DNA from: Candidatus Petromonas tenebris
GTDB lineage: Bacteria; Bacillota; Clostridia; Peptostreptococcales; Caminicellaceae
Direction: 5' to 3'
Length of the DNA: 64,000 nucleotides
Assembly (NCBI GenBank): GCA_014236755.1
Contig: JACCKY010000019.1
Coordinates: 1-64,000 of the forward strand
This document shows, piece by piece, positions 1 to 64,000 of this stretch. Each line of letters opens with the position of its first letter. The first letter of the stretch is position 1. The notes beneath the pieces were generated by a model. That model did not search any database, was not told the origin of the DNA, and saw nothing but the letters and a program-made list of their open reading frames with translations. Both the position numbers and the translations under genes were made by a program.

Positions 1-75
1 AACACAGAAGTTAAGCCCTTCAGCGCCGATGGTACTTGGCGAGCGGTCGCCTGGGAGAGTAGGTCGCTGCCGGTT
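1..75 (+). rRNA. 5S ribosomal RNA, 3' part
   Basis: The first 75 bases match the 3' two thirds of bacterial 5S rRNA: the AGTTAAGCCC stretch, GATGGTACTTGG, and the closing GGGAGAGTAGGTCGCTGCC arm. The 5' part lies outside the window, so this is the end of an rRNA operon. The exact 3' end is uncertain by a few bases. Confidence 0.95.
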
Positions 76-80
76 TAATT

Positions 81-115
81 AAAACTCCTGAAGAATTTTT
101 CTTCAGGAGTTTTTT
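81..115 (+). terminator. rRNA operon terminator
   Basis: A 13-bp inverted repeat (AAAACTCCTGAAG / CTTCAGGAGTTTT) around a short AT loop is followed by T residues directly after 5S rRNA. It is a typical intrinsic terminator. Confidence 0.9.
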
Positions 116-332
116 AGTGGAAAAATGTCGAATATATATTGTAGTGCAAAAATAAAGACATAACTACATAATGTATATTACAATAATTACCATTACAGGA
201 TAGGACAAAATTAGAAAAAATAGTACAAAAGTACTAATGTTTCGATGAAGGGAATTTTGATAAAATATAGAATAAATATAGTAAGAAGTAAGAAAGGAAC
301 TAAAAAAATAATGGGGTAAAAGGACTGATTAT

Positions 333-524
333 ATGAGCATTTTTAAAACAGCAATAAAGATAATATTTTTAATAACCCTATGCATACCAATAGTTTACAT
401 TCAGTATTACATGTTAAAGGATACTGTCAAAAGTGTAATGAAACCAAGAGAGAAAAAGCCTGTTACTATGATTTACAATAGGACTGAGAAATATCGAAAA
501 AAATATTTAGAAGCTGCAAAATAA
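333..524 (+). CDS. Small single-pass membrane protein, unknown
   Basis: A 63-residue protein with one hydrophobic segment at about residues 5-25 and a basic C-terminal tail rich in Lys and Arg, so the tail is probably cytoplasmic. No family is recognised. The ribosome binding site is weak (AAAGGAC upstream of ATG). It stands alone between the rRNA terminator and its own palindromic terminator, which supports a real short transcript. About 215 bp upstream hold no other gene. Confidence 0.5.
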   Translation: MSIFKTAIKIIFLITLCIPIVYIQYYMLKDTVKSVMKPREKKPVTMIYNRTEKYRKKYLEAAK

Positions 525-552
525 TCTACATGCTAGCATGTAGATTATTTTC
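519..552 (+). terminator. Palindromic terminator
   Basis: A near-perfect palindrome centred on GCTAGC (AATCTACAT / ATGTAGATT) begins at the stop codon of the small membrane protein and ends in TTTT. It can act on both strands. Confidence 0.8.
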
Positions 553-643
553 ATGTTTACAGTTAAAATTTTCTATATCCTTGTAATTGTTTTAGAATAG
601 TGTTAATATGATTTTATAGTGCTGGAAATAAGGAGAATTTTCG

Positions 644-1159
644 ATGTCACCCATTATAAAACAGACTATAAAAAATAAAAATATAAGCTTTTGGAAAATA
701 TTATTGATGATAGTTATGACGGTCATAATAGTCAACACTGTTATAGGATTTTTTGCTAAGTTTGGTTCTACTATTGCAAGTATAGCCGCTTTATTGTCAC
801 TAGTGATGTGTACAGTAATTTGTGGTATGATAATATATAAAAATTTAGCTTATTATAATTATAGAGTAATAGATGACGAGTTAATGGTAGAAAGGGTTAT
901 AGGAAGGACAAATCACATTTTTTTTCATATAAATATAAAGGATATAAAATATATCAAGCCTTACAGAGAGGCAGACTTAAAAAATGACAATGAAAAGATT
1001 CATAAGTTTGTAATAGGAAGTAACAAAGCAGATTGGTATATAATAGAATTTCAAAGAGAAGATAAAATATATAGGCTAATAATAGAACCAAATGAAACAT
1101 TTTTAGAAGGTATAAAGCAGAATATTAAAAAGACTGAAGACAAGGGTATTGGCTCTTAA
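644..1159 (+). CDS. Two-pass membrane protein, unknown
   Basis: A 171-residue protein with two hydrophobic segments at about residues 18-40 and 45-67, followed by a soluble domain of roughly 100 residues alternating beta-prone and charged stretches, as in bacterial PH-like membrane proteins. That similarity is only structural impression. An AAGGAGA ribosome binding site precedes the ATG by a normal distance. The terminator hairpin overlaps the last codons. Function unknown. Confidence 0.6.
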   Translation: MSPIIKQTIKNKNISFWKILLMIVMTVIIVNTVIGFFAKFGSTIASIAALLSLVMCTVICGMIIYKNLAYYNYRVIDDELMVERVIGRTNHIFFHINIKDIKYIKPYREADLKNDNEKIHKFVIGSNKADWYIIEFQREDKIYRLIIEPNETFLEGIKQNIKKTEDKGIGS

Positions 1160-1171
1160 GCTAATACCCTT
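1142..1171. terminator. Bidirectional terminator between convergent genes
   Basis: AAGGGTATT...AATACCCTT with an inner GGCT/AGCT extension forms a strong hairpin. It overlaps the 3' end of the two-pass membrane protein and faces the small minus-strand ORF at 1191-1349. Confidence 0.8.
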
Positions 1172-1190
1172 ATAATATGAAATTAGGCTT

Positions 1191-1349
1191 TTATATTTTT
1201 TTGTTAAGTTTATCTACAGACTTATCTCTAACGGATTTTATATCGTCAATACTTATATGGAGCAGATTAGCTATTTCCATATCGCTCTTAGACGAACAGT
1301 ATGAATCAATGAGGTCTTTTAAAGTTGTTATTGTAGGATCACTCTTCAT
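1191..1349 (-). CDS. Small helical protein (52 aa), unknown
   Basis: A short minus-strand ORF with a textbook AAAGGAGG ribosome binding site 7 nt before its ATG. The protein (MKSDPTITTLKDLIDS... to ...DKLNKKI) has the look of a small helix-turn-helix: the segment around SDMEIANLLHISIDDIKSVR resembles a DNA-recognition helix pair. No family is recognised. The terminator at 1142-1171 sits just downstream. Evidence for translation is the ribosome binding site and normal codon use; the overlapping plus-strand frame has no such signal. Confidence 0.65.
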   Translation of the reverse strand: MKSDPTITTLKDLIDSYCSSKSDMEIANLLHISIDDIKSVRDKSVDKLNKKI

Positions 1350-1480
1350 TAGAAACCTCCTTTAAGATATAATTATTATATATAAAATACAGATCTTATT
1401 ATGTATTATTCCCAAATATTAGGAAAACAATAGACAATATATTGAAAATTATAAAATTACTTAAAGAAAGGGGTGGATTA

Positions 1481-2929
1481 TTGAGTAGAACCAATATTTT
1501 AAGCCATTTAATGAAATTATCAAAACGAAAAATGGTGTCCTTTCATGTTCCAGGCCATAAAAACGGCAAAATATTTGAAAAATACTACAAAACCTTTATC
1601 AACAACATAAATATTGGAAAACTGGATATAACGGAAATACCAGAAGCAGATAATCTTCATGCACCCCAAGGAATAATAAAGGAAGCCCAGGAGAGAGCAG
1701 CGGAATTTTATGGAGCAAAGCATACCTTTTTTTTAGTAAACGGTACGACCTCAGGTATTTACGCTATGATAATGGCCACTGCAAAGCCCGGCGATAAAAT
1801 AATAATCCCTAGAGACTGCCACAAATCGGTAATCAATGGAATAATACTAGGGGGGATGGTTCCCGTCTATATTAGGCCTGAAGTAAATACCGAGCTATTA
1901 TTAAGCATGGCGGTAACACCAGAAGCTGTTGAAAAAGCTCTTATAGACCATCCTGATACCAAGGCAGTAGTTATTACATATCCTAATTATTATGGTATAT
2001 GTAGTGATATTAAAAAAATAGCTGAAATAGTTCATAGATATGATAAGATACTTCTAGTAGATGAAGCCCATGGAGCCCATCTTAAACTGAGTGACAAGCT
2101 ACCGTTGTCATCATTGGACGCAGGAGCTGATATAGTGGTACAGAGCACTCATAAAACTATGCCTGCATATACTCAAAGCTCTATGCTGCATGTAAAATCT
2201 GAAAATATAGATTTAGATAAATTGAGGTTTATGATATCATTAAATCAGAGTACAAGCCCCTCCTATATACTTATGGCATCACTTGATATGGCAATAACCA
2301 TAGCAATAGAAGAGGGTCACTTTCTAATGGAAAAGCTCATAGATAATATTAATTACTTTTATAATGAGCTGAAAGAACTGGAAGGAACCACCATATTATC
2401 TAAAGATATAATAGGCAGGTTTGGGGTTAAGGACTTAGACATAACTAAATTGACAGTAGGCATGAAGGATGTAGGTATAGATGGCATAACCATAGAAGGA
2501 ACTTTAAGAAGAAAATACAATATTCAGATTGAAATGGCCAATATATATAATATTTTAGCAGTGTCATCTATTGCTAATGTGAAAACTGACTTTGAAAGAT
2601 TGGTAAAGGCCCTCAGAGCTATACATGATGACAGAAAAGTAACCAGAAGAAAGGTTGAACTTCCGGAATATAGTTTCATGATTCCTGAGATGAAGTTCTT
2701 ACCCAGGGAAGCCGCATATAGTAGCAAAAAGTATATACCCTTTTTAGAGAGCAACGGTAAAGTTAGCGGAGAGTATATAATACCTTATCCGCCAGGGATA
2801 CCCCTAGTATGTCCAGGAGAAGTAATTACTGAAGAAATTATAGAGTACGTCAAAATATTAAAACATATGGGAATTAATATGATAGGCACTAGTGATGAAA
2901 AGTTGGATAGTATAAAGGTCTTAGAATAG
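1481..2929 (+). CDS. PLP-dependent Orn/Lys/Arg decarboxylase family protein (YaaO-like)
   Basis: A 482-residue fold-type I PLP enzyme of the basic amino acid decarboxylase family (lysine, ornithine or arginine substrate; product a polyamine precursor). The FHVPGHKNG motif lies near the N-terminus. The PLP-binding aspartate is in VDEAHGAH (about residues 193-200) and the Schiff-base lysine is in STHKT (about K225). The C-terminal domain carries the family's YPPGIP motif. The TTG at 1481 is chosen because AAAGGGGTGG lies just upstream; an upstream TTG at 1442 has no such site. In Bacillus, yaaO also precedes tmk. Substrate cannot be told from sequence. A paralog lies at 40253. Confidence 0.85.
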   Translation: MSRTNILSHLMKLSKRKMVSFHVPGHKNGKIFEKYYKTFINNINIGKLDITEIPEADNLHAPQGIIKEAQERAAEFYGAKHTFFLVNGTTSGIYAMIMATAKPGDKIIIPRDCHKSVINGIILGGMVPVYIRPEVNTELLLSMAVTPEAVEKALIDHPDTKAVVITYPNYYGICSDIKKIAEIVHRYDKILLVDEAHGAHLKLSDKLPLSSLDAGADIVVQSTHKTMPAYTQSSMLHVKSENIDLDKLRFMISLNQSTSPSYILMASLDMAITIAIEEGHFLMEKLIDNINYFYNELKELEGTTILSKDIIGRFGVKDLDITKLTVGMKDVGIDGITIEGTLRRKYNIQIEMANIYNILAVSSIANVKTDFERLVKALRAIHDDRKVTRRKVELPEYSFMIPEMKFLPREAAYSSKKYIPFLESNGKVSGEYIIPYPPGIPLVCPGEVITEEIIEYVKILKHMGINMIGTSDEKLDSIKVLE

Positions 2930-2943
2930 AAAGAGGGATAAAG

Positions 2944-3561
2944 TTGAAGGGAATTTTTATAACCTTTGAGGGCCCAGATGGGTCGGGAAAGACAACTCAA
3001 TTAAAATTGCTTCAGGGATATTTAGAAAAAAAGGGATATGAGGTATTGATGACCCGTGAGCCTGGAGGAACCAATATAAGTGAGCAAATTCGTAATATAA
3101 TTTTAGATAAGAGGAATACTGAGATGAATAGCATAACAGAGACTATGCTCTATGCTGCTTCAAGGGCTCAACATGTTGCTGAGGTTATAAAGCCGGCAAT
3201 TAAAGCATGTAAGGCAGTTATTTGTGATAGATTTGTGGATTCCAGCCTAGTATATCAAGGAATAGGTAGAGGGCTTGGTATAACATTTGTAAAGGAACTC
3301 AATGATAAGGCTATCCAAGGGATTATGCCGGATATAACCTTTTTCATGAAGATTTCTCCAGAAGTGGGACTAAGAAGGAAACTTGTCACCGATGAATATA
3401 ACAGATTGGATATGGAAAAGTTGGAATTTCATAAAAAAGTTTATGAAGGATATATGGAGCTTGAAAGGCTGTACCCTGAGAGAATAATAGGAATAGATGC
3501 CAGTAGATCTATAAAGGATATACATGAGGAGATTATTGAAATTATTAAAAAGAAAATATAA
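2944..3561 (+). CDS. tmk: Thymidylate kinase
   Basis: A 205-residue dTMP kinase that makes dTDP from dTMP and ATP in the cytoplasm. The P-loop is GPDGSGKTT (residues 10-18), the TREPGG motif lies at 37-42 and the DRFVDSS motif near 95-101. The C-terminal part holds the LID-like arginine-rich stretch. The start is TTG preceded by AGAGGGATAAAG. It begins 14 nt after the decarboxylase stop and is followed by darA, the same order as in Bacillus. Confidence 0.97.
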   Translation: MKGIFITFEGPDGSGKTTQLKLLQGYLEKKGYEVLMTREPGGTNISEQIRNIILDKRNTEMNSITETMLYAASRAQHVAEVIKPAIKACKAVICDRFVDSSLVYQGIGRGLGITFVKELNDKAIQGIMPDITFFMKISPEVGLRRKLVTDEYNRLDMEKLEFHKKVYEGYMELERLYPERIIGIDASRSIKDIHEEIIEIIKKKI

Positions 3562-3597
3562 ATTTGCATTTATTTAGAAAAATTGGGGGAGAGGAAA

Positions 3598-3924
3598 ATG
3601 AAACTTGTTGTAGCCATTATTCATGATGAAGATTCTCATGACCTAATAGAAAGGCTTACAGAGAAAAAATATGGCGTTACTAAATTAGCTTCTACGGGAG
3701 GTTTTTTAAGATCAGGAAATACAACTCTCTTGGTTGGTGTAGAAAAGGAAAAGGTTGATGATGTAATAGATACCATAAAGGAAGTATGTAAGACTAGAAA
3801 AGAAATAACTACTACTGCTCCAATAGTAGGAGATAGCAGCAGCTTTATGGCAATACCTATTGAAGTTGTAGTTGGAGGAGCCACAATATTTGTTTTGGAT
3901 ATAGAGAGGTTTGAAAAAGCTTAA
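3598..3924 (+). CDS. darA: Cyclic-di-AMP receptor, PII-like (DarA/PstA)
   Basis: A 108-residue PII-like signal protein. Members bind c-di-AMP as trimers, but the downstream target is not known. The conserved block STGGFLRSGNTTLLVGV is the family signature and the length agrees (about 109). ATG at 3598 is preferred over TTG at 3583 because the GGGGGAGAGG site lies between them. It sits between tmk and holB as in Bacillus (yaaQ); the yaaR gene found there is absent here. Confidence 0.93.
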   Translation: MKLVVAIIHDEDSHDLIERLTEKKYGVTKLASTGGFLRSGNTTLLVGVEKEKVDDVIDTIKEVCKTRKEITTTAPIVGDSSSFMAIPIEVVVGGATIFVLDIERFEKA

Positions 3925-3961
3925 GCATAAGGAAAAAGATATTAGAAGGGAATAGTATAAA

Positions 3962-4942
3962 ATGTCATTTGATAAAATCATAGGACATGACAATATAGTA
4001 ATCTTTTTAAGGACTGCTATAAAGAATGATAAGCTGACCCATGCCTATATATTTGATGGACAGGACGGTGTAGGCAGGAAACTTGCTGCCATGGAATTTG
4101 CAAAGGCAATAAACTGCAAAAAAAATATAGACAATAGCTGTGAAAAATGTTCATCATGTGTTAAGATAAATAACAATAATCATCCAGATATGAAAATTAT
4201 TGAGCCTGATGGGAAGAGCATAAAAAACAAACAGATAGAGGAGTTTCAAAACGATATTCTTTTAAAGCCCTATGAAAGCAATAAAAAAATATTTATAATC
4301 GAATCTGCCGATACTATGACTACAAGCGCTCAAAATCGAATCTTAAAAATACTAGAAGAGCCGCCTAAATATGGAGTTATTATACTAATTACTCAGAATT
4401 CATATAGTTTGCTGCCAACCATAAGGTCTCGATGTCAAACATTGAAATTTAACAGAATATCAAAAGAAAAAATAAAGCGTTATTTAATAGAAAAGCATGG
4501 TATAAATGAAGAAGAAAGTAGGATTTTAGCTAGTTTTTCAGATGGCTCTTTGGGTAAAGCACTTAATCTATATGGATCAGAGGAGTTTAAAAATAGAAGA
4601 GAAATGGTTATTGATATAATAAGTGAGATAATAAATGGAGATAAGCTGAAGCTTTTAGATTTTACAAGCTTTTTCCAGGATAATAAGGAAAATATAAATG
4701 AAATACTGGATTTTTTTACAATTTGGTTTAGGGACATGCTTCTACTTATAGAGACAAGTGATGAAAAATATTTATTCAATTCAGATAAAATAATAGATCT
4801 TCAAAGACATACAAGTAATTTAGACTATGAAAAAATACCTAAAGCTGTAAATATTGTTGAAGAAACCAGAAAAAATATTGATGCCAACGTTAATTTTGAT
4901 CTATGCATAGAGACTATGCTTCTCAATTTACAGGAGGTTTAA
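3962..4942 (+). CDS. holB: DNA polymerase III delta' subunit
   Basis: A 326-residue AAA+ clamp-loader subunit. It has the GQDGVGRK Walker-A region near residue 35, a zinc-binding cysteine set (CKK...CEKCSSC, about residues 52-68), the ILEEPP sensor stretch and the SRCQ motif (about residues 157-160). Delta' acts in the complex that loads the beta clamp at replication forks. The last codons contain the CAGGAGG ribosome binding site of ricT, so the two genes are translationally close. Confidence 0.95.
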   Translation: MSFDKIIGHDNIVIFLRTAIKNDKLTHAYIFDGQDGVGRKLAAMEFAKAINCKKNIDNSCEKCSSCVKINNNNHPDMKIIEPDGKSIKNKQIEEFQNDILLKPYESNKKIFIIESADTMTTSAQNRILKILEEPPKYGVIILITQNSYSLLPTIRSRCQTLKFNRISKEKIKRYLIEKHGINEEESRILASFSDGSLGKALNLYGSEEFKNRREMVIDIISEIINGDKLKLLDFTSFFQDNKENINEILDFFTIWFRDMLLLIETSDEKYLFNSDKIIDLQRHTSNLDYEKIPKAVNIVEETRKNIDANVNFDLCIETMLLNLQEV

Positions 4943-4944
4943 AC

Positions 4945-5808
4945 ATGGTAAAAGTTATAGGAGTGAGATTTAAAAAAGCTGGGAAAATATATTATTTTGA
5001 TCCTGATGATATAGAGATAGAGAAAGGGCAAAATGCAATAGTGGAGACAGCTAGGGGAATAGAGTTTGGCGAGGTAGTTGTAGGACCTAAGAATGTATCT
5101 GAAGAGGAAATAGTGTCACCTTTGAAGAAAGTTTTAAGGGTGGCAACACAGGAGGATGAAATAAAAAACAAGGAAAATAAGGAAAAAGAAATAAATGCCT
5201 TCGATATATGCCTTAAAAAAATAGAAGAGCATGGTCTAGAGATGAAACTGATTGATGTAGAATATACCTTTGATAATAATAAAGTAATATTTTACTTTAC
5301 AGCCGATGGACGAGTAGATTTTAGAGAGCTGGTAAAGGATCTGGCTTCAATTTTTAGAACTAGAATAGAGCTAAGGCAGATTGGGGTAAGGGACGAGGCA
5401 AAAATGGTAGGAGGAATGGGCCCCTGTGGAATAACTTTATGCTGCTCTACGTGGCTTGGAGAATTTGAACCGGTATCAATAAAGATGGCTAAAGATCAGG
5501 AGCTGTCTCTGAACCCTTCAAAGATTTCTGGAATTTGTGGCAGATTATTATGCTGCCTAAGATATGAGCATGAAAGTTATTTAGAACTTATAGAAGGCTT
5601 GCCTAATCAAGGAGAAAAAGTGGAAACACCTGATGGGCCGGGAATTGTTGTTGATACCAGCATATTACTTGAGTCAGTTAAAGTAAGACTAATAGAAAAC
5701 GAGTCAAAAGATCAAGGAGAATTAAACTTAAGTGATGATATTTATGTATTTCATAAAAGCGAAATAGGAAGAAAAGACATGAATGATACGGACAATTCTA
5801 CAAAATAG
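4945..5808 (+). CDS. ricT: PSP1-domain protein RicT (YaaT)
   Basis: A 287-residue protein with the PSP1 C-terminal domain. The cysteine motifs CGITLCC and CGRLLCC in the second half are those that in the Bacillus RicA-RicF-RicT (Y) complex bind [4Fe-4S] clusters. That complex influences RNase Y-dependent RNA maturation and phosphorelay output. The start is ATG at 4945, 3 nt after the holB stop, with AGGAGG inside holB. The acidic/lysine-rich C-terminal tail is normal for the family. The Bacillus neighbour yabA is missing here. Confidence 0.93.
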   Translation: MVKVIGVRFKKAGKIYYFDPDDIEIEKGQNAIVETARGIEFGEVVVGPKNVSEEEIVSPLKKVLRVATQEDEIKNKENKEKEINAFDICLKKIEEHGLEMKLIDVEYTFDNNKVIFYFTADGRVDFRELVKDLASIFRTRIELRQIGVRDEAKMVGGMGPCGITLCCSTWLGEFEPVSIKMAKDQELSLNPSKISGICGRLLCCLRYEHESYLELIEGLPNQGEKVETPDGPGIVVDTSILLESVKVRLIENESKDQGELNLSDDIYVFHKSEIGRKDMNDTDNSTK

Positions 5809-5910
5809 AATAAAGAAAAGGCAGTAGTATAATAAATTTTGTTGTAAGTGGATATAATGAAGTAGTGAAAAGCTTTTAAGATTTTCACAAAGTATTTGGA
5901 GGTGAAATTT

Positions 5911-6084
5911 ATGGCATATTATATCAACGATAACTGCATAAGCTGTGGAGCGTGTGAGCCTGAGTGTCCGGTAGACGTAATTAGTGCAGGAAGTGACAAG
6001 TATGTAATTGATGCATCAGGATGTATCGAATGTGGAGCCTGTGCAAACGTGTGCCCAGTGGATGCACCTCATCCAGAAGATTAG
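5911..6084 (+). CDS. 2[4Fe-4S] ferredoxin
   Basis: A 57-residue clostridial-type ferredoxin with two CxxCxxCxxxCP motifs ([12 protein letters not shown] and [12 protein letters not shown]), each binding one [4Fe-4S] cluster. It is a soluble low-potential electron carrier, a likely partner for the hydrogenase and 2-oxoacid oxidoreductase in this window, though linkage to them is inferred. ATG at 5911 follows a TTTGGAGGTG site; an upstream ATG would place this site inside the gene. A terminator follows at once, so it is monocistronic. Confidence 0.96.
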
Positions 6085-6093
6085 TCTGTTAAG

Positions 6094-6125
6094 GAAGACC
6101 CGTAATACTGGGTCTTTTTCTTTTT
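6094..6125 (+). terminator. Ferredoxin terminator
   Basis: AAGACCC / GGGTCTT hairpin followed by a long T-rich run, 10 nt after the ferredoxin stop. Confidence 0.9.
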
Positions 6126-6154
6126 TTAAATAGAGGGTCAGTTTTTTCTAGATG

Positions 6155-6200
6155 CTACCAACTACGAACTAACAAAATGCCGTAGGCACTTTTATTTTAA
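6155..6200 (+). repeat. Family C mosaic repeat, short copy (C1)
   Basis: Contains the hallmark ACCAACTACGAACTAACAAA followed by a small hairpin (ATGCC gta GGCAC) and T residues. It is the minimal end piece of the mosaic seen in full at 20630, 46410 and elsewhere. Confidence 0.6.
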
Positions 6201-6298
6201 ATATTTAGCACTCTTATAAATCATAAAAAGTTCTAAAGTTTTAGAGGGACAAATAATATAGTATAATTAAGTATGACGCTTAAAGGGGGGCTTTTATA

Positions 6299-6975
6299 TT
6301 GAGCGAAAATATATCTTCTATAGTAGTATTTATTGAAGGCATGGCATCCTTTTTATCACCCTGTGTTCTTCCGCTCATGCCTATATATTTGGGCTATCTT
6401 ACTGGAGGAGTCTTAGAAGACATTAAGCCCAACGACACTAACCTAAAAAAGATAGTATTTATAAATTCCATAGGTTTTTTGTTGGGACTTACTATAGTAT
6501 TTGTAGCCCTTGGTGCCACAGCTACAGCCCTGGGAAAATTTTTATATTTCAACAGTAACATTATAAGAAAAATAGGAGGAATAATAATTATAATATTTGG
6601 ACTATATCATATGGGCATAATAAAAATTAGAGCCCTTGATGTCCAAAGAAGATTTAGCTTTAAATCTAATACCCCTGGATTTATTAACTCGGTAATAATT
6701 GGGATGGCATTCAGCTTTGGGTGGACGCCATGTATAGGGGCTATACTGGGGTCGGTACTTATGATGGCAGAATTTATCTTCTTGCTATATATTCTTTGGG
6801 ATTTAGCATTCCGTTTTTATTTGCATCTATGTTTTTGAATGCGATTTTAAAAAGAATTAATAATCTAGATAAATACATGTATATAATTAAGGTTGTCAGT
6901 GGTATTTTGCTTATAATTATGGGTATATTAGTATACACAAATTACTTAAATAGAATCTCAGGATTACTGTTGTAA
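6299..6975 (+). pseudogene. ccdA: Cytochrome c biogenesis protein CcdA, frameshifted
   Basis: Integral membrane thiol-disulfide transporter of the CcdA/DsbD family, which passes electrons from cytoplasmic thioredoxin to extracytoplasmic thioredoxin-like proteins. The first part (TTG start with AAAGGGGGGC upstream) has the SPCVLPLMP motif and the GWTPCIG motif, the two redox cysteines. At about position 6769 the frame breaks. The rest (RIYLLAIYSLGFSIPF to the end, two more membrane helices) continues in the +1 frame to 6975. Family members usually have several more residues at the junction, so a small deletion not divisible by three is likely, rather than a single-base error. The partner tlpA downstream is intact. 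Confidence 0.85.
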
Positions 6976-7019
6976 AAAAGCTGCAGATAAGCTTATATAA
7001 CTATGAAAGAGGTGTAATG

Positions 7020-7634
7020 ATGCAAAGGATATTTAGTTTTATATTGATGCTTGTTTTATCTATATCATTGGTTACAGCATGTGATAATAAAGAGGCTGAA
7101 AAGCCTAAGGATACTGTTGTTCAGGAAGAAAAATCAAAGGAAAATAAGGAAGAAAATCTAAATAATAAAGAAGAAAACGTAGAAGAAGAGATACAGGAAG
7201 GAATATTTCCCGGAGATAAGGCTTTTGACTTTACACTACTTGATAGAGAAGGGAATGAGATAAGCCTTTCAAAGCTTAAGGGGAAAGTGGTATTTTTGAA
7301 CTTTTGGACTTCTTGGTGCCCTGCATGTATAGATGAAATGCCGTATATACAAAAAGTATATGAAAAATATAAGGATTCAGATGTAGTAGTGCTTACAGTA
7401 AATATTACTGCTGCAGAAAAAAACGGAATCAAGGATACAAATACTTTTTTAGAAAAGAACAATTATACCTTTCCTGTTCTATTGGATACAGAGGGGGAAG
7501 TTGTTAAAAAATATAGGATAAGTGGCATACCTACTACCTATATAATAGATAAAGATGGTATAATAGTTAATCTTGTTACAGGACCTATGAACGATGAAAC
7601 CATGATAAAACAGATACAAGCAGCGCAAAAGTAG
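7020..7634 (+). CDS. TlpA/ResA-like thioredoxin lipoprotein
   Basis: A 204-residue exported lipoprotein. The signal peptide ends in a lipobox LVTAC (C21), followed by a 40-residue Glu/Lys linker. The thioredoxin domain contains the WCPAC redox site (C100, C103) and the cis-proline GIPTT. It reduces disulfides outside the membrane, for instance for cytochrome c or spore proteins, taking electrons from CcdA, whose gene is directly upstream. Of two adjacent ATGs, the one at 7020 is better spaced from GAAAGAGGTG. Confidence 0.9.
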   Translation: MQRIFSFILMLVLSISLVTACDNKEAEKPKDTVVQEEKSKENKEENLNNKEENVEEEIQEGIFPGDKAFDFTLLDREGNEISLSKLKGKVVFLNFWTSWCPACIDEMPYIQKVYEKYKDSDVVVLTVNITAAEKNGIKDTNTFLEKNNYTFPVLLDTEGEVVKKYRISGIPTTYIIDKDGIIVNLVTGPMNDETMIKQIQAAQK

Positions 7635-7645
7635 GAGAGGTGACG

Positions 7646-8401
7646 ATGAAAGAAGTTTTAATAAAAGAACATGAAAGAATCGATGACCTTCAGTGCAAAG
7701 GACTTAAGATTATACAAAATCCCAAGGGGTTTTGCTTTGGAATAGATGCAGTACTTCTCAGTAATTTTTGTGAGATTAGCAAAAATGCCCTGGTTGTAGA
7801 CTTGGGAACGGGAACAGGAATCATTCCCATACTTATAGCAGGAAAAAGCAGGGCTAAAAAAATATATGGAATAGAAATTCAAAATGAGGTTGCCGACATG
7901 GCCAATAGAAGCGTAAAGCTCAATAACTTAGAAGATAGAGTAAAAATATTAAATGAGGACCTAAAAAATACATTAAGCTTTATAGATGTCAATTCAGTAG
8001 ATGTAGTTACTTCCAATCCTCCCTACATGAATGCGAAAAGTGGTCTTAAAAATCCAGAGGATTCAAAGGCCATTTCAAGGCATGAAATTAAATGTACATT
8101 AGAGGATATAATATATACAGCAAGTAGACTTTTAAAGCACAACGGGCACTTTTATCTAGTCCACAGGCCCCAGAGGTTGGTGGATATTATGTGTCTTTGT
8201 AGACAATATAAGTTAGAGCCAAAAAAAATAAGGTTTATTCATCCCAATAAAAATAAAAAGTCAAATTTATTATTATTAAAATGCATAAAGGCTGCAAAAC
8301 CTGAGCTTAAGTTTATGAAGCCACTATACGTTTATAATGAAGAAGGAAGCTATACGGATGAAGTTTATGAGATATATGGTAAGGAGAGTATTGAAAAATA
8401 A
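7646..8401 (+). CDS. trmN6: tRNA1(Val) (adenine37-N6)-methyltransferase family (YabB)
   Basis: A 251-residue class I SAM-dependent methyltransferase. The SAM loop is DLGTGTGIIP and the catalytic motif NPPY marks N6-adenine methylation. Members methylate A37 of tRNA1(Val) in E. coli; the exact tRNA target here is inferred. ATG at 7646 is placed after AGGAGAGG and begins 11 nt after tlpA. It is followed by rsmI, the Bacillus yabB-yabC order (yazA absent). Confidence 0.88.
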   Translation: MKEVLIKEHERIDDLQCKGLKIIQNPKGFCFGIDAVLLSNFCEISKNALVVDLGTGTGIIPILIAGKSRAKKIYGIEIQNEVADMANRSVKLNNLEDRVKILNEDLKNTLSFIDVNSVDVVTSNPPYMNAKSGLKNPEDSKAISRHEIKCTLEDIIYTASRLLKHNGHFYLVHRPQRLVDIMCLCRQYKLEPKKIRFIHPNKNKKSNLLLLKCIKAAKPELKFMKPLYVYNEEGSYTDEVYEIYGKESIEK

Positions 8402-8415
8402 AGGAGTAAAAATGT

Positions 8416-9267
8416 ATGACAAAAACAAAGGGAAAACTTTATATCTGTCCAACGCCTATAGGAAACTTGGAGGATATAACCATAAGAACGCTAAATACAT
8501 TAAAAGAAGTAGATTTAATAGCTGCAGAGGATACCAGACATACTATAAGACTATTGAATCATTATGAAATAAAAAAGCCTTTAACCAGCTACCATGAACA
8601 TAATAAAGACAAAAAGGGTCCAGAGCTTGTAGAAAAGTTAAAGGCTGGAGAGAACATCGCTCTTGTAAGTGATGCGGGAATGCCGGGTATATCGGATCCT
8701 GGAGAAGATATGGTAAGGATTTGTATAGAAGAGGGCATAGATTTTGAAGTTTTACCTGGAGCAAGCGCAATTATTACGGCTTTGGTTGCGTCAGGGCTTT
8801 CAACGGAAAGGTTTTCCTTTGAAGGATTTTTGGATAGGAATAAGAAAAAGAGACGGGAAAGACTTGAAAAAATAAAGAGGGATGATAGAACCCTTATTTT
8901 CTATGAATCTCCCCATAGATTAACAGATAGTCTGAAGGATATGAAAGAGATTCTAGGAGATAGACTTGTGACGGTAGCTAGGGAACTTACTAAAAGGTAT
9001 GAAGAGCTTATAAGAGGAAAGATTTCAGATGTAATAGAGCATTTTAAGGAAAATAACCCTAGGGGAGAATTTGTATTATTAATTGAGGGGAGGAGTAGTT
9101 TGGAAGAAAGCGATGAAGAAAAAAATAGCTGGGAAGATATATCTATACAGGATCATATTTTGATGTATATTAATAAAGGATTCACTAAAAAGGAAGCGGT
9201 AAAAAAAGTTGCAAAAGATAGGAACATGCATAAGCGTGAAGTATATAAATATAGTATAGATATTTAA
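8416..9267 (+). CDS. rsmI: 16S rRNA (cytidine1402-2'-O)-methyltransferase
   Basis: A 283-residue tetrapyrrole-methylase-fold enzyme that methylates the ribose of C1402 in 16S rRNA. Signatures are CPTPIGNLEDIT at the N-terminus, AAEDTRHT, SDAGMPGISDPG and FYESPHR. Length is typical. AAAGGAG precedes the ATG, which starts 14 nt after the trmN6 stop, so the two rRNA/tRNA modification genes are co-transcribed. Confidence 0.96.
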   Translation: MTKTKGKLYICPTPIGNLEDITIRTLNTLKEVDLIAAEDTRHTIRLLNHYEIKKPLTSYHEHNKDKKGPELVEKLKAGENIALVSDAGMPGISDPGEDMVRICIEEGIDFEVLPGASAIITALVASGLSTERFSFEGFLDRNKKKRRERLEKIKRDDRTLIFYESPHRLTDSLKDMKEILGDRLVTVARELTKRYEELIRGKISDVIEHFKENNPRGEFVLLIEGRSSLEESDEEKNSWEDISIQDHILMYINKGFTKKEAVKKVAKDRNMHKREVYKYSIDI

Positions 9268-9338
9268 TAGCTTTCTATATGGTGACCTTGAAGGAAAAAA
9301 GGCCCCTATGAAGAATAATATATCGGGGAGTGATTATA

Positions 9339-9548
9339 TTGAAATATAATAAAAATATGACAATTTCAGAAATTTTGTTCAGCAATTCCAAAACTATTGA
9401 GGTTATGCACAAATATGGGTTAACTTGTCTAAATTGTTTGGGTGCTGAAAGAGAAACCCTTGAAGAAGTAGCTAGAGCAAATGAGATCGATTTAGATAAA
9501 ATGATAAAAGATCTAAATAATCTGGAAAAAGAAGATGCTTGTGTTTAA
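9339..9548 (+). CDS. DUF1858 redox-disulfide domain protein (Cys form)
   Basis: A 69-residue protein that is almost entirely a DUF1858 domain (small helical domain often fused to or near hybrid-cluster and redox proteins). The CLNC motif is the presumed redox pair. TTG at 9339 fits the CGGGGAGTG site. It is a useful comparison for the paralog at 27852, which has C-F-G-UGA at the same place. Function is unproven. Confidence 0.85.
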   Translation: MKYNKNMTISEILFSNSKTIEVMHKYGLTCLNCLGAERETLEEVARANEIDLDKMIKDLNNLEKEDACV

Positions 9549-9563
9549 ACTAACACAAGCATT
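9535..9563. terminator. Bidirectional terminator
   Basis: GATGCTTGTGTT / AACACAAGCATT hairpin straddles the end of the DUF1858 gene and lies before the convergent abrB stop. Confidence 0.85.
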
Positions 9564-9568
9564 AAAAA

Positions 9569-9814
9569 TTACTTTGTATTTGCTATTTCTTCAAGACAGT
9601 TTGGACAAATGTTTTTCCCCTTAAAGTTTACATTGTCTTTGGCTTGTCCACAGAAAATACAAGCAGGTTCATATTTTTTTAGGATTATGTGGGATCCATC
9701 CACAAAAATTTCTAAAGCATCCTTTTCTCCGATATTTAGAGTTCTTCTTAACTCTATTGGAATTACAACTCTTCCTAGTTCATCTACCTTTCTAACTATT
9801 CCTGTAGATTTCAT
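9569..9814 (-). CDS. abrB: AbrB-family transition-state regulator
   Basis: An 81-residue DNA-binding protein. The N-terminal swapped-hairpin AbrB domain (STGIVRKVDELGRVVIPIELR) is nearly canonical. The C-terminal part holds two CxxC pairs (CIFC, CPNC) that could bind zinc, common in clostridial AbrB. Such proteins repress post-exponential genes. The ATG at 9814 follows AAAGGGAGG. In Bacillus abrB also lies between rsmI and metS, in reverse orientation, so synteny supports orthology. Confidence 0.92.
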   Translation of the reverse strand: MKSTGIVRKVDELGRVVIPIELRRTLNIGEKDALEIFVDGSHIILKKYEPACIFCGQAKDNVNFKGKNICPNCLEEIANTK

Positions 9815-9967
9815 TACAAATCCTCCCTTTAGACTTTTTTCGACATATTTCAACATCTTTCACATTAAATAATACCAGAGCTACCAATAAAAGTCAACAT
9901 AAATAAGAAATAAAAGAAAATGGAAAAGAGAGACAAAATATTAACAAATTCACAAAATTCTATGTAA

Positions 9968-9996
9968 TTGACATACCGATTCAAAAAGTTTAAGAT
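9968..9996 (+). promoter_or_regulatory. Candidate sigma-A promoter of cca
   Basis: TTGACA at 9968-9973, a 17-bp spacer, and TAAGAT at 9991-9996 lie about 50 nt before the cca start codon. The -35 is perfect, the -10 matches four of six. Confidence 0.55.
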
Positions 9997-10048
9997 TAAA
10001 TAAAGTTTAGGATTAAATCGGGCCTTATGATAGGGAGTGAAGAGTGGC

Positions 10049-11467
10049 ATGCTCACCAATGAACTTATAAAAGAAGTAAGCAGAATAACTGATAAAGATA
10101 TATATTTGACAGGAGGGGCTGTTAGAGACTATTTTTTAAAAAGAAAAATACAGGATTTGGATATTGTAGTAAATGGAGATTCAGTTAATCTTGCTAAAAA
10201 ATTTGCAGATGCAAATGGCAAAAGCTTTATCTCATTAGGCCAAGAAATAGGAGTAACAAGGGTAGAATTTAAAGAAGAAAACCTTACAGTAGATTTTTCT
10301 ACAATTAGGGGTGGAGATATCTACGAAGATTTATCCCACAGGGATTTCACAATAAATTCTATTGCCGTTAAGGTTGTCGATGGAAAGCTGGATTTTAGCA
10401 ACGTAATAGATCCATTTAGGGGATTAGAAGATATAGAAAAGAGGCTTATAAAAGAAATTCGTAAAAACGTTTTCAAGGAAGATCCTCTTAGGATGCTGAG
10501 GGCTGTGAGGTTTATGTCGGAGCTTGGGTTTGACATTACTGAAAAAACTAATGAATTAATCAATAAAAACAGTCATAGAATAAAAGAAGTATCGGGAGAA
10601 AGAATATCCCGTGAGATATTTAAAATATTGGGTTATAAAAGGGCACACTACTACTTTAACCTCATGGACAAGTACCTCAATATACTAAACAAAATATTTC
10701 CTGAAATAGAGCCTATGAAAGAGGTTGGAAAATGCAAATATTACGTAGTGGATTCATGGACTCACTCCCTGTATACCATGAGGGTTATTGAAAACATTAT
10801 TTATGCTGATGGATATTTTGAAGATCATTTAAGAAGGGCCTATGAAAATCATACAGCTCAGATGTACTCAAATGGTCATGCCAGAATTCAGCTTATAAAG
10901 CTTGCAGCACTTTTCCATGATATAGGAAAGCCTGGAGCAAGATGGGTAGATGAAACAGGCAGAGTTAGATTTAGAGGTCATGAAATAGTGGGCGAGGAGA
11001 TAATGGCAGACATATCTGACAGATTAAAGCTCAGTAAAAAGGAAAAGATATTTTTGTGCAAGATGGTAAAAGAGCATATGTGGACCCTTAATCTTTATAA
11101 GACAAATGATGTAAGCGGAAGATCTCTATATGATCTTTTTAAAAATTTTGGAGAAGACACTCTGGACATTGTACTCATAGGTCTTGCCGATATAATATCT
11201 ACAAGACAGCTACTTAATCCCAATGAAGAGATGGGAATGTACAAGGTACATGCAGAATATCTTGCAAATAACTATTTAACGAGATTTAAACAGCTGGAAG
11301 ACATATCAGAAGTAATAAATGGAAATGATATATTGGAAAGATTTAATTTAGAGGACAAAAGAATCGTAGGAGAAATTCTGGATTCAGTTAAAAGAGCTAT
11401 TTTCTTTGGAAAAATTCCTTTAGAAAAGGATAGGATACTAAGTTATATTGAGAATCATTTGTTATAG
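10049..11467 (+). CDS. cca: tRNA nucleotidyltransferase (CCA-adding type) with HD domain
   Basis: A 472-residue class II nucleotidyltransferase that builds or repairs the CCA end of tRNAs. The GGAVRDYFL turn and the DLDIVV acidic pair form the polymerase active site. The head/neck follow (RMLRAVRF). The second half is an HD domain with FHDIGK and later H/D residues, giving probable phosphohydrolase activity. Whether the enzyme adds CC, A or CCA cannot be decided by eye. Start ATG at 10049 follows TAGGGAGTG; upstream GTG at 10037 overlaps this site. Confidence 0.92.
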   Translation: MLTNELIKEVSRITDKDIYLTGGAVRDYFLKRKIQDLDIVVNGDSVNLAKKFADANGKSFISLGQEIGVTRVEFKEENLTVDFSTIRGGDIYEDLSHRDFTINSIAVKVVDGKLDFSNVIDPFRGLEDIEKRLIKEIRKNVFKEDPLRMLRAVRFMSELGFDITEKTNELINKNSHRIKEVSGERISREIFKILGYKRAHYYFNLMDKYLNILNKIFPEIEPMKEVGKCKYYVVDSWTHSLYTMRVIENIIYADGYFEDHLRRAYENHTAQMYSNGHARIQLIKLAALFHDIGKPGARWVDETGRVRFRGHEIVGEEIMADISDRLKLSKKEKIFLCKMVKEHMWTLNLYKTNDVSGRSLYDLFKNFGEDTLDIVLIGLADIISTRQLLNPNEEMGMYKVHAEYLANNYLTRFKQLEDISEVINGNDILERFNLEDKRIVGEILDSVKRAIFFGKIPLEKDRILSYIENHLL

Positions 11468-11496
11468 ATACGGAAACTAAACAAGGAGCGACTTAG

Positions 11497-12156
11497 ATGA
11501 ATAATATTATCATGGTTGATTTTGACGGAACAATTACAAAGGAAGATACGTGTGTTTCTTCACTAAAAGAGTTTGCCACCCGGGACTGGAAACATATAGA
11601 TGAAAAGTGGGTAGCTGGAGAGCTGTCTACCCGTCAGTGTAGTATAGAGCTTTATAAACTTATGGACTTTGATGAAGAGAGATTAAAGAGTTTTTTGGAA
11701 GATATAGAGATTGATGATTATTTTGTGCAGTTTGCTCAGCTTTGCGAAGAAAAAGGAATTGATATTTATATAGTAAGCGATGGTTTTGATTATAATATAA
11801 AGACGGTATTGGCTAAGTACGGACTGGATTATTTAAAACAGTATAGCAATGGTTTTAGATTTGATGAAGGCGGAAATTACAGTTTAACATTTCCCCATGA
11901 AAATAAGGATTGCGGGAAGTGTGGGACATGTAAGAGTAATATTTTTTATAATCTGAAGTCAAAAACTGATAAGATTATATATATAGGTGATGGATATTCA
12001 GACAGATGTGTGGCATCTAAAGTAGATATACTCTTTGCCAAGAGTTATCTTGCAGAGTACTGTGATAATGAAGGAATAGAATATATAGAATACGAAAGCT
12101 TTAAGGATATAATAGATTACTTAAAGGAATTTAGGGAGAGGCAGGAGTCGAAATAA
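11497..12156 (+). CDS. MtnX-like HAD phosphatase
   Basis: A 219-residue HAD-superfamily hydrolase. The DFDGTIT motif (catalytic aspartates) is at the N-terminus, followed by VSDG (motif II) and GDGYSD (motif IV). It resembles MtnX/phosphoserine phosphatase-like IB enzymes. An insertion with CGKCGTC may bind a metal. The substrate is unknown, and no methionine-salvage genes are nearby. The gene starts 29 nt after cca with an AAGGAG site and may share its transcript. Confidence 0.8.
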   Translation: MNNIIMVDFDGTITKEDTCVSSLKEFATRDWKHIDEKWVAGELSTRQCSIELYKLMDFDEERLKSFLEDIEIDDYFVQFAQLCEEKGIDIYIVSDGFDYNIKTVLAKYGLDYLKQYSNGFRFDEGGNYSLTFPHENKDCGKCGTCKSNIFYNLKSKTDKIIYIGDGYSDRCVASKVDILFAKSYLAEYCDNEGIEYIEYESFKDIIDYLKEFRERQESK

Positions 12157-12463
12157 TTAAGAGCTTCTGCCTTGTGTTATAAAAGGATATGGATATTATA
12201 AAAAGGGGAAGGAACTTACAAGATAAAATACAAAATATATATTCATAAATTTAAAAAACAAGATAAGTAAGCTAATATGGATTGAGTTTGGGATTAAACA
12301 TGTAATTGACGCAAATTATGTGATGACAAAAGAAGATATAGATAAAATTAACGAGAAAAGAGTATGAAAAAGATCTATAATTTTAAATGGAAGTTAAACA
12401 ATTAGAACCTGTAACCTTTTTTATATTTTGAGTTAAAGGACAAGAAAATTCCTTGTCCTTACT
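12157..12463 (+). other. Intergenic region with possible coding remnant
   Basis: About 300 bp. An open stretch from about 12225 to 12367 encodes a plausible peptide tail (...VIDANYVMTKEDIDKINEKRV then stop) but has no ribosome binding site and no start, so it looks like the end of a decayed gene. The rest shows no clear signal apart from the terminator at 12435. Confidence 0.3.
12435..12461 (-). terminator. Terminator of DUF948 gene
   Basis: AAGGACAAG / CTTGTCCTT hairpin directly after the minus-strand DUF948 stop codon. Confidence 0.8.
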
Positions 12464-12862
12464 TTATGCTACTCTTTTACTTTTGGAAAAAATACTTTGG
12501 ATAAGATTTTTCATAAATAGACCTGCCTGAATAGCTGCAGCTATACTAGTTATCAGATCCCCAGTTTCACTTAAAGATGCCGAGGCAACTTCACTTTTTT
12601 CGGTTATGTTGTCAATTGTTCCCCTAACTGCCTTGACGTCGTGGGACACCTCGCCTGTAATGTCATCGATATTCTTTGCTATAGAAGGTATTTCTTCCAA
12701 CGTCTTTTTAATATTTTCTTTGTTGCTAGAAACTACTTCCTTAACCTCTTTTAACGTATCATTAAAATTCTTTAAAACCAGTATTATGTAGATAATCAGC
12801 ACCAGTAAAGCTACCCATAAAAGTATTAAGCCTAGATCGGCAAGAGAAATAGTTACATTCAT
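12464..12862 (-). CDS. DUF948-domain membrane protein
   Basis: A 132-residue protein with one N-terminal membrane helix (about residues 8-30), then a long amphipathic coiled-coil-like region with methyl-accepting-chemotaxis-like heptads, as in DUF948 (Bacillus YtxG type). Such genes commonly lie beside ytxH genes and belong to general-stress loci. The function is unproven. ATG preceded by GGAGTGATT. The YtxH-like gene is directly upstream on the same strand. Confidence 0.8.
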   Translation of the reverse strand: MNVTISLADLGLILLWVALLVLIIYIILVLKNFNDTLKEVKEVVSSNKENIKKTLEEIPSIAKNIDDITGEVSHDVKAVRGTIDNITEKSEVASASLSETGDLITSIAAAIQAGLFMKNLIQSIFSKSKRVA

Positions 12863-12910
12863 ATTAGAATCACTCCATTAAATAGTTTTGTTTTTTTTAA
12901 GTCTAAATTT

Positions 12911-12939
12911 AAGTGCCAGATAAAATAACTCTGGCACTT
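12911..12939 (-). terminator. Hairpin between YtxH and DUF948 genes
   Basis: AAGTGCCAG / CTGGCACTT with an 11-nt loop, located downstream of the YtxH-like gene. It may terminate or attenuate transcription before the DUF948 gene; the T tract is short. Confidence 0.6.
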
Positions 12940-12974
12940 AAAATATACATCCTATCAAAATTCTATAAGAGATA

Positions 12975-13400
12975 TTAATTTTCCTTCTTATCATTGTTAT
13001 TTTCTTTAAGCTTTTCTTCAATTTTCTCAGCAGCTTTATTTAGTTCAGATTTTCCTTCATTAACTACTTTTTTAATTTCATCTTGGAATTCCTTTTTTTC
13101 CCTGGTAAAAAAGTCTTTAGCTTCAGTGACTTCCTTTTTTACCCATTCAACTGACTGTGAAATTTCATCATTTACTTTAGATTTAATCTCTGCCAATTCA
13201 TTTTCAAGATTGTTTTTTACTTCATTAGCATTTTTCTTAATCTTTTCTCTGGTGTTTTTTCCTGAATCAGGAGCCGTTAGGATTCCAGCAATACCCCCTA
13301 TGATACTTCCTATTACAGCACCTACGGCTGTTCCGATTGTGAGACCCTTTTTCAGATTTTCTTGGGCCCGTAGCTCTGCCTTCTTTTTAAAACAGAACAT
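12975..13400 (-). CDS. YtxH-domain protein
   Basis: A 141-residue protein. A glycine-rich hydrophobic segment (about residues 19-45, GTAVGAVIGSIIGGIAGIL) and the TAPDSGKNTREKIK motif define the YtxH family. The remaining 95 residues are a highly charged coiled coil. Probably membrane-associated; in Bacillus such proteins are stress-induced. ATG has an AGGGGGGA site. Next to the DUF948 gene, a frequent pair. Confidence 0.88.
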   Translation of the reverse strand: MFCFKKKAELRAQENLKKGLTIGTAVGAVIGSIIGGIAGILTAPDSGKNTREKIKKNANEVKNNLENELAEIKSKVNDEISQSVEWVKKEVTEAKDFFTREKKEFQDEIKKVVNEGKSELNKAAEKIEEKLKENNNDKKEN

Positions 13401-13620
13401 CTAAATCCCCCCTAAAAAGTAACTTACTGTATTAACATTATTTACCCTAAAATCTGAAGATAAAAACATTAATAAGTTTGTATATGATATAAAATCTATT
13501 TTTAAAATTATATGCAATTATCATCAAAATAATTAGTTTTTGTCCTGAAAAATGATTTTTATATACATTTAAAGTGTATAATTATAATAGAATATTCAAG
13601 GGGAGGTATTATATATTATT

Positions 13621-15060
13621 ATGGACCATAAAATGTATATAAATGGTGAATGGATAGAGGCAGATAGCGGTGAATATTTTGATGTCTTAAATCCTGCCAA
13701 CGGGGATGTAGTAGGAAGAGCTGCAAAAGGTGGAAAAAACGAAACAGAAAGAGCTATAACTGCAGCTCACGATGCCTTTGAGAGCTGGACTGAGCTTCCG
13801 GCCCAGGAAAGGAGTATCTATCTGAGAAGATGGTTTAAACTCATAATGGAAGAAAAAGAGGAAATAGGAAGGATCATGACCCTTGAGCAGGGCAAGCCCC
13901 TTCAAGAGGCTATAGGAGAAGTAAAGTATGCTGCAAGCTTTGTAGAGTGGTATGCAGAGGAAGGAAAAAGGGTATACGGTGAGACTATACCGGCCTCTTT
14001 TGAGAACAAAAGAATACTGGTACATAGACAACCGGTAGGAGTAGTAGGAGCGATAACGCCATGGAATTTTCCTGCGGGAATGATCACGAGAAAAATAGCT
14101 CCTGCTTTAGCAGCTGGTTGTACTGTAGTAATAAAGCCTGCATATAATACACCTCTTACGGCGGTAAAGCTTTTTGAACTGTTAGATAGGGCTGGTTTTC
14201 CAAAGGGAGTTGCCAATCTTGTAATTGGAGAAGCTAAGGAAATAGGAAATTCACTTATGGAAGATTCTAGAGTTAGAAAGATTACCTTCACAGGCTCAAC
14301 GGAGGTTGGAAAGCTTTTGATGGCTCAGGCTGCAAAAACTGTAAAAAACATATCATTGGAGCTTGGAGGTCACGCACCGCTAATAGTATTTGATGATGCA
14401 GATCTTGATAAGGCAGTAGAGGGTGCATTAGTTTCCAAGTTTAGAAATGGCGGACAGGTATGTATAGCTACGAATAGGATATATGTTCACAAAGATATAG
14501 AAGAAAAGTTTTTAGAAAAACTGGTTTCTAGAGTGAAACAGCTAAAGGTAGGAAATGGCCTTGAAGATGGAGTAGATATAGGACCCGTTATCAATAAGGA
14601 TGGATATGAAAAAATAAATGAGCATATAGAGGACGCAGTATCTAAGGGCGCAAAGGTTGAGACAGGAGGCAAAGGAAGACATGAAGGAGGACATGAGGAA
14701 GCCGGTTATTTCTTTGAGCCTACAGTCATATCCTCTATAAATGATGACATGTGCATTATGAAAGAAGAAACCTTTGGTCCTGTAGTTCCTGTAACAACCT
14801 TTGAGACAGAGGAAGAAGTAATAAGATTTGCCAATGATACAAACTACGGCTTGGCAGCCTATTTGTTTACTGAGAGTCTGTCAAGGGGCTTAAGAGTAAG
14901 TGAAAAGTTGGAATATGGAATAGTGGGACTAAATGACGGCAAGCCATCTACTGCCCAGGCACCCTTTGGAGGATTTAAGGAAAGTGGTATTGGTAGAGAG
15001 GGAGGAAGATTTGGTATAGAAGAATTTTTAGAAGTTAAATATATATCCATAGGGTTATAA
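13621..15060 (+). CDS. NAD(P)-dependent aldehyde dehydrogenase (succinate-semialdehyde dehydrogenase-like)
   Basis: A 479-residue aldehyde dehydrogenase. Seen: the PWNFP substrate/cofactor segment, FTGST, the catalytic glutamate in ELGGHAP, and the catalytic cysteine in GGQVCIA. The overall sequence resembles the GabD/succinate-semialdehyde or glycolaldehyde group that oxidises an aldehyde to the acid. No GABA or succinate-semialdehyde genes are next to it, so the substrate is open. GGGGAGG lies about 14 nt before ATG. A flavin reductase-like gene follows. Confidence 0.88.
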   Translation: MDHKMYINGEWIEADSGEYFDVLNPANGDVVGRAAKGGKNETERAITAAHDAFESWTELPAQERSIYLRRWFKLIMEEKEEIGRIMTLEQGKPLQEAIGEVKYAASFVEWYAEEGKRVYGETIPASFENKRILVHRQPVGVVGAITPWNFPAGMITRKIAPALAAGCTVVIKPAYNTPLTAVKLFELLDRAGFPKGVANLVIGEAKEIGNSLMEDSRVRKITFTGSTEVGKLLMAQAAKTVKNISLELGGHAPLIVFDDADLDKAVEGALVSKFRNGGQVCIATNRIYVHKDIEEKFLEKLVSRVKQLKVGNGLEDGVDIGPVINKDGYEKINEHIEDAVSKGAKVETGGKGRHEGGHEEAGYFFEPTVISSINDDMCIMKEETFGPVVPVTTFETEEEVIRFANDTNYGLAAYLFTESLSRGLRVSEKLEYGIVGLNDGKPSTAQAPFGGFKESGIGREGGRFGIEEFLEVKYISIGL

Positions 15061-15117
15061 ATTATCCCGCAAAGTTGAATCTTAAAGTTACTTAATTATA
15101 TTTTATAGGAGGTAATA

Positions 15118-15630
15118 TTGTTTATGTTTAAAGACATAGCTTACAATGAGTATTCCAAAGAGATGCTGGAACAGTTACAAAAAGGAGCATTTCTTACGGT
15201 AAAGAATGGTGAAAAGTTGAATACCATGACTATAGGATGGGGAACTATAGGATTTATATGGAACAAACCCATATTTACAGTACTGGTACGTTATTCCAGG
15301 CATACCTATGACATGATTAAGGATGCTGATGAATTTACAGTAAGCGTGCCGCTAAGTAAGGATATGAAAAAGGAACTGGCCGTATGTGGTACTAAGTCAG
15401 GAAGGGAAATAGATAAATTTAAGGAATGTAATTTAACTGCCGAAAAGGGGAAAGTGATTGATACTCCAATAATAGGGGAATGCGATCTCCACTATGAGTG
15501 TAAGATTGTCTACAACCAGGTTATGGAACCAGCACTACTTGATAAAAATATAAGAGAAGCTAAATATCCAAACAAAGACTTCCATGTTCTTTACTATGGA
15601 GAGATAGTGGCAAGTTATTTAAAGAAATAA
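15118..15630 (+). CDS. Flavin reductase-like domain protein
   Basis: A 170-residue protein of the flavin reductase-like/FMN-binding split-barrel family. Residues TIGWGTIGFIWNKPIF and the conserved TVSVP stretch form the FMN-binding barrel. It may reduce FMN with NAD(P)H or serve as an FMN electron carrier. TTG at 15118 or ATG at 15124 can both use the AGGAGG site. It lies 57 nt after the aldehyde dehydrogenase and is followed by a strong terminator, so the two probably form an operon. Confidence 0.85.
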   Translation: MFMFKDIAYNEYSKEMLEQLQKGAFLTVKNGEKLNTMTIGWGTIGFIWNKPIFTVLVRYSRHTYDMIKDADEFTVSVPLSKDMKKELAVCGTKSGREIDKFKECNLTAEKGKVIDTPIIGECDLHYECKIVYNQVMEPALLDKNIREAKYPNKDFHVLYYGEIVASYLKK

Positions 15631-15645
15631 CAGATTTATAAGTAT

Positions 15646-15687
15646 AAAAAATAAGAGGGGACAGTTAAATCGTCTCCTCTTATTTTT
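15646..15687. terminator. Strong bidirectional terminator
   Basis: AAAAATAAGAGGGGAC / GTCTCCTCTTATTTTT forms a long hairpin with A and T tails on both sides, between the flavin reductase gene and the convergent regulator remnant. Confidence 0.9.
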
Positions 15688-16231
15688 GCTAAGTTAAACA
15701 CTTTATGTGAAAAATTGTAACTTAGATAACAGGTTTCGTTAAAAATGGGATTTCCCGTAATAAGAACCTTTTTATTATTTCTTACTATAGTAGACATTTT
15801 AGTTACTTGTTTTTTTGTTCTAAAACCATTAGAGCAACACTTTTGTCGAAAAAATTTTTCTCAACAAGTGTTTTGAGATGCATACCTACAACTTCTTCTC
15901 TACGGATATCTGTTATTCGAGTAAAGGCTTTGTTTACATCTATGGTATAGCCATTGCCGTCGGCAATGTACAGTCCGTCATATAAGGAATTGCTTATTGC
16001 ATCTAGGGTGAGTGTCTTTTTGGAATAATTTTTATTTTCGTTTAATACAGTTTCAAGTTTAGTTTGGTGGTGCCATATACTAGGCTCCTTTACTTTAGCC
16101 TGATTTATATTATGACGCTTTATCAGCTTATTTAGAAAAGCATCTATGCTCAACCCGGCTTTTTTGGCCATGCTTTCTATTTCAGTTTTAAGTACACTAC
16201 TAATTTCTATAAAACACTTTTCTTTAGACAT
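15688..16231 (-). pseudogene. PAS-domain regulator, truncated and frameshifted (NtrC-family N-terminus)
   Basis: The open part (15803-16231, 142 aa) begins with a ribbon-helix-helix-like segment and a PAS domain (SNSLYDGLYIADGNG...VNKAFTRITD) typical of the N-terminus of sigma-54-dependent activators. It stops at a run of seven T's on the plus strand (15810-15816). Restoring one base continues the reading as Q-V-T-K-M-S-T-I-V-R-N-N-K-K-V-L-I-T-G-N-P-I-F-N, the expected family sequence. Homology then ends at the terminator, so the AAA+ and DNA-binding domains are lost. Probably a decayed fragment. Confidence 0.75.
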
Positions 16232-16263
16232 ATAAGTTTCCTCCTAGAGGGCCTATATTAGAT

Positions 16264-16291
16264 AAGAGGGGCAAATTAACTGTCCCCTCTT
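16264..16291 (-). terminator. Terminator hairpin
   Basis: AAGAGGGG / CCCCTCTT hairpin overlapping the stop codon of the minus-strand gene 16290-16706. Its sequence resembles the hairpin at 15646. Confidence 0.75.
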
Positions 16292-16706
16292 AAATATCTG
16301 GATATCCTACTTTGAATTTTTTATCATTTATTTTTATACTTCGTGCTTCTATAAACATGGATGAATTAAGGAGTTCTACAGCAAAGTTTGGAAGAGAAAC
16401 GTCTTCAGGGCTTAATTCATCTTCAGACACATCGATATTTACAAATTCACCTACTCCATTTTTATAATATCCAATGGAATTTAAGTGAGTATAATCAAAA
16501 CAAGGCTTTTTAACTAAATCACCTTCTTCGTTTACAATGTAAAAAGAAAAGACTTCTTCAAAAACCACCTTGAATTTATTATTAGGACTATTTTGTTTTG
16601 TTTTTATATCCATTGAGATGATGTCTTTGAGAATGTTTATATCCATTTTTTCAATAGAGCTTTGATTTAGACTGTGTAGAAGGAGTTCTAATTTTGAATC
16701 TGTCAT
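16290..16706 (-). CDS. Hypothetical protein (138 aa)
   Basis: An acidic soluble protein without recognised motifs or membrane segments. ATG at 16706 is 12 nt after AGAGGA; GTG at 16715 is an alternative but is too close. It is upstream of the decayed PAS regulator, on the same strand. No function can be given. Confidence 0.55.
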   Translation of the reverse strand: MTDSKLELLLHSLNQSSIEKMDINILKDIISMDIKTKQNSPNNKFKVVFEEVFSFYIVNEEGDLVKKPCFDYTHLNSIGYYKNGVGEFVNIDVSEDELSPEDVSLPNFAVELLNSSMFIEARSIKINDKKFKVGYPDI

Positions 16707-16874
16707 TATTATCACGTCCTCTTATGCTTTAATTACTACTCAATTCTATTTGTACCACAACAGTATCTATAATTCAATAGTAAAATACAACTTGTTTATA
16801 GAGCTATGTCATAATATTTACAGACTTTTATACATATAATTTTATATCTTATACTTATCTCAGCGGAGGATTTT

Positions 16875-17447
16875 ATGATAAATGTAATCTGGTTTTTTAT
16901 GATTATTGTAGGAATAGTGGTTTCCATTATAAATGGTAAACTGGAAATGATTAATGAAGTAGTTTTAAAAAATACGGAGGACGCAGTAATCTTTGCTATA
17001 GGGCTTGCGGGGATCATGGCCACATGGCTGGGATTGATGAAAATAGCGGAGAAATCTGGCCTTATCAATTCCATAGGAAAACTTTTAAGACCTCTCATGA
17101 GACTGATGTTCCCTAGTATACCTAGAGAACATCCGGCCATAACGGCAATCGTTATGAATATAGTTGCCAACATGTTTGGAGCAGGCAATTCCGCTACAGC
17201 CCTAGGTCTTAAGGCTATGGAGGAGTTACAGAGCCTCAATGCCAATAAGGATACTGCAACCAATGCCATGGCTATGTTTTTGGTGATAAACATGTCATCT
17301 ATACAGCTTATTCCTCTTACAGTACTAAAAATAAGAACCGATGCAGGGTCGGTGAATCCAACTGAAATAATTGGAACAACCTTAGTGGCAACCACGATAT
17401 CAACAATTACAGGTGTTTTGGTCTGCAAGATATTCGAAAGGAAGTAG
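16875..17447 (+). CDS. spmA: Spore maturation protein A
   Basis: A 190-residue integral membrane protein with about five hydrophobic segments. The NMFGAGNSATALGLKAMEEL block is the SpmA/nucleoside-recognition (Gate) signature. In Bacillus SpmA and SpmB are needed for spore core dehydration and heat resistance. GCGGAGG lies before ATG. The gene is followed by spmB with a 4-nt gap, an operon conserved in spore formers. Confidence 0.93.
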   Translation: MINVIWFFMIIVGIVVSIINGKLEMINEVVLKNTEDAVIFAIGLAGIMATWLGLMKIAEKSGLINSIGKLLRPLMRLMFPSIPREHPAITAIVMNIVANMFGAGNSATALGLKAMEELQSLNANKDTATNAMAMFLVINMSSIQLIPLTVLKIRTDAGSVNPTEIIGTTLVATTISTITGVLVCKIFERK

Positions 17448-17451
17448 ATCT

Positions 17452-17985
17452 ATGTATAAAATATTAAGTATCATATCAATAGGTTCTATTCCATTTATTA
17501 TAACTGTAATACTTGTTCATGGTTACATTAAGGGAGTTAAGCTATACGATGCTTTCGTAGAGGGTGCAGGAGAAGGATTTAAAACCTCTGTAAAAATAAT
17601 GCCCTATTTAATTGCCATATTTCTTGGAATAGGAATTTTTAAAGAGTCAGGTGCTCTAGAGCTTTTTTCAAAGGTTTTTGCAACTCCCGGAAGACTGATT
17701 GGTTTACCACAGGAGTTAATACCCCTTGCTATTTTAAAGCCCATATCGGGAAGCGGTTCCCTTGCTATGGTTAAGGAATTGGTATATACCTACGGACCCG
17801 ATACTTTCACAGGGAGGCTGGCATCAACAATGATGGGATCGACAGAAACTATATTTTATACAATGGCATTGTATTTTGGAACCATAGGAGTAAAAAAATC
17901 AAAGCATACACTTCTCTGTGCATTGATATCTCATTTAGCAGGGATAATTGCAGCGATTATGGTGTGCAAAATAGTATTTAATTAG
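17452..17985 (+). CDS. spmB: Spore maturation protein B
   Basis: A 177-residue membrane protein, partner of SpmA. The stretch KPISGSGSLAMVKELVYTYGPD and MGSTETIFYT are typical of SpmB. About five membrane segments. ATG at 17452 follows GAAAGGAAG at the end of spmA; the longer upstream reading overlaps spmA without a ribosome binding site. Confidence 0.93.
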   Translation: MYKILSIISIGSIPFIITVILVHGYIKGVKLYDAFVEGAGEGFKTSVKIMPYLIAIFLGIGIFKESGALELFSKVFATPGRLIGLPQELIPLAILKPISGSGSLAMVKELVYTYGPDTFTGRLASTMMGSTETIFYTMALYFGTIGVKKSKHTLLCALISHLAGIIAAIMVCKIVFN

Positions 17986-18047
17986 AGGAAATTGTAGCAC
18001 ATGCCAAAATTAATTTGTGAAATCATTTGATTATATTTTAAAGAAAC

Positions 18048-18076
18048 TTGACAAAACATGCATATTTTTATATATT
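18048..18076 (+). promoter_or_regulatory. Sigma-A-type promoter of metG leader
   Basis: TTGACA (18048-18053), exactly 17 bp, then TATATT (18071-18076). It lies just upstream of the T-box leader, as expected. Confidence 0.75.
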
Positions 18077-18109
18077 TTATACTATAATAATATATTATCA
18101 ATAAATGTA

Positions 18110-18370
18110 TTTAAAGGTTATGATGGGAAGAGTAGGTATGTTGTCTTAGTTTCAGAGAACCGGGAAAGGTGAAAGCCGGTACTGAGACATATGCTGAAGA
18201 TGGCCCCTGAACTGTCTGTCTGAAACTTTAGTAGGCCAGGCCGGATTTGCATCCGTTATAAATGCAAGGTGATTACATGTCACTTAGTGAGTTCATTATG
18301 GCGACATAATGATGAAGTAGGGTGGTAACGCGAGACAAGCCTCGTCCCTTTTAGGGGATGAGGTTTTTTG
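18110..18370 (+). promoter_or_regulatory. T-box riboswitch (methionine) upstream of metG
   Basis: An RNA leader sensing uncharged tRNA(Met). Seen: a stem-I region ending in GAAGATGGCCCCTGAAC with a candidate AUG specifier at 18200-18202; the T-box sequence AGGGTGGTAACGCG (18319-18332); and a terminator CCTCGTCCC / GGGATGAGG plus T run (18340-18368). Uncharged tRNA would pair with the T-box and block the terminator, raising metG expression. Unusually, a family B repeat lies between this terminator and metG. Confidence 0.92.
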
Positions 18371-18420
18371 TATTGAAATAGAAAGAAGGATAATTAAAAA
18401 AATTAAACTAAATACAAACT

Positions 18421-18604
18421 TAAACTAACTCGCCTCGCTAGTTCCTTATAGATATCCTTCAATAATCCTCTTCAGGCTCCGTAGAAGAGCTGTTTTAATA
18501 GAAAAGATTTAGAGGTAAAAATAGCTCTTCAAAGTCGCTTCGGAGGAAACATTGAAGGATATTTAAAGCTATACTGTTAGAGTAACTAGCACAAGAGATT
18601 AAAT
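18421..18604 (+). repeat. Family B palindromic repeat, long form (B1)
   Basis: About 180 bp with imperfect inverted arms: one contains GATATCCTTCAATAATCCTC, the other GAGGAAACATTGAAGGATAT. It is nearly identical to the reverse complement of 37974-38155. It lies in the transcribed leader between the T-box terminator and the metG start. Confidence 0.85.
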
Positions 18605-18620
18605 TAGAGGAGGAATGAAA

Positions 18621-20579
18621 ATGAGTAAAGGAAGATTTTATATTACGACCCCTATATATTATCCAAGCTCAAAGCTTCATATAGGGCACACCTATACTAC
18701 TGTAGCAGCAGATGCAATGGCCAGGTTTAAGAGGCTTACAGGGTACGATGTCAAGTTCTTGACTGGAACTGATGAGCATGGTCAGAAGATTGAAGAAGTG
18801 GCAAAGGAGCATGGAGTATCTCCAAAGGAATATGTTGATAAGATAGTAGACGGAATTAAAAAACTTTGGGAAACTATGGAGATTTCCTATGACATCTTTA
18901 TCAGAACTACCGATGAATATCATGAAAGAAGAATACAACAGATTTTCCAAAAACTTTATGAAAAGGGAGATATATATAAAAGCCACTACGAAGGTTGGTA
19001 TTGTACACCTTGTGAATCCTTCTGGACGGAGACACAGTTAAAGGATGGAAAGTGTCCTGATTGCGGTAGGGATGTGGAACTTACTCAAGAAGAGGCATAC
19101 TTCTTTAAACTTTCCAAATATCAAGATAGATTAATAAAGCTTTTTGAAGAAAACCCTGAATTTTTGCTTCCTGAATCAAGAAAAAATGAAATGATAAGCA
19201 ACTTTTTAAAGCCTGGGCTTGAAGATCTATGCGTGTCTAGGACATCCTTCGACTGGGGAATAAAGGTCCCCTTCGATGAAAAACATATTATATACGTATG
19301 GTTTGATGCCGTATGCAACTATATAACAGCATTAGGATATCCGGAAATACAGGAAGAAGATTATAAGAAGTTCTGGCCTGCAGATGTACAGCTGGTAGGT
19401 AAGGAGATAGTAAGATTCCATACTATAATTTGGCCTGCAATACTTATGGCCCTTGATATTCCCATACCTAAAAAAGTATTCGGACACGGATGGATACTGC
19501 TTGAAGGCGGCAAGATGTCGAAATCAAAGGGTAATGTGGTAGATCCTGTAGTACTTGTAGAAAGATATGGAGTAGATGCCCTTAAATACTTCTTACTTCG
19601 TGAGTACTCCTTTGGACAGGATGGACTATTTACAAATGAAGTGTTGCTAAACAGGATAAATTCAGACTTGGCAAATGACCTTGGAAACCTAGTGAGTAGA
19701 ACAATAGCAATGATAGAAAAATATAACGGAGGAATAATACCTAAGCCAAAAACCAAGGGTGAGTATGATGAAGACCTTGAAAATTTAGCAACTTCTGTTT
19801 GGTCTAAAGTAGAAGAAAGAATGAACAAACTAAATTACAGCGGTGCTTTAGAGGAGATATGGAAGCTTGTTGGAAGGACAAATAAATATATAGATGAGAC
19901 CACTCCTTGGATTTTAGCTAAGGATGATGAAAATAAAGACAGACTTGATACAGTTCTTTATAACCTTGCTGAATCTATAAGAATCATATCAGTACTTATC
20001 CGGCCCTTTATGGATAAGACGGCAAGAAAGATATGGGTGCAGCTTGGCATAGATGAAGGTCAGGGCACAGGCTGGGAGGATATTATGGAGTTTGGAAAGC
20101 TTGAGTCCGGAATTAAAGTACACAAACAGCCTCCTTTATTCCCTCGTATTGATGTGCAAAAGGAACTGAAAGAGCTTGCTGGCAATAACAAAAATACTGA
20201 AAAAAATGAATCTAAAAACCAAAAGAAAGAAAATAAGAAGTCTAAGAAAAAGAAAGAAAAAGATCAGATATCAATTGACGATTTTGCAAAGATTGACTTA
20301 AAGGTTGCAGAGGTTATAGAGGCTAAAGAGCATCCTAATGCAGATAAGCTATTGGTGCTGCAGCTTAAGGTTGGAGATGAGACAAGGCAGGTAGTATCAG
20401 GTATAGCTGAGCATTATAAACCACAAGAATTAGTAGGTCAAAAGCTGATACTTGTAGCCAATTTAAAACCTGTAAAACTTAGAGGGATAGAATCACAAGG
20501 AATGATTTTAGCGGCAAGCACTAAGGATAAGCTTACACTAGTTACAGCAGATATTGAAAGTGGAACTACAGTGAGTTAA
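18621..20579 (+). CDS. metG: Methionyl-tRNA synthetase
   Basis: A 652-residue class I synthetase that charges tRNA(Met). It has the HIGH signature (KLHIGHTY, near residue 20), the zinc-binding CTPC...CPDC set (about residues 128-150) and KMSKSKG (about residues 296-302). A lysine-rich linker near residue 545 leads to a C-terminal tRNA-binding EMAP-like domain (IDLKVAEVIEAKEHPNADKL). ATG at 18621 is well spaced from AGAGGAGG; ATG at 18615 is too close. Controlled by the T-box. Confidence 0.97.
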   Translation: MSKGRFYITTPIYYPSSKLHIGHTYTTVAADAMARFKRLTGYDVKFLTGTDEHGQKIEEVAKEHGVSPKEYVDKIVDGIKKLWETMEISYDIFIRTTDEYHERRIQQIFQKLYEKGDIYKSHYEGWYCTPCESFWTETQLKDGKCPDCGRDVELTQEEAYFFKLSKYQDRLIKLFEENPEFLLPESRKNEMISNFLKPGLEDLCVSRTSFDWGIKVPFDEKHIIYVWFDAVCNYITALGYPEIQEEDYKKFWPADVQLVGKEIVRFHTIIWPAILMALDIPIPKKVFGHGWILLEGGKMSKSKGNVVDPVVLVERYGVDALKYFLLREYSFGQDGLFTNEVLLNRINSDLANDLGNLVSRTIAMIEKYNGGIIPKPKTKGEYDEDLENLATSVWSKVEERMNKLNYSGALEEIWKLVGRTNKYIDETTPWILAKDDENKDRLDTVLYNLAESIRIISVLIRPFMDKTARKIWVQLGIDEGQGTGWEDIMEFGKLESGIKVHKQPPLFPRIDVQKELKELAGNNKNTEKNESKNQKKENKKSKKKKEKDQISIDDFAKIDLKVAEVIEAKEHPNADKLLVLQLKVGDETRQVVSGIAEHYKPQELVGQKLILVANLKPVKLRGIESQGMILAASTKDKLTLVTADIESGTTVS

Positions 20580-20580
20580 T

Positions 20581-20618
20581 ATATGGCTAGCAGCAGTAGC
20601 TGCTGGCTATAATTTTTA
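20581..20618 (+). terminator. metG terminator
   Basis: GGCTAGCAGCAG / CTGCTGGCTAT hairpin followed by AATTTTT right after the metG stop. Confidence 0.85.
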
Positions 20619-20629
20619 ATAACAGGAGA

Positions 20630-20850
20630 GATAGGTGACGGGTAACGGGTGACTGGAAAGAACCAAAAGATTGACCTAAACTCAGCATCTAACGCCCAAT
20701 GCCTAGCGCCTAACACCCAGTACCTAGTGTCCAAAGGCCTGACCCTAGCCGAGTAGCGAAAAGCGAATAATTAGACTCTAAAGATTGGCCTGAATTTGCT
20801 AAGAGTCAAGAGCTAACAAATACTTCGCCAGACGCATTTATTCTTGTATA
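20630..20850 (+). repeat. Family C mosaic repeat (C2)
   Basis: Holds GGTGACGGGTAACGGGTGAC, GAAAGAACC, CTAACGCCCAATGCCTAGC-like words, AAGAGCTAACAAA and a degenerate end hairpin (TTCGCCAGACGCA). It fills the metG-tatD gap and has no coding potential. Same word order as C7 and C8. Confidence 0.7.
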
Positions 20851-20892
20851 GGCATTAAATGATTTGATATATTAAACATAGGAGGGATATAT

Positions 20893-21660
20893 ATGTTGTT
20901 TGATTCCCATGCCCATTTAGATGCTAGGAGATTTGATAAAGATAGGGATGAAGTTATAAAAAGAGCCAAGGAAAATGGCATATCATATATAATGAATCCT
21001 GGAGCCGATTTTGAAAGCTCAGTAAAGTCGATAGAACTTGCAGATAAATATGATATGATTTATGCAGCGGTGGGAGTTCATCCCCATGAAGCGAAAACTA
21101 TGGATGATATGATGCTTGAGCTTTTGAAAGGGATGACTAAAAAGCCAAAGGTTATGGCAATTGGAGAAATCGGATTGGATTATCACTATGATCATTCACC
21201 TAGGGAGATTCAGAGGGAGTGGTTCAGAAAACAAATTAGACTTGCTAAAGAAGTGAATCTACCTATTATTATTCATGATAGGGAAGCAAATCAGGATGTG
21301 ATGAATATACTAAAAGAGGAAAAGGCCTTTGATACGGGGGTTTTAATGCACTGCTATTCTGGAAGCGCAGAGCTGGCAAAACAATATGTAAAGCTGGGAG
21401 CCTATATTTCCATTGCAGGGCCTGTTACATTTAAAAATGCCAGAAAGACCGTAGAGGTTGTTAAAACTGTGCCTATAGATCACCTAATGATAGAAACCGA
21501 TTCACCTTATTTAACTCCTGTTCCCCATAGGGGCAAAAGGAACGAGTCAGGTTATGTTAGATTTGTAGCCGAAAAGATAGCAGAGATAAAGGATATGTCC
21601 TTTGAAGAAGTAGCACGGCAAACTACGGAAAATGCTAAAAAGTATTTTGGAATAGAATAA
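20893..21660 (+). CDS. TatD-family metal-dependent hydrolase (YabD)
   Basis: A 255-residue TIM-barrel hydrolase. Metal ligands are visible: DSHAHLD (H6, H8), GEIGLDY, IIIHDREA, LMHCYSG and ETDSPYL. Members have 3'-5' DNase/RNase or D-aminoacyl-tRNA deacylase activity. AGGAGGG precedes the ATG. Position after metG matches Bacillus metS-yabD. Confidence 0.93.
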   Translation: MLFDSHAHLDARRFDKDRDEVIKRAKENGISYIMNPGADFESSVKSIELADKYDMIYAAVGVHPHEAKTMDDMMLELLKGMTKKPKVMAIGEIGLDYHYDHSPREIQREWFRKQIRLAKEVNLPIIIHDREANQDVMNILKEEKAFDTGVLMHCYSGSAELAKQYVKLGAYISIAGPVTFKNARKTVEVVKTVPIDHLMIETDSPYLTPVPHRGKRNESGYVRFVAEKIAEIKDMSFEEVARQTTENAKKYFGIE

Positions 21661-21769
21661 GTCGAAAAAAGAAAATTTCCCGGGAAATATGTTAAAATCT
21701 GTTGCTTAACTTTTATAGGAGAAAGGTTCCTTGGTTGTCGGTTGATGGTTATAAATAATAGGAAACTAC

Positions 21770-21950
21770 AGCAAAAAATTGCAGTCATAAAGCAAAGTAA
21801 ATTCAAGGGATGCAAAAAATTACAAACTTTTACCAGTTAAATATTAAAAAGGCTAACAGCTAACTGCTGACCGCTCATGGCAAAAAGGTGACAACTACGA
21901 ACTATTAACTACGAACCAACAAATGCGTCGAAGACGCCTTTGTTCATAAG
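21770..21950 (+). repeat. Family C mosaic repeat (C3)
   Basis: The first half (AAAGTAAATTCAAGGGATGC, TTACAAACTTTTACCAGTTA, GACCGCTCATGGCAAAAAGG) is almost identical to 56810-56920. It continues with CAACTACGAACTATTAACTA and ends in the hairpin GCGTC gaa GACGC. The remaining 280 bp up to yabE hold a candidate promoter and a hairpin only. Confidence 0.8.
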
Positions 21951-22080
21951 TCATTCTCTTTTCTTTTTACCTCTATATTTTTAAATTACAAGCTGTTTAC
22001 ATGTAACCAATATATGTCCTGCTGAATACTATATAAGTATTGTGTCAATAATAGCATAATAAAAATTACCATTAATATAA

Positions 22081-22107
22081 TTGACATAGGGGTTTTTTTA
22101 GTATAGA
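22081..22107 (+). promoter_or_regulatory. Candidate promoter of yabE
   Basis: TTGACA at 22081-22086 with TATAGA at 22102-22107 (15-bp spacing, shorter than ideal; TAGACT gives 17). Located about 120 bp before yabE. Confidence 0.4.
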
Positions 22108-22138
22108 CTAATGTCGATTAAATTAAATCTTACTTACA

Positions 22139-22166
22139 GAACCCCCACTAATTATATGTGGGGGTT
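22139..22166 (+). promoter_or_regulatory. C/G-rich hairpin in yabE leader
   Basis: AACCCCCAC / GTGGGGGTT, a 9-bp perfect stem between the candidate promoter and yabE. No T tract follows, so it may be a leader structure or a weak attenuator. In Bacillus, yabE is under antisense/ECF control, which this could parallel; that is inference. Confidence 0.55.
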
Positions 22167-22229
22167 AAGTTTAAGTGAAACCTTGAAATATAGATTCATG
22201 AGGTCTAATGTTCATAAGGAGGAATAAAA

Positions 22230-23267
22230 ATGAAGCAGTTTTTTAAGCTGCAAAAAATATTTAAGGACAAAAGAATGATCTTGGTAATTGTTATTTTGCT
22301 ATTGCTAGGAGCTTTATCCATTGAAACAGTATTTAGCAAGGAGATAAGGATAAGGGATAGAGGAAAGGAAATAACAATTACTACGATATCTTTTAGTGTG
22401 GATAGTGCGTTGGAAAAAGCGGGAGTTAAACTGGAAAAATACGATAGACTAAATATAGATAAAGATGCACCTCTTGAAGATGGAATGGTAATAGAAGTAA
22501 AAAGGGCTTTTCCTGTAACAATTAATGTAGATGGAGAAAAACTTAACGTATCGACTGTAAATAACAGGGTAAAGGACATATTAGATCAGTATAATATAAA
22601 ATTAAATGAAAAGGACAGAACCGAGCCTAAACTAGACGAAGAAATTGCAGCAAATGGCACTATAAATGTTATTAGAGTCAGGGAAGAAATAACAAAGGAA
22701 GAGATAGAGATTCCATATAAAGCTGTTATAAAATTTAATGATGAAATGGCTGCCGACAAGGTTAAAAAGGTGAAAGAAGGAGAGAAGGGAAAAAAGGAAG
22801 TAGAATATAAGGTAGTTTATGAAAATAATGTAGAGGTATCTAGAGAAGTTTTAAAAGAAACGATACTAAAAAAGCCAGTAGATGAAGTTGTTGAAAAGGG
22901 AGCAGAAAATTATCTGGTAGCTTCCAGAGGAAAAGTGGTAAGATATAAAAAGGCCCTCATAATGAGTTCGACGGCCTATGACCTTTCCTATGAAAGCTGC
23001 GGAAAAACTCCTGATCATCCTGAATATGGAATAACATACAGCGGAACAAGGGTAAGACCCGGAGTAGTTGCCGTTGACCCGAAGGTAATCCCTTTAGGAT
23101 CAAAGCTATATATAGAATCTTTAGACGGAACCAAGGACTATGGCTTTGCATCTGCTGAAGATACGGGAAGTGCAATAAAGGGTAATAAAATAGACCTTTA
23201 TATGGAAAACCGTAAGGATGCTTTAAGATACGGTCGAAGGAAGGTTAAGGTCTACATATTAGAATAG
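22230..23267 (+). CDS. yabE: YabE-like cell-wall protein: DUF348 repeats, G5 domain, 3D domain
   Basis: A 345-residue exported protein. An N-terminal membrane anchor/signal (about residues 16-37) is followed by two DUF348 repeats, a G5-like domain (about residues 150-230) and a C-terminal 3D domain with aspartates in AVDPKVIPLGS, AEDTGSAIKG and IDLYM. The 3D domain is shared with lytic transglycosylase/Rpf-like (Sps) proteins, so a role in peptidoglycan remodelling is likely. TAAGGAGG precedes ATG. Followed by rnmV and rsmA as in Bacillus. Confidence 0.92.
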   Translation: MKQFFKLQKIFKDKRMILVIVILLLLGALSIETVFSKEIRIRDRGKEITITTISFSVDSALEKAGVKLEKYDRLNIDKDAPLEDGMVIEVKRAFPVTINVDGEKLNVSTVNNRVKDILDQYNIKLNEKDRTEPKLDEEIAANGTINVIRVREEITKEEIEIPYKAVIKFNDEMAADKVKKVKEGEKGKKEVEYKVVYENNVEVSREVLKETILKKPVDEVVEKGAENYLVASRGKVVRYKKALIMSSTAYDLSYESCGKTPDHPEYGITYSGTRVRPGVVAVDPKVIPLGSKLYIESLDGTKDYGFASAEDTGSAIKGNKIDLYMENRKDALRYGRRKVKVYILE

Positions 23268-23284
23268 AGGAAGAGGTAATGATT

Positions 23285-23818
23285 ATGGTAGTTAAGGAAG
23301 TAATAGTTGTTGAAGGAAGAGATGATGCTGCTGCCGTTAAAAGGGCAGTTGATGCGGAAATAATTATTACCCATGGATTTGGAATAACTAAGGAGACAAT
23401 GAGGAGAATAGAATTTGCCCAAAGTAGAAAGGGTGTTATAATATTTACGGATCCCGATTTTGCTGGAGAAAAAATCAGGAATAAAATTTCATCCTCTATA
23501 AAGGGCTGTAAGCATGCTTTTTTACCTAGAGAAGAGGCTGTAAAGGACGATGATATTGGCATAGAAAATGCTTCTCCAGAAAGCATAAGAGATGCCTTAT
23601 CTAAGGTAAGAAGTCAGCCTGGCGTAAAGAATACAGTTTTTAGCAAAAGAGATCTGATTTTAAATGGTCTGAGCGGATCTCCAAACTCATCTGAAAGAAG
23701 AAGTGCTTTAGGGAAAATACTTGGAATAGGCTATGGTAACTCAAAGCAGTTTCTAAACCGACTAAACAATTATGGAATTACTAGACAGGAGTTTGAAGAG
23801 GCCTTGAAAAAACTATAG
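23285..23818 (+). CDS. rnmV: Ribonuclease M5
   Basis: A 177-residue Toprim-domain endonuclease that matures 5S rRNA. The EGRDD glutamate/aspartate motif near the N-terminus and FTDPDFAGEKIR supply the metal-binding acids. ATG at 23285 is spaced correctly from GAGGAAGAGG; ATG at 23279 is too close. It lies between yabE and rsmA, overlapping neither. Confidence 0.95.
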   Translation: MVVKEVIVVEGRDDAAAVKRAVDAEIIITHGFGITKETMRRIEFAQSRKGVIIFTDPDFAGEKIRNKISSSIKGCKHAFLPREEAVKDDDIGIENASPESIRDALSKVRSQPGVKNTVFSKRDLILNGLSGSPNSSERRSALGKILGIGYGNSKQFLNRLNNYGITRQEFEEALKKL

Positions 23819-23833
23819 AAAAGTAGGGATAGG

Positions 23834-24715
23834 ATGGATAAATTAGTATCTCCCAGGAGAACAAAGGAAATAATCGATAAATATGGATTTCGATTTTCCA
23901 AAAGCCTGGGACAAAACTTTTTAATAGATGAAAATATAATATATAAGATACTTGACGGTGCAGAGATAAGTGAAAATGATTTAGTATTGGAAGTGGGGCC
24001 GGGCATTGGTACCCTTACTCAATATCTAGGAGACAGGGCTAGGAAGGTATTGGCCATTGAAATAGACAAGACATTGATTCCCATATTAGGTGAAACTCTG
24101 TCAGAATATGAAAATATAGAGCTAGTGCATGGAGATGTATTAGAGATTGACCTAAATCAACTAATAAATGAAAAATTTGCAGGAGAAAAAGTTAAGGTTG
24201 TATCAAATCTTCCCTATTATGTGACAACTCCAATCATAATGAAGTTTTTGGAGGATGAGGTTCCCGTAACTGACATAGTTGTAATGGTGCAAAAAGAAGT
24301 AGCAGATCGACTTAAGGCTTCTCCTAACACAAAGGATTATGGGGCCCTTTCAGTAGCAGTTCAGTACTACTGTGAGCCTGAAATTATTACAAAGGTTCCA
24401 AGAGCGGTATTTATACCTCAGCCCAACGTAGAGTCTACTGTGATACGGCTTAAGGTTCTTGATAGACCGAGGGTAAACATAGATAATAGAAAGCTCTTTT
24501 TTAAGGTAGTAAAGGCCTCTTTTGCTAAAAGGAGAAAGACTCTGCTTAATTCCTTATCTATGGGTACCCTTGGATTAGATAAAAAGGATATTAAAGAGGC
24601 TCTAAGCCTTAGTGAAATAGATTCTAAAAGAAGAGGAGAAAGTTTAGCTATTGAGGAGTTTGCCCTTTTAGCAAATAACATAAATAAAATAATAAAGGAA
24701 AAACCTGAGTCTTAA
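23834..24715 (+). CDS. rsmA: 16S rRNA (adenine1518/1519-N6)-dimethyltransferase
   Basis: A 293-residue KsgA enzyme that dimethylates two adenines near the 3' end of 16S rRNA. Motifs: KSLGQNFLID, EVGPGIGTLT (SAM loop), NLPYYVTTPI (catalytic), and FIPQPNVESTV. It starts 15 nt after rnmV and ends with a terminator. Confidence 0.97.
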   Translation: MDKLVSPRRTKEIIDKYGFRFSKSLGQNFLIDENIIYKILDGAEISENDLVLEVGPGIGTLTQYLGDRARKVLAIEIDKTLIPILGETLSEYENIELVHGDVLEIDLNQLINEKFAGEKVKVVSNLPYYVTTPIIMKFLEDEVPVTDIVVMVQKEVADRLKASPNTKDYGALSVAVQYYCEPEIITKVPRAVFIPQPNVESTVIRLKVLDRPRVNIDNRKLFFKVVKASFAKRRKTLLNSLSMGTLGLDKKDIKEALSLSEIDSKRRGESLAIEEFALLANNINKIIKEKPES

Positions 24716-24732
24716 ATAAGATTCAGGTTTTT
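24700..24732 (+). terminator. rsmA terminator
   Basis: AAACCTGA / TTCAGGTTT hairpin plus a T run, overlapping the stop codon. Confidence 0.9.
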
Positions 24733-24806
24733 TCATTTAAAAGTGAACTATTTGAGAGAACAAACATATATTAGTATTAAATGGGTATTTTGAAAGGAGG
24801 CTAATA

Positions 24807-26369
24807 ATGTCTAGTAGTAGGAGGTACAAGAGGTATTTCATAATACTGGAGAATGAAGATACGGGATTTGAAAACAAAGAGAAAAAAATCCCTAAAGGAT
24901 ACGCTAAAATAGAGGTAAGAAGCGGTAAAGGAATGCTCAATGTTTACGTACAGGATCTAAAATTTTTTGAAGATGGAAAATATATTTATAGAAACTACCT
25001 GATAAGTACAAAGGGTAGAGAGAGTATCTGTGTGGATACGGGGCCCTTTGTAATAGATGAAAGAGGTAGAGGAGAGATCACAAAAAAACTTAACCCTGAA
25101 AATGTTGAAGAAAGTGGAAAAGCTATAGAAGATTTTAATGTAATAGCAGTAGTGGCAGAGCTTATAGAGGGTTCAGGAGAGAAGGATAAGGTTTTAGCTC
25201 CGTTGGTAGGATATATTGACAAGGAAAAGGTTGAATGGAAATCGGCATTTGATAAAAAAGAAGAAAATGTGAAAGTTGATGATGAAAAAGATCATGAAGA
25301 AGAAACAAGTGAAGAGGTAGAAGATGAAATAGAGTTAGATGAAGAATATAAAGAAAAGTATGAAAAAATTATTAAGGTGATAGAAGAGGGTTCTAATCAA
25401 CTTTACAAGGAAGAAAAGAAGGAAAATGAGAGTAAAGATGAAGAAAGTAAAAGTAAACAAAAAGCTGAGGATAATAGAGAGAAAGATGATGAGGTAGAAG
25501 ATGAAAAAGTGGAGGAATACACTGAAGAAAAGGAAGAAGAATGCTTAGCAACTGAATGTATAGACTCCCTGGAAAAAGATGAGAATCAACAGGAAAATTA
25601 TGAAACTCAGCATGAAAGTTACAAAGGAGATTATAGCCAAAATGAGTATGGAGAGTTTAAACCGAATATTGATGGAGTTTCTAAAGAAGAATATAGAGAA
25701 GAATATGGAAGAGAACATAAAGAAGAACATAATGGAGAGTATCACGAAGAATATGAAACAGAACATGAAGGGGAATTTAAAGAAAAGTATCAGGAAGAAG
25801 CTAATAGAAGACATGAAAAAGAAGTAAATCGTGATTTCAGAGGCTGTGGACGCAGAAGACACCACTTATATAAACAGCCATATGTCGGATATAATACATA
25901 TCCTGCAATGGTTTACAGAAACATAAGAGAGATGTTGAAGCGTTATGAGAGAATCAAGCCCTTTGAAAAGGGACCTGAAGACTGTTACTGGTGGAAAATG
26001 AACTATAATAAGCAAAACATGTATACAGGATTTTTACCATTTTTCGGATATATATTAAGTCTTTATCATTATAATCCATATATCAGTTATATGAATAATT
26101 GTACGAATTTAATGCATAAGTATGGACACTATATCTTTGGAATATGCTATGATAAGGATAGAGAACCTCGATACTATGTGTATGGTGTACCTGGAAGATA
26201 TTTATATAAAGAACAACCCTTTAGAGGTATGACAGGATTTGTATACTGGCATCCTATGGAGGATAAGAAGGCTGAAAAGGGTGATTATGGATATTGGCTG
26301 CTCTATATAGATATAAAGACAGGAAACGTTGTTTTTCCAATGAAACCTACAATTCCACCTATGTATTAG
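24807..26369 (+). CDS. Large acidic protein with conserved ends, unknown
   Basis: A 520-residue protein with three parts. Residues 1-145 form a globular domain (RYFIILENEDTG... GYAKIEVRSGKGML) that looks like a beta-rich carbohydrate- or ligand-binding fold. Residues 150-345 are extremely Glu/Lys/Asp-rich with HEEEY-type repeats and are surely disordered or coiled. Residues 350-520 are Tyr/Trp/Gly-rich, like spore coat or surface-binding domains. No signal peptide. GAAAGGAGG lies before ATG. A role in the spore envelope is possible (Tyr-rich end, position after the yabE-rsmA block where Bacillus has yabG/veg), but this is a guess. Confidence 0.75.
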   Translation: MSSSRRYKRYFIILENEDTGFENKEKKIPKGYAKIEVRSGKGMLNVYVQDLKFFEDGKYIYRNYLISTKGRESICVDTGPFVIDERGRGEITKKLNPENVEESGKAIEDFNVIAVVAELIEGSGEKDKVLAPLVGYIDKEKVEWKSAFDKKEENVKVDDEKDHEEETSEEVEDEIELDEEYKEKYEKIIKVIEEGSNQLYKEEKKENESKDEESKSKQKAEDNREKDDEVEDEKVEEYTEEKEEECLATECIDSLEKDENQQENYETQHESYKGDYSQNEYGEFKPNIDGVSKEEYREEYGREHKEEHNGEYHEEYETEHEGEFKEKYQEEANRRHEKEVNRDFRGCGRRRHHLYKQPYVGYNTYPAMVYRNIREMLKRYERIKPFEKGPEDCYWWKMNYNKQNMYTGFLPFFGYILSLYHYNPYISYMNNCTNLMHKYGHYIFGICYDKDREPRYYVYGVPGRYLYKEQPFRGMTGFVYWHPMEDKKAEKGDYGYWLLYIDIKTGNVVFPMKPTIPPMY

Positions 26370-26377
26370 ATGTATTA

Positions 26378-26402
26378 GAAAAAGGCGTCTTTGACGCCTT
26401 TT
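26378..26402 (+). terminator. Terminator of the acidic protein gene
   Basis: AAAAGGCGTC ttt GACGCCTTTT hairpin, the same GCGTC/GACGC word that ends the family C repeats. Confidence 0.85.
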
Positions 26403-26597
26403 AAGTTACATGTTCCATGTTGTAAGTTTTGAGGTTAATTCTTTTAGTATAAAGTTGCGGTTAAGATATTTGGGGCAAGAAGCAAAGGCACTTTTGTTTC
26501 AAAAAATTATAGGCGTCAAAGGGAGCAAATTCAAATGACGTGATAAATTTCAAACTTCTACCAGTTAGGTATTTGAAAAAGAGCTAATAGCAAAAAG

Positions 26598-26760
26598 GTT
26601 AAATTTATTAGGATTTTGAGAATCCTTCTGTCTCATGTGAAGATTTATTGCTTTATATAAATTAAGATAGAGGTAGCAACAAACACTTCAAAATCGCTCA
26701 GAAGGAAACCTCAAAATCCCTAGAGTAATATAAATTCAATCTTAAATTTGTTTATCTATA
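26598..26760 (+). repeat. Family A palindromic element (A1)
   Basis: Imperfect inverted repeat: TAGGATTTTGAGAATCCTTC on the left, GAAGGAAACCTCAAAATCC on the right, ending in ATCTATA. The leftmost about 20 bases found in A2/A3 are missing. It lies inside family C copy C4. Confidence 0.85.
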
Positions 26761-26816
26761 GGAAAGCCCCTAAAGAATGACCTGGATTTACCAAGAGCTA
26801 GGAGTTAAGAGCTAAA

Positions 26817-26841
26817 AAAGCGTCGTCAGACGCCTTTTTTC
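26817..26841 (-). terminator. Terminator of rhodanese gene (family C hairpin)
   Basis: AAAAAGCGTC gtca GACGCCTTTTT; on the minus strand it directly follows the rhodanese stop codon. Confidence 0.75.
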
Positions 26842-27280
26842 ATTTTACCAGTTCATATGACCAGTCTTCAATCCCTCCTGCGAGTACGTAAACTCTTGAA
26901 AACCCATTATTTGCCATAGCTTTTGCAATACTTTCACTTTTTTTGCCGTTATAGCAATAAACTAGATACACCTTTTGTTTATCAAAACTAGAATATTTGT
27001 CTTTTACGATTTTATAGGGCATTAAAATCGCCTGGGGAATGTGACCTTCTAAATATTCTTCTTCACCCCTCACATCAAGAACAGTTAGGTTATCATTTTT
27101 ACTAATGAGTACCTTGGCCTGTTCAGGTGAAATTTTATTATAGGTGTATTTCAAGTTTTGGGAAAAAGTCTCGCTGGACTTTGATAAGGTTACTAAAAGT
27201 ATAATACCTATTATCAAAGCTATAAGAATGGCGAGGGCTATATATAACTGTCTTCTCTTGATTATTAAAACCTTCAACAT
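26840..27280 (-). CDS. Membrane-anchored rhodanese-domain protein
   Basis: A 146-residue protein with an N-terminal membrane helix (about residues 11-31) and a single rhodanese domain facing outside or anchored at the membrane. The active-site loop is CYNGKKS with C109 as the persulfide cysteine; DVRGEEEYLEGHIP is the CH2-A motif. It would carry sulfane sulfur. ATG at 27280 follows AGAGGTGG. It lies downstream of the Cys-Sec protein gene on the same strand and diverges from the CoA-disulfide reductase operon. Confidence 0.88.
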   Translation of the reverse strand: MLKVLIIKRRQLYIALAILIALIIGIILLVTLSKSSETFSQNLKYTYNKISPEQAKVLISKNDNLTVLDVRGEEEYLEGHIPQAILMPYKIVKDKYSSFDKQKVYLVYCYNGKKSESIAKAMANNGFSRVYVLAGGIEDWSYELVK

Positions 27281-27386
27281 TCTACCACCTCTCATCTTCA
27301 TCATACTAATAATATATTTATAATGGGACGATTTTATTACTTTAATTTACATACTGAGGTATAATAAAGAGGCGGTAGATATACAA

Positions 27387-27674
27387 TTATATTACATTAA
27401 AATTTTTTATAAATATTTCTTTGATAAATAGGAAGTTTCGAAGGTCTAAGTGTAGTTCTTTTTCATTGTCGTATAAGTTTTTATGAATATAAAATGTAAC
27501 CTCATTTAAACGACATGATATAAAATCTTGAAGTCTATCTGGTTTGCCCGTCAAAACTGAGGGTAAGAAGGGTCTTCCTCAACATATCTTCAGTTTTACT
27601 GAGTCTATTGTCACATTGTTTATATTTTTTCTAGATAAATATTTTATGAGTGTATCACTCAATACTATTTTCAT
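27387..27674 (-). CDS. Putative selenoprotein with vicinal Cys-Sec (CC/Se-motif family)
   Basis: A 95-residue ORF if the in-frame UGA at 27579-27581 is read as selenocysteine (U32, just after C31). The start ATG has a perfect AGGAGG site 5 nt upstream. Reading stays open to TAA at 27387 with coherent sequence on both sides (KLKIC-U-GRPFLPSV, then GKPDRLQDF, then KELHLDLRNFLFIKEI). This matches my memory of the small CC/Se motif family, where the residue is Cys or Sec. A hairpin at 27547-27563 lies 15 nt after the UGA. The usual gene call stops at residue 31 and would miss it. Selenium incorporation is inferred. Confidence 0.8.
27547..27563 (-). promoter_or_regulatory. SECIS-like hairpin of CC/Se gene
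   Basis: CCCTCA / TGA(C)GGG stem with one bulged C and loop GUUU, beginning 15 nt after the UGA codon. Bacterial SECIS elements have this spacing and a G/U in the apical loop. Confidence 0.6.
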
Positions 27675-27764
27675 TTTTGCCTCCTAGAAATCTAAAATAC
27701 ATTCCTATACAAACATTATACCATGCTTTAAAAGACTAAATTTAAAAAAATTTTATGTTTAATA

Positions 27765-27796
27765 TTGACAGACTGTTAACAAAAGAGTAATATAAT
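27765..27796 (+). promoter_or_regulatory. Promoter of the DUF1858-Sec operon
   Basis: TTGACA at 27765-27770; TAATAT at 27788 (17-bp spacing) overlapping TATAAT at 27791-27796. A C/G-rich hairpin (ACCCCC...GGGGGT, about 27805-27825) lies in the leader before the start codon, similar to that in the yabE leader. Confidence 0.6.
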
Positions 27797-27851
27797 ATGT
27801 AGAAACCCCCACCCAGGAGGGGGGTGAATGTATAGAAAGGAAGGGAATAAT

Positions 27852-28043
27852 TTGTATACGGAAAAGGACATTATCAATGATGTTTTACTCAAGGATAGAG
27901 AAGCAGAAAAGATATTTAAAAAATTCGGAATCAGATGCTTTGGTTGAGGCGGTGCACTATATAAGAGCATTGGATATGCTTGTGAAATTTATAATGTAGA
28001 TTCAGAAAAATTACTTAAAGAACTAAATAATAGGGGGAAATAA
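27852..28043 (+). CDS. DUF1858-domain selenoprotein (C-x-x-Sec)
   Basis: A 63-residue DUF1858 protein if UGA at 27945-27947 is read as selenocysteine. It starts at TTG 27852 after AGGAAGGGA and ends 1 nt before the CoA-disulfide reductase ATG. The redox motif is C29-F-G-U32, where the paralog at 9339 has C-L-N-C. The flanks also align: KFGIRC versus KYGLTC, and YNVDSEKLLKELNN versus NEIDLDKMIKDLNN. A 5-bp hairpin (27966-27980) follows the UGA by 18 nt. The paralog comparison makes recoding much more likely than a mutation. Confidence 0.88.
27966..27980 (+). promoter_or_regulatory. SECIS-like hairpin of DUF1858-Sec gene
   Basis: AGCAT-TGGAT-ATGCT, a perfect 5-bp stem with a G-containing 5-nt loop starting 18 nt after the UGA, in the window expected for a bacterial SECIS. 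Confidence 0.65.
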
Positions 28044-28044
28044 A

Positions 28045-29700
28045 ATGATGAATCAAAAAGTTCTAGTTATCGGAGCTGTGGCAGCTGGAACTAAGACTGC
28101 TGCAAAGCTCAAGAGGGAAAATCCAAACTTTGATATTACTGTAATTACAAAGGATGAGTATATTTCCTATGCTGGATGTGGACTACCCTACTATATAGGG
28201 GGAGTAATAGAGGAAAAGAAAGAGTTAGTTGTAAAAACTCCAGAGGATTTTAAACTTATTACGGGTATAGATGTCTTAATCAATCATGAAGCCATTGATA
28301 TAGATAAGGAAAACAAAAAAGTTAAAGTAAAGGTTCTAGCTACAGGAGAAGTAAAGGACTTTCATTACGATAAGCTCGTTATTGCAACAGGAGCGTCTCC
28401 ATTTGTTCCACCGATAGAAGGAATAGACCTTGAGAGAGTATTTACCCTGAGAAGAGTAGAAGACGCTTTAGCCATAAGAGAGGCGGTAGAAAGTGGAGAG
28501 ATAAAAAAAGCAGTGGTAGTAGGTGGCGGGTTTATAGGACTTGAAACTGCAGAAAATCTGTTTGATAGAAATATAGAAGTATCAATAGTAGAGCTTGCTC
28601 CTCATATACTACCAGGTTTTGATGAAGAGATAGCATTGTATGCTCAAAATTATATGACTGAAAAAGGAGTTAATATATTAACATCTGAAAAAGTTGTATC
28701 CATAAAGGGAAAAGGTAAAGTAGAAAAAGTAGTTACTGACAAAAGAGAAATTGAAGCTGACTTGGTAATAATGTCAGTGGGAGTTAAACCAAACGTAGGT
28801 TTAGCTAAAAAGCTTGGCATAGAAATAGGAACTACGAGGGCAATAAAAGTAAATCAACATATGGAGACTAATATACCCGATGTTTATGCTGTAGGTGACT
28901 GTGCTGAAACTACAAACCTTATTACAGGCAAACCTGCTTGGTATCCTATGGGATCTACCGCTAATAAGATGGGTAGAGTTGCAGGTATCAATATGAATGA
29001 TCCTGAAGAAAAGGATTCACTAAAGGGCGTTTTAGGAACTACAGTAGTTAAGTTATTCGGATTAAATGCAGCTAAAACTGGTCTTTCTGAAAGGGATGCA
29101 AAAAAGGAAGGTTATGACGTGGTAAGCGTTATAGTACCGGGAAATGATAAGGCTCACTACTATCCGGGATACAGAATGATTATCACTAAACTTATAGCTG
29201 ATAAAAATACCCATAAGGTATTGGGTGCCCAAGTAATAGGAGAAGGTGTGGTAGATAAGCCTATAGATATTATTGCTACAGCTATAACCCTTGGAGCTAA
29301 GGTTGAAGATTTAGAAAAGCTGGATTTGGCATATGCTCCCCCATTCTCAATGGCAATGGCAACTACAATAGTTGCAGCTAATGTACTTCTAAACAAGCTG
29401 AAGGGCAAAATAGAAACTATATCTCCAGTCCAACTTAAGGATAAACTTGATGAGGTAGTTGTGCTGGATGTAAGGGATGAAGCTTCTAACATGATATGTT
29501 CAATTCCAGGTTGTATTAACATATACTCTGAAGAGTTGTCAATGAAGGCTGAGGAGCTGGATAAGAATAAGGAAACTGTCCTAGTATGCAAAATAGGCAA
29601 AAACGCATACCTTTCATACCTACAGCTTAAGGAGATGGGCTTTAAGAATGTAAAGGTGCTTGAAGGTGGCATGGCTGCCTATCCGTATAAAACAGAATAA
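28045..29700 (+). CDS. CoA-disulfide reductase/NADH oxidase-rhodanese fusion
   Basis: A 551-residue FAD- and NAD(P)H-dependent pyridine nucleotide-disulfide oxidoreductase. Rossmann motif VIGAVAAGTK at the N-terminus, the single active-site cysteine in SYAGCGLPYY (C45), a second GGGFIGLE nucleotide site, and a C-terminal rhodanese domain (about residues 455-551) with catalytic C515 in VCKIGKNAY. Fused enzymes of this type reduce CoA-disulfide, CoA-persulfide or polysulfide. It starts 1 nt after the DUF1858-Sec stop, so the two are co-translated; electrons or sulfur may pass between them. Confidence 0.92.
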   Translation: MMNQKVLVIGAVAAGTKTAAKLKRENPNFDITVITKDEYISYAGCGLPYYIGGVIEEKKELVVKTPEDFKLITGIDVLINHEAIDIDKENKKVKVKVLATGEVKDFHYDKLVIATGASPFVPPIEGIDLERVFTLRRVEDALAIREAVESGEIKKAVVVGGGFIGLETAENLFDRNIEVSIVELAPHILPGFDEEIALYAQNYMTEKGVNILTSEKVVSIKGKGKVEKVVTDKREIEADLVIMSVGVKPNVGLAKKLGIEIGTTRAIKVNQHMETNIPDVYAVGDCAETTNLITGKPAWYPMGSTANKMGRVAGINMNDPEEKDSLKGVLGTTVVKLFGLNAAKTGLSERDAKKEGYDVVSVIVPGNDKAHYYPGYRMIITKLIADKNTHKVLGAQVIGEGVVDKPIDIIATAITLGAKVEDLEKLDLAYAPPFSMAMATTIVAANVLLNKLKGKIETISPVQLKDKLDEVVVLDVRDEASNMICSIPGCINIYSEELSMKAEELDKNKETVLVCKIGKNAYLSYLQLKEMGFKNVKVLEGGMAAYPYKTE

Positions 29701-29705
29701 GATAA

Positions 29706-29886
29706 TATAGACAATAAAGTTCAAGGTTTAATTTATTAGGATTTTGAGAATCCTCCTGGCCTATGTGAAGATTTGCCCTCTTCAAATAAAAGATAGAAGT
29801 AGCAACAAATACTTCAAAAATACTCAGAAGGAAACCTCAAAATCCCTAGAGTAATATAAATTGAATTTTAAAGATGTTCATCTATA
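29706..29886 (+). repeat. Family A palindromic element, full length (A2)
   Basis: 181 bp from TATAGAC to TCTATA, inserted between the CoA-disulfide reductase and tusA. Arms as in A3. If transcribed it forms one long hairpin in the operon mRNA. Confidence 0.88.
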
Positions 29887-29908
29887 TTTTAAATTTGGAG
29901 GGATTAAT

Positions 29909-30133
29909 ATGGCAGAAATAAATTTAAATTGTAAAGGACTTCAGTGCCCAGGACCTATTATGCAAGTGTTTAAGACGGCTAAGGAAGCAAAATCAGGAGA
30001 TGTAATCAATGTGAAAGTTACTGACAGAGGATTTGCAAAGGATATTCAGGCTTGGTGTAAAAAGACAGGAAACGAATTGTTAGAGCTTAATGAAGGTGAA
30101 ACAGAAATAAGTGCAAAAATCAAAGTCAAATAA
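29909..30133 (+). CDS. tusA: TusA/SirA-family sulfur carrier
   Basis: A 74-residue sulfur-transfer protein. The CPGP motif with C13 (and C8) accepts persulfide sulfur from rhodanese or desulfurase and hands it on to DsrE-type proteins. ATG at 29909 follows TTTGGAGGG. It is directly upstream of the DsrE-like gene, a typical pair, and downstream of family A copy A2. Confidence 0.93.
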   Translation: MAEINLNCKGLQCPGPIMQVFKTAKEAKSGDVINVKVTDRGFAKDIQAWCKKTGNELLELNEGETEISAKIKVK

Positions 30134-30148
30134 AATAGAGGTGAAACT

Positions 30149-30622
30149 ATGACAGATAAAAAGACTATGATAGTCTTTAGCGGCGACCTGGATAAAGTCA
30201 TGGCGAGCTTTATCATAGCTAATGGAGCAGCAGCCATGGGAAATGAAGTAACCATGTTCTTTACCTTCTGGGGCTTAAATGCTCTTAGAAAGGCTAAAAA
30301 AGTTAAGGTTAAAAAAGATTTCATGGAAAAAATGTTCGGTTGGATGATGCCAAGGGGTGCCGAAAAGCTTGGACTATCTAAAATGAATTTTGGCGGAATA
30401 GGTGCTAAAATGATGAAGGATATAATGAAAAAGAAAAACGTAAGCAGCCTGCCGGAGCTTATAGAGATGGCTCAAATGATGGGCGTGAAAATAGTAGCAT
30501 GTACCATGTCTATGGATGTTATGGGCATTAAGGAAGAAGAGCTTATTGACGGCATAGAGTTTGCCGGAGTGGCAACCTATCTTGGTGAAGCCGATGAAGC
30601 CAATGTAAACTTATTTATATAA
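30149..30622 (+). CDS. DsrE/DsrF/DrsH-like sulfur-relay protein
   Basis: A 157-residue DsrE2-type protein. The N-terminal FSGDLDKVMASFIIANGAA and MFFTFWGLNALR are family signatures, and the cysteine in VACTMSMDVMG is the probable persulfide carrier. The middle is Met/Lys-rich. It partners TusA in sulfur trafficking at or near the membrane. Starts 15 nt after tusA with AGAGGTG. Confidence 0.9.
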   Translation: MTDKKTMIVFSGDLDKVMASFIIANGAAAMGNEVTMFFTFWGLNALRKAKKVKVKKDFMEKMFGWMMPRGAEKLGLSKMNFGGIGAKMMKDIMKKKNVSSLPELIEMAQMMGVKIVACTMSMDVMGIKEEELIDGIEFAGVATYLGEADEANVNLFI

Positions 30623-30674
30623 TAAAATGGAGAGGATATATCTCTCCATTTTGTAATTTATGATATAATTATAA

Positions 30675-30838
30675 AACAAAATGCTTACAGCACTTTGTTA
30701 GTTAGCAGCTGGTAGTTCATAGTTAGTAGGGCTAACAGGTTAATACTTTTGGGTCTTTCCTGTTACCTGTAGCTCGTTTTTAAATCTCTTAACTTTAAAC
30801 TTTTAACTTTTATTACCTGTCACCAGTTACCTGTATTA
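30675..30838 (-). repeat. Family C mosaic repeat, reverse orientation (C5)
   Basis: Its reverse complement (CAGGTAACAGGAAAGACCCA, TATTAACCTGTTAGCCCTAC, AACTACCAGCTGCTAACTAA then hairpin GTGCT gta AGCAT) closely matches C7 at 46480-46580. It lies between the DsrE-like gene and the CsoR-like gene, so the repressor's promoter may be within or next to it. Confidence 0.75.
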
Positions 30839-30858
30839 TAATGAAAAGGAGTGGAAAA

Positions 30859-31128
30859 ATGCCGAGTGAAAGTTCAAGGAAGGATATTATAAATAGATTA
30901 AGAACCCTGAAGGGGCATATTGCTGGAATAGAGAAGATGGTAGAAGAAGGCAAAAACTGCGAAGATATACTTCTTCAAATAGCAGCTATAAAATCATCTA
31001 TTCATAAAGTAGGGATGATTATCATAGAAGAACATGCTGTAGACTGTTTGCTTGGTGAAGATGATGAACCTCTTGAAAGGGGAAAGGTAGAAAAAATCAT
31101 AAAAACACTTATGAACTATATGAAATAA
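30859..31128 (+). CDS. CsoR/CstR-family transcriptional repressor
   Basis: An 89-residue all-helical metal- or persulfide-sensing repressor (DUF156). C34, H59 and C63 reproduce the C-H-C spacing of copper sensors (25 and 4 residues). C34 and C63 alone match the two cysteines of the persulfide sensor CstR, but CstR lacks the histidine. Sequence leans to CsoR; the neighbourhood (rhodaneses, TusA, DsrE) leans to CstR. ATG at 30859 is set by AAAGGAG. Confidence 0.87.
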   Translation: MPSESSRKDIINRLRTLKGHIAGIEKMVEEGKNCEDILLQIAAIKSSIHKVGMIIIEEHAVDCLLGEDDEPLERGKVEKIIKTLMNYMK

Positions 31129-31156
31129 AGCACCTAATTAGCTAGGTGCTATTTTT
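31129..31156. terminator. Bidirectional terminator
   Basis: AGCACCTA / TAGGTGCT hairpin with T tract between the convergent CsoR-like and DUF3189 genes. Confidence 0.85.
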
Positions 31157-31599
31157 AATTTAACTTTATTTACAATATCCACTATGTCGCCATATATCTT
31201 CATTGTTCCATAGGCAACTATGGGCCTTCCGAATCTAACCATTCTAAATTTTCTTGAACTTCCTCCCCCTAGTTTCATTAAAAAGTTTACTGTAGGGGAG
31301 GTATCAACCAGTATTATCTCACTTTGATCCATATTTATCATAGAAGGTATAGAACGAATAGCATTTGTAACAGGGTGCTTATGATATAACCTGCTAAGTG
31401 TATAAACTCTATTTCCGAACTCATCTACACCGTGAAAAATCAACCTACCTATATATTTTGATGTTAGCTTGTCGAACATAGGAATCTTCAGTATCTCCTC
31501 AGTAGTCGGTATCCTATCGGTAGGAAGTCTATTTAAATGTATATATGTTGCCACAACCGATGAATGGCTGCCGCCAACATCGTGATATATAACATGCAT
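31138..31599 (-). CDS. DUF3189-family protein
   Basis: A 153-residue protein beginning MHVIYHDVGGSHSSVVATYIH, the signature of DUF3189, a family restricted to spore-forming Firmicutes. No catalytic residues are known. GGGAGGATT precedes its ATG. It faces the CsoR-like gene across a shared terminator. Function unknown. Confidence 0.8.
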   Translation of the reverse strand: MHVIYHDVGGSHSSVVATYIHLNRLPTDRIPTTEEILKIPMFDKLTSKYIGRLIFHGVDEFGNRVYTLSRLYHKHPVTNAIRSIPSMINMDQSEIILVDTSPTVNFLMKLGGGSSRKFRMVRFGRPIVAYGTMKIYGDIVDIVNKVKLKIAPS

Positions 31600-31672
31600 A
31601 TAAAAAATCCTCCCATTTTAAAAGGTTTATAATATATTTTTTCTCAAATTATAAATTATATTCAAGTAATTA

Positions 31673-31855
31673 TATAGATAACAAAGTTCGAGGTTAAATT
31701 TATTAGGATTTTGAGAATCCTTCTGGCTCATGTGAAGATTTGTTGCTTTATTTTAATTAAGATAAAGGTAACAACAAATACTTCAAAATCGCTTAGAAGG
31801 AAACCTCAAAATTCCTAGAGTACTATATATTGAATCTTAAAGTTGCTCATCTATA
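31673..31855 (+). repeat. Family A palindromic element, full length (A3)
   Basis: 183 bp from TATAGATAACAAAGTTCG to AGTTGCTCATCTATA. The ends are imperfect inverted repeats beginning TATAGAT, and inner arms match TAGGATTTTGAG...CTCAAAATTCCTA. Flanking TA dinucleotides could be a target duplication. It lies between the DUF3189 and MarR genes. Confidence 0.9.
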
Positions 31856-31883
31856 CAAAATAGTTAATATATAAACTATTTAC

Positions 31884-31928
31884 ATATATAATATTAATAT
31901 ATATAATATTAATGTATATAATATTTAT
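31884..31928 (+). promoter_or_regulatory. Three tandem 15-bp repeats before the MarR gene
   Basis: Two exact copies of ATATATAATATTAAT followed by GTATATAATATTTAT. Each unit holds a TATAAT-like -10 and lies 28-70 bp before the MarR start, so this is a candidate promoter/operator for autoregulation. Confidence 0.55.
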
Positions 31929-31955
31929 GGATAAATTTATTTTGGAGGTTAACAC

Positions 31956-32432
31956 ATGAGTAAAGTAAAAAAGCTATATGAAAGCTACGATTGGGTTGGT
32001 GAAATAGCTAACAAGACTATTATAGAGCTTCAAAAAACTGCTGAGATATTGACTGAGCTTCACAATGATTTTTTTAGCAGGTTTGATATATCCAGTACTA
32101 AATTTAATTTTTTGGTTATTTTATATACTGGTTATGACGAAGGAATGATGCTGTCTGAAATAGGTGAACAAATGCTGGTCACCAAGGCTAATATAACTGG
32201 GCTAGTTGACAGACTGGAAAAACAGGGATATGTAAAAAGAAAAAGAGACCTATTTGATAGAAGAAAGGTCATAGCTATGATTACCGATAAAGGAAAAAGC
32301 TTTACAGAAAAAGTCATAGAAGAATATAAAGTATGGTCTAAAAGCATTATGACCATTTTGGAAGATGATGAAAAGAGTCAGCTTATTGGACTGTTAAAGA
32401 AAATTCAAGTAGGGCTTATAGATAAAATTTAG
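31956..32432 (+). CDS. MarR-family transcriptional regulator
   Basis: A 158-residue winged-helix regulator. The recognition region MLVTKANITGLVDRLEKQGYVKRKR and the wing (DRRKVIAMITDKG) are standard. GGAGG precedes ATG. It is the first gene of the tolC-hlyD-ABC2 operon, 20 nt upstream of tolC, and so probably represses this export system and is released by a small molecule. Confidence 0.92.
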   Translation: MSKVKKLYESYDWVGEIANKTIIELQKTAEILTELHNDFFSRFDISSTKFNFLVILYTGYDEGMMLSEIGEQMLVTKANITGLVDRLEKQGYVKRKRDLFDRRKVIAMITDKGKSFTEKVIEEYKVWSKSIMTILEDDEKSQLIGLLKKIQVGLIDKI

Positions 32433-32452
32433 TCTAGGGAGGAGCAATATAA

Positions 32453-33888
32453 ATGACAAGAAAGTCAAAATTCATTGTGCTGCTTTTAGCAGTTGTTTTA
32501 GTATTAGTCACATCCTTTTCAACTAGAGCTGAGGATGAGAAGAAAGATGAGCTAAATCTTACAATCGAAGAGGCAGTTAAACTTGGAATAAAAAATAGTA
32601 TAGATTTGAGGCAGATAAAAAATGAAATAGATTTAAGTGCATTAAAACAGGAAAGATCAGAGTATTTGGGTAAAAAACTTAAGGATGGTGAAGAGAGGAT
32701 AGAGGAAGGAGAAGAAGAGATAAGTGAAGCGCAACAGGCATTAAATAATGGAATTGCCCCTGTAGATATAACATTACCTGATGGAACCACTGTTCTAAAA
32801 GGAACTAGTATTGATTCACTACCTATATCAGATGAAATGAAACAGCAAATTAAATCAGGAATCGAGCAGAAACTTGATGAAAATAAACAACAACTTGAAT
32901 CAGGAAAATATAGTCTCACTAATTCATTGCAGGAAGCAGGCTCAACTCTTTCTAACAAGCTAAACTTTGACAGTCTAGACGCTCTTAATGTGGAATCAAC
33001 ATCAGATTTAATAACAACTATGGCAAATGTATCCTATGAGGTGACAAGGGCCTCCTATGATATTTATAAAAACAAAATTGCCATGCTCATTCAAAAGAAC
33101 TATTATGATGTGTTAAAGGCTCAGAAGATACTGGAAGTAAAGAAAAAGGCAATGGATAGGGAAAAAAGCAATATGAGTTTGCAAAGGCAGGGTATGAAAC
33201 GGGAATGAAGGCTAAGGACGATATGCTCTTAGCTGAGGTTTATTATAAGGGGACTCAGATTGAGTACGAAAAGGCAAGGGGTGAACTACAAAAGACTCTT
33301 GTAGAGTTTAAAAAAAGCCTCAATATACCTTTGGACACTAAAGTTGTTCTTACCGATGTATTGGTTAATGAAAGGGAAATACCAGACCTAGAAAAAGGAG
33401 TGGATAGTGGGCTTAAAAACAGACTGGAAATCAAAAAGGCCTTGGGAGAAGTTGGGGTATACGATTTAAATTTTGAGTTGACCAAAAGAAAATATCCCGA
33501 CAATACCTTTCAATATAGAGAAGCTAAACTATTGAAGGAAAAAGCTAGAATAAACTACGAAAAGACCTACTCAGAAGTTAAAAGCTCAATAAGGAAATCC
33601 TATGAAACCTTGAAGATGGCAGGAGAAATGTTGGAGATAGCAAAGGATATGACAAAGGGTGCAAAGGAGAGCGTCGAAATAGCTGAGTACAAATACAAGG
33701 AAGGATTTGGAGCTCCCAATAGCTTTCTCAAAAAGCTTGATCTAGAGTCGGCTGCAGGAACTATAGTTGAGGTCCTTGCAGCAGAGGAAAATCTGGCTGA
33801 AGTTGAAGAGAAGGTTATTGAGATAATATATGGATATAACTTGGCTAAGATGAAGTACTATAATGATATAGGAAAATTTATATATTAA
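32453..33888 (+). pseudogene. TolC-family protein, frameshifted at a homopolymer
   Basis: A signal peptide (residues about 6-26) is followed by the TolC-like coiled-coil core. The first frame ends at 33208, the second runs to 33888. The break is in a run of six A's at 33162-33167: seven A's would give EKKQYEFAKAGYETGMKAKDD, the expected helix. Intact length would be about 477 residues. TolC homologs form outer-membrane channels in diderms; in a monoderm they would be surface or membrane-associated. Whether this is mutation, slippage or sequencing error cannot be told. Confidence 0.85.
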
Positions 33889-33907
33889 TAAGGAAGGAGA
33901 TTGAACA

Positions 33908-34960
33908 GTGAAAGGTTATAGGAAATACGTTTTGGCTTCAATACTAATTTTAACTCTTGTAACCGTTGGTTGTAGTGCAGGTGCAGTTACTAAGAGTAAT
34001 GAAGCTAAATTTTTCAATGATACTGAAGGTATAGTTTCTCAAGGAATAATAGAAGCCAAGGAAGTTAGTATAAATACCAAGATACCTGGCAGGATTGCTA
34101 AGATAAATATACAAGAAGGAATGGAAGTAAAGGCAGAGGACATTGTTGTTGAGATAGGTAGCGATGAGCTTGAGGCTAAGAGGGGGCAGGCTTTAGCCCT
34201 AGTGAAGGCTGCAGAAGCATCATATGAAGCGGCTCAGGGGCAGGTTAAAGCTGCCAATGCAATGCTTAATAAAGCCCAAAATGGAGCTAGAAAGCAGGAA
34301 ATAGCGCAGGCTCAAGCTTATTACGACCTAATGGTTAAGACATATGATAGAGTTGAAAAGCTTTATGAAAAGGGAGCAGTATCCGCCCAGAAAAGAGATG
34401 AGGTAAAAACTCAACTGGAGGTAGCTAAGCAAAAATTAAGTATGGCAAAGGAGGGTGCCAGAAGTGAAGATATAAGCGGTGCACAGGCACTTGTAGCTCA
34501 AGCGTTGGCAATGGAGCAGGCGGCAAAGAGCAAGCTGGAGCAAGCTCAGGCAGGCCTTAGGGAAGTAGAGGCATACCTAAAAGATACAAAAATAAAATCG
34601 CCAATTGATGGAGTAGTTACCCAGATTAATGCCGACGAAGGAGAGCTTGTATCAACTGGTATGCCTATAGCTACTATAACCAACTTAAAAAATGCCTGGG
34701 TGGAAGTGAAGATAAAGGAAACGGATCTGGATAAGATATACTTGGGGCAAGAAGTTAAAGTTAAGGTGCCAGCATTTTCAAAAGATATTTATAATGGGGA
34801 AGTAGTAAGAATAAATAAAAAACCTGACTTTGCAACTAAAAGAGCAACAAATGATAACGGAGATTTCGATATTGTATCCTATGGAGTTAAAATAGAGGTT
34901 GAAAATAGTGAAAACAAACTAAGACCAGGTATGACAGCCTTTGTTCAGTTTTCTAAATAG
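33908..34960 (+). CDS. HlyD-family membrane-fusion lipoprotein
   Basis: A 350-residue periplasmic-adaptor-like protein. The signal peptide ends in a lipobox (VTVGCSAG). The biotinyl-lipoyl-like halves flank a long helical hairpin (about residues 85-220), followed by a beta-barrel (IKSPIDGVVTQINADEGELV). The start is GTG after AAGGAGATTG. It connects the TolC-like protein with the two permeases downstream. Confidence 0.9.
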   Translation: MKGYRKYVLASILILTLVTVGCSAGAVTKSNEAKFFNDTEGIVSQGIIEAKEVSINTKIPGRIAKINIQEGMEVKAEDIVVEIGSDELEAKRGQALALVKAAEASYEAAQGQVKAANAMLNKAQNGARKQEIAQAQAYYDLMVKTYDRVEKLYEKGAVSAQKRDEVKTQLEVAKQKLSMAKEGARSEDISGAQALVAQALAMEQAAKSKLEQAQAGLREVEAYLKDTKIKSPIDGVVTQINADEGELVSTGMPIATITNLKNAWVEVKIKETDLDKIYLGQEVKVKVPAFSKDIYNGEVVRINKKPDFATKRATNDNGDFDIVSYGVKIEVENSENKLRPGMTAFVQFSK

Positions 34961-34972
34961 GTGGTGAACACC

Positions 34973-36151
34973 ATGATGAAAAGCATATCTACTGCAATAA
35001 AAGCAGAATGGGACTTAGCTATAAAAGAAAAGATAATCTTTATAGTAATAATCATTATTCCCTTAATAACAAATTTACTTATAGGCTATGAGTTCAGTAA
35101 AGGTCATATAGATAATATACCTATGGCAGTATATGACCAAGACAACTCCTCCTTAAGCAGGATGATAGTCAAGCAGTTTAGGGAAAATGAAATATTTGAT
35201 ATTAGATATTATTTGGATAACAGCTTAGAGATGAAAAAATTATTTGATGAGAGCAAGATAAGAGTAGGAATAATTATTCCAAAGGATTTTAATAAAGATG
35301 TAACTGAACTTAAGTCACCAACATTACTTATGATATACGATGGAAGTCATATGCCTATTGCTGCTGCAGCTAAAAGCAGGGCAAGTGAGATACTCATGAC
35401 ACTGAAGACAGGGATATCTATAAAGCTTTTGGAAGGAAAGTTAAATCTTCCTCCAGATTTAGCAAAGAAAACGGCATTAGCTGTAAGATTTAGTAACAAA
35501 ACATTATACAATCCTACCGGAAGTTATAAAAACTTTTTAAATATGGGATTTGGAACAGCTATAGTCCAGTCGGCTATAGCCCTTATGGCTGCTTCAGCCA
35601 TAAGAAGCCATGAAATGAAGGGAAAAAAGAAGAATCAGATAGGAAACCTTATGGGGAAGGTTGCTTTTTATACCTTAATGGGATGGCTGTCTTTACTTAC
35701 AAGCATATTTCTTCAGAATAAATTATTTAAAATTCCCTTTAGAGGGAATTTACTGCATGCAGTATTGCTTAGCCTAGGTCTTGCACTATCGGTTACAGCC
35801 TTTAGCATAATGATATCAACATGGATCAGGGAAAAAAGCATAGCGACTGCAGTGTGCGCGATAATATTTGTACCAAACACAATAATGATAGGATATACGT
35901 GGCCTGTTCTGTCCATGCCAAAGCCTTATCAGTTTTTAGCCGATTTTTATCCATTTTACCATTACGCCGATAACCTTAGAGATTTATTCCTAAAGGGAAT
36001 ACCTCCGATTCAAATATATGGAGATATAATATGGCTTATAAGCTTCAGTGTCATAACACTGTTTATGGCGATGTTGGGAACTTTGAGATATAAAACTGCA
36101 TTTTATAAAAAAGCTATAAAGAAAGAGGGTGAAAATATTGTCCTTTCCTAA
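34973..36151 (+). CDS. ABC-2 type permease
   Basis: A 392-residue membrane protein of the ABC2_membrane_3 (YhiI/YbhS-type) group: one N-terminal helix, a large external domain (about residues 50-190, IPMAVYDQDNSSLSRMIVKQF) and five C-terminal helices. ATG at 34973 follows AGGTGG. It overlaps the next permease by 14 nt, so a heterodimer is likely. No ATP-binding gene is present in the operon. Confidence 0.9.
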   Translation: MMKSISTAIKAEWDLAIKEKIIFIVIIIIPLITNLLIGYEFSKGHIDNIPMAVYDQDNSSLSRMIVKQFRENEIFDIRYYLDNSLEMKKLFDESKIRVGIIIPKDFNKDVTELKSPTLLMIYDGSHMPIAAAAKSRASEILMTLKTGISIKLLEGKLNLPPDLAKKTALAVRFSNKTLYNPTGSYKNFLNMGFGTAIVQSAIALMAASAIRSHEMKGKKKNQIGNLMGKVAFYTLMGWLSLLTSIFLQNKLFKIPFRGNLLHAVLLSLGLALSVTAFSIMISTWIREKSIATAVCAIIFVPNTIMIGYTWPVLSMPKPYQFLADFYPFYHYADNLRDLFLKGIPPIQIYGDIIWLISFSVITLFMAMLGTLRYKTAFYKKAIKKEGENIVLS

Positions 36152-37280
36152 AATGATTTTAAAGGATATAAGGAATGTTCTTTTTGATAAAGACATTATA
36201 GTAATTTTACTTTTAGGACCGATATTTTTAACTCTCTTATTTGGAGGAGTTTACTTAAACAGTTATATTGAAGACATACCTATAGCTGCACTTGATGAAG
36301 ACGGCTCCAGTATGAGTAGAATGATAATACAGCAATTCAATGAGGATGACAGATTTAAATTGAAATACAATGTAAAAACGAGAAAAGAGCTGGAGGCCAT
36401 AATCGATTCCGAAAAAGCCCATATGGGGATATATATTCCTCCAAATTTTTCACAAAATATAATAGAGCTTAAGTCGCCAGAGGTTGTGATACTGGTCAAT
36501 GGCAGCAATATGGTGGTAGGAAATAATGCATATGCCCAGGCAGCAAACATTATTCAAACTATTTCGGCAGGAACCCAGATAAAGCTCATTGAGTCTAGGG
36601 GTATAGTGCCTGCCATAGCAGAAAATATAGGTATGCCCTTTAGGTTTAACGATAGAGTTCTTTACGACCCTAAAATGACTTATATGAATTATCTAATCGT
36701 GGGTTTTATTGCAGTATTTCTTCAGCAGGTAATGCTATCAGGCATAGGAATAGGACTAATAAAAAATGGAGAAGATATTGCCAGGGGAGATATTTTTAAA
36801 AAGATAATGGCAAAAATAATAGCTACATCTTTTTGGGGATTATCCTCAACATTTATATCAATTTATATTGCCTCAAGACTTTTCGATATTCAGATAAGAG
36901 GCAATATGGAAATAGCACTGATTATGGCAATAACATTTATATTTGCAATAAGCTGTCCTGCCATAATATTGGCAGCTATTGTAAAGGATAAGCTTAAGTT
37001 TACCCAGGTTGCCTTTATGCTTTCCCTACCTACCTTTGCAACCTGCGGATACGTGTGGACGATTGACCAGATGCCGGAGGCTATGGTAAAGGTCATTAAA
37101 GCATTTTGGCCTCTGATATATTTTTCAAGGCCATTTGATGAAATTATTATTAAGGGATTGAAATTTAATGATATAAAGCAGAATATTATTCAGATGCTTA
37201 TATATACTATTGCATGGATGCCAATTGGTATATATTTTTTCAAAAAACGTTACAACAAACCTGAAAAAGCTGAAGCTTAA
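36138..37280 (+). CDS. ABC-2 type permease (second)
   Basis: A 380-residue paralog of the preceding permease with the same topology (IPIAALDEDGSSMSRMIIQQF in the external domain). TTG at 36138 is preferred over GTG at 36129 because AAAGAGGG ends next to the GTG. It is the last gene of the export operon. No terminator hairpin is obvious after it. Confidence 0.9.
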   Translation: MSFPKMILKDIRNVLFDKDIIVILLLGPIFLTLLFGGVYLNSYIEDIPIAALDEDGSSMSRMIIQQFNEDDRFKLKYNVKTRKELEAIIDSEKAHMGIYIPPNFSQNIIELKSPEVVILVNGSNMVVGNNAYAQAANIIQTISAGTQIKLIESRGIVPAIAENIGMPFRFNDRVLYDPKMTYMNYLIVGFIAVFLQQVMLSGIGIGLIKNGEDIARGDIFKKIMAKIIATSFWGLSSTFISIYIASRLFDIQIRGNMEIALIMAITFIFAISCPAIILAAIVKDKLKFTQVAFMLSLPTFATCGYVWTIDQMPEAMVKVIKAFWPLIYFSRPFDEIIIKGLKFNDIKQNIIQMLIYTIAWMPIGIYFFKKRYNKPEKAEA

Positions 37281-37385
37281 TAAAACAGCATATATTTTCT
37301 AAAATTTTACAGATTAATATTAGTATGTTTATAATATTTTAATTAAGGGTAAACATAAAGAAAAAACAAGAAGTGTGAAGTTTTG

Positions 37386-37924
37386 CAATTAGAAAAGGTT
37401 AGAACCTTACCAAAGAAAGCCATTGAAAATTTAGATGGTGATGTTGGAAAACTTAAGGTATGACTAATACAGGATTATAATAATTAATCCTTAAAGAGAA
37501 TGGTAGATTTTGGTTTGGATATATTTGGATACCTTGGAATGGACGAATGGGGATTGGTTCCTCAGGTAAGACATGGAAATGTATATGTATTAAAGGAAGA
37601 AGATAAAAATAGTATAATCGGGCTCGCCATATTGATGAGAGATTGGGAAGATCTAGATAAGGCATATCTTTTTGATTATGCTATTTCAGAAGAACTTCAG
37701 GGTCAAGGCCTGGGATACTACTTCTTAAAAGCCATTATTCGCAACTTAAAGGAACAAGGAACAAGGATTAAAAAAATGGGACTTACGGTAGATACCGAAA
37801 TAAACCTGACATAAGGCTTTATAAAGATAAAATTGGATTAGAAATACTAAAACTAAGTAAAGATGAATATGGAAAAATCCATGATAGATATATAATGGAG
37901 CTGGATTTTGAAAAGTTTAAGTAA
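37386..37924 (+). pseudogene. GNAT acetyltransferase, decayed
   Basis: The clear GNAT core (LGMDEWGLVPQVRHGNVYVL, AISEELQGQGLGYYFLKA for acetyl-CoA binding) is open from 37500 to 37814. The C-terminal piece (PDIRLYKDKIGLEILKLSKD to YIMELDF) continues in another frame after a missing base near 37797-37800 (GAAATAAA should be GAAAATAAA). Upstream in the core frame, a possible N-terminus from TTG 37386 is broken by UGA and UAA. Several lesions indicate a pseudogene. Confidence 0.75.
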
Positions 37925-37973
37925 TGACTTATAAGAGTAGACAGAGTTAATCTCTGTCTATTTGTAATTTTAT

Positions 37974-38155
37974 TTAACCTCTTGTGCTAGTTATTCTGAC
38001 AGTATAGTTTTAAATATCCTTCAATGTTTCCTCTGAAGCGACTCCTAAAAGCTGTTTTTACCTCTAAATCTTTTTCTATTAAAATAGCTCTTCTACGGAG
38101 TCTGAAGAGGATTATTGAAGGATATCTATAAGAAACTAGCGAGGCGAGTTTATTT
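37974..38155 (-). repeat. Family B palindromic repeat, long form (B2)
   Basis: The reverse complement reads AACTCGCCTCGCTAGTT...GATATCCTTCAATAATCC... to ...ACTAGCACAAGAG and is about 90% identical to B1. Lies between the GNAT pseudogene and the M20 peptidase. Confidence 0.88.
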
Positions 38156-38230
38156 AAAATATTTATACAACATGTTTTAAATGGTATAATTTACATATAA
38201 CAAAATTCAAAGGATGGAGGGGTACACAAA

Positions 38231-39340
38231 ATGGTTAGTAAAAATAGAGTAGTAGAGGAATTTATAAATTACGTACAGATAGACAGCCTTACAAGAAGTG
38301 AAGGGAAATTTGCAAAATTTATAGCTGAAGAACTTAAAACCTTAGGGCTAGAAGTTACGTTTGATAATGCAGGGGAGAAGGTAGGTTCCGATACCAGTAA
38401 CATTATAGCCCTACTTAAAGGAGATAAGGATGTAAGCCCTATAATGTTTTGCTGCCACATGGACACAGTAACACCGGGAGAAGGTATCAAACCCATAATT
38501 AAGGATGATGTAATCTATAGTGACGGTACAACTATTCTTGGAGGAGACAACAAGGCTGGAATAGCAGCAATTATAGAGGCTCTTAGGATTATCAAGGAGG
38601 AAAACATTTCCCATGGAGACATAGAAGTGGTATTTACTATAGCAGAAGAGGGCGGTCTTAATGGTGCTAAAAACCTTGATTACTCCAAAATAAAATCCAA
38701 AACTGCCTTTGTTTTAGATAGTGGGGGAGATCCGGGAGAGATAATTGTTCAGGGTCCTGCCCAGGATAAGATAAATGTAAAAATCAAAGGAAAGCCTGCC
38801 CATGCAGGAGTTTGCCCTGAAGAGGGGATAAATGCTATACAGGTTGCAGCAGCAGCTATAAATAAGATGCAGCTTTTAAGAATAGACGAGGAAACTACTG
38901 CGAATATAGGTATAATAAATGGTGGAGAGGCTACAAACATAGTAACTCCCGAGGTTGAGCTTAAGGGAGAAGCGAGAAGTCTGAAGGATGAAAAATTAAA
39001 TAGACAGACAAAGCATATGGTGGAATGCTTTAGATGGGCAGCAGAAGAATTCGGAGCAAAGGCAGAGATAGAAACTTCTAGATCTTATAGTGCATTTAAG
39101 ATAGATGAAAATGATGAGATAGTAGAGATAGTGAAAAGGGCCTGTCATAAGATTGGGCTTAATGCATATACCACATCAAGCGGTGGAGGGAGTGATACCA
39201 ATATATTAAATCTAAATGGAATCAAGGCTATTAATCTTGGTATAGGTCAAAGGAAGCCCCATACCCTTGAAGAGCATATAAAAATCCAAGACCTTGTAAA
39301 TGCTTCCAGATTAGTTTTAGAAATAATAAAGACTGTATAG
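38231..39340 (+). CDS. M20-family peptidase (PepT-like)
   Basis: A 369-residue zinc di- or tripeptidase. Metal ligands: H in CCHMDTV, D in LGGDNKAG, EE in IAEEGG, D in VLDSGGDPG, and the late H in RKPHTLEEH. The dimerisation (lid) domain lies at about residues 175-285. GGATGGAGGGG precedes ATG; TATAAT at 38185 is a candidate -10. A cytoplasmic role in peptide use is likely. Confidence 0.92.
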   Translation: MVSKNRVVEEFINYVQIDSLTRSEGKFAKFIAEELKTLGLEVTFDNAGEKVGSDTSNIIALLKGDKDVSPIMFCCHMDTVTPGEGIKPIIKDDVIYSDGTTILGGDNKAGIAAIIEALRIIKEENISHGDIEVVFTIAEEGGLNGAKNLDYSKIKSKTAFVLDSGGDPGEIIVQGPAQDKINVKIKGKPAHAGVCPEEGINAIQVAAAAINKMQLLRIDEETTANIGIINGGEATNIVTPEVELKGEARSLKDEKLNRQTKHMVECFRWAAEEFGAKAEIETSRSYSAFKIDENDEIVEIVKRACHKIGLNAYTTSSGGGSDTNILNLNGIKAINLGIGQRKPHTLEEHIKIQDLVNASRLVLEIIKTV

Positions 39341-39348
39341 AAAGTTTT

Positions 39349-39380
39349 AAGTCTCAGTGATATAATCATTGGGACTTTTG
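39349..39380 (+). terminator. Terminator of the M20 peptidase gene
   Basis: AAGTCTCAGTGAT / ATCATTGGGACTT hairpin followed by TTTT. Confidence 0.85.
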
Positions 39381-39509
39381 TATATTTTTACAACAATACT
39401 TATATTTTAAGAAGATTTTGATAAAAGGGAGGATTTTTCAACTATTAGTAGAAAAATAAATAAATATGGAAACAATGAAGATACACAAGAAATAGGGGAG
39501 GAAATAAAA

Positions 39510-40079
39510 ATGGAAATCACAAGGGAAAAAGCATTTGAATTACTGAAGGAATACGTTAAGTCCGAGAGTCTTATCAAGCACTGTTTGGCTGTAGAAGCTT
39601 CTATGAGAGGTTATGCCAAAAAGTTTGGTGAAGACGTTGAGACATGGGGTGTGTGCGGATTGCTGCATGATATAGACTTTGAACAATATCCAGAAGAGCA
39701 TCCACTCAAGGGAGTAGAGATCTTAAAAGAAAAGGGATATCCTGAGGATTTTGTTATGGCAGTAAAGGGGCATGCTGATAGGACCGGCACACCAAGGGAA
39801 ACGCTGATGGCAAAAACATTATATGCAATAGATGAGCTTTCTAGCTTTGTAATTGCCTGTGTACTTGTAAGACCAACAAAATTTGAAGGATTAAAGGTAA
39901 AGTCTGTTAAGAAAAAGCTTAAGGATAAGGCCTTTGCAAAGGCAGTAGACAGGGGGCAGATAAAGAAAAGCGCAGAAGAACTTGGAGTGGAGCTATCAGA
40001 GCATATACAGACTGTGATAAATGCCCTTACGGAAAGAGAAGAAGAACTGAAAAAGGAAGGATTGAGCCTTATCGATTAG
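39510..40079 (+). CDS. HD-domain (HDIG-type) phosphohydrolase-like protein
   Basis: A 189-residue protein. H and D residues of the HD domain appear in KHCLAVEA, LLHDIDFE, VKGHADRTG and IDELSSF. Such proteins hydrolyse nucleotides or phosphoesters; the substrate is unknown. GGGGAGG before ATG; its own terminator follows. Confidence 0.85.
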   Translation: MEITREKAFELLKEYVKSESLIKHCLAVEASMRGYAKKFGEDVETWGVCGLLHDIDFEQYPEEHPLKGVEILKEKGYPEDFVMAVKGHADRTGTPRETLMAKTLYAIDELSSFVIACVLVRPTKFEGLKVKSVKKKLKDKAFAKAVDRGQIKKSAEELGVELSEHIQTVINALTEREEELKKEGLSLID

Positions 40080-40084
40080 ACATA

Positions 40085-40116
40085 AAGGGCCCGGTATAAC
40101 CGGGTCTATATTTTTA
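40085..40116 (+). terminator. Terminator of the HD protein gene
   Basis: GGGCCCGGT ata ACCGGGTC hairpin and a T-rich tail. Confidence 0.85.
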
Positions 40117-40252
40117 ATAAAGTAAAAAAATAACTGTTGCATTTTTTTTAAAAATGTATTTAAATATATTCTATGAATAATTATAAATAAAAAAAGATAG
40201 TAAGTTAACATTCAATGCTTTACATCTATAAGCTTAGAGGGAAGTGATTATT

Positions 40253-41710
40253 TTGAAAATAATTGATCAAAATAGAGCACCACTATTTGAAGCCATGAAG
40301 GAATATCATAAAAGAAATGTAGTGCCCTTTGATGTTCCTGGTCACAAGCATGGAATAGGTATAAGGGAGATGACCGATTACTTTGGCAAAACCATGCTGG
40401 AGCTGGATGTCAATGCTATGAAGTGCTTAGATAATATTTGTAATCCAATAGGTGTTATAAAAGAGGCTGAGGATTTAGCTGCCAAGGCCTACGGAGCTGA
40501 GCATGCTTTTTTCCTTGTAAATGGAACTACTTCAGGAGTTCAAGCCATGATCATGAGCGTATGTGAGCCGGGAGATAAAATCATTCTTCCTAGAAATGCC
40601 CACAAATCAGCGGTTACAGCTTTAATTCTCAGTGGAGCTGTTCCTATATATATTCAGCCGGAAGTAAATGAGGATCTGGGAATTGCTATGGGGGTTAGTG
40701 TAAAGGAAATAGAAAAGACAATTGAAGAGCATCATGATGCAAGGGCTATATTTTTAATAAATCCAACCTATTATGGTGCAACCTCTGACTTAAAGTCTAT
40801 AGTCCGTATTGCCCATGAAAATGAAATGGCAGTCCTAGTCGATGAAGCCCATGGAGCTCATATGAAGTTTCATGATGAGCTGCCAATTGAAGCTATGGAT
40901 GCAGGAGCCGATATGTGTGCAGTGAGTACCCATAAGACAGGTGGCTCATTAACTCAGAGCTCGCTGTTACTGTTAAGAGAAGGGTTGGTAGATGCTAAAA
41001 CAGTTAAAACCACGCTAAATCTTACTCAAACTACAAGTGCATCATATCTACTTATGGGAAGCCTTGACGTAGCAAGAAAGCAGCTAGCTACCAGAGGAAA
41101 GGAGATGCTGGAAAGAGTTCTAGAGCTTTCGCGATGGGCAAGGTATGAAATAAATAAAATAGAAGGCCTCTACGCCTTTGGAAAGGAGCTTGTAGGAAGC
41201 CCTGGGGTATTCAATTTTGATGAAACAAAGCTTGGAGTAAACGTAAGGAGTTTAGGGATTACAGGATTTGAGGCTTATGACATATTGAGAGATGAGTACA
41301 ATATTCAGGTGGAGCTTGCTGATATGTATAATGTGCTTGCCATAGTGAGCCTTGGAGATACTAAGGAATCCCTTACAGCTTTAGTCGAAGCCTTAAAGGA
41401 CATTTCCATAAAGCACAGAGAAAATGAAGAAATAAAGCTCACAAAGGGTATATTAAAAAATCCTGAAGTTATAGTTTCTCCTAGAGATGCATATTACAGT
41501 AGAAAGAAGATAGTGAGACTGGAGGATGCAGTTGGAGAGGTAAGTGGTGAATCCATCATGGCCTATCCCCCTGGAATTCCCGTTGTAACTCCCGGAGAGA
41601 GGATCAGCAAGGAAATGATAGAGTATGTTAAGGCCTTGAAGGAAGAGAAAAGTCTGCTTCAGGGAACAGAGGATCCATACGTTGAGTATATAAAGGTTCT
41701 TGGAGTATAA
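40253..41710 (+). CDS. PLP-dependent Orn/Lys/Arg decarboxylase family protein (second paralog)
   Basis: A 485-residue paralog of the gene at 1481, with the same signatures: FDVPGHKHG, VDEAHGAHM, STHKTGGSLTQSS (Schiff-base lysine) and YPPGIPVV. TTG at 40253 follows AGAGGGAAG. It may make cadaverine, putrescine or agmatine; no speB/speE is next to it. Single-gene unit. Confidence 0.88.
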   Translation: MKIIDQNRAPLFEAMKEYHKRNVVPFDVPGHKHGIGIREMTDYFGKTMLELDVNAMKCLDNICNPIGVIKEAEDLAAKAYGAEHAFFLVNGTTSGVQAMIMSVCEPGDKIILPRNAHKSAVTALILSGAVPIYIQPEVNEDLGIAMGVSVKEIEKTIEEHHDARAIFLINPTYYGATSDLKSIVRIAHENEMAVLVDEAHGAHMKFHDELPIEAMDAGADMCAVSTHKTGGSLTQSSLLLLREGLVDAKTVKTTLNLTQTTSASYLLMGSLDVARKQLATRGKEMLERVLELSRWARYEINKIEGLYAFGKELVGSPGVFNFDETKLGVNVRSLGITGFEAYDILRDEYNIQVELADMYNVLAIVSLGDTKESLTALVEALKDISIKHRENEEIKLTKGILKNPEVIVSPRDAYYSRKKIVRLEDAVGEVSGESIMAYPPGIPVVTPGERISKEMIEYVKALKEEKSLLQGTEDPYVEYIKVLGV

Positions 41711-41955
41711 AATTAGGTAGCAGGAGTGACAAAATAAGAATTAAGAGTCATTTATATGGATTATGGTTAATAGCTGACATATAACAGCTTACGACAAAAA
41801 AATGATAGGTTGCAGATTAAATTCTGTAAGGGCACAATATATTGTGCCCCTACGCTATGGACTAATATACAATACCCAAAAGCCTGACCCTAACTTTTTT
41901 ACTTGCAACATGCAACATGGAACATGCAACTGAAAAGGCGTCGAAGACGCCTTTG
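41711..41955 (+). repeat. Family C mosaic repeat (C6)
   Basis: Contains ACTTGCAACATGCAACATGG-type words, the palindrome GGGCACAATATATTGTGCCC (41830-41849) and the end hairpin AAGGCGTC gaa GACGCCTT (41934-41954). The last acts as terminator of hydA on the minus strand. Confidence 0.7.
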
Positions 41956-41957
41956 TT

Positions 41958-43730
41958 CTATTCTTCTGTTAAAGCAATTTCATTATTCCACTGCAGATAA
42001 TCGAAATCTATTTTTTCACTCCTTGGGCTGTAGGTTGTGTGTAGAAGCTTATGGGATATTTTACCCAAAGGCTGACCTAAGAATTCTTCGTAGAGCTCCT
42101 TAACAGCCGGATTTTCATGGGATTTTCTGAGGGGCATTACTTTATCCACATCGTAGATTCCCTTGATTCTTTCTTCTCTAACCTTCATGGTGGAACCTAT
42201 AGGTTGGCCGCCGCCACCGATACATCCGCCGGGACAACACATGACTTCAATAAATGTATAGTCGGACTTACCTTCATTGATCTGATTCAATATTTTCTTA
42301 GCATTGCTCAGACCATGAGCTACGGCAACTTTAATAGGGGTTCCGTTTAAATCAACTGTAGCTTCTTTGATACCCTCCAAACCCCTTACATCCATGAAAT
42401 CGAGATTTTCCAGTTCGTGTTCTGTTACAACCTCATAGACTGTTCTAAGGGCCGCCTCCATAACTCCACCTGTGACTCCGAAGATAACCCCGGCCCCTGT
42501 AGTTATACCAAAGGGTTCGTCAAAGTTTTCCTCTTCAATATTCAGGAAATCAATGCTTGCAGATTTTATCATTCTTGCTAGTTCTCTAGTTGTAAGGACT
42601 GCATCTACATCTCTATATCCATAGGAGGACATTTCTTTTCTCTCGGCTTCATACTTTTTGGCAGTACAAGGCATTATGGATACAGTGAATATTTGAGACG
42701 GATCCAGATCCAGCTTTTTAGCATAGTATGTTTTGGAGAGAGCACCAAACATTTGCTGCGGTGACTTACAACTTGATAAGTGGTCTAGTAGCTGAGGGTA
42801 AAAACCTTCAATATAATTTATCCATCCTGGGCTGCATGATGTAATCATTGGAAGTGTACCGCCTCTGTTTATTCTATCCAATAATTCATGACCCTCTTCC
42901 ATGATGGTTAAATCAGCAGTAAAATCCGTATCAAATACTTTATCAAATCCAAGCCTTCTTAAAGCTGCAACTACCTTTCCCGTTACCTTCGTACCAGGCT
43001 TAGCCCCAAACTCTTCTCCTATACTTACTCTTACGGCTGGCGCTATTTGAACGATAACGTGCAGATTATCATTATAAAGGGCATTCCAAACCTTTTCGGT
43101 ATCATCCTTTTCATACAGGGCACCAACAGGACATACTGATGTGCACTGACCGCAGAATACACAAAGAGTGTTTACAAGCTTCTTTTCAAAAGCTGGAGTA
43201 ATACAGTATTTTGTTGATCTATGGGCGTGACTTAGTATACTAACACCCTGAACCTCCTGACAGACTTCAATACATCTATTACACTTTATACATTTACTAT
43301 GATCCCTTACGATTGAAGGATTGGATTCATCCTTTTCTAGAGCATCTATTTCATCCTCAAGATTACTTTTAGATATATGGAACATTTCGCATAACTTTTG
43401 AAGTTCGCACTTACCGTTTCTAATACATTTTAGGCAGTCCTGAGGATGATTAGCCAGGATTAATTCCAGAACTCCTCTTTGTGTATCCCTAACTAGTTTA
43501 GATACAGTATTTATAGTCATACCATCCCTAACTTTAGTAGAACATGCTGTTTCCAGCTTTCCTGGTTTCGTTTCTACTAGACATATTCTACAATTAGCTT
43601 TTACGGTTTGATCAGGATGATTACAAAGAGTAGGGATATTAATACTAACTTTTTTAGCAGCTTCCAATATGCTAGTGCCTTCTGGTACCGTAACCTCTTT
43701 ATTATCAATGGTAATTGTACAATTTTTCAT
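41958..43730 (-). CDS. hydA: [FeFe]-hydrogenase catalytic subunit (HydA/HndD type)
   Basis: A 590-residue iron-only hydrogenase. In order: an N-terminal [2Fe-2S] domain (CNHPDQTVKANCRIC), a His/Cys-ligated [4Fe-4S] site (HPQDCLKC...C), two ferredoxin-type clusters (CIKCNRCIEVC and CVFCGQCTSVC), and the H-cluster domain with TSCSPGW, MPCTAKKYE and MCCPGGCIGGGG. A small-subunit domain follows. It interconverts H2 with protons. GGAGG precedes ATG. Last gene of the hydC-hydB-hydA operon, 63 nt after hydB. Confidence 0.96.
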   Translation of the reverse strand: MKNCTITIDNKEVTVPEGTSILEAAKKVSINIPTLCNHPDQTVKANCRICLVETKPGKLETACSTKVRDGMTINTVSKLVRDTQRGVLELILANHPQDCLKCIRNGKCELQKLCEMFHISKSNLEDEIDALEKDESNPSIVRDHSKCIKCNRCIEVCQEVQGVSILSHAHRSTKYCITPAFEKKLVNTLCVFCGQCTSVCPVGALYEKDDTEKVWNALYNDNLHVIVQIAPAVRVSIGEEFGAKPGTKVTGKVVAALRRLGFDKVFDTDFTADLTIMEEGHELLDRINRGGTLPMITSCSPGWINYIEGFYPQLLDHLSSCKSPQQMFGALSKTYYAKKLDLDPSQIFTVSIMPCTAKKYEAERKEMSSYGYRDVDAVLTTRELARMIKSASIDFLNIEEENFDEPFGITTGAGVIFGVTGGVMEAALRTVYEVVTEHELENLDFMDVRGLEGIKEATVDLNGTPIKVAVAHGLSNAKKILNQINEGKSDYTFIEVMCCPGGCIGGGGQPIGSTMKVREERIKGIYDVDKVMPLRKSHENPAVKELYEEFLGQPLGKISHKLLHTTYSPRSEKIDFDYLQWNNEIALTEE

Positions 43731-43793
43731 GTCTATCCTCCTCGATTTCGATAGTTATTTAATAAACTAAATAACACACAGGAAAACGTTATC

Positions 43794-45059
43794 CTAACTG
43801 GTCTTCCTAATCCTGTCAATTTGCTGATAAAACTCTACCGGAAAATATTTTATAGCAGTAAGAAGTGCTGTAGGAGCTGTTTGACCAAGTCCGCAGAAGG
43901 ATGCGTACTTCATGACATTGGCAAACTTTTCAACGGTTTTCAGATCTTCTACGCTTGCATTACCTGTTACAAATCTGTTAATGATTTTTGTAAGTTGTCT
44001 GTTGCCTTCTCTACATGGAGTACACTTGCCACAGCTTTCATGGATAAAGAAATCTTGAACAGATTTTAGGAAATGTGTAACCTTATTTGTTTCATCGGCA
44101 ACTAATATTGCTCCTGAGCCAACGCTGGCACCATGTTCTTCTAAATCTTCATAACAGTATTTGATATCAATAAGCTTAGCCGGAATAATTGCTCCAGAAG
44201 CTCCACCAAGTTGAAGGAATTTTAATTGTTTGCCGTCTTTTATACCTCCACCTATGTCATAAATTATTTCTCTAAGGGTAATTCCAAATGGAACTTCATA
44301 GGCGCCCGGTTTGTTTACATTACCGCATAGACTAATTAGTTTGGTACCTTTACTAGTGTGGGTTCCGTATTTAATGTATTCTTCTACTCCCATTTCCAGT
44401 ATAGGTGGAACTGCAGCTAATGTTTCAACATTATTAACAAGAGTTGGAAGTCCAAAAAGACCTTGCTTGCTGGTGCGAGTTAGTTTCAGTCTAGGTCTGC
44501 CGCTTTTACCCTCTATAGATTCAATTAATGCAGTACTTTCACCGCATACGTATGCTCCCGCTCCAGAAACTACTTTGATATTAAAGTTTAGACCTGAGCC
44601 TAAGATGTTCTTGCCTAAGAAGCCATGTTTTTCTGCAAGTTCAATGGCTTTTCTAACTTTGTTATGAAGGTATTTATATTCTTCCCTTATATAGATATAG
44701 CCGTCAGTAGAACCGGTTGTATAGGCTGCTATAATCATTCCCTCTATGACTTTAAATGGATCATATTCAAGAAGATACCTGTCCTTGAAGGTTGCTGGTT
44801 CACCTTCATCAGCATTGCATATAATGAACTTTTTATCACCTTTAACATTTGCAGAATATTCCCATTTTCGTCCTGTCGAGAAGGCTGCTCCGCCCCTACC
44901 TTTTAGGCCTGAAGTCTTGAGAGTACTGATTATTTCCTGGGGCCCCATTTCTATGGCCTTTTTCAAAGCTTCAAATCCGCCAAGCTCTAAATATTCCTCT
45001 ATTGATTCAGGATTGTATTTTTTAAAGTTCTTTGAAATAATATTTACAGTTCTATTCAT
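43794..45059 (-). CDS. hydB: NuoF-like flavoprotein subunit of hydrogenase
   Basis: A 421-residue NADH-oxidising subunit. GRGGAAFSTGRKWE is the FMN/NADH site, GAGAYVCGESTAL is conserved, and a [4Fe-4S] cluster is bound by ESCGKCTPCREG plus a later cysteine (SFCGLGQ). Unlike many bifurcating HydB subunits of about 600 residues, it lacks an N-terminal thioredoxin-like [2Fe-2S] domain and the C-terminal 2[4Fe-4S] domain. Starts 1 nt after hydC. Confidence 0.93.
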   Translation of the reverse strand: MNRTVNIISKNFKKYNPESIEEYLELGGFEALKKAIEMGPQEIISTLKTSGLKGRGGAAFSTGRKWEYSANVKGDKKFIICNADEGEPATFKDRYLLEYDPFKVIEGMIIAAYTTGSTDGYIYIREEYKYLHNKVRKAIELAEKHGFLGKNILGSGLNFNIKVVSGAGAYVCGESTALIESIEGKSGRPRLKLTRTSKQGLFGLPTLVNNVETLAAVPPILEMGVEEYIKYGTHTSKGTKLISLCGNVNKPGAYEVPFGITLREIIYDIGGGIKDGKQLKFLQLGGASGAIIPAKLIDIKYCYEDLEEHGASVGSGAILVADETNKVTHFLKSVQDFFIHESCGKCTPCREGNRQLTKIINRFVTGNASVEDLKTVEKFANVMKYASFCGLGQTAPTALLTAIKYFPVEFYQQIDRIRKTS

Positions 45060-45060
45060 T

Positions 45061-45549
45061 TTAAAGCCCCCTGTAAGTATTAATTATTTCTTTTATTTTT
45101 CCTTTAGTCAGATTACCGTAAACCTTATCGTCGATTCTAAATGCCGGTGATATATCACATGCACCAAAACATGCCGAATACCGAAGAGTAAATTGACCGT
45201 CCTTTGTAGTCTCGCCCATCTTAATCTTTAGTTCTTCTTCCAGTACATCCCTAATTGTTTGATACTTATTTAATCTGCATACTGAACTTTTACAAAGTTG
45301 AACTACGTGCCTGCCCTTAGGTTTATCATTTATGGCAGAGAAAAAAGTTATTACATCATAGACTTTGCTTGTAGGAATTCCTAGCTCTATGCCAACATAT
45401 TTTGCTACTTCCTCTGGAATGTAGTTTTCAGGAATATGGGACTGAATTTCTAGTAAAATATTGACCACGCTATTGTCATCATAATCATAGCTTTCCAGAA
45501 TACGGTCAATTTTGGCAATGAGCTCTTGATCGACTTTAAACTTATCCAT
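45061..45549 (-). CDS. hydC: NuoE-like [2Fe-2S] subunit of hydrogenase
   Basis: A 162-residue thioredoxin-like ferredoxin. Four cysteines in LCKSSVC and SACFGAC bind the [2Fe-2S] cluster; PEEVAKYVGIELGIP is typical of NuoE. It passes electrons between HydB and HydA. First gene of the operon; GGGGAGG precedes ATG. Confidence 0.93.
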   Translation of the reverse strand: MDKFKVDQELIAKIDRILESYDYDDNSVVNILLEIQSHIPENYIPEEVAKYVGIELGIPTSKVYDVITFFSAINDKPKGRHVVQLCKSSVCRLNKYQTIRDVLEEELKIKMGETTKDGQFTLRYSACFGACDISPAFRIDDKVYGNLTKGKIKEIINTYRGL

Positions 45550-45931
45550 TTAGCTAGCCTCCCCTTTTAATATATAAATTTATTTTATAAAGAATAAAAG
45601 CTATTGATACTTATATCATAATAAATAATTAACAAAATATAAAGAATAGTCTATAAATTAACAAAATGAATAAATATCTGAAAATTACCAATTAAATATC
45701 AAAAAGTAATTTATATACTATCAAAAAAATGGTTAGTATAAATAAAAAACTTACTGATAAACATAATATTAGATATTAGTTAGATTCCAGTTAACATAAG
45801 ATAAATGAATACTATTATGTAATTAGATACAGTCTGAGTAATTAATTGGATTAAAAGATATAAAATCCATCAAAAAATTTTACAAATTTTTTTTAAAATT
45901 TCAACAAAAATTGCATTCAGGAGGAGATTAT
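45550..45931. promoter_or_regulatory. Divergent AT-rich regulatory region of hydC
   Basis: About 380 bp without genes. AATTAACAAAAT occurs twice (45627-45638, 45656-45667), 29 bp apart; TTAACAA is also the half-site of the redox repressor Rex, but no full palindrome was found. No clear promoter could be fixed. Confidence 0.35.
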
Positions 45932-46402
45932 ATGAAAATTTTGACACTAATTTCACAAGATAAAAAGAAAGTTAATTTAAGCAGTGAAGATATAAGGAAC
46001 ATGATAGAAGGTGTTGAAAGTGTTCAAGAGGTAAGAGATATAAGTAAAACCATGGATAGAGAAGTTTTTGGATACGATGTTATTCTAAACAGTGATCACG
46101 TAGAAGAGATACTTAGAAATCAAATGGATGATTTAGCTTATAACCTGGATGACGACGAGGAGGGGCAAGAAGCTTTATTTGAACAGGCAGAATATATAAG
46201 TGATGCTATAGTAGACGGCTTAAAGGACTTTATAGAAAGCAGATATGGTGTGGATGATTTTGAAAGTGCCTATAATGTATATAAGGCAGATTTAGATGGG
46301 GGAATAGGTGTTACTTTAACGCTGTCATTTGGAAAGATAAAACATGGAAAACTCTATCAATTAGCCAGTAAAGTGGATCATAAAGGTTCTAATTTTAACT
46401 AA
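45932..46402 (+). CDS. Hypothetical protein (156 aa)
   Basis: A soluble acidic protein (MKILTLISQDKKKVNLSSED...) with a Asp/Glu-rich middle (NLDDDEEGQEALFEQ). No motif or family is recognised and there is no signal or membrane segment. ATG at 45932 has an ideal CAGGAGG site. It diverges from the hydrogenase operon and is followed by a family C repeat. Confidence 0.65.
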   Translation: MKILTLISQDKKKVNLSSEDIRNMIEGVESVQEVRDISKTMDREVFGYDVILNSDHVEEILRNQMDDLAYNLDDDEEGQEALFEQAEYISDAIVDGLKDFIESRYGVDDFESAYNVYKADLDGGIGVTLTLSFGKIKHGKLYQLASKVDHKGSNFN

Positions 46403-46409
46403 ATTTACT

Positions 46410-46580
46410 AAGGGCTAATGACTAAGAACTAAGGACTAATTAAGAAGTGCCCAGAACCCATAACGGGTAACAAGTGACAGGTGACGGGTTACAGGAAAGA
46501 CCCAAAAATATTGACCTGTTATCCCTATTAACTACGAACTACCAACTACTAACTAACAAAGCGTCGTCAGACGCCTTTGT
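46410..46580 (+). repeat. Family C mosaic repeat (C7)
   Basis: A clean copy: GACTAAGAACTAAGGACTAA, GGGTAACAAGTGACAGGTGA, CAGGAAAGACCCAAAAATAT, TATTAACTACGAACTACC, ACTACTAACTAACAAA, then hairpin GCGTC gtca GACGC. Its last bases encode the final codons of the RNase H gene on the other strand. Confidence 0.8.
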
Positions 46581-47127
46581 TCTTATTTCTTACTTCATCT
46601 ATGCCCATATTGGCTAATTTATCAGCTCTAAGATTCATCTTAGTTATATATATAAAGTCTTCTTTTGTAAAAGAACTTCCATTCCATGATTTGAATTTTG
46701 CAAACCATTTGTTTATCTGGGCTTCATTATTTAAATTCATATGGCCTTTTACTCGGTAAAAATTCACTTTTGAATGTTTCTCTATGAGGCTGAGTATTTC
46801 TTCCCACAGCTCTCTATTTTCTACAGGCTTTTTTTGGTAGGTTTTCCAACCGTTTTGTCTCCACTTTACATACCATTTTTTAGTAAAGCATTCTACCAGA
46901 TATGAGCTATCGGAGAAAATATTGATATTTAGTCCATCCTTGTTTAAAGACTTGAGAGCTTCCATAACAGCCGTAAGCTCCATTTTATTATTGGTGGTAT
47001 TTTTTTCTCCCCCAAATATTTCTTTGCTATGTTCTCCATAAACTAATATTGCACCCCAGCCTCCAAAATTATTTTCGTTTTGATTGCCGGAACATGCACC
47101 GTCTGTATAAATATTAACTGGTTTCAA
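46567..47127 (-). CDS. rnhA: Ribonuclease HI
   Basis: A 186-residue RNase H that cuts RNA in RNA-DNA hybrids. Catalytic acids are visible: YTDGACSGN, KMELTAVMEAL, FSDSSYLVE and a late D in RADKLANMG. TTG at 47127 gives better spacing from AGAGGTG than TTG 47130. Its 3' end lies in the family C hairpin. Confidence 0.93.
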   Translation of the reverse strand: MKPVNIYTDGACSGNQNENNFGGWGAILVYGEHSKEIFGGEKNTTNNKMELTAVMEALKSLNKDGLNINIFSDSSYLVECFTKKWYVKWRQNGWKTYQKKPVENRELWEEILSLIEKHSKVNFYRVKGHMNLNNEAQINKWFAKFKSWNGSSFTKEDFIYITKMNLRADKLANMGIDEVRNKNKGV

Positions 47128-47225
47128 CAAATCACCTCTTACTGTTGATTTTTGCCAGGGATAATTTATTAAAAATTACTTATCCTAATAATGAACCTAA
47201 CCTTTCTAAAAGGAGGTCAAAAAAT

Positions 47226-47426
47226 ATGGATAAAGTACGTGAAGGTTTAGTTCCTACAGTTTTAGGAACAGCAGTTGCTGCTACTGGTGCTCTTATGTCT
47301 AGAAATTCAAGAAATAACTTTATGTTTAGAGATAATGGCGATAAAGTGGCATGGGGAATAATGGGATTTGGACTAGCTCATGTAGTTTTAGGTACAATAG
47401 ACTTAATGCAGCATAGAAATGGGTAA
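47226..47426 (+). CDS. Small membrane protein (66 aa), unknown
   Basis: Two hydrophobic segments (about residues 8-24 and 43-60) flank a polar stretch SRNSRNNFMFRDNGDK. AAAAGGAGG is well placed before ATG 47226. It reads as a real short gene, convergent to plsC with a shared terminator. No function known. Confidence 0.65.
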   Translation: MDKVREGLVPTVLGTAVAATGALMSRNSRNNFMFRDNGDKVAWGIMGFGLAHVVLGTIDLMQHRNG

Positions 47427-47446
47427 GGGAGAAATCCCTTACTTTA
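47423..47446. terminator. Shared terminator
   Basis: GTAAGGG / CCCTTAC hairpin overlapping the stop of the small membrane protein gene and lying just past the plsC stop. Confidence 0.75.
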
Positions 47447-48149
47447 TTCTATATACTCCCTGATATTTAGGGTCCAGTAGTTCAGCAATTTTTTTCATAG
47501 AATATTCTGTGACATATTCTGTCCATACTTTCTTATTTTCTTCGGTCTTTTCAGGGAGAGAAAAAGCCTCTCCAAATGTTATTTTGACCTTTGCATGGTT
47601 AAACTTTTCCTTTCCCATATTGGTATGATGAATGGGGACTAGTTTTTCTGTTCCCTCTAAACCTATAGGGATAATTTTACAATTTGACATTTTAGCTAAA
47701 AGAATAAATCCTTTTTTGGCTTGTATAAGAGAGCCGGTCCTACTTCTTGTCCCTTCAGGAAAAATAAAGATAGAGCCTTTATTTTTCAAATGCTTAATTG
47801 CTTCTTTTATAGCCCTTTTATCGGCTGAGTTTGGAGTTATCTGTATTGTATTTATAGTCTCCATCACCAAATTCGTTACAGGGTTTTTACTAAGCTTGAT
47901 ACCGGCCATAAAGGCTACATTATTGTTCCTAAGAAATCTATTTAAAATCACGCCATCTACATTACTAAGGTGATTTGCTATATAGATAGTAGGAGTTCCT
48001 TTTCTTTCTTCGAGTATTTGTCTATTTATGACCTTAATATCTGCATACCTATCTATGAAGCGGTTTATTACATTAGATGTTAATTTTACTCTTGTATTTT
48101 TAGGTATAATCTTTGATACTAAAACAAGGGAGTTTAGTATTATACTCAT
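47439..48149 (-). CDS. plsC: 1-acyl-sn-glycerol-3-phosphate acyltransferase
   Basis: A 236-residue membrane-associated acyltransferase of phospholipid synthesis. The catalytic HX4D box is NHLSNVDG and the substrate motif is FPEGTRSRTG. Length is typical. It acylates lysophosphatidate to phosphatidate. Single gene on the minus strand. Confidence 0.92.
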   Translation of the reverse strand: MSIILNSLVLVSKIIPKNTRVKLTSNVINRFIDRYADIKVINRQILEERKGTPTIYIANHLSNVDGVILNRFLRNNNVAFMAGIKLSKNPVTNLVMETINTIQITPNSADKRAIKEAIKHLKNKGSIFIFPEGTRSRTGSLIQAKKGFILLAKMSNCKIIPIGLEGTEKLVPIHHTNMGKEKFNHAKVKITFGEAFSLPEKTEENKKVWTEYVTEYSMKKIAELLDPKYQGVYRIK

Positions 48150-48275
48150 TATTTAAGCTAGCTTTATTGCCAGACCCTCCTTTCTAAAACTATGTTAGTT
48201 CATCTAGCATTTTAATTATAACATTATTATACCTATTTTCAACTTTTTTATATGTAAAACTGATATACCGAGCTT

Positions 48276-48340
48276 AATTAAACTCTTGTATTAGTTATTC
48301 CAACAGTATAGTTTAAGGATATCCTTCAATGATTCTTCCT
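48276..48340 (-). repeat. Family B fragment (B3)
   Basis: About 65 bp matching one arm (CTTGTATTAGTTATTCCAAC, TATCCTTCAATGATTC). The other arm is lost. Confidence 0.65.
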
Positions 48341-48362
48341 TAATATTAAAACTTAATATTAA

Positions 48363-48395
48363 AAAATAAGCGAAACTGTAAGTTTCGCTTATTTT
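48363..48395 (-). terminator. Terminator of UPF0180 gene
   Basis: AAAATAAGCGAAAC / GTTTCGCTTATTTT, a 14-bp perfect stem downstream of the minus-strand UPF0180 gene. Confidence 0.88.
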
Positions 48396-48413
48396 AGTCA
48401 TTTGATTAATATA

Positions 48414-48680
48414 TTAGCATCTAATAGTTTTTACATATTCGAGAACCTTTTCGGGAGTAAGTCTTGTAGCGTCAATGAGGAGCATCTGTTTATCATTTGG
48501 ACCGCAGACTCTACATTGAGTAGTTTCAATCTCTTCATATTCTGAATCAATGCCTGAGATAATAGTTATATCTGCATCACCATCATAATCTTCATATGAT
48601 ACCACATCATACCCTTCATTTTTTAGCAATTCAAAGATTTCATTAAGACCTTTTTGAATAGCGACTTTATACTTTTTCAT
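48414..48680 (-). CDS. UPF0180-family protein (YkuS-like)
   Basis: An 88-residue protein with the family pattern of a short helix, GYDVVSYEDYDGDADITIISG, and a C-terminal helix. Contains CRVCG. GGGGGAGGAT precedes ATG. Function unknown in the family. Confidence 0.82.
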   Translation of the reverse strand: MKKYKVAIQKGLNEIFELLKNEGYDVVSYEDYDGDADITIISGIDSEYEEIETTQCRVCGPNDKQMLLIDATRLTPEKVLEYVKTIRC

Positions 48681-48809
48681 TATATCCTCCCCCTTTACCT
48701 AATAGGTACCCAGTATAAACTATTAATAATCTACAAAAATATTTGTTTTATAAATATTATTACGATTATAAAAATTTATTATTCAAAATTTCGAAATATA
48801 TTAGTTTTA

Positions 48810-48934
48810 AATTAACTTCTTGTGCCATTTAATCCAGTAACACAACTTTAAATATCCTTCAATGTTTCCTATGAAGCGACTTTGAAGAGGATTATTGAAG
48901 GATATTTATAGGGAAATAGTAAGGTGAGTTAAAT
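48810..48934 (-). repeat. Family B palindromic repeat, short form (B4)
   Basis: 125 bp: both arms present (ATATCCTTCAATGTTTCC and GAAGAGGATTATTGAAGGAT) but the central 60 bp of the long form are missing. It lies next to the korB stop codon. Confidence 0.85.
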
Positions 48935-49789
48935 AAAATCTTCTATTAGCTTATCAAAGCTTTCAGATATATCTAAGTTTTGATAAATTATGGGGGTTTT
49001 ATGTTTTTTGGAAAGCCTTTCATGATATTCCATCTGTTTATTTTCGTAGAGTATACCTGTAAACAGTCCTCCTGTCTCGATGTATTTATTCATTGCATTT
49101 TGAAAGCTTGTTTTATCATGATCAGAATCTTCATCAAGATTAACGAGATGCTCTCTAAACCACTGGTAGGTATTTACTTTATTAAATGTTACGCATGGAC
49201 TAAATACGTTTATAAATGAAAATCCTTTGTGATTTATGGCCTTAATAATTATATCTATAAGCTGCTCCTGATAGGCTGAAAAACCTTGAGCTACAAAACC
49301 GCTGCCGGAAGCTAGAGCTAAAAGTCCTGGTCTTAGAGGGTCTTCTATATGACCGTAGGGTGTACTTTTGGTAACGAAGTTCTTTTCGCTTAGAGGAGAA
49401 GTATGACCTTTAGTGAGACCGTATATCTGGTTGTTCATTACTATATAGGTTATATCTATATTTCTTTTCATGGCGTGTATAGTGTGATTGGTTCCTATAG
49501 CAAAGCCATCTCCGTCTCCTCCCATGGCTATAACAGTAAGCTCCGGATTTGTTAGCTTAATACCTTGGGCTATGGGCAGGGCCCTGCCATGGATGCTGTG
49601 AAATCCATAGGTTTTTAGATAGCCTGATATCCTTCCTGAACAACCTATGCCGGAAACGGTCATTAGATTGTGATTATCTAAGTTAAGTCTGGCTGCTGCC
49701 GCCTGTAGGGAACGTAGTACTGAAAAATCTCCACAACCGGGACACCATGTAGGAGTAACATCGTTTTGATATTTCTTAACAGTCGTCAT
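48929..49789 (-). CDS. korB: 2-oxoacid:ferredoxin oxidoreductase, beta subunit
   Basis: A 286-residue thiamine-diphosphate-binding subunit. WCPGCGDF supplies cluster cysteines, MGGDGDGFAIG the ThDP/Mg site, and NNQIYGLTKGQ-like NNQIYGLTKGH is typical. With KorA it oxidises a 2-oxoacid (2-oxoglutarate or a branched-chain/aryl analogue) with CoA and reduces ferredoxin. ATG directly follows the korA stop. Confidence 0.93.
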   Translation of the reverse strand: MTTVKKYQNDVTPTWCPGCGDFSVLRSLQAAAARLNLDNHNLMTVSGIGCSGRISGYLKTYGFHSIHGRALPIAQGIKLTNPELTVIAMGGDGDGFAIGTNHTIHAMKRNIDITYIVMNNQIYGLTKGHTSPLSEKNFVTKSTPYGHIEDPLRPGLLALASGSGFVAQGFSAYQEQLIDIIIKAINHKGFSFINVFSPCVTFNKVNTYQWFREHLVNLDEDSDHDKTSFQNAMNKYIETGGLFTGILYENKQMEYHERLSKKHKTPIIYQNLDISESFDKLIEDFI

Positions 49790-51511
49790 CTATATCATCT
49801 CCTCGATTTTGGATTTTATTTCTGCCAGTTTAAAAGGTGTGCCATCGTATTTAAGCAGGTTGTGGAACTTATCATGGCATGGCAGTTTCTGTTTTATTAT
49901 CGATGCAAGTTGACCCCTTGCATTGTTTTCAACTATAAGAATTTTAGAGTACTTTTCAGTCAACTCCTTTAACTGTTTTACCGGGAGGGGTTTAATCATT
50001 TTAAAAGCCCCATAGGCCACAGGTAGATTATAATCTTCTACGACTTTTTTGATAATTCCATAGTTGGAACCGATTGAAAGTACCAGTAGAGAACTATTTG
50101 TAGTGCCAAATATATCTATATTATTTTGGGATTCCAATTTTCTTATCTTATTTAATCTTTTATCCATCATTTTCTTTCTGTTGTCGGGATAGTTATTTGG
50201 AGTACCGATTATAGAGTGTTCCAGTCCCGTAACCTTGTGGATTCCTTCTAAAAATCCCGGTAGAGTTCTTTGTGAAATATTGTCACTGGTAAAGTCAAAT
50301 CTTCTAAAGTCAAGTTTGGTTTCCTCTAAATTTTCTCCAGATGCTATTTTACCTCTATCAATAGTTATTTTATTTTTATCTAATGATTTAATAGTTTGAC
50401 GTGATAATCCCAGTGCAAGATCGCTTAATATTATGACCGGACACTGGTATTTTTCTGCTAAATTAAAAGCCTGTATGCTTTGATAAAAGCATTCTTCTAC
50501 AGAATATGGTGTGACAATAATCAGAGGAATTTCACCATGAGCTCCGTGGTATAGAAACTCAATATCGCTCTGCTCATGTTTTGTAGGAAGTCCCGTACTG
50601 GGACCAACCCTTTGAACGTCTACTATGACTATGGGTATCTCCGCCATCCCGGCAAGGCCTATACCCTCCATCATGAGGGAAATTCCTGGTCCAGATGATG
50701 CTGTCATAGCCCGTGAACCAGCATAGGAACTGCCTAAGCTCATGGTAATCGCTGCGATTTCATCTTCAGTTTGAAGTACTATGCCACCATAGTCTGGAAG
50801 CTTTTCGGATAGGTATTCCATTATTTCTGAAGCAGGAGTTATGGGGTAGGCTGCCATGAACCGGCATCCTGCCATCAAAGCTCCAAAGGCTATGGCTTCA
50901 TTTCCTATCATAGAAGCTCTTTTTTCGGATATAGATGTGTTTAAATTATATCTTGTTTTTATTTCCTCGTTTTCTATTGGTTCCTCATAGGTTTTATCAA
51001 GAACGGTAAAATTTTTAGATAGTATATCCTGTCCTTTTTTCTTGTAGGTTTCCTCTACAGTATCCTTGATATTTTGACTATGTATGTTCAAAAGTCTTCC
51101 TAAAAGGCCTAATAGTGAGGTGTTTTTCATAATACAGCTTCCATACTTTTTAGCAATATCAGTAAAGGGGAAGGATAGGAAGCCTAGATCCCGTCTTACA
51201 AAATAGTTTTCAGGGTTAATTATTGAATCGTAGATTACAAGCCCACCTTCTTTAAGCCTGTCTATATTAACTTCTATACTTTCCATATCAAATGCTATCA
51301 ATATATCTAAACTGTCACCGTATGCCAGTACCTCTTTTGTGTTTATTTCTATAATGTAGTTTGTATGTCCACCCTTTATCCTGGAAGAGAAGTTTCTAAA
51401 TCCATAGGTAAAGTAGCCAAGTCTTGAAAGGGTTTTTATAAGTATATTACCAGTACTGACTATACCTTCACCTTGAGTTCCTCCTATCATTAAAGTTATA
51501 TTATTCGTCAA
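49790..51511 (-). CDS. korA: 2-oxoacid:ferredoxin oxidoreductase, fused gamma-alpha subunit
   Basis: A 573-residue protein. Residues 1-180 are the gamma domain (MIGGTQGEGIVSTG, FSSRIKGGHTNY); the rest is the alpha (pyrimidine-binding) domain (GNEAIAFGALMAGCRFMAAYPITPASEI). TTG at 51511 follows AGGAGGTG; the longer upstream reading has no support. No delta ferredoxin subunit is present, as usual in KorAB types. Substrate cannot be settled. Confidence 0.93.
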   Translation of the reverse strand: MTNNITLMIGGTQGEGIVSTGNILIKTLSRLGYFTYGFRNFSSRIKGGHTNYIIEINTKEVLAYGDSLDILIAFDMESIEVNIDRLKEGGLVIYDSIINPENYFVRRDLGFLSFPFTDIAKKYGSCIMKNTSLLGLLGRLLNIHSQNIKDTVEETYKKKGQDILSKNFTVLDKTYEEPIENEEIKTRYNLNTSISEKRASMIGNEAIAFGALMAGCRFMAAYPITPASEIMEYLSEKLPDYGGIVLQTEDEIAAITMSLGSSYAGSRAMTASSGPGISLMMEGIGLAGMAEIPIVIVDVQRVGPSTGLPTKHEQSDIEFLYHGAHGEIPLIIVTPYSVEECFYQSIQAFNLAEKYQCPVIILSDLALGLSRQTIKSLDKNKITIDRGKIASGENLEETKLDFRRFDFTSDNISQRTLPGFLEGIHKVTGLEHSIIGTPNNYPDNRKKMMDKRLNKIRKLESQNNIDIFGTTNSSLLVLSIGSNYGIIKKVVEDYNLPVAYGAFKMIKPLPVKQLKELTEKYSKILIVENNARGQLASIIKQKLPCHDKFHNLLKYDGTPFKLAEIKSKIEEMI

Positions 51512-51598
51512 AAAATTACACCTCCTAAAATTTATGAAATGTAAAAAATGGCTATCATCAATAATATTACCCAAAACTATCTAAAGTTTAACCATTAA

Positions 51599-51633
51599 AA
51601 AAATGACCTTGGAATAGTAAGGTCATTTTTTAG
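51599..51633. terminator. Terminator upstream of korA
   Basis: AAAAATGACCTT / AAGGTCATTTTT, a 12-bp stem with A/T tails on both sides, between the ZIP gene's end and the korA start. Confidence 0.8.
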
Positions 51634-51663
51634 ATAATTCACAAACTCATAGAAAGATACATT

Positions 51664-51707
51664 TTTTTGTTGATAACTTTAAGATTCAACAAAAGTTATC
51701 AACAAAA
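51664..51707 (-). terminator. Terminator of ZIP gene
   Basis: TTGTTGATAACTTT / AAAGTTATCAACAA, a 14-bp stem just downstream of the minus-strand ZIP gene. Confidence 0.8.
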
Positions 51708-51715
51708 AAGAAAAG

Positions 51716-52498
51716 TTATCCCAAGGTTACATCCAAAAACATCATTATTACGAAGCCTATCAATACCCCATAGGTTGCTACTCTTTCATAGTTATGCTTA
51801 TGGGTTTCAGGGATGATTTCATCACTTATTACAAAGAGCATGGCACCAGCTGCAAAGGCAAGGCCTAAGGGAAGAATAGATTGGGCTAATTGAACAAGGC
51901 CTACTCCTATGATTCCTCCTATGGGCTCTACAAGTCCCGTAAGGAGAGCGATGAAAAATGCAGTAGATGTTTTATATTTTTCCCTAATAAGGGCTAGAGC
52001 AACTGCTAAACCTTCTGGTACATTTTGAAGGCCGATTCCTATAGCCAAACTTATACCGTTAGCTATATCACCATTTCCGAAGCCTACTCCAACTGCCAGA
52101 CCTTCCGGGAAATTATGAAGGGTTATGGCTATGATAAACAGCCAAACCTTTTTCAGACTGGAATCATTGCCTTCATGCCTTCCCTCCAATAAGTGCTCAT
52201 GAGGAGCATATTTATCTATAAGATCTAAAAATATTCCACCCAAGAGTATGCCAGATAAGGTAATAGTTGCTCCCTTTACACCTCCGCCTCCATACTCAAT
52301 AGCAGGAACTATAAGGCTAAAGGATGTAGCTGCCAGCATAACACCAGCTGCAAAGCCCAGCATTGCATCGAGAAACTTATGAGAGATATCCTTTGTGAAA
52401 AATATCGGTATAGCACCCACTCCTGTTGCACACCCTGCGGCAACACTAGCAATAAATCCTACTAATATAACGTTATACCCTTGTAAAAATTCTACCAT
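51716..52498 (-). CDS. ZIP-family metal transporter
   Basis: A 260-residue protein with about eight membrane helices. The metal-binding motifs are LHNFPEGLAVGVGFGNG (helix 4) and GLQNVPEGLAVALAL (helix 5), with ISDEIIPETHKHN near the end. It imports zinc, iron or other divalent ions. A small His loop (HEHLLEGRHEG) lies between helices 3 and 4. ATG at 52498 follows AAGGGGT. Confidence 0.92.
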   Translation of the reverse strand: MVEFLQGYNVILVGFIASVAAGCATGVGAIPIFFTKDISHKFLDAMLGFAAGVMLAATSFSLIVPAIEYGGGGVKGATITLSGILLGGIFLDLIDKYAPHEHLLEGRHEGNDSSLKKVWLFIIAITLHNFPEGLAVGVGFGNGDIANGISLAIGIGLQNVPEGLAVALALIREKYKTSTAFFIALLTGLVEPIGGIIGVGLVQLAQSILPLGLAFAAGAMLFVISDEIIPETHKHNYERVATYGVLIGFVIMMFLDVTLG

Positions 52499-52896
52499 GT
52501 TCACTACCCCTTCTTTAAAAATTCAACTCTTTTTCAATATACCCATTAAATAGGATTTATAATATATTTTATTATTTTCTTAGAAAATTTTGTTTTTTTT
52601 GGGAACAAAGGCTGACGTCTATATAACAGCAAAGTAGTAAAGGTCTGGTTTGTTTAAGTAGTTAGATTGTATTTTATATTACTAAATATGGAATTTTTTA
52701 TAAAAAGCTATGAATTAGAGAACATTTTATAAAGTTTAATAATCTTATAGGTGAAATGTATGGAAAAGGAGGAGTTAATTTGATTTGTTTTAAATATCAT
52801 ATTTATTAGAAAATTATGGATTAAGTTAACGTTTATGTATAAAATATTAAATAAGGTAGAAAGTGACTATGAAATATTGTGGCTGGAGGTGGTTGT
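52499..52896. other. Intergenic region with a 9-codon ORF
   Basis: About 400 bp. AAAAGGAGG at about 52765-52773 is followed by TTG and nine codons (MICFKYHIY, 52780-52809). It may be a leader peptide or a truncated gene start. Nothing else recognised. Confidence 0.3.
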
Positions 52897-54135
52897 TTGT
52901 TTACAAAACTTGAAAGAATAAAAAGAGATATTGAGGAGCTTGCCAAATTTAATTCTACTCCTGGAGAAGGTTTAACTAGATTTTCTCTTACGGACGCCGA
53001 TAGAGGTGCCAGAAATTATTTGAAAAGTGAGTTGAGTAAGCTTAACCTAAAAGTTTATGAAGATGCTGCAGGAAATATTTTTGGAAGGATGGATGGAAAA
53101 GACAAAAAAGCACCTTCGATTTTGATAGGTTCTCACTTTGACTCTGTAAAGAACGGAGGTAATTTTGACGGACCGGCAGGAGTTGTTATGGCTCTTGAAA
53201 TAATGAGAGTATTAAGGGAGAGGAATGTAGTAACAAAGTATCCTATTGAATTTGTGGCTATGATAGAGGAGGAAGGAGGAAGATTTGGTTCAGGAGTCTT
53301 TGGAAGCAGGGCCATGACGGGGAAGGTTACTTATGCCCAGCTCCTTAACAATAAAGACTCAGAAGGTATATCTATGGCTGAAGCCTTTGAGAAATTTGGT
53401 TTTGACCCGAGGGAAATTAAAAAGGCCCAAAGAAGGCCTGAAGATGTAAAGGCATTTATAGAGCTTCATATAGAGCAGGGACCTATTTTAGAATCAGAAA
53501 AAAAAGATATAGGTTTAGTTGAGTTTATCGTAGGGATAAATGAGTTTGAGGTAACTGTAAAAGGTAGACCGGACCATGCAGGTACAACTCCAATGAATAT
53601 GCGTAAAGATGCTCTCGTTGCAGCTTCACAACTAGTATCAAATATTGAACATTTTGCAACTGAAGCTGGAAATGGAACTGTAGCAACAGTTGGGACTTTG
53701 AATGTTTTTCCTGGAGCAGCAAATATAGTTCCGGGGAAGGTGACTTTTACTGTAGATATAAGATCTAAGAAAAAATCATGTATCGAAAAGGTGAGAAAAC
53801 AAATTGAATCCAAACTAATTGAAATACAAGAAAAGCTTGGTCTAAGCTGGGATATAAAAGATATGCTCCTAGTTGATCCTGTAGAAATGTCTCATGAGAT
53901 TATGGATATCTTTGAGGAAACTGCGGAGAAATTAGGGTTTTCATATAAGAAAATGATTAGTGGAGCAGGTCATGACGCGATGGTTATGACATCTATTACG
54001 GATACGGGACTGGTGTTTGTTCCAAGTAAAAATGGTAGAAGTCATTGTCCCGAAGAATGGACAGATTATGAAGATTTGCAAAGGGGCATAGAGCTTATTT
54101 ATCATACAGTAGTTAAGTTGGGAGAAGTAGAATGA
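52897..54135 (+). CDS. M20-family Zn-dependent amidohydrolase (hydantoinase/carbamoylase type)
   Basis: A 412-residue enzyme of the allantoate amidohydrolase / N-carbamoyl-L-amino-acid hydrolase group. Metal ligands: GSHFDSV, FDGPAGV, EEEGGRFG, LHIEQGP and the late SHCPEEW; GRPDHAGTTPM is the dimer-domain signature. TTG at 52897 follows GGAGGTGG. No hydantoinase or allantoinase gene is adjacent, so the substrate is open. Confidence 0.9.
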   Translation: MFTKLERIKRDIEELAKFNSTPGEGLTRFSLTDADRGARNYLKSELSKLNLKVYEDAAGNIFGRMDGKDKKAPSILIGSHFDSVKNGGNFDGPAGVVMALEIMRVLRERNVVTKYPIEFVAMIEEEGGRFGSGVFGSRAMTGKVTYAQLLNNKDSEGISMAEAFEKFGFDPREIKKAQRRPEDVKAFIELHIEQGPILESEKKDIGLVEFIVGINEFEVTVKGRPDHAGTTPMNMRKDALVAASQLVSNIEHFATEAGNGTVATVGTLNVFPGAANIVPGKVTFTVDIRSKKKSCIEKVRKQIESKLIEIQEKLGLSWDIKDMLLVDPVEMSHEIMDIFEETAEKLGFSYKKMISGAGHDAMVMTSITDTGLVFVPSKNGRSHCPEEWTDYEDLQRGIELIYHTVVKLGEVE

Positions 54136-54164
54136 TAACAATTTGCATTTGATTTTTTGAAAAA

Positions 54165-54258
54165 ATAGAAGTAGCAACAAATACTTCAAAATCACTCAGA
54201 AGGAAACCTCAAAATCCTTAAAGTAATATAAATTGAATCTTGGAGTTGTTCATCTATA
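54165..54258 (+). repeat. Family A fragment, right half (A4)
   Basis: GTAGCAACAAATACTTCAAA, CAGAAGGAAACCTCAAAATC and the end CATCTATA match A2/A3. The left arm is absent. It lies immediately upstream of the 3-methyladenine glycosylase gene. Confidence 0.85.
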
Positions 54259-54330
54259 TATTAAAATTATTTGTGGTATACTATTATAAAAAAACTATAC
54301 TATACAAGCTTTTGCAGGAAGGATGTGCAT

Positions 54331-54942
54331 ATGCCAAAGAAACTAAACAGAAGCTTTTATGCAAGAAATACTGTTGAGGTTGCCAAGGATCTATTAGGAA
54401 AAGTTTTAGTTCATAGAATAGGTGAAAAAGAACTTAAGGGTAGAATAGTAGAGACAGAGGCTTATATTGGAGCTATAGACAAGGCAGCCCACTGCTATAA
54501 CAACCGCCGAACGGAGAGGACGGAGGTTATGTTTGGCCCACCCGGTCATGCATATGTCTATATCATATATGGAATATATCATTGTCTGAATATCATAACT
54601 CAAAAAGAAGGTGAAGGAGCAGGAGTATTGATTAGAGCTATAGAGCCTATAAAAAGCCTTGAGCAAATGGCTGTAAATCGTTATGGGAAAGATTTGAGTG
54701 AGCTTAACAAAAGACAGCTTAAAAACCTGACAAACGGGCCTGGAAAGCTTACTATGGCTATGAAAATAACTAAGAAGAACTATGGAGATGATTTGACCGG
54801 TGATAGATTATTCATACTGGATGATGGGTATAAATCCTTTAAGATAGCCAAGTCAAAGAGAATAAATGTAGACTATGCAGAAGAGGCTAAGGATTTTGAA
54901 TGGAGATTTTTCATTAAAGATAATCCTTGTGTTTCAAAATAA
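54331..54942 (+). CDS. 3-methyladenine DNA glycosylase (AAG/MPG family)
   Basis: A 203-residue DNA-repair glycosylase. VETEAYIGAIDKAAHCYNN holds the catalytic glutamate, and FGPPGHAYVYIIYGIYHCLN and LTNGPGKLTMAM are typical. It removes alkylated purines. ATG at 54331 follows AGGAAGGAT; an upstream ATG at 54271 overlaps the repeat region and lacks a site. Confidence 0.94.
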   Translation: MPKKLNRSFYARNTVEVAKDLLGKVLVHRIGEKELKGRIVETEAYIGAIDKAAHCYNNRRTERTEVMFGPPGHAYVYIIYGIYHCLNIITQKEGEGAGVLIRAIEPIKSLEQMAVNRYGKDLSELNKRQLKNLTNGPGKLTMAMKITKKNYGDDLTGDRLFILDDGYKSFKIAKSKRINVDYAEEAKDFEWRFFIKDNPCVSK

Positions 54943-54974
54943 CTTTGGAAAATTAAATAAAGGGGGAAATTTTT

Positions 54975-55379
54975 TTGAACATAGCACTTATAGCCCATGA
55001 TAAAAAGAAACAACAAATGATTAACTTTGCATTAAAGTACAAGGAAGTTTTAAAGCAGCATGAACTTTGTGCTACTGGAACAACGGGAAAGCTGGTTGCT
55101 GAAGCAACGGGTCTAGCTGTAAAGAGGTTTCTTTCTGGTCCCTTAGGTGGAGACCAGCAGATAGGATCGAAAATAGCTTGTGAAAAGATAGATCTGGTTA
55201 TATTTTTAAGGGACCCTTTGACGGCTCAGCCTCACGAGCCTGATATATTGGCTCTTCTTAGGCTTTGTGATGTACATAGTGTACCACTAGCAACTAATAT
55301 AACCTCTGCAGAAATTCTTTTAGAAGCTATGCATAAAGCAGAGCACACTAATTGGCGTATCATCAAGGAAAATTATTAG
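54975..55379 (+). CDS. mgsA: Methylglyoxal synthase
   Basis: A 134-residue enzyme that turns dihydroxyacetone phosphate into methylglyoxal and phosphate. [17 protein letters not shown] and [11 protein letters not shown], and [14 protein letters not shown] are its signatures. TTG start after AAGGGGG. It follows the glycosylase by 32 nt and has its own terminator. Confidence 0.96.
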
Positions 55380-55390
55380 AATGCAAAGAT

Positions 55391-55416
55391 AAGCCCCGAA
55401 TATTCGGGGCTTAAAG
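55391..55416. terminator. Bidirectional terminator
   Basis: AAGCCCCGAATATTCGGGGCTT, a perfect palindrome between mgsA and the convergent thioredoxin-like gene. Confidence 0.88.
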
Positions 55417-55417
55417 G

Positions 55418-55660
55418 TTATTTCAGTTCTTCATTTATAGCATTTTTTACTTCATCAACTGTAGGAACCTTTCCTGATGTCTTAATCTTTCCGTTTATCA
55501 TCAGTGCAGGTGGATTCATTATACCAGCCTTTGCTATAGATGGTATATCACCAATTATATCAAAATCGTATTCTAAACCAAGTCTAGATAATGCCTCATC
55601 GACGATGACGGCTACTTTACTGCCATCTCAGCAAACCTGTTCAAAAATTTTAATTTCCAT
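55418..55660 (-). CDS. Putative thioredoxin-like selenoprotein (Cys-Sec)
   Basis: An 80-residue ORF if the UGA at 55628-55630 is selenocysteine (C10-U11). Start ATG with AAGGAGG, stop TAA at 55418. The rest is a small thioredoxin fold: MNPPALMINGKIKTSGKVPT holds the cis-proline and matches the small redox-active disulfide (MTH895-like) family, where the N-terminal site is normally C-x-x-C. Hairpin TCATC-GTC-GATGA (55596-55608) begins 19 nt after the UGA. A plain gene call would begin after the UGA or skip the gene. Recoding is inferred. Confidence 0.82.
55596..55608 (-). promoter_or_regulatory. SECIS-like hairpin of thioredoxin-like gene
   Basis: A perfect 5-bp stem with loop GUC, 19 nt downstream of the UGA codon. 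Confidence 0.55.
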
Positions 55661-55689
55661 ATAAAAACCTCCTTAGATATTTTAGTATA

Positions 55690-55815
55690 AACTTTACTCG
55701 ACTTACTAGTCCCTTATAAATATTCTTCAATAATCCTCTTCAATGTCGCTTCAGAGGAAACATTGAAGGATATTTAGAGCCATGTTATTAGCTTAATTGG
55801 CATAAGAAGTAAATT
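55690..55815 (+). repeat. Family B palindromic repeat, short form (B5)
   Basis: About 125 bp; ATATTCTTCAATAATCCTC and GAGGAAACATTGAAGGATAT arms without the long-form centre. It lies just upstream of the thioredoxin-like gene. Confidence 0.85.
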
Positions 55816-55947
55816 TAACCTTTATATTTATTATAGTCTCAAAGTTTCCAATATACAATGTAATATAAGCTAATATTATACAGATAAGATTTTTTTCAAG
55901 CTTGTCAAATTAAAATTCTAAAAAAATCAAAATTATACAATATGTAG

Positions 55948-55978
55948 AAATAAAGCCTAGAGGCTTTATTTTTTTTAA
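55948..55978. terminator. Orphan terminator-like hairpin
   Basis: AATAAAGCC tag AGGCTTTATT followed by eight T's. No gene ends here on the plus strand, so an unannotated short transcript from about 55820 could be terminated, or it is a relic. Confidence 0.6.
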
Positions 55979-56047
55979 ATTATAGTAAAACTTGAAAAAA
56001 GTACAACAGATATTTATATAAAAATAACAAAAAATATAACTGTATCA

Positions 56048-56095
56048 ATTTAATTTGTTATGCCATATAAAAATAGCGAGCATAACAAATTAAAT
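56048..56095. promoter_or_regulatory. Long inverted repeat before the YhcN-like gene
   Basis: ATTTAATTTGTTATG / CATAACAAATTAAAT, a perfect 15-bp repeat with an 18-nt spacer, ending 25 nt before the start codon. It may be an operator or an mRNA leader hairpin. Confidence 0.55.
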
Positions 56096-56120
56096 CAATT
56101 AAATAGAAAGGAGAATGAAA

Positions 56121-56726
56121 TTGCTTAGAAAAAATACAAAAGTTATTACGGCTGTACTGTCATTAACACTGATGGCATCAATACTAGCCATAGGATGTGC
56201 TCCACAACAGAAGCCAACTCCTGAAAGATATGATATGGATACAAGAGATGAAATAGGAACAAGATATGATGACAGATATACAGGAAGACTGCCTCTATAT
56301 GGGCCGAACACTCCAAGATATGACAGATTTTATGGTTTTTATGGAAGAAATGGTATGGATACAAGAGACTACACTTACGATAATATTCCTATGGGAATGA
56401 ATAGGTACAGAAATGGAATGGATGTAGCATTAACAAATAGAATTGAAAATGAAGTAGAAAAAATTGATAAAATAAAAGATGCAACAATTATAAAAAATGA
56501 AGATACTTGTTATGTAGGAGTAGACACTACAGGAGATATTAAAAACGTGGCAGCTCTTAGAACAAATATTGCGAACAGAGTTAGAAGAATAGATCCTGAC
56601 ATAGACAGAGTATATGTAACAACAGATGAAGATAGAGTAACTAAACTTAGAAATTATGCAAGAGATATAGATCTTGGAAGGCCTGTAAGAGAATTCCTTG
56701 ACGATCTTAATGATTTATTTAGATAG
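56121..56726 (+). CDS. YhcN/YlaJ-family sporulation lipoprotein
   Basis: A 201-residue lipoprotein: signal peptide with lipobox ILAIGC, a Tyr/Arg/Asp-rich linker, and the C-terminal YhcN/YlaJ domain (TNRIENEVEKIDKIKDATI... DIDRVYVTTD). Family members are in the spore inner membrane and affect germination or outgrowth. TTG at 56121 is correctly spaced from AAAGGAG; ATG at 56115 is only 1 nt away. Confidence 0.88.
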   Translation: MLRKNTKVITAVLSLTLMASILAIGCAPQQKPTPERYDMDTRDEIGTRYDDRYTGRLPLYGPNTPRYDRFYGFYGRNGMDTRDYTYDNIPMGMNRYRNGMDVALTNRIENEVEKIDKIKDATIIKNEDTCYVGVDTTGDIKNVAALRTNIANRVRRIDPDIDRVYVTTDEDRVTKLRNYARDIDLGRPVREFLDDLNDLFR

Positions 56727-56738
56727 TCTAACCTAAAT

Positions 56739-56766
56739 AAGCTTCCCACGATTGTGGGAAGCTTTT
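56739..56766 (+). terminator. Terminator of the YhcN-like gene
   Basis: AAGCTTCCCAC / GTGGGAAGCTT hairpin plus TTTT. Confidence 0.88.
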
Positions 56767-56789
56767 CTGGTAGTAAAGGAACTCAAACA

Positions 56790-57035
56790 TTAAAAAAAAA
56801 ATTGCAGGTATAAAACAAAGTAAATTCAAGGGATGCAAGAAATTACAAACTTTTACCAGTTAAATATTAAAAAGGCTAACAGCTAACTGATGACCGCTCA
56901 TGGCAAAAAGGTGACGGGCTACAGGAAAGACCCTAAAGAACGACTAGGATTTGCCAAGAGCCAAGAGCTAAGAACTAAGAGCTAATCAGGGCTACCAACT
57001 ACGAACTACTAACTACGAACCAACAAAGCCTTGTG
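56790..57035 (+). repeat. Family C mosaic repeat (C8)
   Basis: The longest continuous copy: AAGTAAATTCAAGGGATGC, ACCGCTCATGGCAAAAAGGT, GGGCTACAGGAAAGACCC, AAGAGCTAAGAACTAAGAGC, ACTACGAACTACTAACTACG, then CCAACAAAGCC. The usual end hairpin is missing, and the end of the repeat supplies the last codons of the Met-rich protein gene on the minus strand. Confidence 0.8.
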
Positions 57036-57383
57036 CATATAGGCCATGTATTTGTGCATATACATCATATATTTTAGGTGATTTTTATCATGCATGTCTT
57101 CAGCCATCATCATAGAATTCATACCCATCATCATGGGATTAGGATACATACCCATGTGAGATCCCATAACATTTTCTTCCATACCCATTATAGGCTGCAT
57201 CATATCATCTTCCATCATTGGATAGCCCATTCCCATGTAGGGGCACATTCCCATGTAAGGACACATATGAGAACCCATAACCATACCCGAGTCCATTCCC
57301 ATATATGGATTCATATCAGTATAAGGGTATGTTTCCATATTTTCATACATATCATAATACTTATTATCCTTTTTCTTATCCAT
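57009..57383 (-). CDS. Methionine-rich protein (28% Met), possible metal binding
   Basis: A 124-residue protein with 35 methionines in MGM, MMM and PYMGM repeats, two cysteines (CPYMGM twice) and several histidines. There is no signal peptide. Met-rich sequences of this type bind Cu(I) or Ag(I), and some spore coat proteins also look so. AAAGGGAGG precedes ATG. The last six residues (LLVRS region) are encoded by family C repeat C8, so its original C-terminus may have been replaced. It lies downstream of a two-component system. Confidence 0.75.
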   Translation of the reverse strand: MDKKKDNKYYDMYENMETYPYTDMNPYMGMDSGMVMGSHMCPYMGMCPYMGMGYPMMEDDMMQPIMGMEENVMGSHMGMYPNPMMMGMNSMMMAEDMHDKNHLKYMMYMHKYMAYMHKALLVRS

Positions 57384-57515
57384 AAAAAATTCCTCCCTTT
57401 ATATCCTCAAAAATTGACTTGGTGGTTAACTCTCACTATTAACATATGAATTGATAGGCTAGTTTGATACTAAAAATTTGAATAAATTTTCTAAGGGAGG
57501 AATAAGAATGAGATA

Positions 57516-58934
57516 TTATGTCCCTTTCCTTAAGGAACTCAGGGGGAAGGTAACTGTAAATACCGTTCCTTTTTCTTTATCACTTTCTGCAACTATCCTG
57601 CCGCCGTGAGCTTCAACCAAAGTTTTAGTTATAGTCAATCCTATGCCTGAACCTCCTGTAGTCCTGGTTCTGGATGGATCACCTCTATAAAGATGTTCAA
57701 ATATATGAGGGAGGTCCGTAGGAGAGATTCCCATTCCAAAATCCTGTACTTTTATGATGAGGTTTTTATTTTCTACATAGGCATCCACATTTACTGTACC
57801 GTCCTCATAGGAATACTTAAAGGCGTTGGACAGGAGATTGTACATTATCTGTTTAAATTTTCCTTTATCCATGAAGACATTGAGATTTACTTTGCTCTGA
57901 AAGTTTAATTTTAAGTTTTTCTTGTTAAATTGGGGTATTATGGAATCTATTATCCTTCTTAGTTCTTCTGTTAGGTTGAAGGTGGTCTTATCTAATATAT
58001 GATTAGCTTTTTGGAGCCTATTAATATCCTCTAAATTTTCAACTAAAGAACTCAGTCTATTTATTTCGTCATGACAGGTTTTTATCTTGTCGGGAGTAGC
58101 TTCCCAAATACCATCCAAGAATGCCTCAATATGACTCTTAACAGTAGCGATTGGGGTCCTGATTTCATGGGCCATATCGGAAGTAAGCCTTTTTCTGAGG
58201 GATTCCTGTTTTTGTAATGATGATGCCAAATAGTTTATTGAATGAGCCAGGTCATAAATTTCCTTAATGTGGGTCTTGGTATCGGTGCGTACTGATAAGT
58301 TTCCTTCGGTAATTTCCCTTGAAGCCCTAGTTATCTTTTTAATTGGAATTCCAAGCTGGCGTGAAACTAAAAGGCTTGTGAGTACGCCTATTAGTATTGC
58401 AATTATCAAAGAGATTAGCATAGATTTATAAAGAGTACTTTTAAATACCATAGCCTCTGCTGACATATTTGATTTTCCGAAATATCCTATTGTGACTCTG
58501 CCGTAGACTCTATCACCTAATTCAATCGTATATACGTCTTCCTGATAGGTGCCTAAGGCTCTGTCCATCCATCTTCCCATCATAGGACCCATCATATTGT
58601 GTCCCATTCCTATTATTCTGTTTTGCATGAGATGGGATTTGCCCGTTGTATAAATTAAATTGTTGTCCGCATCTGTGATTCTGACATAATAGTTTTCAAG
58701 TAGGGCATATCTTGTCAACCCTTCCTCTGCAAAGTCGGGATGTGATCTATTCTTTTCTATTGCAGAATTTATAATGGACTGAATGTTTTTTATCTTCTCC
58801 TTGTGTTCTTCTAAAAGATAGACATCGAACCTGTTGTCTATCATGTAGGTGGAAATCAAACCAGTAGTTATTAAAGACACAAGTATTATAATAATAAAGT
58901 TAATCAAAAGTGTCTTTGTCAAATTTATTTTCAT
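57516..58934 (-). CDS. Sensor histidine kinase with external Met/His cluster
   Basis: A 472-residue membrane kinase: two membrane helices (about residues 9-31 and 170-192) around a 135-residue external sensor domain, then HAMP, a HisKA box SDMAHEIRTP (H256), and an ATPase domain (NLLSNAFKY, DFGMGI, GGSGIGLTI). The sensor holds MGHNMMGPMMGRWM (about residues 110-123), a likely soft-metal site. ATG at 58934 follows GGAGGA inside the response regulator's end. It phosphorylates the regulator encoded upstream. Confidence 0.93.
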   Translation of the reverse strand: MKINLTKTLLINFIIIILVSLITTGLISTYMIDNRFDVYLLEEHKEKIKNIQSIINSAIEKNRSHPDFAEEGLTRYALLENYYVRITDADNNLIYTTGKSHLMQNRIIGMGHNMMGPMMGRWMDRALGTYQEDVYTIELGDRVYGRVTIGYFGKSNMSAEAMVFKSTLYKSMLISLIIAILIGVLTSLLVSRQLGIPIKKITRASREITEGNLSVRTDTKTHIKEIYDLAHSINYLASSLQKQESLRKRLTSDMAHEIRTPIATVKSHIEAFLDGIWEATPDKIKTCHDEINRLSSLVENLEDINRLQKANHILDKTTFNLTEELRRIIDSIIPQFNKKNLKLNFQSKVNLNVFMDKGKFKQIMYNLLSNAFKYSYEDGTVNVDAYVENKNLIIKVQDFGMGISPTDLPHIFEHLYRGDPSRTRTTGGSGIGLTITKTLVEAHGGRIVAESDKEKGTVFTVTFPLSSLRKGT

Positions 58935-58938
58935 TTGT

Positions 58939-59634
58939 TTATCCTCCAAACTTATAGCCTACACCATAGACCGTAAGTATATATTTTGGCTTTTTGGGAT
59001 TGTCTTCTATCTTTTGTCTAATATTTTTTATATGGGTATCTATCGTTCTATCATAACCATCATAATCGTATCCGAAGGCCTTTTCTACGAGAATTTCCCT
59101 TGTAAATACTTGGCCCGGATTTGAAGCAAATATAAGGAGTATTTTATATTCATTGGGAGTTAAATTTATATTTTGCCCCTTTTTACTTACTTCATGCTTT
59201 CTCATATCTATTTTCAAATCATCATTATTAAAGGAAATTATATCCGAAAGGGGATTTCCATCTCTGTAGCTCCTTCTAAGAACTGCCTTAACTCTTTGCA
59301 TAAGTTCTCTAGGGCTAAATGGTTTTGTCACATAGTCATCTGCACCTATAGAAAAACCTTCAAGCTTTGACTCTTCTGCACTTTTAGCTGTCAACATAAT
59401 AACTGGGGCATCAGATAAGCTTCTAACTTTTTTACATATATCTTCACCAGAGATTCCCGGCAGCATCAAATCCAAGATCATAAGATGGGGAGAAGTATTC
59501 TCAAAAAGCTCTAAGGCTTTATTTCCATCAGTAGTACTGTAAACCTCATAACCTTCTTTTTTAAGATAGGCTTCAACCACATCTAAAATATTTTTTTCAT
59601 CTTCTACAACTAAAATCTTAAATTTTTGATTCAA
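58939..59634 (-). CDS. OmpR-family response regulator
   Basis: A 231-residue regulator. Receiver domain with VVEDE acids, phospho-acceptor D55 in MILDLMLPG, K in TKPFSP; winged-helix DNA-binding domain with TPNEYKILL and YDRTIDTHIKNIRQKI. TTG at 59634 fits the CAGGAG site. It precedes the kinase gene with a 4-nt gap; they are co-transcribed. Confidence 0.95.
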   Translation of the reverse strand: MNQKFKILVVEDEKNILDVVEAYLKKEGYEVYSTTDGNKALELFENTSPHLMILDLMLPGISGEDICKKVRSLSDAPVIMLTAKSAEESKLEGFSIGADDYVTKPFSPRELMQRVKAVLRRSYRDGNPLSDIISFNNDDLKIDMRKHEVSKKGQNINLTPNEYKILLIFASNPGQVFTREILVEKAFGYDYDGYDRTIDTHIKNIRQKIEDNPKKPKYILTVYGVGYKFGG

Positions 59635-59681
59635 TGTTATCACGCTCCTGATATAATTGTAACATGGAAGTTAGATGAAAA

Positions 59682-59712
59682 AAATAGCAAGGCATCGGCC
59701 TCGCTACTTTTT
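59682..59712 (-). terminator. Terminator of the SHOCT gene
   Basis: TAGCaAGGC / GCCTcGCTA hairpin with T tract on the minus strand, between the SHOCT and response regulator genes. Confidence 0.75.
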
Positions 59713-59949
59713 AAGTAAATTTTTCTTGCGTAGATATTCTTCTTCGTCAATTTCTCCTGCAGCATATTTTTCATCCAATATGTCTAAAGCCCTACGATTG
59801 TCGCCATTTGTATGATGGTTATTTCTATTAGTGGACTTTACTATAAAGTATACTGCTAAGCCGATTAAAAGAACCCAAAATATCATCATAAAACCACCTC
59901 CCATAAATCCAAATCCAAATCTAGGCCATCCATACCATCCATGCATCAT
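59704..59949 (-). CDS. SHOCT-domain membrane protein
   Basis: An 81-residue protein. N-terminal MMHGWYGWPRFGFGFMGGG, one membrane helix (about residues 20-38), and a C-terminal SHOCT domain (ALDILDEKYAAGEIDEEEYLRKK). Such small proteins often accompany copper or heavy-metal genes. AAGGAGATT precedes ATG. Confidence 0.88.
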   Translation of the reverse strand: MMHGWYGWPRFGFGFMGGGFMMIFWVLLIGLAVYFIVKSTNRNNHHTNGDNRRALDILDEKYAAGEIDEEEYLRKKNLLKK

Positions 59950-59983
59950 AATATCAATCTCCTTTATATTATTTATATCCTAA

Positions 59984-60013
59984 ACGGTTATCGATGACAA
60001 ATCGATAACCGTA
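59984..60013 (-). terminator. Terminator of activase gene
   Basis: GGTTATCGAT gacaa ATCGATAACC, a 10-bp stem just past the stop of the large minus-strand gene. Confidence 0.88.
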
Positions 60014-60019
60014 AAAAAC

Positions 60020-63000
60020 TTAGCTACTTTGCTTGACCTCTAATATCTTTTTCTGGATCCTTTCAACCTGAAGACAGAAGGTTTCGAGCCTGGACTCGAT
60101 TATCTGTGGGAAAGGATTCCCGTCGGTTTCTATAGATAAAAATGGAAGATGGGGGTAGGTTTCCATTACCTTGGCTACCAAATCTTTGTTCCTTGCTATA
60201 TCCATTTTTTTGTCATTCATCTTTTCTTTTATAATCGCTTCCGAGATTCTGCTAGGCATGCAGCCGAAGGGTCCTATAGAGATTACACCTGCTACTTCCT
60301 CCACTACCTCGGCAATTGCAGTTCCAACGGTCAGTATTGTCTCGCCCGTTAGTTTTGGAGAAATAAGATCGGAAACGGCCTTTACAATTCTATCAACATT
60401 TAAAATATGCTTTTCATAGAATTTACAACTAGAAAAGATTTCTTTTATGTTCTTTTCATAGTAGTTTTTAAAATACCCTTGAATATAGGTTTTTAGTCTT
60501 ACATCAAAGGTAGAACCTAATAGAATGTTCTTCTTTACCAGATAGTCAATATAATAGATCCATTCAGCTATGGGAGCAGTTTTTACGATAATATCTCTAT
60601 CGGCAAGTCTTTCTACAATATATTGTCTTGAGAAATTATCTCTTCTAACGTATATTTCACCGATCAAGGCTACCTTGGACACCATGTCTATTGAATATTT
60701 AGCTTCTATGGCATTTAGCTTATGTACAGCTGATTGTAGGGCCTTTTTAAGTTTCTTCCAAGGCAGACTTGAAACGCCATGTATTATTTCATCACAAACT
60801 TCTTTATATATATTTAAAGCCTTTTCTTTATCTTTTGAAAGTACAAGTATAGCACTGTATATTTCTTCCAAAATATCGGATATTATTACCGACTGCCATC
60901 CTCTAAGTATGAAGCTGGTTCCAAGGCCTGCATAACTATTTTCAGATGTTAGAGACAGTATAGCTATATCTTCCAGATTATTCTTTTCAATAATATTTTT
61001 CATAAGGATATTATACTGACCAAATCTACATGGGCCTGAGGCTTCAGGCATAAAGTATACCAAGAGCTCATCGTTATTTTGTCTGTTTTCAATGTAATTC
61101 ATGAGACTACCTACAGTAAGTATAAGGGGGAGACATTCCTTACAGGATACCAATCCTTGACCTATTTTAAGTTCTTTTTCATCAGGAGGATCGACAGGAG
61201 TTGAATTTACACCTGTATATCTGAAGGACGCTGCTAAGAGCTTAGAACCCATGTCTCCCATAGATGGTATCACAACATGAACTCTAGGATCCTTTAAGCT
61301 ATACTGTTTTCCTTTTGAATCTACTATTTTAAAGTCATTATTATCTATAATAGTTTCTGCAGGATTAAATGCGGAGCTAATAGCGGCCATATTATTACCA
61401 ATTTCAATATAGCTCTTTATCACATCTATAAAGGCTTCGATTCTCGTATCGATGCCGGCGTCAGCGGTATGGCTGTCAAGCTCTAATGTAAGGGAAGGCT
61501 TATCCTCCATAATATTTCTAAAGTATCCGACCACAAAGGAGTCGGGGCCACAGCTGAAGTTAGTAATATATACTCCAAAGAGTTTAGGATGTTCTTTAAC
61601 TATATTTGCAGCCTTGAGTATCATCTGTCCCATGGCCCAATACATGTTTGGAGTAGGGTCTATATCATCATAGGGCAAAAAGTCATGGGGAATAATTCTA
61701 TATCCCCTTGAGGCAAACTTATGGGGGATTCCCATATTAGCTATTCTGGTAAAGGCGTTGTAGGGTCTTCCGAATAAAACAATACCTATTTCATCAGTAT
61801 TTTTTTCTAAATCTTCTAGAAATTTTTTACCTATGTCTTTACATTCTTTGTAGAAATCCTCTTGGGCCTTGATTGCTAGGTCAAAGGCTTTTTCTACTAT
61901 GCTTGGATTTAAACTCAGCTTTTTACCTATATCAACAAAAATACCCTTGATTTCATTATACCCGTTACAGAACTCTAAAACAGGGCTTATAACAGTTTTA
62001 TTCTCTATTTCACTAAAGGTAGTTTTTAAATAATATGGTTCTCCCTGCACAAAGGGACAGGCATAGTTGTGTTCTATGCTATTTTCAATAGATATAGATT
62101 TTACATGGGGTAAAAATAGTATGTCAGGATCCTGCTCTAAAAGATTCCATACTGCACCATGGGAGACCTCGATAGGATAGCAGAATGAGGCTCCCTTCCT
62201 CTCTATGCCTTCAGTATCAATTTCTTTAGGAAGAATAACTTCAAAGCCAAGAGAAGTAAAAAAGTTATAATACAGAGGATATAGTGTATTCACAAGCAGG
62301 GAGTTATTAATACCTACTGTTTTTCCATTAGGAGGAAGCAGTTTTTTGGCTCTGTCTTTGCTATATTTTTCGAAGACAAGATGTTCTCTAAGTTTAACTA
62401 GATTTAATTCAGTTATATCATGGTCACATTTATCTTGAAGTAAGTTGTAGTATTTGTTGCATGCTCCTCCAAAGGGGTAGGTTTTTTCTTCTATAACTAT
62501 TCGGTTTATACTGCACTTTCGATCACATTTTTCTTTGCCGCCATTGCAGATAAAGGGATCTTTATAGAATACTTCACGATCGGCCAGTTCACGGAGAACA
62601 ATATCCATAGGCTTAATCAATCCTAAATTTAGCCTATCATGAACTGCCAGTGCAACTCCAAAGGCTCCCATAAGACCGGGCTCCGGAGGTACGATTATAT
62701 CTTTACCGGTAAGGGATGCCATGGCTAAGGGCACGGCTTTATTGTAGCATACTCCTCCCTGCATAAATATTTTTCTTCCCATTTTGCGGCTACCCTTTAC
62801 TCTGTTGATATAGTTCATTGCAATTGAATATACGAGTCCGCCTATGATATCTTCTTTTTCAATGCCCTCCTGAATGGCATTTTTTATATCACTGCTGATA
62901 AAGGCAGCGCATTGGTCACTGAAATTTGGAGGAGAATTGCTCTTCAGTGCAATGTCAGCTATTTCCAGAGTGTCTATTCCCAAGGATTCCTTTGCCGCTT

Positions 63001-64000
63001 CTTCAAGAAAGGAACCGGTTCCTGCTGAACAGGCTTCATTCATTGCATAGTCGCAAGGAACGCCATTGGTAATATAGGTGTATTTGGCATCCTGGCCACC
63101 TATTTCAAAGATAGTGTCTACTTCAGGATCGAAATATACTGCTGCCCTTGCATGGGCTGTGATTTCATTGATTATTCCTTCAGTAAGACCGTGAAGACCG
63201 GCTATCTGCCTACCAGAACCAGTAACTCCCAAACCTATTATTTTTATATTTTCGGAAATTTGTTCATTCAAACTTTCATAACACTTTCTGGAGGCTCCGA
63301 TAGGGTCTCCGTTAGTTCTAAGATAGCAGCTTGCAAGTATTGATTTATCTTTTTCACGCATTACTACTGCCTTGGTTGTGGTAGAGCCAACATCAAGACC
63401 GATAATACATATATCGCCGTCTTTAGGTTTTTCTTTTTTGATTTCTTTAAAGGAGACATTATTGATATAGTCCTTTAGAGGAGGTAAAAATGAAAAAGAA
63501 CTTTCCCTATTGTTAAAAAGGCTGTCCATATCACTGACAGGCCTAGTTTCATTTTCTAGACCCCATAGTGCAGCCCCGAGGGCTTCAAAACTTTTTGCGT
63601 ATTTGGGAGTATTGATGTTGGGAACTTTTTTCTTTAAAAAGTTCAGCATAACTTTATTGCTGGAAACTCCTCCGACTATGAGGACGTTTTCATATTCAAC
63701 ATTTTTAAGAAGTTCAAGTATTTTACCAGCCATCATTTCACATAATCCGGCAACTACTTTTTCCTTGGGTGTTCCCTTATTAAGAGCATGGGTGCAGTCA
63801 CTTTTACAGAAGACTGAGCATCTTCCAGCTACTTTGTACGGGTTGTTTATGTCTGCATTTTCAATGGCTTCTTCGATGCTGATATCCATTCTTTTCAACT
63901 GTTGGAGGAAAAATTCACCGGTTCCTGAAGCACATTTATTTCCTGTATATACGTCTATAATTTTTCCCCTGTTATCCATTTCGTAGACTATAAAGTTTTC
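60020..64000 (-). CDS. Acyl-CoA dehydratase activase, giant multi-domain, 5' end outside window
   Basis: At least 1326 residues are coded here and the frame is open to the window edge, so the N-terminus is missing. Order: the end of a first BadF/BadG/BcrA ASKHA ATPase domain (CASGTGEFF, CSVFCKSDC), a second complete one (GLDVGSTTTKAVV, IGGQDAKYTYI, ACSAGTGSFLEEA), then DUF2229 and a 2-hydroxyacyl-CoA dehydratase-like region (FGRPYNAFTRIANMGIPHKF, CKECLPLILTVGS, EASGPCRFGQY). Such proteins may use ATP to drive low-potential electron transfer via [4Fe-4S] clusters to dehydratases or reductases. The physiological partner is unknown. Confidence 0.93.
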   Translation of the reverse strand, partial: ENFIVYEMDNRGKIIDVYTGNKCASGTGEFFLQQLKRMDISIEEAIENADINNPYKVAGRCSVFCKSDCTHALNKGTPKEKVVAGLCEMMAGKILELLKNVEYENVLIVGGVSSNKVMLNFLKKKVPNINTPKYAKSFEALGAALWGLENETRPVSDMDSLFNNRESSFSFLPPLKDYINNVSFKEIKKEKPKDGDICIIGLDVGSTTTKAVVMREKDKSILASCYLRTNGDPIGASRKCYESLNEQISENIKIIGLGVTGSGRQIAGLHGLTEGIINEITAHARAAVYFDPEVDTIFEIGGQDAKYTYITNGVPCDYAMNEACSAGTGSFLEEAAKESLGIDTLEIADIALKSNSPPNFSDQCAAFISSDIKNAIQEGIEKEDIIGGLVYSIAMNYINRVKGSRKMGRKIFMQGGVCYNKAVPLAMASLTGKDIIVPPEPGLMGAFGVALAVHDRLNLGLIKPMDIVLRELADREVFYKDPFICNGGKEKCDRKCSINRIVIEEKTYPFGGACNKYYNLLQDKCDHDITELNLVKLREHLVFEKYSKDRAKKLLPPNGKTVGINNSLLVNTLYPLYYNFFTSLGFEVILPKEIDTEGIERKGASFCYPIEVSHGAVWNLLEQDPDILFLPHVKSISIENSIEHNYACPFVQGEPYYLKTTFSEIENKTVISPVLEFCNGYNEIKGIFVDIGKKLSLNPSIVEKAFDLAIKAQEDFYKECKDIGKKFLEDLEKNTDEIGIVLFGRPYNAFTRIANMGIPHKFASRGYRIIPHDFLPYDDIDPTPNMYWAMGQMILKAANIVKEHPKLFGVYITNFSCGPDSFVVGYFRNIMEDKPSLTLELDSHTADAGIDTRIEAFIDVIKSYIEIGNNMAAISSAFNPAETIIDNNDFKIVDSKGKQYSLKDPRVHVVIPSMGDMGSKLLAASFRYTGVNSTPVDPPDEKELKIGQGLVSCKECLPLILTVGSLMNYIENRQNNDELLVYFMPEASGPCRFGQYNILMKNIIEKNNLEDIAILSLTSENSYAGLGTSFILRGWQSVIISDILEEIYSAILVLSKDKEKALNIYKEVCDEIIHGVSSLPWKKLKKALQSAVHKLNAIEAKYSIDMVSKVALIGEIYVRRDNFSRQYIVERLADRDIIVKTAPIAEWIYYIDYLVKKNILLGSTFDVRLKTYIQGYFKNYYEKNIKEIFSSCKFYEKHILNVDRIVKAVSDLISPKLTGETILTVGTAIAEVVEEVAGVISIGPFGCMPSRISEAIIKEKMNDKKMDIARNKDLVAKVMETYPHLPFLSIETDGNPFPQIIESRLETFCLQVERIQKKILEVKQSS

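Follow-up and report, generated by a model that had tools for sequence, protein, structure and literature searches.

The sequence at positions 27852-28043 of the window (i.e., the whole 64,000-nucleotide stretch that was analysed) is very probably a real gene encoding a 63-residue selenoprotein, in which the UGA at 27945-27947 is predicted from sequence comparison to insert selenocysteine. This in-frame UGA is best explained as the selenocysteine of a C-F-G-U motif in a small DUF1858/TIGR03980 protein, here termed the CFGU protein. Re-reading of the window sequence confirmed all coordinates given in the initial annotation. The features of the gene are listed below, with group A referring to the window's own group of orthologs (n = 8).

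27839..27845, + strand: ribosome binding site GGAAGGG, read from the sequence
27852..28043, + strand: predicted selenoprotein gene of 63 codons including UGA as selenocysteine, with a DUF1858/TIGR03980 domain (sequence, profiles and orthologs)
27936..27938, + strand: TGC, putative resolving Cys29 of C-F-G-U, invariant across the CFGU rows
27945..27947, + strand: in-frame TGA, predicted selenocysteine at residue 32; TGA in all orthologs, with no TAA, TAG or Cys codon
27965..27981, + strand: candidate bacterial SECIS-type hairpin GAGCAU-UGGAU-AUGCUU, at the same place in 8 group-A orthologs

Translation starts with a TTG at 27852, 6 nt downstream of the GGAAGGG, a choice backed by the ATG found at the matching position in orthologs. 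The frame ends with TAA at 28041-28043 and, as the initial annotation had reported, a single base separates it from the ATG (28045) of a CoA-disulfide reductase gene. When the product (LYTEKDIINDVLLKDREAEKIFKKFGIRCFGUGGALYKSIGYACEIYNVDSEKLLKELNNRGK) was compared to profiles with Cys in place of U, it scored 48.4 bits against the TIGR03980 model of NCBIfam (cut-off 44.95) and 30.2 against Pfam DUF1858 (PF08984), slightly under the cut-off of 32.2. A four-helix domain with the CxxC/U motif was predicted by AlphaFold2 (pLDDT 91). The best PDB match of this model was the DUF1858 solution structure 2k53 of Clostridium thermocellum (A3DK08), on which it superposed with an rmsd of 1.3 over 57 columns at 42% identity; by contrast to the CFGU protein, 2k53 has a CLGC motif and no selenocysteine. 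The DUF1858 structure 2k5e was also matched. An Rfam gathering scan of the window gave no match at the selenoprotein locus.

Orthologs provided the strongest evidence for the recoding of the UGA. The same UGA was kept in 26 of 26 orthologous genomes from four families (f1, f12, f31 and f33), with neither TAA nor TAG in its place, and the observation is for this reason beyond chance. UGA-containing orthologs were found in three of the four other genera of the same bacterial family, at 75, 67 and 63% identity. By a class-wide profile search of 391 genomes, the 18 top matches each carried one TGA and were followed only afterwards by Cys homologs, with several more TGA members further down the list. 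A degenerate pattern, CFG-TGA-GGAL[YF], was matched 28 times in about 85,000 species, and 26 of the matches were the CFGU protein; these and the 26 searched genomes with orthologs are overlapping sets. The two other matches, in Roseovarius (L113) and Pedobacter (L117), were rejected as chance occurrences.

Residues on both sides of the TGA were conserved among the CFGU orthologs, and pN/pS values downstream of the UGA were 0.36, 0.26 and 0.30 in three subgroups, indicative of purifying selection. In a tree of 84 DUF1858 domains, built from an alignment of only 63 columns, all 32 distinct CFGU sequences formed one clade (support 100/100) without any Cys member among the sampled sequences; Cys was found at the UGA position in homologs outside this clade. 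The initial annotation had taken a Cys paralog in the window (9339-9548) as the signature of a selenoprotein. This paralog does align at the motif, with CLNC opposite CFGU and its second Cys facing the UGA as claimed, but it is remote (27% identity), and the weight of the evidence lies with the UGA orthologs instead. Standard gene finding would truncate the CFGU gene to 31 residues or overlook it, throughout this Clostridia clade.

The hairpin that the initial annotation had noted after the UGA was located by pairing of 27965-27970 with 27976-27981, leaving a UGGAU loop that includes GG and lies 23 nt from the UGA. It proved weak in the window sequence alone, where it is not the minimum-energy fold (z +0.43; P = 0.035 by synonymous-codon resampling), and it was thus rejected as stand-alone evidence. 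Bacterial SECIS elements have been modeled with a stem of 4-16, a loop of 3-9 with a G in the first two positions, a spacing of 16-37 nt and a minimum free energy of -7.5 kcal/mol or lower (PMC13188914); the geometry of the window hairpin falls within these ranges, whereas its energy, -4.7 kcal/mol for the hairpin and -6.2 kcal/mol for the whole fold, does not reach that value. What makes the predicted element convincing is solely its conservation across orthologs. In group A, the RNA 18-34 nt past the UGA reads [A/G]AGCAU-N-GGN-N-AUGCUU, and within it Ser is encoded by AGC and Ala by GCT in 8 of 8 sequences, compared to 8% of Ser codons (AGC) and 17% of Ala codons (GCT) outside the hairpin in the same genes. 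The closing pair (27-31), which joins a silent third codon base to the first position of the codon two further on, is A-U, U-A or C-G in seven of the eight sequences and U.U in the window. Two other CFGU groups have different stems nearby, also with G-rich loops (TTGAGC-GGGCN-GCTCAA and AGAGCA-GGC-TGCTCT). Permitted hairpins tended to be stronger in UGA than in Cys genes, with some Cys genes sharing the same hairpin; the pooled rank test behind this comparison includes two wrong-frame 'U' rows (L149 and L068) and was given little weight. SelB would decode the UGA at 27945-27947 as selenocysteine by way of the hairpin at 27965-27981.

The machinery for such decoding was found in full. Of the four genes that the initial annotation had proposed to look for, selD, selA and selB form one cluster in the genome, with the tRNA-Sec gene (selC) a few kb beyond. 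The selD gene (1043-2089 of locus L022, contig C113 of the genome) has an in-frame TGA within an SG-U-AAK motif, and SelD is thus itself a predicted selenoprotein. SelB matches exceeded the cut-off in all 26 genomes that carry the CFGU gene and in 2 of 25 controls (Fisher, 1.5e-12), a P value that is no population estimate since the controls were not a random sample but, G002 apart, the genomes with the best-scoring nearest Cys homologs. Under strict filters, tRNA-Sec was detected in 21 of the 26 genomes with the gene and 2 of the 25 controls. Missing machinery or a lack of homolog conservation past the UGA had been named in the initial annotation as grounds against a selenoprotein; the machinery and the conservation were both found, and its reading is supported.

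Two other readings of the codon were weighed against these results. These bacteria use UGA as an ordinary stop codon, and the window hairpin is not the minimum-energy fold, as would suit a true stop that leaves a 31-residue fragment, or a pseudogene, followed by non-coding DNA, or else a sequencing error. Such an origin is, however, highly improbable, as a pseudogene, sequencing error or true stop is ruled out in practice by the conservation of the UGA across 26 genomes of four families, never as TAA or TAG, and by the purifying selection past it, and as the strict link of the gene to SelB also speaks against it. The second reading is that the codon is translated as Trp or Cys, through suppression or natural read-through; no evidence was found in its favour beyond the general knowledge that weak UGA contexts can be read through. 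We consider this reading hardly credible, given that homologs have Cys, the expected partner of selenocysteine, at the position, that the genome has the full selenocysteine machinery with the UGA of selD at a known Sec/Cys site, and that the gene was not found among the sampled SelB-negative genomes. For Trp in particular, no support was found, with Cys in the homologs and selD itself UGA-coded. Selenocysteine thus remains the preferred reading of the UGA.

Selenoproteins of the DUF1858 CxxU type are already catalogued, with WP_012065717.1 as an example (PMC9312934, PMC13188914), and the type itself is therefore not new. The CFGU protein shares with the catalogued entry the Pfam family, the motif type and selenocysteine at the second redox position. 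It differs from the CLGU branch, to which WP_012065717.1 probably belongs, in forming its own 100/100 clade with CFGUGGAL and no sampled Cys, whereas both UGA and Cys members occur in the CLGU branch. The same genome has a further DUF1858 gene with an in-frame UGA (G000:C47:12073-12234; loci L002, L023, L033 and L130; motif HCLGUAGA), probably near dnaB; some of its orthologs have UGA and others Cys, and the UGA ones share the hairpin AGCATCGGTGATGCT. The TIGR03980 model, over the cut-off of which the CFGU protein scored with Cys at U, is by name a hybrid cluster protein-associated redox disulfide (Cys-Cys) domain; by contrast, the neighbours of the CFGU gene here are sulfur genes, and a hybrid cluster protein was not seen adjoining it. 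Among NCBIfam models, none dedicated to the CFGU branch was matched by the product, and DUF1858 is not named in the main text of PMC5029168 or PMC2398784. The CFGU clade is thus probably a branch of the known DUF1858 selenoprotein family that was apparently undescribed before. The lack of Cys substitutes in this branch suggests a chemistry that is poorly done by sulfur, a question that keeps returning in the study of selenoproteins.

The surroundings of the gene in the window point to sulfur metabolism, as indicated by the following features.

27765..27796, + strand: probable sigma-A promoter, TTGACA then TAATATAAT, read from the sequence, with similar boxes in orthologs
27805..27825, + strand: operator-like inverted repeat ACCCCC-N9-GGGGGT of the CsoR-family type, perfect and the sole exact match in the window
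28045..29700, + strand: CoA-disulfide/CoA-persulfide reductase with a C-terminal rhodanese domain, next gene of the operon
29861..30133, + strand: TusA-family sulfur carrier (PF01206)
30149..30622, + strand: DsrE/DsrF-like sulfurtransferase (PF13686)
30841..31128, + strand: CsoR-family repressor (PF02583, 84.5 bits), likely the cluster regulator

Repeats resembling ACCCCC-N9-GGGGGT were found upstream of all eight group-A genes, and a CoA-disulfide reductase gene lies directly downstream of the selenoprotein gene in seven of the eight loci. The selenoprotein gene of Maledivibacter has a CsoR-family gene immediately after it. In the window, the CsoR-family protein encoded at 30841-31128 has a Cys, His (+25), Cys (+29) spacing, which we take to be typical of copper CsoR, though the operon content is sulfur-related; this spacing distinguishes it from the Enterococcus faecalis system discussed below. 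A CsoR-family gene and a predicted inverted-repeat operator with G/C tracts, the marks of a CsoR/CstR sulfur operon, were both found. The binding sites of CsoR-RcnR proteins are mostly pseudo-palindromes with G/C runs (PMC10318464). According to the available text of PMC9405070, the CoADR-rhodanese of E. faecalis is a CoA-persulfide reductase (CoAPR) controlled by the persulfide sensor CstR; this cst-like operon resembles the present one in its rhodanese-fused CoADR under a CsoR-family repressor, and differs in that no selenoprotein is described in that text. Based on the CsoR-type repeat, the CsoR gene, the CoADR-rhodanese, TusA and DsrE genes and the E. faecalis parallel, the selenoprotein gene appears to belong to, and in its own lineage to lead, a reactive-sulfur operon. 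The CsoR-family protein probably represses this operon by binding the ACCCCC-N9-GGGGGT repeat, with sulfane sulfur or metal stress as the probable trigger of derepression. The CFGU gene would thus link selenium to the bacterial reactive-sulfur response.

In other lineages, the gene has other neighbours. At loci L102, L104, L105, L107, L110, L112 and L121-L127, it lies directly upstream of a SCIFF radical-SAM maturase gene (TIGR03974, 671 bits at L102), a neighbourhood that may connect selenium with ranthipeptide biology. Where checked (L102, L121 and L126), a TrxB-like reductase gene is upstream of the CFGU gene, with TIGR01292 scores of 185-197 bits that are under the cut-off. The gene follows a thioredoxin gene in some lineages and is near aroC and PduL (named by eye) in another lineage group. 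Since the neighbours differ by lineage (CoADR, SCIFF maturase with TrxB-like reductase, or aroC/PduL), a CoA-specific role is not general. The CFGU gene with the SCIFF-maturase neighbourhood was also observed at 569-760 of L126, a 1.7 Mb contig that bears the label Calditrichales (Calditrichota); the gene is otherwise limited to Bacillota, and this copy reflects either a misassigned genome or a transfer.

From this gene neighbourhood, the CFGU protein would most likely act through its selenol as a carrier of electrons or sulfane sulfur, with a flavin reductase serving it. Since genes for a flavin disulfide reductase or thioredoxin recur next to it, a small redox carrier of the selenol type is favoured, and we would put the chances of an electron-carrier role in the reactive-sulfur response at about even. 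The single four-helix DUF1858 domain of the structural model would carry the Cys-Phe-Gly-Sec redox motif; the selenolate may attack a disulfide or persulfide and then form an Se-S bond with Cys29, which an NAD(P)H-FAD disulfide reductase would re-reduce. This reductase may be the adjoining CoA-disulfide/persulfide reductase here and, elsewhere, a TrxB-like one. The operon shared with rhodanese-CoADR, TusA and DsrE is also consistent with a sulfur or selenium carrier, i.e., a perselenide/persulfide shuttle linking rhodanese, TusA and DsrE, in place of an electron carrier; this possibility is the less favoured one, as neither TusA nor DsrE was observed in the vicinity of the gene in the SCIFF group or the aroC group and the conserved CxxU pair fits disulfide chemistry. 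Binding or delivery of a metal or Fe-S centre, as for the N-terminal domain of the ScdA/YtfE Fe-S repair proteins, was suggested by profile matches to ScdA_N, FeS_repair_RIC and solved ScdA sequences, by a weaker fold match to the YtfE N-domain and by the CsoR-type operator. It is an unlikely function for a protein that is without the di-iron domain and scores under the Pfam cut-off for ScdA_N (26.1 vs 32.5). If a redox carrier as favoured here, the CFGU protein offers a small, testable selenol protein with a fold other than that of thioredoxin. More speculatively, the CFGUGGAL proteins might be unrecognised, strictly Sec-dependent, minimal non-thioredoxin 'selenoredoxins' of Clostridia whose general role is to partner flavin disulfide reductases, namely the CoA-persulfide reductase in the reactive-sulfur response and a TrxB-like reductase in lineages with the gene beside that of the SCIFF ranthipeptide maturase.

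Other features were observed in the window. A membrane-anchored rhodanese gene (26840-27304, - strand) is divergent from the selenoprotein operon, and a similar gene occupies the corresponding position in G001 and Thermotalea (L026 and L116). A DUF3189 gene (31138-31599, - strand) is convergent to the CsoR gene and is also near the selenoprotein gene in Maledivibacter (L028 and L114). A T-box leader (RF00230, 125 bits) was detected at 18111-18352, upstream of an apparent methionyl-tRNA synthetase gene.
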